The position numbers and the translations under genes are program-made. Below are positions 1-32,846 of a stretch of 32,846 nucleotides of DNA, one piece after another. This DNA is from Cyclobacteriaceae bacterium (GTDB lineage: Bacteria > Bacteroidota > Bacteroidia > Cytophagales > Cyclobacteriaceae): assembly GCA_018224645.1 (NCBI GenBank), contig JAGTVG010000365.1, positions 1-32,846 on the forward strand, in the 5' to 3' direction. Under the pieces are notes generated by a model that searched no databases, was not told where the DNA came from, and saw nothing but the letters and a program-made list of their open reading frames with translations. Numbering within the stretch: the first letter of the stretch is position 1; every line of letters begins with the position of its first letter.

Positions 1-240
1 CACCTGCCAAACCATCCTAATCCCTGGAAACTCCCGTATTTCTACCGAACCCTATTTGCTGTACCTGAGACTGACTCAGGATGTAATTTTTAACTGGTGT
101 TCAAAGGCATCGATTACCGTGCAGTCGTCTGGCGGACATCAGATTGCCGATTCCACCGAAATGGCTGTAAATGAGGGGATGTGGGTTGTTGGCGTTGATG
201 TGATTCCTGCGGTAACGGGTAGTAGTTCCATGAACACCTG
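1..240 (+). pseudogene. Degraded fragment resembling a glycoside hydrolase family 2 sugar-binding domain (continues left of window)
   Basis: Frame 1 reads HLPNHPNPWKLPYFYRTLFAVPETDSGCNF*LVFKGIDYRAVVWR, then frame 2 reads GHQIADSTEMAVNEGMWVVGVDVIPAVT. The order 'PYFYRT..F.VP...L.FKGIDYRA.VW..G.QIADS.EMA' resembles GH2 N-terminal jelly-roll domains, broken by an in-frame TAA and a frameshift. Confidence 0.5.
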
Positions 241-428
241 AAAGATGTTAATCCTGAAATACCGGTTTTATGTGCCGGATCTTATCATCCCGGTATTGCA
301 CGAATGGTATAAAACCAATAACTTGATGGCCGGTACATACAAAACCCATACATGATTCATTTTTGTAATTCCTGAGAAAAAACTGATAATGTCAATAATT
401 CCCATTTTCATTTACAAACAGTAATAGA

Positions 429-3338
429 ATGAAATCCATACTGATTTTTTTAATCCTGACCATTGGTCTTTTCAGCATTGGCGGTGACCGGCAGCCCCTG
501 ATGGCGGATTTTGAAAATTCCGCCGCATACCGATGGCTGAATAAGAAGGTGCTGGACCGCAGGTTACTGGACGACATGGAAAATCTGGATAACTGGATAA
601 CCTTCACAAGCGGTGCCCAGCAGGTGGTGGATGCACGGGTGGATGCCCAGGCTACGGAAGCCAGACAACATCTTACGAAAATGGTCCTCACCCGGGAAAA
701 ATCACGGGATGGAGGTCAATCCCTCCGCATGCGTATGCCCACTAAATTGCACATACCCGGTCCCCGCAGCGGGAGAGGATGGGGTACAACAGGGGTAAGA
801 AGACTTTTTAACCGGGAAGACTGGACAGGATCGAACCGTATCTCAATATGGATCTATCCGGACTGTCCCGGATTTTTTGTAAACTGGATTGAACTCCGCC
901 TTTTTAATGAGGGAAATGAAAAATTACCGGCACTTTTCGGCCAGGAAGGGGAAACCTCTCTCATGCTGAGGAATCATGAATGGAACCATGTGGTATGGGA
1001 AATCAGCAATGTGGCCCGCGATCAGGTAACAAGCCTGGAAATATCCTATTATATGGCGGGAAATGAGCCGGAAGCAACGGATACGGCAACCTTTTTTCTG
1101 GATCAGCTGGAACTACAGAAAGTAGAACCGGATCATATCGAAGGCTGGGATGTATGGCCCGGAAGGATCTCGTATGCTCATACTGGTTATCAATCCGGTG
1201 CTGTCAAAACCGCAATCGCGAATGGATTGAATGCAGACGAATTTCATGTGATCCATCAGGGAACGGGTGAAACAGTATTGTCCAAAAACCTGGAAACTGT
1301 GAGTTCCAATCTGGGGGATTACCAGGTCATGGATTTCACAGAAATCCGGCAGCCGGGGACCTATATGCTCGAATCAGGGGATATCCGGACAGAACCATTC
1401 CGGATCGATCCCAATGTATGGAGGGAAACCATATTCAAAGCCTTGAATTTTTTCTATATGGAACGGTGCGGAACCGCCATTCCCGGTGTGCACCGGGTTT
1501 GTCACCGTGACTGGAGATGCCTCCATGAAGACAGGCAAATCGTCATTAACGGTGGCTGGCACGATGCCGGTGATCTTACCCAGGGACTCGGTAATACGAG
1601 TGAAGCTGTCTATGCCATGTTCAGTCTCGCGGAACGCCTGCATATCAGGAAGGAGGATCCGGAACTTTATGAACGACTGCTTGAAGAGGGTCAATGGGGA
1701 CTCGACTGGATCTTGAAGACCAGCTTCCGGGATGGTTACAGAAATGGTGGTTCAGTAAGCACGAGAAGAACGAATGGCATCATTGGTGATTTTGATGACG
1801 TTATCTCCAAGGCACGTAATTCCCCGATGGATCATTTTATGGCTTCCGCGGCCGAGGCCATAGGCAGCCGGGTGTTACAGGAACATGATCCGCAGCTGGC
1901 TTCACTTGCCCTAAAAATGGCCATTGAAGACTGGCAATTTGGTGTGGATGGCATCAAAACCATGGATATGAACAGCTCCGGGTCGATATTCCGGGGAAAT
2001 TTTGACTCCGATAATGTGGTCCATGAGGTGCCTGCAGCTGGAACAGTGGCCTCCCTGGAATTGTGGAAAGCGACGGGTGAAATCAGATTTGTTGAAAAAG
2101 TTATTGAATGGGCCGAAATGATCGTTAATTCCCAACAGAAAGTGAAACCTGACTGGGACATCCCATTAAATGGATTCTTCTACACAGGCCCCGATAAGGA
2201 ACGCATATTGCACTATGTCCACAAGGGAAGGGAACATGCACCCATACAGGCGCTCAGCCTGCTTTGCGATGCTTTCCCTGACCATCCTCACTGGATGAAA
2301 TGGTATGCTGCAATCACCCTGCACGCCAGGTATCTTCAGACCATTGCAGGCTATACCGGCCCCTATGGTGTTTTCCCCGCTTCCATCTACCGCGACGAGG
2401 AATACCAGGCGGCGCCGGAAAGCAGACAGGAATCATTCCGGAAACAGGTTTTAGCGGGAATCCCATTGGGAAAGGGTCATTATCTCAGGCTTTTTCCTGT
2501 ATGGATGGATTACCGCGGACATTTCGGCACCATCCTCTCACAGGCACAGGCCAATGCCTGGGCGGCTCATCTGAGAAATGATCTTCCTTCCATCAGATAT
2601 TCCCAGCACCAGCTGGAATGGGTGATTGGCCGCAATCCCTTTTCACAAAGCACCATGTGGGGGGAAGGGTATGATTTTCCTCCCCTGTATTCAGTCATGT
2701 CCGGCGATATGGTAGGCGGACTGCCTGTCGGTATCCAGACACGGGGTGAAAATGATGTTCCCTACTGGCCTGTTCAGAATTCCTGGACATATAAGGAGAT
2801 CTGGGTTTACCCCGTGATACGGTGGATCGGGTTGATGCGGGACCTTGCAGGTCCGGCACTTGTGGAGGGGAGTGCGGAAAAATTGGTAGAATTTGTCGAC
2901 ATTTCATCAGGACAAAAAATTGTCATCCAGCCTGATCAGGCGTCCGGCAGGTTCAGGGCTATGATCCCGGAAGGACGTTACAGCATTATAAGCGGCAATG
3001 AATCCACAAACCGGAATTTTCTTCCGGGAGGAATCTATGACCTGGTTCTTAAACCTGGCCGGGTAATGGATTTCGATCTAAAAGCCGATGTCAATGAAAA
3101 GAAAGATATCAGGATCCGGGTAAGCGGCAGCGGCAGCGGGGATCATTTTCTGGACATCCGCGTTGAAAACCTGAACATCAAGGGGACCCATAAGGCATTA
3201 AACCTCAATACTTCGAACCCGTTCGTGTTTGAATGGCGGGGAAAGATTTTAAACCCGGAAATGCCATGGGTTGCGGTTGTTATTCCTGATGGCAATCTCG
3301 CGTACAAGAAAGAGCTCATGGAGTATAATCTGAAATGA
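429..3338 (+). CDS. Secreted glycoside hydrolase family 9 (cellulase-like) with N-terminal unassigned beta-rich module, CelD_N-like Ig domain and C-terminal module
   Basis: 969-aa ORF with signal peptide; 'RISYAHTGYQSGAVKTAIA' (CelD_N-like), 'GGWHDAGDLTQGLGNTSEAVYAMF' (GH9 DxxD catalytic region), 'VIGRNPFSQSTMWGEGYDFPP' and 'YKEIWVYPVIRWIG' (GH9 C-terminal region with Glu). Confidence 0.9.
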   Translation: MKSILIFLILTIGLFSIGGDRQPLMADFENSAAYRWLNKKVLDRRLLDDMENLDNWITFTSGAQQVVDARVDAQATEARQHLTKMVLTREKSRDGGQSLRMRMPTKLHIPGPRSGRGWGTTGVRRLFNREDWTGSNRISIWIYPDCPGFFVNWIELRLFNEGNEKLPALFGQEGETSLMLRNHEWNHVVWEISNVARDQVTSLEISYYMAGNEPEATDTATFFLDQLELQKVEPDHIEGWDVWPGRISYAHTGYQSGAVKTAIANGLNADEFHVIHQGTGETVLSKNLETVSSNLGDYQVMDFTEIRQPGTYMLESGDIRTEPFRIDPNVWRETIFKALNFFYMERCGTAIPGVHRVCHRDWRCLHEDRQIVINGGWHDAGDLTQGLGNTSEAVYAMFSLAERLHIRKEDPELYERLLEEGQWGLDWILKTSFRDGYRNGGSVSTRRTNGIIGDFDDVISKARNSPMDHFMASAAEAIGSRVLQEHDPQLASLALKMAIEDWQFGVDGIKTMDMNSSGSIFRGNFDSDNVVHEVPAAGTVASLELWKATGEIRFVEKVIEWAEMIVNSQQKVKPDWDIPLNGFFYTGPDKERILHYVHKGREHAPIQALSLLCDAFPDHPHWMKWYAAITLHARYLQTIAGYTGPYGVFPASIYRDEEYQAAPESRQESFRKQVLAGIPLGKGHYLRLFPVWMDYRGHFGTILSQAQANAWAAHLRNDLPSIRYSQHQLEWVIGRNPFSQSTMWGEGYDFPPLYSVMSGDMVGGLPVGIQTRGENDVPYWPVQNSWTYKEIWVYPVIRWIGLMRDLAGPALVEGSAEKLVEFVDISSGQKIVIQPDQASGRFRAMIPEGRYSIISGNESTNRNFLPGGIYDLVLKPGRVMDFDLKADVNEKKDIRIRVSGSGSGDHFLDIRVENLNIKGTHKALNLNTSNPFVFEWRGKILNPEMPWVAVVIPDGNLAYKKELMEYNLK

Positions 3339-3565
3339 CTTCCTGATGAATTAACCCGAAAAATCGCTCGGAGGGCCGTTCCGCTTTCATCGGGTATCAC
3401 GTATCTTATTGAAAATGATTAATATACATCCAGTTAGTATTCTATTTTAATAATAACTTATGTTATCACTCCATAAAACTTTACTTTTTTAACAAAATTT
3501 TAAGTCAAGTTTTTTAAATGTCTCTGTAAACATATTTATCTGTTCTATCCATTTAAATTAATGAT

Positions 3566-5929
3566 ATGCATTTATATATTTGTTTGCAGCCTTGTGCTGC
3601 GGTAGGAATAATCGGGGTTATACTGCCTTATATGTTCAGACTTCATATTTTAAGACTTCATAAATCTCTCCTTTTCCCTGTACTCCTTGGACTGGTGATT
3701 TTCTCATGGTCAGGCTGCCGGTATGGCCAGGTTGAAGAAAACCTGTACCTGGATAATCAGAAAATAAGGCTTGGATTTGACCGGAGGAATGGTGCACTGA
3801 TCGAAATGAAAGACCTCGTTAATTCCATTGATTACCTGGAGACAGACTCTATGACGGATCCGCCCTGGGAGATAAGCTTCCTGCAGGATGGTACGATCAG
3901 CAATCTGGATCCTTCCTCACCGTTTCTTTTTTCCTTTTCTCATCCTGACGGGAAAAACCTGGTCCTCAATTGGGAAAATTTTGCCGGCCAGGACAATAAA
4001 AAATTACGGGTAACGGTTTCTGTTTCCCTGGAAAAAAGCCGGCCATTATCCTCCTGGAAAATATCGGTGGAGGGTATCGAAGGTGATCAGGTGCATCAGG
4101 TTGTTTTCCCAAAAATCAGAGGCTTGAAGGATCAGGGAGATCAGGGGGAAGAGAAGCTCGCGGTGCCGTTCTGGATGGGACAGGAAATCCGGGATCCGAG
4201 GAAACATCTATCCTCCATCCAGAACAGGGAAAAAAAATTTGAATGGGATTATCCCGGGCAACTCTCGATGCAATGTTTATACCTTTATAATGAGGAAAGA
4301 TCCGGCTTTTATGCAGCCTGCAATGACAGCCTGGCTTACCGGAAAAGCTTTACAGTCTCACTGGATACATTAAACCGGTTGACCTGGCAGATGAACAACT
4401 ATCCTCCGCCGGATTCAACAATACAGTCCTATTCCACCCCTTATGAAGCGATAATCGGGTCATTTGAAGGAGATTGGATCACGGCCGCAGTGCTGTATCG
4501 TGACTGGGCTTCCAGACAGCAATGGTGTTCGGAAGACAGGATCAGCCCCGGCTGGCTTGACAGTACGGCTTTATGGGTGTGGAACAGGGGTAATTCTGAT
4601 CTTGTGCTGAACCCTGCCCTGGACCTGCAACAACGGCTTGGCCTGCCTGTCAATGTATTCTGGCACTGGTGGCATGACTGCGCCTATGATGTGGGATTCC
4701 CCGAATATTTTCCTCCCAGGGAAGGAAGGGATCCATTTATATCCGCAGTTTCCGGTGCCCGTGAAAAGGGCATTCAGGCGATTGTTTATATGAATGTATT
4801 GCAATGGGGAACCTCCACGAAAAGCTGGACTGAAGAAAATGCTTCAACCCATGCCGTGAAAAACATCGATGGGTCATTGAGATCACATGTTTATAATATT
4901 TTTACGGGTAAATCCCTGACCAATATGTGCATTGCCACACCGTTCTGGAAGGATAAATACGCCTCCCTGGCCCGGAAAGCCATTCAGGAATACGGACTCA
5001 GCGGTATATATATGGACCAGGCCTGCCTCTCCAGGATGTGTTATGACAATAAGCATGGTCATGCTATTGGCGGAGGAAATTACTGGGTGGATCATTTCGG
5101 ACGGCTTACCGGAATGATCCGCCAGGAATTACCGGAGAAGGAACGGCCGGTGCTGGCGGGTGAAGGCGGTGGTGAATCCTGGATCCCTTATCTGGATGCT
5201 TTTCTGACATTACAGGTAAGCAAGGAAAGATATGCCGGACCGGGAGACTGGGAAACCATTCCAATGTTCCAGGCAGTATATCATCCGTATGCAGTATCCT
5301 ATGGCAATTATTCCTCCCTGCTTACCCCGCCGTATGATGAACGCTGGCCTGAGGAATTTGCACCTGAAGGACCCCTTAAACTCCTGGATGAATCTTTTAA
5401 TTTACAATTCCTGATGGAGCAGGCAAGATCCTTTGTCTGGGGCATGCAGCCAGCCATTGCCAACTACAGGTCATTTCTGGCATCGGAAAGAAAGGAGGAA
5501 ATCGATTATATGATCAGGCTGGCCAGGGTCCGTTATAGAGGATTGAAGTATCTCTTATATGGAAAATTTTTACGTTCACCGGCCATGGAAATCCCTGAGA
5601 AGGAAATGAATATTTCCCGGTTGTCCATCTATGCCGGCCGGGGGCAGGATAATGTTACCTCATTCACCGGTAAGTACCCCCAGGTATATACCGGTACCTG
5701 GCAATCGGATGATAAAAACATCGCTATTGCCATCGCAAGCATCAGTGCCGATCCATTTCCTGTCAGATTCAGTTTTTCAGCCGGCGATTATGATCTTCCT
5801 GATACAGGAAATATTTATCTGACGGACGTTGATGGGAAAGGATTTTTAAATTCCTATCGGAACGGAAAAATCGATGTGAATTTTTCGCTTCCGCCAAAAG
5901 GTTTGGCCATCGTGGAAATCACCCCATAA
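3566..5929 (+). CDS. DUF6259-like glycoside hydrolase-type lipoprotein (start probably 3632)
   Basis: 787-aa ORF; lipobox-like 'LVIFSWSGC' following the internal Met at 3632; 'FWHWWHDCAYDVGFPEYFPPREGRDPF', 'GIQAIVYMNVLQWGTS' and 'GIYMDQACLSRMCYD' resemble DUF6259/TIM-barrel glycosidases. Confidence 0.75.
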   Translation: MHLYICLQPCAAVGIIGVILPYMFRLHILRLHKSLLFPVLLGLVIFSWSGCRYGQVEENLYLDNQKIRLGFDRRNGALIEMKDLVNSIDYLETDSMTDPPWEISFLQDGTISNLDPSSPFLFSFSHPDGKNLVLNWENFAGQDNKKLRVTVSVSLEKSRPLSSWKISVEGIEGDQVHQVVFPKIRGLKDQGDQGEEKLAVPFWMGQEIRDPRKHLSSIQNREKKFEWDYPGQLSMQCLYLYNEERSGFYAACNDSLAYRKSFTVSLDTLNRLTWQMNNYPPPDSTIQSYSTPYEAIIGSFEGDWITAAVLYRDWASRQQWCSEDRISPGWLDSTALWVWNRGNSDLVLNPALDLQQRLGLPVNVFWHWWHDCAYDVGFPEYFPPREGRDPFISAVSGAREKGIQAIVYMNVLQWGTSTKSWTEENASTHAVKNIDGSLRSHVYNIFTGKSLTNMCIATPFWKDKYASLARKAIQEYGLSGIYMDQACLSRMCYDNKHGHAIGGGNYWVDHFGRLTGMIRQELPEKERPVLAGEGGGESWIPYLDAFLTLQVSKERYAGPGDWETIPMFQAVYHPYAVSYGNYSSLLTPPYDERWPEEFAPEGPLKLLDESFNLQFLMEQARSFVWGMQPAIANYRSFLASERKEEIDYMIRLARVRYRGLKYLLYGKFLRSPAMEIPEKEMNISRLSIYAGRGQDNVTSFTGKYPQVYTGTWQSDDKNIAIAIASISADPFPVRFSFSAGDYDLPDTGNIYLTDVDGKGFLNSYRNGKIDVNFSLPPKGLAIVEITP

Positions 5930-6084
5930 TAGGAACATATAACAATATTATTCCAGCCGCAAATCAATAATGTTTCCTCTCCGGGTTACGTACGGGCGAA
6001 TTTTTCCCGGTATAGTCCTGAAAAAATCCTTGACGTGAACTGTTGAAATAAAGGGACCGGGAACCATAACTAATTTTAAAATCA

Positions 6085-6115
6085 TTTGCAAAATCAAATT
6101 GAAATTCCTACTTTG
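6085..6115 (+). promoter_or_regulatory. Candidate Bacteroidota promoter for the susC/susD operon
   Basis: TTTG (6085-6088) - 20 nt - TACTTTG (6109-6115), close to the Bacteroidota -33 TTTG / -7 TAnnTTTG pattern (one base shorter in the -7). An alternative TTG (6238-6240) - 21 nt - TACTATTTG (6262-6270) also exists. Confidence 0.35.
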
Positions 6116-6288
6116 AATATTACTCTTTTAAAAATCCGGATATAATATCGCTTATAATAATAGATTACTATAAAAACACAGGGATATTGAAAATTATTCG
6201 AGGCTTAACAGATCAATTCTTTCCTTGTCTTTTCTAGTTGTTTAACTTAAATAATTTCAGCTACTATTTGCAACCTTAATTCACTATC

Positions 6289-9200
6289 ATGAAATGCAAA
6301 CATTTACAATCTGACAGAGTAAATGCAAAATCCCGGAGATTAAGTTTTCTGACCTTTGTATTTGCCCTGTCTTTCACGAGTATCCTGGCGCAGGAAATAA
6401 CTGTCACAGGAACGGTTACTGATCAACAGGACGGTGCACGTCTACCTGGGGTTAACATCCTGATAGAAGGCACATTATCCGGAACTACCACCAATGCAGA
6501 AGGAACTTATACAATTATAGTCCCTGGCCCGGAGGCAGTTCTGAGTTTTACCTATGTGGGATACAATTCCATAGAAGAAGTGGTCGGGAACAGGTCGGTA
6601 ATCGATGTTGCGATGACGCAGGATATCACACAGCTTTCGGAAGTTGTGGTCACCTCCCTGGGTATTGAGCGGGAAAAAAAGCAGATCAGTTATGCTGCCC
6701 AGAACGTGAGTGCGGATGAACTGGCTGAAGCCAGGGAATCAAATGTAATTAATTCCCTGTCCGGAAAAGTAGCCGGATTGGATGTTGTCAGATCAAGTGC
6801 AGGGGTCGGCTCTGCCTCGCGGGTCGTTCTCCGGGGTAACAGGTCTATTGCAGGCAACAACCAGCCATTGTATATAGTAGATGGCGTTCCGATCAGTAAT
6901 TTTTCATGGGGTACACCCAACAGTGAGAATGGAGGTGTACAGCAGGGCGACGGCATTGGCAATATCAACCCGGACGACATTGCAACGGTTACCGTTTTGA
7001 AAGGGCCTAACGCAACCGCATTATACGGTTCAAGGGCGAACAATGGTGCCATCGTAATCACCACAAAACAGGGTGTGGCAAGAACGGGTATCGGTGTTGA
7101 ATTCAACACTAACTGGTCGATGGATAAAGCCCTGGTCCTTACTGAATTCCAGAATGTATATGGCCAGGGAAACGGCGGAACCTATATTAAAAACAGCGAG
7201 GAAGGATGGGGCCCGGAGATGGAAGGACAGATGGTCGAACACTGGTCTCCCGATCCGAATTGGGCAGGACCGGCTGAATATGCCTACCTCCCCCATGATA
7301 ATTTCAATGACTTTTTCCGGTCAGGTTATAATATTGCCAACACCCTGACGCTGACAGGCGGGGATGACCAGGTGAGAGGCTTATTTTCTTTCACCAACAC
7401 GATCACGGAGGGCATTGTACCCACCAATGGACTTGAAAGAAATAATTTTAACCTGCGTTTCGACGGAAATCTTTCGGATAAATTTTCCTTCGACGCAAAA
7501 GTAACTTATTTCACCCAGACTGTAAATAACAGACTGTCCACCGGCGATGATTTCAACAATCCCATGAGAGCAATCTACAGGCAACCCAGCAACATATCCC
7601 TGGAAGATGCCGAAAATTTTGAATATTTTGACAATGCCGGAATACGCCTTCAGAATTACTGGAACCCGGGAACCAACGGGGGTGAAAACATCTACTGGAT
7701 GTTGAACAGGACCATCCGTGAGGAAAAAAGAGACCGCGTCATCGCCATGGGATCTCTAAAGTACCAGTTTACGGATCATCTTAGCTTAATGGTGCGGACT
7801 TCCCTGGACCAGATTTATGACGTATGGTCCTACAAACAGTATTACAATACTTTTACCATTGCCGATGCCGGAAACCTCAACCTGGATAACAGGAATTCCC
7901 TGGAAACCAATAACGATTTTATATTGAATTATAGAAATATGTGGGGCGGTGATACCTGGTCGCTGACAGCCTCTGTGGGTGGGAACATGTTGTATCAGAA
8001 ATTCGAATCGCTTAATACCAGAACGAACAGGCTTCTAAAGCCCAACCTGTTTGTGATCACGAATACAAGCCAGATCCTTGCCAACCAGGGTGGGTCAGAA
8101 AAAAAGATCCATTCACTTTATGGATTTGCGACCCTTGGCTTTAAAAGCTTTCTGTTTTTAAATGCTACGGCAAGAAATGACTGGTCTTCAACCCTGCCAA
8201 AGGAAAGCTGGTCTTATTTCTATCCGTCAGTTGGCCTGACCTGGGTCATTTCCGACATGCTGAATACACTTCCCCGTTTTCTGTCCGTTGCCCAGATACG
8301 GGCCAATTATGCTGAGGTGGGAAACGATACGGATCCTTACAGGCTTGACAAAACTTATGGTTTTGGTGCCGGTGGCGTCCTGGGTTATGCTTCGAGAAGC
8401 GGTACTTTGCCTGAAGAAAATCTCAAGCCCGAGCGGACCAAATCAACTGAACTGGGATTTTTGCTTAATTTTTTCAACAACCGGCTGGGATTTGATTTTA
8501 CCTGGTACAAATCAAACACAATCAACCAGTTACTGTCTATTCCCTTGCCTCCACCATCCGGATACACGGCTAAATTCATTAATGCAGGCAATGTGCAGAA
8601 CAAGGGGATTGAACTCACCTTAAATGCAACTCCGGTCATTGCAGGTGATTTCCGCTGGGACCTTGCCTTCAATTATGCACAGAATGAAAGTATGGTTGTT
8701 GAACTGACGGATGAACTCGATGAATACACCATCCGCGGCCGCAGCTGGATGACCACGATCAAAGTGGTCGAGGGAGAACCGTATGGACAGATCTTTACCA
8801 GAGGATTTGAAAGGAATGAGGATGGAAGGATATTGATCAATAGCCTCGGTCTGCCTGTTACCAGTCCTGGACAAACCATCCCGATGGGTAATTACAATCC
8901 GGACTGGATGGGAGGACTGTCCAACAGTTTCAGCTTTAAGGGGATCGAACTGAGCGTACTGCTCGATATGCGGATGGGTGGCGAAGTCTTCTCCTTTACG
9001 GAAGCCAACCTTACATTCGATGGTTATTCCGAAGCCACTCTCAATGGAAGAGATGGATTTGTGGTCGATGGGGTAATTGAATTATTGGATGATGAGGGAA
9101 ATGTAACCGGCTATGAAGAAAACACCATCGAAACTACGGCAGAAGCTTACTGGCATGCCCTGGGAGGAAGAAATACGCCCATTGGAGAACCCTACCGCTA

Positions 9201-9438
9201 TGATGCTTCCTATGTGCGGGTACGGGAAGTATTGCTGGGATATACCTGGAATGTCAGATCAACTATATTTCAAAGCATCGGACTTTCACTATACGGTAGA
9301 AATCTGGGATTCCTGCATAACGCTTCGGAGATTATTGATCCGAACATGTCTGTTGGTACAGGCAACGTACAGGGTTTAGAGGGATTTGCCGTACCCAGTT
9401 CAAGAACCTATGGTTTTAATGCAAGGTTCAGATTTTAA
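6289..9438 (+). CDS. SusC/RagA-family TonB-linked outer membrane protein
   Basis: 1049 aa; signal peptide, carboxypeptidase-like domain 'VTGTVTDQQDGARLPGVNILIEGT..GTTTNAEGTYTI', plug domain 'VVVTSLGIEREKK..', 'LYIVDGVPISN', 'VTVLKGPNATALYGSRANNGAIVITTK', C-terminal aromatic beta strand 'RTYGFNARFRF'. Confidence 0.97.
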   Translation: MKCKHLQSDRVNAKSRRLSFLTFVFALSFTSILAQEITVTGTVTDQQDGARLPGVNILIEGTLSGTTTNAEGTYTIIVPGPEAVLSFTYVGYNSIEEVVGNRSVIDVAMTQDITQLSEVVVTSLGIEREKKQISYAAQNVSADELAEARESNVINSLSGKVAGLDVVRSSAGVGSASRVVLRGNRSIAGNNQPLYIVDGVPISNFSWGTPNSENGGVQQGDGIGNINPDDIATVTVLKGPNATALYGSRANNGAIVITTKQGVARTGIGVEFNTNWSMDKALVLTEFQNVYGQGNGGTYIKNSEEGWGPEMEGQMVEHWSPDPNWAGPAEYAYLPHDNFNDFFRSGYNIANTLTLTGGDDQVRGLFSFTNTITEGIVPTNGLERNNFNLRFDGNLSDKFSFDAKVTYFTQTVNNRLSTGDDFNNPMRAIYRQPSNISLEDAENFEYFDNAGIRLQNYWNPGTNGGENIYWMLNRTIREEKRDRVIAMGSLKYQFTDHLSLMVRTSLDQIYDVWSYKQYYNTFTIADAGNLNLDNRNSLETNNDFILNYRNMWGGDTWSLTASVGGNMLYQKFESLNTRTNRLLKPNLFVITNTSQILANQGGSEKKIHSLYGFATLGFKSFLFLNATARNDWSSTLPKESWSYFYPSVGLTWVISDMLNTLPRFLSVAQIRANYAEVGNDTDPYRLDKTYGFGAGGVLGYASRSGTLPEENLKPERTKSTELGFLLNFFNNRLGFDFTWYKSNTINQLLSIPLPPPSGYTAKFINAGNVQNKGIELTLNATPVIAGDFRWDLAFNYAQNESMVVELTDELDEYTIRGRSWMTTIKVVEGEPYGQIFTRGFERNEDGRILINSLGLPVTSPGQTIPMGNYNPDWMGGLSNSFSFKGIELSVLLDMRMGGEVFSFTEANLTFDGYSEATLNGRDGFVVDGVIELLDDEGNVTGYEENTIETTAEAYWHALGGRNTPIGEPYRYDASYVRVREVLLGYTWNVRSTIFQSIGLSLYGRNLGFLHNASEIIDPNMSVGTGNVQGLEGFAVPSSRTYGFNARFRF

Positions 9439-9442
9439 TTAA

Positions 9443-11011
9443 TTGGCTAAAGATTATAAATTCATGATCATGAAAATAAAAATAACATCAAAATTTGTTT
9501 TGGCCGGTATGTTGATGGCATTCCTTATCTCCAGCTGTACTGATGATTTCGAGGAAATAAATACCAATGACCGGGTGCTGACTGAACTGGATGCCGCCAC
9601 ATTGGGTAACATGTATGGACGTCTCCAGTATATAGGTTTTTATATGGATTATCACCAGATCTCGCAGAACCTGTTCGCAGATCATTATTGCCAGTATTTT
9701 GCCAATACCCAGAACGCATTCAGTTCTGACAGGTATGTCCTGGTGGGAGGTTGGCTGAATGGAGCATGGAATGCTTTCTACAGTAATATTCCAAATAACC
9801 TGGGCGAGATTCTGGTTGCGACGGATCCTGCTGTTAACCCGGGATTTGAAACTTTACATGCGCTGGCTCAGATCTGGCGTGTAATCGTTTATGAACGTAT
9901 TGCGAATTACTGGGGACCTATTCCTTATTCCCAGGTAAATAATGCCGAACCAAATGTACCGTACGACAGTGAACGCGACATTTACCTGAGTTTCTTCAAG
10001 ACGCTGGATGATGCCCTGGCCATTTTGAACGCAAATCAAGGCGGAAATGCCTTTGGAGCAAATGATCAGATCTATGGGGGCGACATCGACAAATGGATCA
10101 TTTTTGCAAACACGTTGAGACTCCGGATTGCGATGAGGATATCCAACGTGGAGCAAACCATTGCACAGACCGAAGCTGAGAAAGCAGTTACAGCTGGCGT
10201 AATGACGAGCAATGACGATGATGCCATTTTCCAGACAACTGCCAATTCACCGCATAATATGCCCAGGATGGTACCCTGGAATGAATTCCGTATGAGTGCT
10301 GCCATGGAAAGTGTACTGAAAGGGTATGAAGATCCACGGATGGAAGAGTTTTTCTCTCCGGCAGTTACAGATGGAGAATACAGGGGTTTGCGCAACGGAT
10401 ACGAAATCGTTGACCTTGCCAAGCCGGAATTGTTCTATGACAATCTATCCAGGTTAGGACCCAGATGGATCCCTGTTGATGTGCAGAGTACGCTTCCATG
10501 GGAAATCATGCTTTCACCTGAAGCGTATTTCCTGCGGGCAGAAGGCGCCTTGAGGGGCTGGGCTATGGGTGGATCTGCCGAAGAACTCTACAATCTGGGC
10601 ATAGAAAAAAGTATGATATACTGGGGCATAACAGATCCATCCGCTATTGCCGCTTATCAGCAGAGTACAAATGTGCCCATCGCAACCCACGATGCACCGG
10701 TGCCGCTTTCAACAATTCCGGTAAAATATGATCCTGCCGTAGCACTCGAACAGATCATGACACAGAAATGGCTTGGATTGTATCCGGATGGATGGGAAGC
10801 CTGGGCCGAGGTACGCCGCACCGATCTGCCCAGGATGTATCCGAGAATGGCTTCTGAAAATCCGGATGTAGCCCCTGATGAAATGATGCGCAGGGTACAG
10901 TTTGTCAGCGGTGAATATGAAACCAATTCGGAAGCAGTACAGGATGCCTTACAGAAATTAGGAGGACCCGATAAAGGATCCACACGGCTTTGGTGGAATC
11001 CTGCCAATTGA
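9443..11011 (+). CDS. SusD/RagB-family nutrient-binding lipoprotein (SusD-like_2 type; start probably 9470)
   Basis: Directly follows susC; lipobox 'MAFLISSCTDDFEEINTN'; 'NTLRLRIAMRIS', 'PEAYFLRAEGALRGW', 'LEQIMTQKWLGLYPDGWEAWAEVRRTDLPR' are typical SusD motifs. Confidence 0.95.
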   Translation: MAKDYKFMIMKIKITSKFVLAGMLMAFLISSCTDDFEEINTNDRVLTELDAATLGNMYGRLQYIGFYMDYHQISQNLFADHYCQYFANTQNAFSSDRYVLVGGWLNGAWNAFYSNIPNNLGEILVATDPAVNPGFETLHALAQIWRVIVYERIANYWGPIPYSQVNNAEPNVPYDSERDIYLSFFKTLDDALAILNANQGGNAFGANDQIYGGDIDKWIIFANTLRLRIAMRISNVEQTIAQTEAEKAVTAGVMTSNDDDAIFQTTANSPHNMPRMVPWNEFRMSAAMESVLKGYEDPRMEEFFSPAVTDGEYRGLRNGYEIVDLAKPELFYDNLSRLGPRWIPVDVQSTLPWEIMLSPEAYFLRAEGALRGWAMGGSAEELYNLGIEKSMIYWGITDPSAIAAYQQSTNVPIATHDAPVPLSTIPVKYDPAVALEQIMTQKWLGLYPDGWEAWAEVRRTDLPRMYPRMASENPDVAPDEMMRRVQFVSGEYETNSEAVQDALQKLGGPDKGSTRLWWNPAN

Positions 11012-11036
11012 AATGATATTACCTTTTACAGTAAGA

Positions 11037-11068
11037 AAAAAAGACAGGCGTAAATGCCTGTCTTTTTT
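11037..11068 (+). terminator. Intrinsic terminator downstream of susD
   Basis: AAAAAAGACAGGC-GTAAAT-GCCTGTCTTTTTT: perfect 7-bp GC-containing stem plus A/T extension and T run, 25 bp after the susD stop. Confidence 0.9.
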
Positions 11069-11134
11069 AATTTTTAATAAATTGAATCTATTATAAGGGC
11101 AATTATTACTTTTTTAGATCAGGCGGATATTGAA

Positions 11135-14100
11135 ATGCCATGCAACCGGATGAAAAAAGGTCTTTTATATCGCGTTATAATTCTGAGTTTCAGCTTAATC
11201 TTTATTTCCTGCTGTAAACAGAAAGACGAACTTTTTACGCTGATTTCGAATGAACGGACCGGTATAAAATTCAGGAATGTCATTGAGGAAACCGAAAATT
11301 TCAATCACCTGCATTACAGCTATTTATATAATGGAGCAGGAGTATCCATTGGCGATATCAACAATGATGGATTATCTGACATTTATTTTACCGGCAATCT
11401 GGCTGCTTCCCGCCTCTACCTGAACAAGGGAAATTTTAAATTTGAAGACATCACCGCAAAGGCCGGAGTTTCCGCCCGGGAAACATGGAATAACGGGGCG
11501 AATATGGCTGATATCAATGGAGATGGATTCCTCGACATTTATGTCTGCAGTTCGACAGACGGAAGACCTGAATACAGAAAAAACTTGTTGTTTATCAATA
11601 ACGGCGATCTGACTTTTTCAGAGAAAGCCGGGGAGTATGGTATCGATGATGCTGCCTATTCCACACACAGCGCATTTTTTGATTATGACAAGGATGGTGA
11701 CCTGGATCTGTTCACGCTCAATCATTCTGTGGATAGCTATGCCATGTTTAACGAGCGATCGGCCGGTTATAAACATGAACCGAGTGCCAGATACGGACAT
11801 AAACTCTTCAGGAATGACGGGGCTTTCTTTACAGAGGTAACCAGGGAAGCAGGCATCATCTCCAATGTCATCAATTTCGGACTTGGAATTGCGGTAGCGG
11901 ATTTTAACAATGATCGCTGGCCCGATATTTATATCTGCAACGATTATTATGAACAGGATTATCTGTTTATTAATCAGAAAGACGGGACCTTTTCAGAACA
12001 ACTGGAAGAATATTTCAGCCATGTATCCTTTTCTTCGATGGGCTGTGATGCCGCGGATATCAACAATGATGGCTATATTGATCTTTTTACCCTCGATATG
12101 CTTCCGGAAGATAATATTGAACAAAAACTTGTGGAAGGGCCGCATAATTATGAAAAATTCAAATTGCTTGAAACGAGAGGTTTTTATCATCAAACAACCC
12201 GGAATATGCTGCAATTGAACAATCATGGGAAGTATTTTACGGAGATTGGTCAGTATGCCGGGGTGTTCAGCACCAATTGGAGCTGGTCGCCCCTGCTGTT
12301 CGATTATGACAATGATGGATTGAAGGACATTTTTATAACCAATGGATATGGCAAGAACAATACCCATATGGACGTAATAATGATGCTTGTTGAAGACGCC
12401 GTGGTACAGCAAAGGGGAGGACAAGGTATGAATGATATAGATTTTGTCAACCAGGTTCCCCCTACCATATTAAAGAATTACATGTTCAGAAATAATGGAG
12501 ACCTCACATTTTCCGATGTTAAGGATCAATGGGGATTCGATAAAAAAACGCTTTCAAACGGGGCAGCTTACGGCGATCTGGACAATGACGGTGATATGGA
12601 CCTGGTGATCAGTAACGTCAACGATTACGCTTTTGTCTATAGAAACAATTCGGACAAAATTACAGGAAACCATTACCTGAAAATAAAACTGATTGGAAGT
12701 GGTTTCAATACAGGCGGAATCGGGGCGCGGATCGATATCACCTGCAAGGACCGGGTTTATACACAGGAATTTATGCCGTCACGGGGATATATGTCGTCCA
12801 TGGATCATGCGATCATCTTTGGATTGGGTAGCGCTACCCATGTAGATACACTCAGGATCATCTGGCCTGACTTACGTGTGCAGGAAATCACCAACATTGA
12901 AGCCGGCCAGGTGATTACCCTTAAAAATGAAAATGCTTATCAAAAAGAGCTTCAGGACCCATCACCACATGATCAGATTTTCAGGGCGTTGCATGGAGAT
13001 ACACTGGGTAACTTTAAACATCAGGAAAATGATTACAACGATTTCAGGGACCAGCCGTTACTTCCCTATCTGCTCTCTACACAGGGACCATTCCTGGCAA
13101 AAGGAGATGTGGATAACGATGGACACGAAGATATTTTTATAGGTGGATCAAAAGGTTTTCCTGGAAAATTATACATCCATGATGGTAACGGCAGTTTTGA
13201 ACAACAGGAAATGACATGTTTTGAAAAGGATGCAACATGTGAGGATCTTGGTGCACGCTTCATTGATGTGGACATGGATAAGGATCTTGATCTTTATGTG
13301 GTCAGTGGAGGTAATGAATTTACAATTTCTTCTTCTAACCTGCAGGACCGTTTGTATCTCAATGATGGCAAGGGATCATTTTCAAAAGCCGAAAATCATC
13401 TGCCTGAAATGATATCAAGCGGATCCTGTGTTAAATCCGCCGATATGGATAATGATGGGGATCCCGACCTGTTTATCGGCGGAAGACTGACTCCTGGTTT
13501 ATATCCCATAGCCCCAAGAAGCTATCTTTTGGAGAATGATGGAAAAGGGCATTTCAGGGATGTGACCAAAATTAAAAATGAGGGCCTGGAATATCCGGGA
13601 ATGGTAACCGATGCAATCTGGGCCGATATCAACGGTGATGGTTTCCCGGATCTCATACTGGTGGGTGAATGGATGCCTGTGAGGATATTCCTGAATACAG
13701 GTTCAGAATTTCATGAGATCATGGATCAGAAATTGATGGAAAATTCATTCGGATGGTGGAACAGGATCGTTTCCGCTGATTTTGACCAGGATGGAGATCC
13801 TGATTTTGTTCTTGGAAATTTTGGATTGAATTCTGAGCTTAGCGCGTCAGTCGGCGAACCTGTCCGCATCTATGCCCAAGATTTCGACAATGATGGATCA
13901 CTTGATGCCGTGATAGGCCATTATAACAATGGTAAAAATTATCCGATCTATTCAAAGGATGATCTGGCCGCTAAGATAAATGGTATACATGATAAATATC
14001 CTGATTATAAATCCTATGCGGATCAAACAATTTCTGATATTTTTTCAGAAGAAGCCCTTCAGAAAGCCCTGGAATTGAAAGCCACCAATTTCAGCAGCAG

Positions 14101-14467
14101 TTACCTTGAAAATAAGGGCAACAATCAGTTTGAACTTACTTCGTTACCCATGCAGGCACAATTATCTCCGGTTTATGGAATTCAGACAGGAGATTTCAAT
14201 CAGGATGGTCATCTGGATCTGATACTTGCTGGTAATTTTTATGGTTTCAGGATCAAATTTGGACATTATGATGCCAATAAGGGATTACTTCTTTTGGGAG
14301 ACAGGCATGGTAATTTTAAGGAAGTTCCTAATCATGTGAGCGGATTATTACTTGATGGGGAAGTGCGTGACATAAAAATGATTAATTTGTCCCCAGATAA
14401 GGATATGTTGATTTTTTTACTTAATAATGATCATGCTCAGTTTTATGAATTCAATCATATCAAGTAG
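11135..14467 (+). CDS. FG-GAP/VCBS repeat lipoprotein with central ASPIC/UnbV domain (start probably 11150)
   Basis: 1110 aa; lipobox 'SLIFISCCKQK'; 14 DxDxDGxxD-type motifs; central 'NHYLKIKLIGSGFNTGGIGARIDITC..QEFMPSRGYMSSMDHAIIFGLGSATHVDTLRIIWPD' is ASPIC/UnbV-like. Confidence 0.92.
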   Translation: MPCNRMKKGLLYRVIILSFSLIFISCCKQKDELFTLISNERTGIKFRNVIEETENFNHLHYSYLYNGAGVSIGDINNDGLSDIYFTGNLAASRLYLNKGNFKFEDITAKAGVSARETWNNGANMADINGDGFLDIYVCSSTDGRPEYRKNLLFINNGDLTFSEKAGEYGIDDAAYSTHSAFFDYDKDGDLDLFTLNHSVDSYAMFNERSAGYKHEPSARYGHKLFRNDGAFFTEVTREAGIISNVINFGLGIAVADFNNDRWPDIYICNDYYEQDYLFINQKDGTFSEQLEEYFSHVSFSSMGCDAADINNDGYIDLFTLDMLPEDNIEQKLVEGPHNYEKFKLLETRGFYHQTTRNMLQLNNHGKYFTEIGQYAGVFSTNWSWSPLLFDYDNDGLKDIFITNGYGKNNTHMDVIMMLVEDAVVQQRGGQGMNDIDFVNQVPPTILKNYMFRNNGDLTFSDVKDQWGFDKKTLSNGAAYGDLDNDGDMDLVISNVNDYAFVYRNNSDKITGNHYLKIKLIGSGFNTGGIGARIDITCKDRVYTQEFMPSRGYMSSMDHAIIFGLGSATHVDTLRIIWPDLRVQEITNIEAGQVITLKNENAYQKELQDPSPHDQIFRALHGDTLGNFKHQENDYNDFRDQPLLPYLLSTQGPFLAKGDVDNDGHEDIFIGGSKGFPGKLYIHDGNGSFEQQEMTCFEKDATCEDLGARFIDVDMDKDLDLYVVSGGNEFTISSSNLQDRLYLNDGKGSFSKAENHLPEMISSGSCVKSADMDNDGDPDLFIGGRLTPGLYPIAPRSYLLENDGKGHFRDVTKIKNEGLEYPGMVTDAIWADINGDGFPDLILVGEWMPVRIFLNTGSEFHEIMDQKLMENSFGWWNRIVSADFDQDGDPDFVLGNFGLNSELSASVGEPVRIYAQDFDNDGSLDAVIGHYNNGKNYPIYSKDDLAAKINGIHDKYPDYKSYADQTISDIFSEEALQKALELKATNFSSSYLENKGNNQFELTSLPMQAQLSPVYGIQTGDFNQDGHLDLILAGNFYGFRIKFGHYDANKGLLLLGDRHGNFKEVPNHVSGLLLDGEVRDIKMINLSPDKDMLIFLLNNDHAQFYEFNHIK

Positions 14468-14473
14468 TTTAAA

Positions 14474-15247
14474 ATGCAGAAATACCACATTTTTTTATTC
14501 ACAGTTCTTCTGATACTATGTTCATGTAAAAAATCCCCGGAAAGGGATCTTTCTCTCAGCGTGGAGGAATACAAAAAACTTGGCATGGCGGATCCGACGA
14601 GAACCTGGAAACATGAGGATTACCGGCAGGCGTATGTCGTTTTATCCCAACTGAGATCAGATCGGCCGGGTGCGCTGCCCAGGAAAGGGAGTAATAAATC
14701 AGGAAAGTATTTTGATCGATTGATCAGCATGGACAATATTTCATTTCTCAAGGATGATGCAATGCCCTTAATGGAAAAAGCAATGCAAATACAATCCTAT
14801 ATACTGATTCAAAGTGATCTGACTGGTATATATACCAATGAAAATAGCCAGGATCAATTTTATAACCGGGAATTGATTGAATTGTATCTGTTCGGGCTTT
14901 CCATCATGGAGCAAATGCTGCAGCTTTCGCAAAAAATAAATGAATCTGATGAGGAGGAAGTTATCCGGATGCAGACAGGATTACCAACCCTGCGATTCAC
15001 ATACCTGACTCAGGTGGCATTTATTCTTGAAAAACAGAAAAATTCTTCAACCTACCTTACAAAAGACCTGGAAAGGCTTACAGACAGCCTATACAATTCA
15101 GTGGTGAAAAACAGGATATGGATGGAAGCTTCCACACGGGCCAATCTGGAAAAACAAATGCTGGTCGTCATGGATTCAGTATCATCAAAACATGTCAGAA
15201 ATAAATATGAGAACCTGATAGAAATATTATCGAAAGATCCTTCCTGA
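14474..15247 (+). CDS. Small lipoprotein of unknown function paired with the FG-GAP/ASPIC protein
   Basis: 257 aa; signal peptide and lipobox 'LLILCSCKKSPERD'; starts 6 bp after the upstream stop (probable co-transcription); predominantly helical-looking sequence. Confidence 0.75.
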   Translation: MQKYHIFLFTVLLILCSCKKSPERDLSLSVEEYKKLGMADPTRTWKHEDYRQAYVVLSQLRSDRPGALPRKGSNKSGKYFDRLISMDNISFLKDDAMPLMEKAMQIQSYILIQSDLTGIYTNENSQDQFYNRELIELYLFGLSIMEQMLQLSQKINESDEEEVIRMQTGLPTLRFTYLTQVAFILEKQKNSSTYLTKDLERLTDSLYNSVVKNRIWMEASTRANLEKQMLVVMDSVSSKHVRNKYENLIEILSKDPS

Positions 15248-15468
15248 ACTTTTCTGAATATTTCCGTAATTTTTCAATGAAAACTTCATAGCGAAAACAA
15301 CCTGGTTTTATTTCAGCCGGGTCTTCATGCATGGCGCTTCGCACCACAAAATCATATCCCCAACGAATTATCATTAAAATCCATCCAAAATTTAGAATTG
15401 ACCTTTTATGCTCAATTTCCCTGACAAAGATTGAAGGATTAAACACTGAGTGATATGCGGCATTGATC

Positions 15469-15602
15469 CCCGGTTACCCAGTTACCCGGTTGTCCGATTC
15501 CCGACGATCCGGCCATGGGCGGGAGGTCGTGTATTCTCGAGCCCCGACATTGTCAGGCGCCTCGGGATCCCCAATTCCCCGGATAACCCGATTACCCGGT
15601 TG
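15469..15602. repeat. Degenerate 8-bp short tandem repeats (CCCGGTTA-type) in two blocks
   Basis: CCCGGTTA CCCAGTTA CCCGGTTG TCCGATTC (15469-15500), and a second block ending CCCGATTA CCCGGTTG (15587-15602), flanking a GC-rich spacer between convergent genes. Confidence 0.75.
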
Positions 15603-15607
15603 CCCTC

Positions 15608-16867
15608 CTATTTCAGCCACCTGTCGAACCACTCGAAAGCATCCTTCTGCATCGCGGCATCAAATTTATGGTCGCCCGTATAAAAACGGCCCTGGTAATG
15701 ATCCGCCGCGCCAGCCTTCGCAAAGGTCTCCTGTAAAATTTTATCGGCCTTTACCATTTCAGGGAGCGTATATAATCCATCCTGGCTGTTATTCATCGTC
15801 ATGGTGGGAAGGGGAACACGTAAACCCAGGATCTCCGGAAAATCGAGGTATTTTGGCAAAAGCGGTGTATAAGTCATCCAGGTATGGGTATAGGCTTTGT
15901 TCAGGAGAAAATCCGACCAGGTAGACATGAAGCCGACACAAACGGCACACCTGACCCGGTGATCTGTTCCGCCAAGGTAAACGGTGCGTAACCCGCCGCC
16001 GGAAAGTCCGGCACATCCGATCCGTTCACTGTTTACCTCCTTCCGGGCGGCCAATATCCCGAGTGCCTGCCGGTCTTCCGCCAGATAAACCCCCGGCCAG
16101 GTGGTGCCCGCACAGAACAGTGATTTCGCCATGATGTGCTCGTGTTCTCCGGACCATTGGTTATATATTTCAATGTTTTCATGTGCCTCAGGGTTCCTGT
16201 CGGATCTGCCACGGGTTGAACTGCCTCCCCAGGTAATCTCAGCCATATCTTCAAACCGGACACGCCGGCTGCCAAAGGTGAAAGTATCGTGGACGAGGAC
16301 CACATAACCCCGCCTGGCAACCTCATTGGCCCAGGCATTGCCCTCATAATACTGTTGCTGATGGTGTTCCATCATGGGATGCATCTGATTGGAAGTCCTG
16401 GTGATCTTTCGTTTGCCAAAATATTTATTGCCGCCATGGTCATGCAGTCCCAGGATGCCCGGTAAGGGCCCTCCGGCATTCGCTGGTTTGAGCAATATGG
16501 CTTCAGTCCTGTGACCGTATGGCAATTGCCAGCTGAGTTCCTCAATTTCCAGTCCATCATATTCATATTTTTTGTCCACGGTAACCGCAGGTGTATTCCC
16601 TGTCTCCGGTGAAGATATCAATTCCCTGGTTTTATCCAGGGCCATCTTTCGCCATGATTCCAGATTTTCCCAGCCGCCTTTCCGGTATGAGAGGGACGGC
16701 GGATCGGTTACAAGCTGGTCAGCCCATGGCCCGTAAATGCCGATGATGCTTTTACCCTTTTCATCGATGAGGGGTTTCTTTTTGGGCATCCCTTGCATAT
16801 ATTCCGGAAAAATGGACATGCTGCCAAGGACAGCCGTGGATTTTAAAAATTTCCTTCTGGAGCTCAT
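15608..16867 (-). CDS. Secreted alpha/beta hydrolase (dienelactone hydrolase / acetyl-xylan-esterase-like), Tat-type signal
   Basis: 419 aa; 'MSSRRKFLKSTAVLGSMSIFP' twin-arginine; 'GILGLHDHGGNKYFGKRK', nucleophile elbow 'IGCAGLSGGGLRTVYLGG', late 'YTGDHKFDAAMQKDAFEWFDRWL' with catalytic His. Confidence 0.85.
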   Translation of the reverse strand: MSSRRKFLKSTAVLGSMSIFPEYMQGMPKKKPLIDEKGKSIIGIYGPWADQLVTDPPSLSYRKGGWENLESWRKMALDKTRELISSPETGNTPAVTVDKKYEYDGLEIEELSWQLPYGHRTEAILLKPANAGGPLPGILGLHDHGGNKYFGKRKITRTSNQMHPMMEHHQQQYYEGNAWANEVARRGYVVLVHDTFTFGSRRVRFEDMAEITWGGSSTRGRSDRNPEAHENIEIYNQWSGEHEHIMAKSLFCAGTTWPGVYLAEDRQALGILAARKEVNSERIGCAGLSGGGLRTVYLGGTDHRVRCAVCVGFMSTWSDFLLNKAYTHTWMTYTPLLPKYLDFPEILGLRVPLPTMTMNNSQDGLYTLPEMVKADKILQETFAKAGAADHYQGRFYTGDHKFDAAMQKDAFEWFDRWLK

Positions 16868-17069
16868 GATTTTGTTCGTTTGTTTTAATTAATTATCTAA
16901 TCCATAACCCGGAATGACGGCATGGATCCTGGTTTGAAGACCTCGGCTCATCAATTGAAATATAATTTCTTTAACCAATAGAAATCTCCCGAGGGGGTTC
17001 CTGATCTGAAAATCTTCAGGGTCCTCCATTGGTATGATCCTGAGCGGGAACGTACAGATCGCCCCCCAC

Positions 17070-17090
17070 CTTCGTGCTTCGAGCTTCACG
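17070..17090. repeat. Three tandem heptamers CTTCGTG CTTCGAG CTTCACG
   Basis: Read directly at 17070-17076, 17077-17083 and 17084-17090, 7 bp past the stop of the 17097-18965 gene. Confidence 0.7.
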
Positions 17091-17096
17091 TTTTTC

Positions 17097-18965
17097 CTAT
17101 TCCTTCCCATGCTTGCCTGTCTCCCGTTCCTCCCATCCGCTTCTGCCCTCGTCCATGAATATTTCAACCACCGTTTTAGAAACCCTGTCATCCACTTCCT
17201 CAACCAGCTGAACACGCAACGGATGGGTCAGGCGTCGCTGCCATTCAAGCACCGGTGCATAGGGTTCGTTTCCCTGAGCAATTTCATAAATAAGATAAGC
17301 CCATTTTTCTGAAAATACACTGCCCTTCAATGCGGGAACTACCTGCTGCATATTGGACGATAAAAAAGGATGGGAAAGGCCGCGTGCCCAGTAGATCCAG
17401 GGTCCGCCGGTAATATAAAAAAATGGGTTCAACAGACGTGTTCTTGATTCAATGCCTGCATTCGCATAACCCAGCTGTATTCCGGCGAAACCTATTCCCG
17501 TCTCTTCGTTGAAGAATGTGATCCATGGAACATCGGCTTCCATTTTTATATCCGTCAGGTCCGGCATGGTACTGACATTGTATGTGATGATTGAATCCCT
17601 TACGATATCATACCACGATGCATGGGTCATCAGTTCGCGTTTGAACACGATCTCGGCATTCCTCATGGCCAGGCAATTCACGGTTTCATTGATCCGCATG
17701 CAGGTGGAGCTGATAAAATAGGGCATTCCCGGATAAAACTCATACCTCACCGAAGCATCCACCTCGGGCACTCCCCTCAGATGATCCCACATTTCATTGG
17801 TGGCAATGACAGGTCCGGCCACCGAATTGATATTAGCCGGAGGTTTCCAGTCTGCGGTGTGGGTCCATGCCCTGGGCGGTACATAGATCCCCGGATTCCA
17901 GTGAATGGCCCCATTGGTTTCCATCCGGTGGAACAAGGGCTCACCGGGTTTACTTTTCAGAACAATCTGGTCGAGGTGTCCCGATTCGGGATGCAACACA
18001 ACAGAGATCTGATTATTTTCAATGAGCATTCCGGGACGCTCTCCCTGTACCCTCAGGTCGGTCTGATACGTTTTGGCCATTGCATCTTCATTGCCATAGT
18101 AGATTAAAAATACACGGCTTGATTTCGCCGGGACGCTGGCCAGAAAGGCAACCCGGGAAGTGACGGTCGGCATCCACAAGGGTACCTCCCTCGTGGGGTC
18201 CCCACTTTCATCAGGGGCTAGATCATCCTCCTCCAGGAATTTCTGAATGTCATATACCTGGGATGCAACCTCCTCCAGTGCGTGTGTCCCGGGGTTTACA
18301 GCAACCACGCGGATCTCGCGGGTCAGATGCAGCGCTTCATCGGGATAAAAAGCGAGGAGTACTTCCACGGGTTCGTCAGTCCGGTTGATCCCGGCTGTTT
18401 CACTGACTACCACCGATTTATACTTTGGCCATGCCTCATCAAAGACTTCGGCTCCCGAAGGTGCGGTCACTTTTCTTTCCGCGGCTATAATGATATCATC
18501 ATTCGAAGCATGGACCGACTTCTTCATCCGGACAGACAACTTTACCGTATAGGTTTGACCCGGCTGCCATTTCACCCATCCGATCACATGCGGATTTTTA
18601 TAATGGGTACCATCCTGCGACATGCTGTATCCTGAGGGTGGACGCTCGGAAAGCGGTGGTTTGCTCAGATTTTCCACCTCATCTTCCCGGCGGAGTTCAG
18701 TAGCCCGGAGTACTTTACCATCTACGGCTGCTTCCACTTCGATGATCGAAGATTCCGGCAATTCCAGTTCTGCCTTAAAGTGATAAAAAGGGATCCCCGG
18801 AGCGGGGTATCCGAGTTCAATTTCCCTGATGTGCAATTCCCCGCCACCCCTTGTCCTTTGCGCTTCAAGGGAATGATTTACGAACAGTGAAATTACAAGG
18901 ATCAGGCTCATGCATGATGTTGTTCCTGATCCGTTTCCCATAATCCTGGATATAAAATTTGCCAT
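17097..18965 (-). CDS. Secreted protein of unknown function, beta-sandwich-rich (candidate carbohydrate-active)
   Basis: 622-aa ORF with signal-peptide-like N terminus; no family motif recognised with confidence; 'NNQISVVLHPESGHLDQIVLKSK', 'GVPEVDASVRYEFYPGMPYFISSTCMRI' resemble large glycan-enzyme beta-sandwich regions. Confidence 0.75.
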   Translation of the reverse strand: MANFISRIMGNGSGTTSCMSLILVISLFVNHSLEAQRTRGGGELHIREIELGYPAPGIPFYHFKAELELPESSIIEVEAAVDGKVLRATELRREDEVENLSKPPLSERPPSGYSMSQDGTHYKNPHVIGWVKWQPGQTYTVKLSVRMKKSVHASNDDIIIAAERKVTAPSGAEVFDEAWPKYKSVVVSETAGINRTDEPVEVLLAFYPDEALHLTREIRVVAVNPGTHALEEVASQVYDIQKFLEEDDLAPDESGDPTREVPLWMPTVTSRVAFLASVPAKSSRVFLIYYGNEDAMAKTYQTDLRVQGERPGMLIENNQISVVLHPESGHLDQIVLKSKPGEPLFHRMETNGAIHWNPGIYVPPRAWTHTADWKPPANINSVAGPVIATNEMWDHLRGVPEVDASVRYEFYPGMPYFISSTCMRINETVNCLAMRNAEIVFKRELMTHASWYDIVRDSIITYNVSTMPDLTDIKMEADVPWITFFNEETGIGFAGIQLGYANAGIESRTRLLNPFFYITGGPWIYWARGLSHPFLSSNMQQVVPALKGSVFSEKWAYLIYEIAQGNEPYAPVLEWQRRLTHPLRVQLVEEVDDRVSKTVVEIFMDEGRSGWEERETGKHGKE

Positions 18966-19024
18966 TGATGATATCTTTTATTTTGCCGAATCTGATTCAG
19001 TAAATTGATTTTCTGTATTAATAT

Positions 19025-21706
19025 TTATCTTGTTGAAATAAGATTCCTGTCCCTTAACGCATTTACACCATTTTCCCAGGGTCCGCCGGCTCCCCAGATA
19101 TAATAGGAAAAATACATGGTACTTTTCTGATAAATGGGCGTCCAGGGCTGGAATTCAGCATAATAATGGTGTGCATCATTATTCACCGGGTGATTCATCC
19201 ACATATGGAGGAACAAAGGCTGGGTCACAGGAAATGCGCCCACGAAAGTGATGTCTTCCATGGTGTCATAACCGGCATTCCATCCTTCCTTCATATGAAA
19301 TACCCGCCCATAATACCTTTCCGGTTTCATCCTGTATTCGGACAAACCATCCAGCTCTGGTATGATAAATACATCCTCCGTCCAATGCCGGTTGCCGAGC
19401 TCCAGGATGGGCTGGGGCCCAAGTACATTGGCTTCCGGATTCTTAAAGGTCAGGGCAAACCGTACCTCCAGTAAAGGGGAATTCCCATACAATGTGAATG
19501 TTTTCTCCAGCCGGTTACCAAAATAATCGGCTGCCATTTTTACCCTTACGAAATCGCCTTCCTTTCGTACAATTTCTGCATCATAAACCTTATGGGTTTC
19601 CATGCTCCCCTGCCCCAGGAAATCTTCAAATCCTCCATAGGGATAATATCCCCGTTTTCTGAATTCCCGCCTGTCGTCCACGGCTTTTTCCGGCCAGAGC
19701 TTAAACAATACATTGTCATTCCGGGATTTTACAATGTATTCAATCACCCTGGCGCCTGTGGCCAGCAGGGTCACCTGCACACTGTCATTTTCCATACGGT
19801 ATTCCATAACCCCATCACTGTTCAGGTCAACTTCATATACGTATGGCCTTCCCGAAGCTTTCCCAACCCCCAGTTGACCACTTTGTGTTACCCCGAGGGC
19901 GGATACATTCACCTGGTAATTGCCTGCGGGTAATTTGATGTCAAATGCCATATTTTTGTAAGTACCGACTGGAGCCGAACAGGTTTGCCTGTTTTTTAAT
20001 ATCACTTTGCCCTGCTTGTTCATATCAAGGACTTCCAGTTGTACGGGGAAAGGTTCTCCGGATGAAAAATTATGGATGGTGACCGGATAGGTCATCTGGG
20101 AAGCATGATCATAAAGCAGTTGATGAACCGATACGACAGGAGGAAGGTCCAGCATGGTCAGTGTACTTTTTTTCGAGGTTTCCCATTGATAATGAACGGC
20201 AATGGGATTGGTTCCGTCCATGGCATCAGCAGACGGTTTGATGGGGTATGATAATGTTTTTGAACTGTTTGCCGGCAATATCAATTCGAAGGACAAACCG
20301 GCATCCATGCTGAGTTCAGGGGACAAAACAATTTCCAGTTTTCCTTTCAGGGGATGCTGATAGAAATTGGTAATGGTCAGGTTCATCTGATAATTATCCA
20401 TTTCCGCTTCCAGGCTTACTTTATCCCCGAAATACTCCTCGAGATAGGCCCGGTCCAACAGCAACATTTCAAGTGTATTCCGATACAAGGCGGGCCCCAT
20501 CATTTTTCCCATTTCCAGAACGGCCACTTCCCTTCGGCTGAGAATAGCTTCCCACATGGTATCATTGGTTAACCGGTCCCCTTTATTCAGGAAAAGCACC
20601 ATGCAGTTGGACGCATCTCTGTCAAGTTGACCTGTTGAGGAAACAAATGGCACCTCCTCCTGATCAATCTGTTCCTTATTGCCTTCCCCGGCCAGATAAC
20701 CGTGGTATTGAAACGGATCAGCCAGGGTGTCGAAAACATCCCTGAAAATATAGCCGCCCTTGCTATGGGCATAATCGATCCATGATTCTTTTGTGAACAA
20801 ACTCTGTACCTGCAATCCTTCGTAATCCCTGCAACCGTAAATGGGCGAAAAACCAACATCCGAAACTATGGGAAGATTTACCCTCGTCAGCCAGTCCTTC
20901 AATTCATCCTTTGCCAGGAAATCCATATATCCATCGAATACAAACCATGTATTCCCTTCATTCATGCCTTTGCCCATCACTTCCAGGGGATGACCGGCGG
21001 TACAGGTGACACTTTTCAAAAGGGTCTTCACGCCGAACCACCCACGGTGGAGGTCATATTTATTCACCACATCGATTGTATTCTCGATGAGGAGTTGCAC
21101 TTTCTCAATTGCCTCCCTGTTTTCAGCGGATATAACAAAGATCCTCCGTCCCTCATTTTCCAGGTAGAATGCATCTACCGCACTGTAATCTACGGCAAAT
21201 AGCTGGTGACTCTTAAGTTTTTCATTCCCGGATAGATCGTCCGGATATTTTTCCATAAGTACTTTCCCGGCATCTGAGACCGGGTCAAGGAGAACCAGTA
21301 CATTATTTTCTTTTATCCGATCTTCCAGTTCCTGAATGGTGGGTTGATCCAGCATTTCATACGGTTCAGAAAGGAGCCCGGCTATAAATCCTTCCTGCAT
21401 CTTCAGTCCCGGAACGCCCATATCGTCTGCAAGATCCCTTTTGCTCTGCGCAATGGTCATTGGGATATTGGAATTCGCCATCTTAAAAAGATTTCCATAA
21501 CGTATCCATTCCCGGTAAATGTCGTGCCAGTAGTTGGTGTATCCGTTGAACTGAAAATTGTTATGGATCGTATTTTCCATGATCCGGGATGGTGCCTGAG
21601 TCCTGAAATCGGCTAACCTCTGTGCGGATAAAAAATTTACGGATATGGATGCTGTTAAAAAAATGATAAAAAATAATGTTTTCATAATGATGTTTTCTAT
21701 CAACAT
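19025..21706 (-). CDS. Large secreted protein of unknown function with C-terminal beta-sandwich (start probably 21685)
   Basis: 893-aa ORF; signal peptide 'MKTLFFIIFLTASISVNFLSA'; C-terminal 'YRMENDSVQVTLLATGARVIEYIVKSRNDNVLF...EKTFTLYGNSPLLEVRFALTF' mutarotase-like beta-sandwich flavour; no clear family. Confidence 0.8.
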   Translation of the reverse strand: MLIENIIMKTLFFIIFLTASISVNFLSAQRLADFRTQAPSRIMENTIHNNFQFNGYTNYWHDIYREWIRYGNLFKMANSNIPMTIAQSKRDLADDMGVPGLKMQEGFIAGLLSEPYEMLDQPTIQELEDRIKENNVLVLLDPVSDAGKVLMEKYPDDLSGNEKLKSHQLFAVDYSAVDAFYLENEGRRIFVISAENREAIEKVQLLIENTIDVVNKYDLHRGWFGVKTLLKSVTCTAGHPLEVMGKGMNEGNTWFVFDGYMDFLAKDELKDWLTRVNLPIVSDVGFSPIYGCRDYEGLQVQSLFTKESWIDYAHSKGGYIFRDVFDTLADPFQYHGYLAGEGNKEQIDQEEVPFVSSTGQLDRDASNCMVLFLNKGDRLTNDTMWEAILSRREVAVLEMGKMMGPALYRNTLEMLLLDRAYLEEYFGDKVSLEAEMDNYQMNLTITNFYQHPLKGKLEIVLSPELSMDAGLSFELILPANSSKTLSYPIKPSADAMDGTNPIAVHYQWETSKKSTLTMLDLPPVVSVHQLLYDHASQMTYPVTIHNFSSGEPFPVQLEVLDMNKQGKVILKNRQTCSAPVGTYKNMAFDIKLPAGNYQVNVSALGVTQSGQLGVGKASGRPYVYEVDLNSDGVMEYRMENDSVQVTLLATGARVIEYIVKSRNDNVLFKLWPEKAVDDRREFRKRGYYPYGGFEDFLGQGSMETHKVYDAEIVRKEGDFVRVKMAADYFGNRLEKTFTLYGNSPLLEVRFALTFKNPEANVLGPQPILELGNRHWTEDVFIIPELDGLSEYRMKPERYYGRVFHMKEGWNAGYDTMEDITFVGAFPVTQPLFLHMWMNHPVNNDAHHYYAEFQPWTPIYQKSTMYFSYYIWGAGGPWENGVNALRDRNLISTR

Positions 21707-21872
21707 TTTGTACGCTTCAATTTAAGGATTTTTATGGAACATTACAGTAAATATTTTGATGATGCTTATTCACTTCATTTTGAATATGAAAGGAATCTTA
21801 TAAAGACGCCTTTTTATCTCATGGTTTCGGTTACGATTTTGAGTATTCTGCTAAATTTTACGGATCTGGTTT

Positions 21873-21972
21873 CACGCAATACGCGCCAAGTTTTACGCAA
21901 GGCACGCAATGGAAAATTAAAAAGGCCTTTGCGAACACTGCACCTTCATGGCGGCTTTTGCGAGAAAAATTT
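21873..21972. repeat. Degenerate inverted repeat of cgcaag/cttgcg type
   Basis: TTTCACGCAATACGCGCCAAGTTTTACGCAAGGCACGCAATG on one side and CCTTTGCGAACACTGCACCTTCATGGCGGCTTTTGCGAGAAAAA on the other; imperfectly complementary arms built from CGCAA units. Confidence 0.6.
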
Positions 21973-22377
21973 TTTGGGTGTGGCAATGACCGGATTTTCC
22001 AGTTCATGAGAGATTGGGGCCAGGGAATCCTGTTTTTCTACATTTCCAATCCGGTATACCGGGGATCTGCCTTCAATCGTCAGGTAATCAGACCAATGCA
22101 CCGGCTGTATGAGGGCGGAACTCATCTGGTCAATATTTTTTACGGAAACACTGAAACCTGTAACCCAGGATCCATACCATTCCCTGATATCCTGATTTTC
22201 AGGTTAATCTGTTCCCTGATGAAAAAGTCCTTTTTTATAGTCGATAAATCAACAGAAATTTTTTCACGGGCCTGAAGATTTTCCGTGTCGGATCCCTCAC
22301 CATTTTTTCCTGGTTCATAAAGATACCCGGAAAAACCCAGTTTTTGCTCAGCATTTCTGACAAACCTTTTCCCGAAG
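21946..22377 (-). pseudogene. 3' remnant of a secreted MG2/carboxypeptidase-regulatory-like protein, frameshifted
   Basis: Minus-strand frame A: QKLGFSGYLYEPGKNGEGSDTENLQAREKISVDLSTIKKDFFIREQINLKIRISGNGMDPGLQVSV(FP*); continues in another frame: SVSVKNIDQMSSALIQPVHWSDYLTIEGRSPVYRIGNVEKQDSLAPISHELENPVIATP..* No start codon or signal peptide; the frame change lies near 22147-22155. Confidence 0.6.
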
Positions 22378-22379
22378 GA

Positions 22380-25076
22380 TCACAAAGTCAGGTCCACTGC
22401 CGAGCCTATCACCTCCGTCCTCAGGCCGGGATCATTGTCCAGCATAATCACCACGACATAGGGCATATCCGGATCAATTATCTTTAGTTTAAACTGCACT
22501 TCCCCCGGACCATTACCGGAAAGATCTGCCGATTTTACATCCTCATCAGCCGCAGCATTGAAGGTTCGCAAAAGTACTTCATGCTTGCCTTTCCCATTAA
22601 GGGTAACCAGAACCGTCACTTCCTGACCCGACCGTTCGGATCCTGCCCGGAACTGTATCTCTTCCTCATCCTTCTCCGCAACGGCAGACGGCTCAGCGAA
22701 GGAAGTATAGACCGACAACGCACCCAGGAAACGGTTAACTGGTTCGACCCAGATTTCCTTGTGGGTGGCATTGTTGGTGGCCGACCAGTACGGTTGGTCA
22801 CCGGACAGGCAATCCATGCCTACCGGAAGGGAGCCGACAATATTTTTCAGGCAGTAGGCAAAATGCGGGGCAAAATCATAGCCCAAGCCATACATCAGGC
22901 TTTGCCCGAACGGATTGGCCCCAAGCACCCATTCCATCTGTTTCTGAACAAGCCCGATCCCATCCGCGTCATTCCGCAGCCGGGCAGCTTCGGCCAGTGC
23001 CCATGCACTTGACATCTGAATATTTGTATTCCCATGGAAAAGGTTGTCCCGGTAAATCGGGAATGTCCGGAGTACATATTCCTCGTTCAGTTTTGTACTT
23101 TCCTCAAATTGCCTCATCATATCCGTCCGCCGGTCTTCTTCCTTCACGGAGAGGATCTCAGATCTTTTCCATACCGAATTGGGCAGATGTCCGTAAGGCT
23201 CAGCGATCCTGCTGCCCCGTTTCATGAAGAATTCACTGTGCAGTGCGGCGGCACTATACCATTGCATCCAGTCTTCATGACCAGGAAATTCCCGGCAAAG
23301 CATGGTCAGGGCAATCAGCGGGGCTTCTTCGAAAGCGGCATGGTGATTGTGGATTACATGGTTTCGTTCCGTACTGGTATAGAAATAACCTGTGATGGGT
23401 ATGCCGTCCACAAATCGCTGTTCCTGGCACTGGATTAATAGCCGGCCGAAACGGATGGCCTGATCAATGTATTTCTCATCCCCAGTCATCCGGCTCAGCT
23501 GGATCGAGGATGTAGCCCCCCAGGCGGCCTCGCGGTAATCAGCGCGGTCCCGGGAATTCATCGAATCGACAGCTGCCTGCCAGTCCTCCAGGGAAGCAAT
23601 GCGTGACTGTTCAGCAAGTTCCGGATGAGAATTTTTCAGCATAACGGCAGCCTGGCACTGAACAGCCGCTGTGAGGAAGTTTTCCCAGGGAATGTTCCGT
23701 GCGGGAGAAACCACATCATCGATGGTCCCCACTTCATTATCGGTATAGATCCGCATGACACTGAAGCTCATATGATATCCATCCCCGAAACGGGTCTTCA
23801 GGAGATACTGCAATCCCCAGGCGATTTCCTCCCGTATCCGTCCGGCCAATTCCGCCTGAATCCCTGCCTGCTCCAGATTTTCCAGGTTCAGCATCATGGC
23901 ATAGGCAGACATAGCGGTCCGCCAGGAACCCTGGGATAGATCACCTGCATCATGCCAGCCACCATTGATGATCTTTTTTGTTTCGCCATAAAATCCCTGC
24001 CAGTCCTTGTGACATTCCAGGTGAATTCCAGGCACAGCATATCCGCAACGCTGACAGAAGAAAAAATTAACCGCTTTAAACAGTGGCTGAACCCAGACCT
24101 GGTCCTCAATCGGGAAAGGATTGGATTCAAGGTTACCGGTCCGCAGACGGAATTCACCGGTTCCTTCATAACCTGAAAAATCAAGCATCCGGAACATACC
24201 CTGCTCATTCCGGACAACCTGTACCTCGCCATTAAAGACCGCATTCCCGTCCCTGCCGATCAACTGGAAACTTCCCCCTGCACCCTCACCCACCATGGCT
24301 ATTTTCTGCTCTGACGGGCGGTAACCCGCATGGTTGAAGGCAAATTTTTCGGGTGCCACCTCCCATCCTTCGTACTGGTCACCGTCCACGAGCTGGATCT
24401 CGAGCTGGTCAATATCGTAAGTGACAATGCCCTCTTCTTCCGGGTGATGGCCTGTAAGCATCTGGTTGATCCTGAAAGCAGTGACCTTATCCCGTTTCAA
24501 ATGGTGTATCTCGTACATGACATGGTTCCACTGGCCTGGCTTCAGGTCATGAACGAAATGTGATTTACCGGGATAGGCAGCGTTATATATGGAACCTTCA
24601 CAGTCAAATGAAAGATAAATACAATAGGTGGGCATATCGGCAGGATGAACATATATCCAGAAAGAGATCCGGTTGAAGTCCGACCAGTTCTGTGGTTCTT
24701 TGAATGGAAGTTCCACGAATGACCGGCCGCCCTGGGTTCCATTGAAGGAATCCCATTCACTTCGGTTCTGCCGGTAATGCTCTTCATCGCGAAGGGAAGT
24801 ACGGAAACGCAGGGATTGACCGCCATCCCGTGCCCTGTCGGTGATATAACTCATTTCCCCGATGCCGGTCACCTGCCAGCCGGCAGGCTGTTCCATGTCA
24901 TCAATCAGACGGGTCTGATGAACAGTTTTTTTCTCCCAGGCTGACATCAGAGCATTTGCCTCAGGGACATCAAGCGGAAATGCTGCCAGAGCAACCTCCT
25001 TTTGAGTTTCTTTAACCGGGGAGGAGCATGAGAAAACAAGGATCATGCTCAGGATATAAAGGATAAAATTCTTCAT
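22380..25076 (-). CDS. Secreted glycoside hydrolase family 9 lipoprotein, paralogous to the 429-3338 product
   Basis: 898 aa; lipobox 'MILVFSCSSPVK'; 'FAFNHAGYRPSEQKIAMV' (CelD_N-like), 'NGGWHDAGDLSQGSWRTAMSAYAMM', 'VLGANPFGQSLMYGLGYDFAPHF', 'HKEIWVEPVNRFLGAL'. Confidence 0.9.
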   Translation of the reverse strand: MKNFILYILSMILVFSCSSPVKETQKEVALAAFPLDVPEANALMSAWEKKTVHQTRLIDDMEQPAGWQVTGIGEMSYITDRARDGGQSLRFRTSLRDEEHYRQNRSEWDSFNGTQGGRSFVELPFKEPQNWSDFNRISFWIYVHPADMPTYCIYLSFDCEGSIYNAAYPGKSHFVHDLKPGQWNHVMYEIHHLKRDKVTAFRINQMLTGHHPEEEGIVTYDIDQLEIQLVDGDQYEGWEVAPEKFAFNHAGYRPSEQKIAMVGEGAGGSFQLIGRDGNAVFNGEVQVVRNEQGMFRMLDFSGYEGTGEFRLRTGNLESNPFPIEDQVWVQPLFKAVNFFFCQRCGYAVPGIHLECHKDWQGFYGETKKIINGGWHDAGDLSQGSWRTAMSAYAMMLNLENLEQAGIQAELAGRIREEIAWGLQYLLKTRFGDGYHMSFSVMRIYTDNEVGTIDDVVSPARNIPWENFLTAAVQCQAAVMLKNSHPELAEQSRIASLEDWQAAVDSMNSRDRADYREAAWGATSSIQLSRMTGDEKYIDQAIRFGRLLIQCQEQRFVDGIPITGYFYTSTERNHVIHNHHAAFEEAPLIALTMLCREFPGHEDWMQWYSAAALHSEFFMKRGSRIAEPYGHLPNSVWKRSEILSVKEEDRRTDMMRQFEESTKLNEEYVLRTFPIYRDNLFHGNTNIQMSSAWALAEAARLRNDADGIGLVQKQMEWVLGANPFGQSLMYGLGYDFAPHFAYCLKNIVGSLPVGMDCLSGDQPYWSATNNATHKEIWVEPVNRFLGALSVYTSFAEPSAVAEKDEEEIQFRAGSERSGQEVTVLVTLNGKGKHEVLLRTFNAAADEDVKSADLSGNGPGEVQFKLKIIDPDMPYVVVIMLDNDPGLRTEVIGSAVDLTL

Positions 25077-25118
25077 GATAAAAAATGTTGTAAGTTAAAA
25101 AATGATTGTATTTAACGA

Positions 25119-25161
25119 AAAATAGAGATGACATCCCTCAAAGGGATGTCATCTCTATTTT
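25119..25161 (-). terminator. Intrinsic (probably bidirectional) terminator after the GH5 gene
   Basis: AAAATAGAGATGACATCCCT-CAA-AGGGATGTCATCTCTATTTT: perfect 20-bp inverted repeat with A/T ends, 4 bp from the GH5 stop codon. Confidence 0.9.
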
Positions 25162-25165
25162 CTTT

Positions 25166-26260
25166 CTAAGGTGGCAGAATCGCATCCTTCCGGTGGTTGA
25201 TCCACCTCCTGTTTTCCTGGTCAAAAACACCCATATTTGACCCCATCAGATCCCACATGGACCAGCTCATCCCATGCTTTTTCATCTGCTCCACCACAAA
25301 TGTCAGCCATTTTACGGCCGATTCCTGATCGGCCTCATGGATCACGCCGAATTCACCAAGGAACAGCGGCCGGTTATGTTTTTCCCCCCAATCGGCCGCT
25401 TTTTGAAAATCGTCTTCAACAGCCTTTTTTTCTTCCGGTGTTCCCCTCCAGGTCACACCGGTGGGATTCCCGCTGACTCCCTGGTGCGTGAATTTATGGG
25501 GACTGTAATAATGAACCTCCACAATGATGTTACGGTCCTTTTCGGGCAGTTTCAACTCCTCAAGGGCACTGAAGCCGTTCCAATTGCCCGGGCCGATGAC
25601 CAGGGTCCGGTCCGGATTGGACTCCCTGACGATCCGGTATGCATCCAGCATGAGGTAATTCCAGAGATATGGTGTCAGGTTGTTATTGGGTTCATTCAGC
25701 AAACCAAAATACACGTTATCAGGAAAATCTTTATAATGTTCGGCCATCTGCACCCAGGATGCGAGAAACATCTCCCTCAAACCCATGGGGTCTGCTCCCA
25801 TCACCCGGTACTGGTGGTTGTCGATGATCACGGCAAAGCCCCTGTCAAGTGCTTCCATAACGGTCCAGTCAAGCCTTTCAAAAAAAACACCGGAGATCTG
25901 ATAAGGAGGCTTCACGGCAAGAAGCAGATCAACGCCATATCCATGGGCTTCATTCCTGGTAAGGGCATACTGCTGATCCCTGTTCATATGCAGGAAAGGC
26001 CGGGTATTGATGCGGATCCCGGTCAGACCGGCTTCCTTCATGATATCCATCTCTTTTCTTTCCCAATCCTTGTCCCAGTTTTCCCATTTATAAAGGATGT
26101 TACCGATATTCCCTCCCCTGCCAAGCTGTTCATTCTGCCTGAAGGCATGCATCGGATCAGTGACCTGGCCTGTAGAAATATTGATGAAGATGGTCAGGAT
26201 CATCAGACTGGCAGTTACATACAAGAAAGCTTTTGTTATTATTTTTTTACCTGGTTTCAT
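25166..26260 (-). CDS. Secreted glycoside hydrolase family 5 (cellulase/endoglucanase-like)
   Basis: 364 aa; 'ERKEMDIMKEAGLTGIRINTRPF', 'VYFGLLNEPNNNLTP' (acid/base Glu), 'VEVHYYSPHKFTHQG', 'PLFLGEFGVIHEAD' (nucleophile Glu). Confidence 0.9.
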   Translation of the reverse strand: MKPGKKIITKAFLYVTASLMILTIFINISTGQVTDPMHAFRQNEQLGRGGNIGNILYKWENWDKDWERKEMDIMKEAGLTGIRINTRPFLHMNRDQQYALTRNEAHGYGVDLLLAVKPPYQISGVFFERLDWTVMEALDRGFAVIIDNHQYRVMGADPMGLREMFLASWVQMAEHYKDFPDNVYFGLLNEPNNNLTPYLWNYLMLDAYRIVRESNPDRTLVIGPGNWNGFSALEELKLPEKDRNIIVEVHYYSPHKFTHQGVSGNPTGVTWRGTPEEKKAVEDDFQKAADWGEKHNRPLFLGEFGVIHEADQESAVKWLTFVVEQMKKHGMSWSMWDLMGSNMGVFDQENRRWINHRKDAILPP

Positions 26261-26300
26261 GGGTATTTATTTTCTGTATACATGGGTAAATCGATTTCAA

Positions 26301-26351
26301 AAATCTGATTTTCACGCCATCACTCGGAGTGATGGCATGAAAATCAGATTT
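26301..26351. repeat. Long near-perfect hairpin with GCCATCACTCGGAGTGATGGC core
   Basis: AAATCTGATTTTCACGCCATCACT-CGG-AGTGATGGCATGAAAATCAGATTT: 24-bp arms with a single mismatch, ending 3 nt before the stop of the 26354-27436 gene. Confidence 0.9.
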
Positions 26352-26353
26352 GA

Positions 26354-27436
26354 TCATATGCATGAATATGTTTTATCCGGGTCCATGGCATGCCCCCAGC
26401 CCAGGATCTCTTCATTCTCCAGGGATGGAATCACTTTCAGGAAACCTGATTCCACGAGCCCTCCCACCTGGAAGTAAACCGCATCGACATCAGAATGCGT
26501 TTCATCCGGAAAATGGGCAAATCCGCCATCGGGTTTGCGGCATGTAAGGATCCAGTCCGTTGCCTTTTTAAAAGCCTTCTTCACCCCAGGATCTTTTTGG
26601 TCGGCCAGCTGGCGGAGAATGAACAGGGCATCGAAACAGGCATGAACATCCCAATCCGGCTCATGGAGATGCCACGATCCGTTTTCCTGCTGGTCACGGA
26701 GCACCCGGCTGATCATAACTTCCGCTTTTGGTGTTGGCTCCCCGGCCAGCCGGAAATAATGGGCGGCATGAAATGTGGCCGCTACATGATCCTGAAGATA
26801 TCCGTCATCCTGCTGTTCCCCGATAATGTATCCCCGCATCTTTTTATTAATGTTTTCCGGCATCTTCTCCCCGAGTGCACAGAAAAACAGCGGGAAAAAA
26901 CTGGTTGTATACAGGGGTAATTCCGTAAACTCCTTGCTGTCAAAAAAATAATCGATCACGGGCATCGGATCGTACTTCGGTCTCTCATCCATAAGCCGTA
27001 AGGCAACCACACTTTGAACCGTATTATATAGCCTGGCGAGCGGGGCTTGCATATCCATGCTCCCCGTAGGAGCATAAAAAGCCCCATCAGGCTGCTGGCA
27101 GGATATAAAAAACTCCCTGGTCTCATCGGGATAGCGAAGTTCCCATCCAAAGGTCCTGCTGAGAATGGTGGCATAGGTGGGTGCGGCAATCCCCGATAAA
27201 CCGGTATCAGATTTCCCCGGATAGGCAGGATCAATACCGGGCCGGAAAGATCCATCCGGGTTGGCCACCTTGTGCAAAAAATCCTGCACGCCTTTCAATA
27301 CTTCAGGATTGTTTCTGAAACCCGGATAAAACCCAAATGAGAGGCCACCCGCGCACATTAATGTGTGTATGATGAAATTCCTTCGTTCCATATGTTTATT
27401 TTTAAATTTTGTATAGTTATTCCTCCCGGATTGCAT
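26354..27436 (-). CDS. Secreted prenyltransferase / squalene-cyclase-like alpha-alpha toroid protein
   Basis: 360 aa; twin-arginine-like N terminus 'MERRNFIIHTLMCAGG'; repeated QW-like units 'NPDGSFRPG', 'QPDGAFYAP', 'QDDGYLQDH', 'QENGSWHLHEPDWDVHACFDALFIL', 'KPDGGFAHFPDETHSDVDAVYFQVGGL'. Confidence 0.75.
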   Translation of the reverse strand: MQSGRNNYTKFKNKHMERRNFIIHTLMCAGGLSFGFYPGFRNNPEVLKGVQDFLHKVANPDGSFRPGIDPAYPGKSDTGLSGIAAPTYATILSRTFGWELRYPDETREFFISCQQPDGAFYAPTGSMDMQAPLARLYNTVQSVVALRLMDERPKYDPMPVIDYFFDSKEFTELPLYTTSFFPLFFCALGEKMPENINKKMRGYIIGEQQDDGYLQDHVAATFHAAHYFRLAGEPTPKAEVMISRVLRDQQENGSWHLHEPDWDVHACFDALFILRQLADQKDPGVKKAFKKATDWILTCRKPDGGFAHFPDETHSDVDAVYFQVGGLVESGFLKVIPSLENEEILGWGHAMDPDKTYSCI

Positions 27437-27571
27437 TATACAATTTAAAACTGCTTAAGGATTATCCATGAATTTTTATCATATTTTTGCTCTTGGATCG
27501 AAAAAATACCCTGGATATCTTTTCATATGAGGAAATTTAGTGATAAATATCTGTTCACGTCATCAATTAAG

Positions 27572-27617
27572 CATCATACTTATGCCTCGCTCGGAGTGAT
27601 GGCATGAGTATACGATG
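27572..27617. repeat. Imperfect hairpin sharing the CTCGGAGTGATGGCATG core
   Basis: CATCATACTTATGCCTCGCTC / GAGTGATGGCATGAGTATACGATG imperfect arms; lies 4 nt past the stop of the 27622-28554 gene. Confidence 0.75.
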
Positions 27618-27621
27618 TTTT

Positions 27622-28554
27622 TTAGTGTCCCCTCCTTTCGGAGGACCGGGCATCCTCAATGGTTTCCCCGCTGTTTAACTTGCCATTGATCGCATCTTCA
27701 CGGAAGGGTAAACTGGCGTCATAATACTTCCTGTTAATGTCAACATCGGAAATCAGCATTCCTGGTGTATTAACCGGAAGTTTATTTTGTATGAGCCCAT
27801 CGGGGGTAATAAAATGGCACGGCCAACTTTCAGCAACTGAAGAATTTGTCAGTGACATGTAGAAATAATTGGTGGCCGCCCTGGCCTGGGCGGTGACCGG
27901 CATGACCAGGGGATGAATGCTGTCCTTTCCCTGCCGGGCATTGTGAAAGGACTGGAAGATCACATCCGTTCCTCTTTCCCTGTATTCCCGGTATAATTCC
28001 GGGAATCGCACATCATAACAGATCAGTAATCCGCAATTGACCCCATTCAGGATGAAATTCACAAAATGATCCCCCGGTGAAAAAAAATCCAGGTCTCCTG
28101 TGGTGCAGAACCGTTTATCATACCGGTCAATGATTTTCCCTTCCGAATCAATCACATATAGACTGTTATGAGGTTTATTCGAACCGTTGAGGGGGTGTAG
28201 GGATCCAAGGATCACCCAGATCCCCAATTCCTCCGACAGGGCCCGTACTGAATCGGTCGCTTGCCTTAGCGCCTGCCAATCGAAATTTTCAAGCGATTCC
28301 ATGTCGGTTCCCGGGTATCCTGTAAGGGCGCATTCCGGAAAATGTATGATATCTGCCTGTTTCAGGTTGGCTTCGATCATCTGTTCCCTGATCCAGTTAA
28401 GGTTAGCGCCGATATCAGAGGATACAGGAAACTGGCAGGATGCGATTCTGATTGTACCTTTTTCCGGATCCTGTGCCAATGCAGCCGGCCGGATCAGGAC
28501 CGAATAGACAAAAATGATAAGGACGGTGACAGAAAGATATCTAACAGGTCTCAT
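27622..28554 (-). CDS. Exported carbon-nitrogen hydrolase (nitrilase superfamily)
   Basis: 310 aa with signal peptide; Glu-Lys-Cys triad regions 'IHFPECALTGYPG', 'IDRYDKRFCTTGDLDFFSPGD', 'NCGLLICYDVRFPELYREYRERG'. Confidence 0.9.
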   Translation of the reverse strand: MRPVRYLSVTVLIIFVYSVLIRPAALAQDPEKGTIRIASCQFPVSSDIGANLNWIREQMIEANLKQADIIHFPECALTGYPGTDMESLENFDWQALRQATDSVRALSEELGIWVILGSLHPLNGSNKPHNSLYVIDSEGKIIDRYDKRFCTTGDLDFFSPGDHFVNFILNGVNCGLLICYDVRFPELYREYRERGTDVIFQSFHNARQGKDSIHPLVMPVTAQARAATNYFYMSLTNSSVAESWPCHFITPDGLIQNKLPVNTPGMLISDVDINRKYYDASLPFREDAINGKLNSGETIEDARSSERRGH

Positions 28555-28575
28555 TGGATTATCTCATTAACACCC

Positions 28576-28617
28576 GGGACATCCATGCCATCACTCGTAG
28601 TGAGGGCAGGAATACCC
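28576..28617. repeat. Imperfect hairpin sharing the GCCATCACTCG-AGTGA core
   Basis: GGGACATCCATGCCATCACT-CGT-AGTGAGGGCAGGAATACCC; ends 1 nt before the stop of the 28619-30208 gene. Confidence 0.7.
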
Positions 28618-28618
28618 A

Positions 28619-30208
28619 TCATGCATACCATTGCCGTTCCCTTTTAAAACCATTATTCAGCAGCGAATAAACGATATTGGCATTGGGGATTACCTGGAAA
28701 TCGAACATCCCTACACAGATGAAGTCAGCCCCGCTCTCAAAAGCATGTCTGAATCCTTCTTCCGGATCGATTGCACCTGCGGCAAGCACCTTATAAGCGA
28801 TCCAGGGCACATTGGAATTCCTGAAAAAAGCTGACACTTCATCAGCCGAAGGACACCAGAGATTATCATGGTATTGGTTGCGGTCAAGGCTGCTGTCATC
28901 GATATCGTGCATGTATTCCTTCCGGTTCTCGAACGGATGAGCGGACCAGTACCGGTCATGATGAAAGGTCTTCATGAAAAAGTCAACCTCTATGCCATGA
29001 TTCATGCAGGCCATGGGAACCTGAATGGCATGTCCTGCCGTACCGGCGATCAGGCCCTGACTTCTGATATATTCCACTGGTCCGGCAAGTTGTTCGAGCC
29101 TGTTTTCCGCTACCAGCCTGTCGGCAATACCGCCCATGACAAAGGCCCCGACAGCACCTTCATCGATCGCCATCTTTACATTGGTATAATCCTCTTCAAT
29201 GGGATATGTCTGGGCAAGCCATTTGATTTTCCCACCTCTTTTCCGGTATTTATTAAGGATCCGTATGGTTTGTTCATCCGTGCGCATGATGGTTGTGTTT
29301 ATACCGCAAGCCTCATACAACCACAGCGTCTCGATCACTTTTTCATCGGTGAAGTAGTTCTTAATCATGTTCGAAACATAGATCAGATCGCGTGCATGGG
29401 CAAAACCGGCCACCAGGTTCCCGCCAGGGATGATACGGCTCATTTCAACGTGTTTGATTTTTCCCGAAGGAACTTTTCCCTTCAGATCCCTCATGTCCCT
29501 GCTTTTTGCACTCAGAACAGTGGCTGTCGTTGTGGCATCCACAGTAACCATGTTTTTTTCCTCAAAACTCAGCCAGCCATATTTCCGTGCCATGCCAAAA
29601 AGGGCAAAACCCAGCACAGGAATGGATGCAATGTCCTTGATCAGTTCTCTCCGGGAATTTTTAAATTCCGGCGGGACATGTTTGTTTTCTTGCTTCGGGA
29701 ATAACTTTTCTTGCCGGTGTTCGATCACCTGTTTAACCAGCCTGTCGATCCCCCAGATATACCTCCTGTCCTGGAATAAAATTAACAGCAGTATACCTGC
29801 TTCGATCAGGTTGAGGTTTAGAAAGAACCGGGACCCGGCAAAAGGCAGGCTGGCCTCGATGAACGGAGGATTTGCAATATAATACAAGAGGAGAAGACCG
29901 ATACCTGTAATACTGGCTACCCTGGTGAACATCCCGAGAAAAAGCCCCAGGCCGATCAGAATCAATCCCCAGATATTTAAAATATCGACAATGGTCAACC
30001 AGGACGGATGCGCGATGATCCAGTGAAAAAATCCCGATAAGAGCCATTTGGATTCCATCAGGTAGGCATAACTCGACCAGTTTTCCATCGCCGTTTTTGA
30101 TACACCTTCATATAGAAAATGCCAGCCGATCATTATCCGTAAAACATTCAAAACGATTCCAGGCGGAAGTATCGGATTTTCAGCTTTCATGGTAAAAAAG
30201 TTTTTCAA
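28619..30208 (-). CDS. DoxX-like membrane domain fused to an alpha/beta-barrel-like domain
   Basis: 529 aa; N-terminal 'LRIMIGWHFLYEGVSK...LNIWGLILIGLGLFLGMFTRVASITGIGLLLLYYIANPPF' DoxX-like; internal 'NSRRELIKDIASIPVLGFALFG'; C-terminal aldolase-like 'VKMAIDEGAVGAFVMGGIADRLV...VPWIAYKVLAAGAIDPEEGFRHAFESGADFICVGMFDFQV'. Confidence 0.8.
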   Translation of the reverse strand: MKNFFTMKAENPILPPGIVLNVLRIMIGWHFLYEGVSKTAMENWSSYAYLMESKWLLSGFFHWIIAHPSWLTIVDILNIWGLILIGLGLFLGMFTRVASITGIGLLLLYYIANPPFIEASLPFAGSRFFLNLNLIEAGILLLILFQDRRYIWGIDRLVKQVIEHRQEKLFPKQENKHVPPEFKNSRRELIKDIASIPVLGFALFGMARKYGWLSFEEKNMVTVDATTTATVLSAKSRDMRDLKGKVPSGKIKHVEMSRIIPGGNLVAGFAHARDLIYVSNMIKNYFTDEKVIETLWLYEACGINTTIMRTDEQTIRILNKYRKRGGKIKWLAQTYPIEEDYTNVKMAIDEGAVGAFVMGGIADRLVAENRLEQLAGPVEYIRSQGLIAGTAGHAIQVPMACMNHGIEVDFFMKTFHHDRYWSAHPFENRKEYMHDIDDSSLDRNQYHDNLWCPSADEVSAFFRNSNVPWIAYKVLAAGAIDPEEGFRHAFESGADFICVGMFDFQVIPNANIVYSLLNNGFKRERQWYA

Positions 30209-30380
30209 CGTTAAAAAATTGTCCTGAATTCCTCAGGATTTCAGCACGACAAGTTACATATCTTTGGCGGAAATACCTAGGAGGTAATTAATTAGTCAGC
30301 CTTCATTTTCATATGAATGATTGCCTGAGCCAGAAATTAAGTCAAAAAAATTACAACCTTTTTAACTGAACCTGAATCCT

Positions 30381-30932
30381 TTGATTTGTACATCCACCGG
30401 ATTAGTCATGAAAACAAGAATGGCCATCATGATCCTGTACATTTTTCAGTTTATTTCATGTGATGGTGAAAAAAATGATAAGATGTATCCCATCGGTGCA
30501 GGATTTGAGATATATGATACCGTCAATCCATATTCATATAATTTAGAATCAGATTACAGCATAGTTAATTTTGATACCGTTCAATTAAAACAAATTCCCA
30601 TACTTAAATATGAAGATTTAATAAAATATGATACTTCCGCGCATAAATTGACCATTGACGTATCCCATAATTCATTAAAAATTGATAATGCAGGAGTGAA
30701 CGGCAGAATGTTTGTCGTAACCCTTGATAATCAACCGGTTTACTGCGGTTTTAAATGGCCGGTTATCTCCTCCGTTCCCTGCCATTGGATTTATATTGAG
30801 GAACCATACGAGGAATTAGACGGATTACTTGATTCAGAAATTGTAATAAGTTTTAGTACAGAAAATTATCCAGATCCACGCCTGGACAAAAGGATAATAG
30901 ACAGATTGACAGCTGACGGAAAAATAGAATGA
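30381..30932 (+). CDS. Small hypothetical lipoprotein (start probably 30408)
   Basis: 183 aa; 'MKTRMAIMILYIFQFISCDGEKND' signal peptide/lipobox; only plus-strand gene in the right half; locally more AT-rich than neighbours. Confidence 0.7.
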   Translation: MICTSTGLVMKTRMAIMILYIFQFISCDGEKNDKMYPIGAGFEIYDTVNPYSYNLESDYSIVNFDTVQLKQIPILKYEDLIKYDTSAHKLTIDVSHNSLKIDNAGVNGRMFVVTLDNQPVYCGFKWPVISSVPCHWIYIEEPYEELDGLLDSEIVISFSTENYPDPRLDKRIIDRLTADGKIE

Positions 30933-30949
30933 GGCAGTTACAACCGAAT

Positions 30950-31738
30950 TTATAACATACCCAGCATCCTTTTTGCATTTCCTGAACGCATGAGTTCCTT
31001 ATCTTCCTCGCTGGCTTCATCAGTACGCAGGGATTCAATGCGCAGAAGGCCGGTCAGATAATCCAGGATCGGGGAATGGGTTCCGAAGGCGAATTTATTT
31101 TTCCCAAAGATCCCTATTAATTCCCCGAAGGCATTCATCGACCTGCCTGAAGTATCGAATAAAACATCCGCACTACGGATCAATTCCGTTTCTTCCTCAT
31201 TCAACCGGGTACTGTTAGCCACATTAAGGATAAGATACTTCGCATCCGGAACCTCCCGGATGATTGGTACAATATCTTCAAGATCCCACTCCCGTTCGAG
31301 GTCCATCCAGGAACGCTGCCGGCTGTCAACAATACGGGTTGAAAATGCCACCGGAATATCATTCTCCCGCGCCATGTTTACAAGCTCGATACACGAAGGA
31401 TTGGTCAGATCATAATCATGATAAAGCGGATACAGCCTGATGCCGCGCATGCCCATCGTGTGAACACAGGTATCGAAATCGCCCTTCCAGCCTGCATAAA
31501 TGGGATTGATGATGGCGAAGGGAATAAAACGGTCGCGAAACCTCTGATCTGAGCTTATTTCGGCATACAATTCCTCATTTGCAGATTGCGTGTTTTTATA
31601 AAAAATCCCGTTCAGGTTGCTCACGATTGAAAGACCGACCCCGAATTTATCCATCCGTTCCAGGAGGGAGGAACAATGGTTGTAATGCAACTGTTTGAAG
31701 GGCCAATGACCGACGTATGCATTGATATCAACCAACAT
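30950..31738 (-). CDS. Amidohydrolase_2-like protein lacking the canonical HxH
   Basis: 262 aa; 'MLVDINAYVGHWPFKQLHYN', 'GMRGIRLYPLYHDYDLTNPSCIELVNMARENDIPVAF', 'KFAFGTHSPILDYLTGLLRIESL'; overlaps the upstream gene by 11 bp. Confidence 0.75.
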   Translation of the reverse strand: MLVDINAYVGHWPFKQLHYNHCSSLLERMDKFGVGLSIVSNLNGIFYKNTQSANEELYAEISSDQRFRDRFIPFAIINPIYAGWKGDFDTCVHTMGMRGIRLYPLYHDYDLTNPSCIELVNMARENDIPVAFSTRIVDSRQRSWMDLEREWDLEDIVPIIREVPDAKYLILNVANSTRLNEEETELIRSADVLFDTSGRSMNAFGELIGIFGKNKFAFGTHSPILDYLTGLLRIESLRTDEASEEDKELMRSGNAKRMLGML

Positions 31739-32684
31739 GATGTCCCCCTTTCTTTAGAATATTATTATAATTTTCAAAGAAGATCTTTTTCTTCTGGGAT
31801 TCGGTGAGATTGGCGCACAGGATCTTCCCGACACCCTGGTAATAAGAGCCGTCCGAACCATAAAAAAGCCTGTCCTCCCCGAGCTGCCTGACCGCAAAAT
31901 CGATCATATTCTCTTCGTTGTTACTGCCGGAGGTATCCACATAAATATTCCGATGATCTTTAAACAGTTTACATTCATATTCCCAGTCGGCTCCGCCCCC
32001 GATATGTGCGAATTGGAACATTCCCTCCGGATACCGTTTGGCTGCATCCACAAAATCTTCCGGGATCGATGTATTGGGTGCCATCCCTGCATCATATTTC
32101 ATCCGGTAACCTCCCACACCGAGCTGGCAGAACCCATGCATCAGCATGATCATGTTCAGGCCGATGAATTTTTCGATGATGGGGAAATACAGGGGATCAT
32201 TGATCGTCACCTGGGTATAAGCCTTGTAACCGGCCATTCCTTCACCGGCACACCGGCCGATCTCTTCCAGGGATTCCTTCTGATAGACAGGATTGAGGGT
32301 CATAAACCCGATGATCCTGTCCGGGAACTGTTTCATTGCCTGGAGGACCAGGTTATTGGATCTTTTCACCTCTTCGTGATCCTCAGGTTCATTCCCTGAA
32401 AAGTTGGTAATGGGCCTTGATACGCATAATTTATCAATTCCCAGCCGGTCGGCGAAATCGATCTGTTTTTCGAAATCGTCCGGATCAAAATCCACATGGG
32501 CATGGGCATCGATTTTACGGTATTTTTTAACTTCATCCATGATGCCATAGGATGAATGTTCAATCTTTTTCCCGGAAGAACATCCGGCGAGATTGGCGGA
32601 GGCAAATATTCCCACCGTCGATAGCGCGCTGTGCCTGATAAATTTCCTGCGATTGATTTTCTGTCTCATAATGTACCTATTCAT
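31728..32684 (-). CDS. Exported amidohydrolase (Amidohydro_2-like), Tat/lipoprotein signal
   Basis: 318 aa; 'NRRKFIRHSALSTVGIFASANLAGC'; 'KIDAHAHVDFDPDDF' (HxH), 'QFAHIGGGADWEYECKLF', 'NIYVDTSGSNNEENMIDFAVRQLGEDRLFYGSDG'. Confidence 0.85.
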   Translation of the reverse strand: MNRYIMRQKINRRKFIRHSALSTVGIFASANLAGCSSGKKIEHSSYGIMDEVKKYRKIDAHAHVDFDPDDFEKQIDFADRLGIDKLCVSRPITNFSGNEPEDHEEVKRSNNLVLQAMKQFPDRIIGFMTLNPVYQKESLEEIGRCAGEGMAGYKAYTQVTINDPLYFPIIEKFIGLNMIMLMHGFCQLGVGGYRMKYDAGMAPNTSIPEDFVDAAKRYPEGMFQFAHIGGGADWEYECKLFKDHRNIYVDTSGSNNEENMIDFAVRQLGEDRLFYGSDGSYYQGVGKILCANLTESQKKKIFFENYNNILKKGGHHVG

Positions 32685-32690
32685 GTTAAG

Positions 32691-32846
32691 TCATTGCTGA
32701 CCATTCCGGTTAAATCTTCTTAAAAATTCCGCTGCTTTCTGGTCCCTTTCCCGCTGGTAATCACTTTCCGTACCGGCATATTTCAGAAATGAGGCCAGCA
32801 GGGAAGCCTCTTCCATGGTGATCGGTTTGTTTTTATAGGCCTTCTG
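32691..32846 (-). CDS. C-terminal fragment of an unidentified protein (continues past window)
   Basis: Minus strand open to window edge: QKAYKNKPITMEEASLLASFLKYAGTESDYQRERDQKAAEFLRRFNRNGQQ*, directly upstream of the amidohydrolase gene. Confidence 0.55.
   Translation of the reverse strand, partial: QKAYKNKPITMEEASLLASFLKYAGTESDYQRERDQKAAEFLRRFNRNGQQ

Follow-up and report, generated by a model that had tools for sequence, protein, structure and literature searches.

Proteins of the DoxX family are widespread and their function is poorly known, a role in redox and quinone chemistry, as in thiosulfate:quinone oxidoreductase, being the one ascribed to them. Signals of the Tat export system follow the consensus SRRxFLK. 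In the class of membrane proteins that employ both Sec and Tat, a twin-arginine (RR) pair stands ahead of a last transmembrane helix of low hydrophobicity, after which positive charges follow (Tooke et al., 2017, PMC5449189); DoxX is not mentioned in the text of this paper, which defined the class. Another described group with which a comparison can be made is that of the extracytosolic proteins flavinylated by ApbE (NqrC, RnfG, DUF2271, DUF3570; PMC8238504, PMC12052999), for which the flavinylation motif is D-x-x-[S/T]-G-A-[S/T] (PMC12052999).

The gene analyzed here lies on the minus strand of the window, i.e., of the whole 32,846-nucleotide stretch of DNA from a Cyclobacteriaceae bacterium, within an open frame at 28619..30208 that encodes 529 amino acids when counted from a TTG at position 30208. 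An alternative ATG at 30190, which gives a protein of 523 amino acids, is the likelier start. In the 523-residue numbering the protein is composed of a DoxX domain (residues ~1-160), an RR segment (180-207) and a barrel domain (~241-523), and the features are listed in Table 1. The preliminary description had proposed just such a DoxX-RR-barrel architecture; Pfam, alignment and predicted structure bear out the frame and the layout, apart from the label given to the barrel.

Table 1. Coordinates of the DoxX-RR-barrel gene features and of neighbouring genes (locus numbers with the prefix L denote retrieved loci).
Feature	Location	Strand	Basis or remark
DoxX membrane domain	29711..30190	-	residues 1-160 of 523-aa protein; PF07681, model helices, loop charges
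Cytoplasmic linker from DoxX to RR, positively charged, variable	29654..29710	-	alignment; K/R counts
RRELIK twin-arginine motif and weakly hydrophobic helix (Tat-type signal anchor, presumed TM5)	29570..29653	-	conservation, split relatives, insertion energy
Flavinylation-like heptapeptide DATTTAT, presumed extracytoplasmic	29519..29539	-	conserved island in 10 DoxX fusions
AKR-like (beta/alpha)8 barrel, presumed periplasmic catalytic domain	28622..29470	-	AlphaFold, Foldseek, hhalign
Carbon-nitrogen hydrolase, exported-looking, downstream neighbour	27622..28554	-	PF00795, 105.8 bits
PF06439 gene	L018:3344-4822		
PF06439 gene	L017:5197-5916		
PF06439 gene	L029:6987-7841		annotated DUF1080

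Five barrel genes are present in the source genome, four of them DoxX fusions and one (L015, 360 aa) devoid of DoxX. Together with homologues from L009 and L010 (genome or MAG contigs), from L022, L024 and L026 (one genome of the same genus) and from L034 (another family within the same order), they make 11 members, i.e., 10 DoxX fusions, all with one layout and mutually mostly 40-47% identical, and L015. Beyond these members the barrel was not found among several hundred sampled Bacteroidota genomes, so that within this phylum it was found only in the genus of the source, one genome of another family in the order and two MAG contigs, and the family is therefore rare within sampled Bacteroidota. 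It was not found in viral contigs.

Two AlphaFold models (mostly pLDDT 80-95) predict that the C-terminal domain consists of an N-terminal hairpin followed by the eight strands of a (beta/alpha)8 barrel. The best Foldseek matches are all to PA4992, a putative aldo-keto reductase (AKR; E from 2e-7, TMt 0.71-0.75), and then to other AKRs, with the remaining TIM barrels (IGPS, designed enzymes, homocitrate synthase) ranked below them; alignment by hhalign to AKRs of the source genome is colinear across the domain (probability 64-84%). The domain had earlier been called aldolase-like, an identity that was rejected since the fold search prefers AKRs. PF00248 is matched by none of the 11 members at E <= 0.1, and comparison with Pfam, NCBIfam and PDB sequences placed the barrel in no family, giving only weak IMPDH-type matches in the stretch 'AAGAI...GADFI.VG'. 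Because the Asp-Tyr-Lys-His tetrad of AKRs is apparently not kept, in a profile alignment to same-genome AKRs that is distant and leaves the exact columns uncertain, we use the label AKR-like: as modelled, the barrel has the fold of the PA4992/aldo-keto reductase superfamily but is not an AKR proper, and unlike that superfamily it is membrane-anchored and presumably exported. The invariant polar residues N258, H265, R267, D268, H387, D403, K407, H410, K467 and D489 likely mark the putative active site. Several ordinary AKRs of the source genome were also seen with Tat-type N-terminal signals (L075-L077, L080, L081; e.g., RREFLKK, RRKFIKT), and export of AKR-fold enzymes seems to be common in this genome, as far as such signals tell.

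The internal twin-arginine stretch, KNSRRELIKDIASIPVLGFALFG (29594-29662, minus strand), is far from being poorly conserved. The pattern RR-xxx-K-xxxxx-P-xx-G, that is both arginines, K185, P191 and G194 (523-aa numbering), is fixed in 11/11 homologues whereas adjacent positions vary. Separate genes, for which relatives were searched, were found in 27 loci by a full-length profile search in the same order and, for the Parabacteroides pair, by a separate search. In these split relatives the DoxX gene ends at a stop codon and is followed, 2-93 bp further in the 26 pairs measured by script (one was judged by eye), by a Gfo/Idh/MocA-type gene, into which the profile match often continues. The partner starts with the same segment, in the form SRRDLLK-xxx-IPVLG, as in the N-terminus MATDKKLFAAFSRRDLLKSLAGVPILGAVWAAG; RR is present in all 26 measured partners, and the four checked by Pfam are all NAD-binding oxidoreductases of the Gfo/Idh/MocA type. 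The unit of DoxX and Tat-signal Gfo/Idh/MocA gene is recurrent in Bacteroidota (L035-L060, L029:7959-10129; e.g., Parabacteroides distasonis NZ_OY725768.1), and no description of it was found in the papers searched. It resembles the fusion in its homologous DoxX and in the conserved segment that opens the enzyme, and differs from it in being two genes, in the unrelated Rossmann-type enzyme and in having no flavinylation-like island. Since the RR segment is N-terminal in the split partners, the Tat-like segment that the preliminary description had noticed in the middle of the protein would be an ordinary N-terminal Tat-type signal anchor made internal through gene fusion. Which enzyme follows this segment depends on whether the arrangement is split or fused, and the enzyme partner is thus exchangeable.

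The N-terminal part, previously described as a four-helix DoxX-like domain, has a PF07681 match of 26.3 bits (cut-off 23.6) over residues 21-108 of the 529-aa frame. Four helices are predicted at the expected positions in a model of low confidence, and the pattern of loop charges fits an N-in/C-in orientation; insertion energies, calculated with the parameters of a published scale and serving for comparison only, clearly favour insertion of two to three helices out of the four. Across the 36 fused and split DoxX proteins, whose mean identity is 39%, 19 residues are invariant, including R18, G22, W23, H24, G29, K32, P108 and E130. Between DoxX and the RR segment, the region 144-183 contains 5-9 K/R in the nine fusions counted.

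Just past the last membrane helix, in the otherwise variable stretch that leads to the barrel, all 10 DoxX fusions share an island of the form D/E/N-A/G-x-S/T-x-A-S/T (DATTTAT in the window protein, DAVTSAT in L014, NAVSGAT in L013, DALSGAT in L026, DGKSSAT in L034). As in ApbE-flavinylated extracytosolic proteins, the heptapeptide stands by a membrane helix, on the presumed extracytoplasmic side, and ApbE is encoded in the genome (three genes, PF02424). Unlike those proteins, the fusions have no FMN-binding domain and most of them lack the G at position 5; the strict ApbE motif occurs in one of the ten (L026), and DATTTAT, with T at this position, fails it. The loose pattern is expected in 0.03-0.4% per sequence when each linker is shuffled, and it occurs 28 times in the 71,089 residues of other open frames at the retrieved loci; the stronger argument is the aligned conservation among mostly 40-47% identical proteins. 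No heptapeptide of this kind was found near the anchor in any of the split Gfo/Idh/MocA partners. Covalent flavin somewhere in the DoxX-barrel family seems to us doubtful, though worth considering, and it is less probable still for the window protein itself. What is new here is that the island is common to all 10 fusions and missing along with DoxX in one paralogue. This paralogue, L015, keeps the RR segment and the barrel, with no DoxX in the ~290 bases that remain upstream on its contig. In the tree it groups with the fused L024 (support 100/98), from which it follows that a single lineage lost both DoxX and the island; this joint loss is one event and its meaning is tentative.

The explanation that we find best is that the protein is a membrane oxidoreductase with five helices, inserted by two routes, in which DoxX serves as the redox partner; taken as a whole, this explanation has in our judgement an even chance of being right. 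The four DoxX helices would be inserted by Sec/YidC, after which the chain would be freed on the cytoplasmic side and the barrel would fold there (with cofactor). The Tat system would then recognize the internal RR and move the barrel across, the fifth helix remaining as an anchor. DoxX would act as the membrane redox partner linking the barrel reaction to the quinone pool, and covalent FMN on the short linker might be a relay in at least some members. Redox coupling is plausible on indirect grounds, in view of the DoxX family, the oxidoreductase partners in the split pairs and the flavinylation-like island; electron exchange through DoxX itself we put slightly below even. Points against the explanation are the AKR tetrad, which is apparently not kept, the T at position 5 of the window heptapeptide and the slightly negative insertion energy of the last helix in L016. 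The retention of the barrel without DoxX in L015 speaks against it too, and is also what favours an explanation with the same topology in which DoxX is only a tether or an assembly or stability factor, the barrel being an ordinary Tat-anchored enzyme without electron exchange at the membrane. The occurrence of DoxX proteins in several contexts (eight matches in the source genome) points the same way. We nevertheless consider this explanation fairly unlikely, as a passive anchor should need fewer invariant residues than the 19 found, H24 and E130 among them, the partners in the split relatives are oxidoreductases, and L015 lacks the island together with DoxX.

Dual translocation, which the preliminary description had raised, is the most likely route judging from the sequence. 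The features of known dual Sec/Tat proteins (PMC5449189) appear to be present: a predicted even number of helices, RR immediately ahead of one final helix of low hydrophobicity, and positive charges past that helix followed by a globular domain. The difference is that the membrane part is here DoxX and the globular part an AKR-like barrel. The last helix, modelled with low confidence by AlphaFold, has a positive predicted insertion energy in 8/9 fusions (1.1-3.3 kcal/mol, on the same comparative scale; -0.1 in L016) and is followed by 2-5 K/R in nine fusions. TatC is encoded in the source genome. The invariant RR, the four predicted helices upstream, the weak last helix with its charges and the split relatives together argue for dual translocation, and the barrel is probably extracytoplasmic, with use of Tat for its export being rather likely. 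If the fifth helix were instead inserted by Sec alone, RR would serve only positive-inside orientation and the barrel would be exported unfolded; predicted energies of 1-2 kcal/mol do not forbid this, and the value in L016 is even slightly negative. However, RR is strict (never KR, RK or KK) and is accompanied by K four residues on in the 11 members and the 26 split partners, a pattern that matches the Tat consensus, and with TatC present we regard Sec-only insertion as improbable. Still less probable is a cytoplasmic barrel, the stretch behind RR failing to span the membrane: the segment is indeed weakly hydrophobic and modelled with low confidence, but in the split relatives it lies near the start codon and looks like an N-terminal signal, it is not evident what purpose a strictly kept RR would have in the cytoplasm, and no homologue indicated a cytoplasmic second domain. 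An assembly artefact or a chance joining of two genes, conceivable in a fragmented assembly (561 contigs), was rejected as practically negligible, given that nine more fusions, all of full length, come from other contigs and from four further genomes. The fusion is thus a real modular arrangement and not an accident, with relatives that have DoxX beside a different enzyme.

Gfo/Idh/MocA and AKR-like enzymes normally use soluble nicotinamide cofactors. One may ask how such enzymes, once exported, shed or gain electrons outside the cytoplasm. DoxX is either neighbouring or fused, always with the twin-arginine segment in between, which offers a testable answer, i.e., DoxX as the membrane redox partner. 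Extended further, DoxX might serve in Bacteroidota as a plug-in module of general use that passes electrons between the quinone pool and oxidoreductases exported by Tat, working in a two-gene pair with Gfo/Idh/MocA enzymes or in a fusion with the AKR-like barrel and a linker FMN relay; we think this generalization unlikely. Were it true, the exported enzyme could do without nicotinamide diffusing freely outside the cytoplasm. The proposed mechanism, if true, would also lengthen by one family the short list of proteins dependent on Sec as well as Tat, and would provide a concrete assay for DoxX.

As to the genomic surroundings, the DoxX-barrel gene is followed, 64 bases further and on the same strand, by the carbon-nitrogen hydrolase gene. 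Orthologues of the hydrolase lie directly downstream of the fusion at L022:2476-3447 (65% identity) and nearby at L009:2512-3564 (69%), and the hydrolase appears to be an associated neighbour of the fusion in the clade of the window only. Genes for PF06439 3-keto-disaccharide hydrolases adjoin two other members of the five barrel paralogues, and one such gene lies beside the DoxX pair of Parabacteroides; the source genome has 20 matches to the domain. A link to 3-keto-glycoside metabolism is no more than suggestive, the cases being too few; the barrel substrate is perhaps a sugar or glycoside, and a sugar-oxidizing role of the barrel is a guess. Upstream of the DoxX-barrel gene, two amidohydrolase genes (PF04909; 30950-31738 and 31728-32684, minus strand) overlap, and the upstream one of them (31728-32684) has a Tat-type lipoprotein-like N-terminus, RRKFIRHSALSTVGIFASANLAGC. 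On the other side lies the gene of a prenyltransferase-type alpha-alpha toroid protein (PF00432; 26354-27436, minus strand), whose N-terminus also carries RR; genes for GH5 and GH9 glycoside hydrolases (22380-26260) belong to the same cluster.
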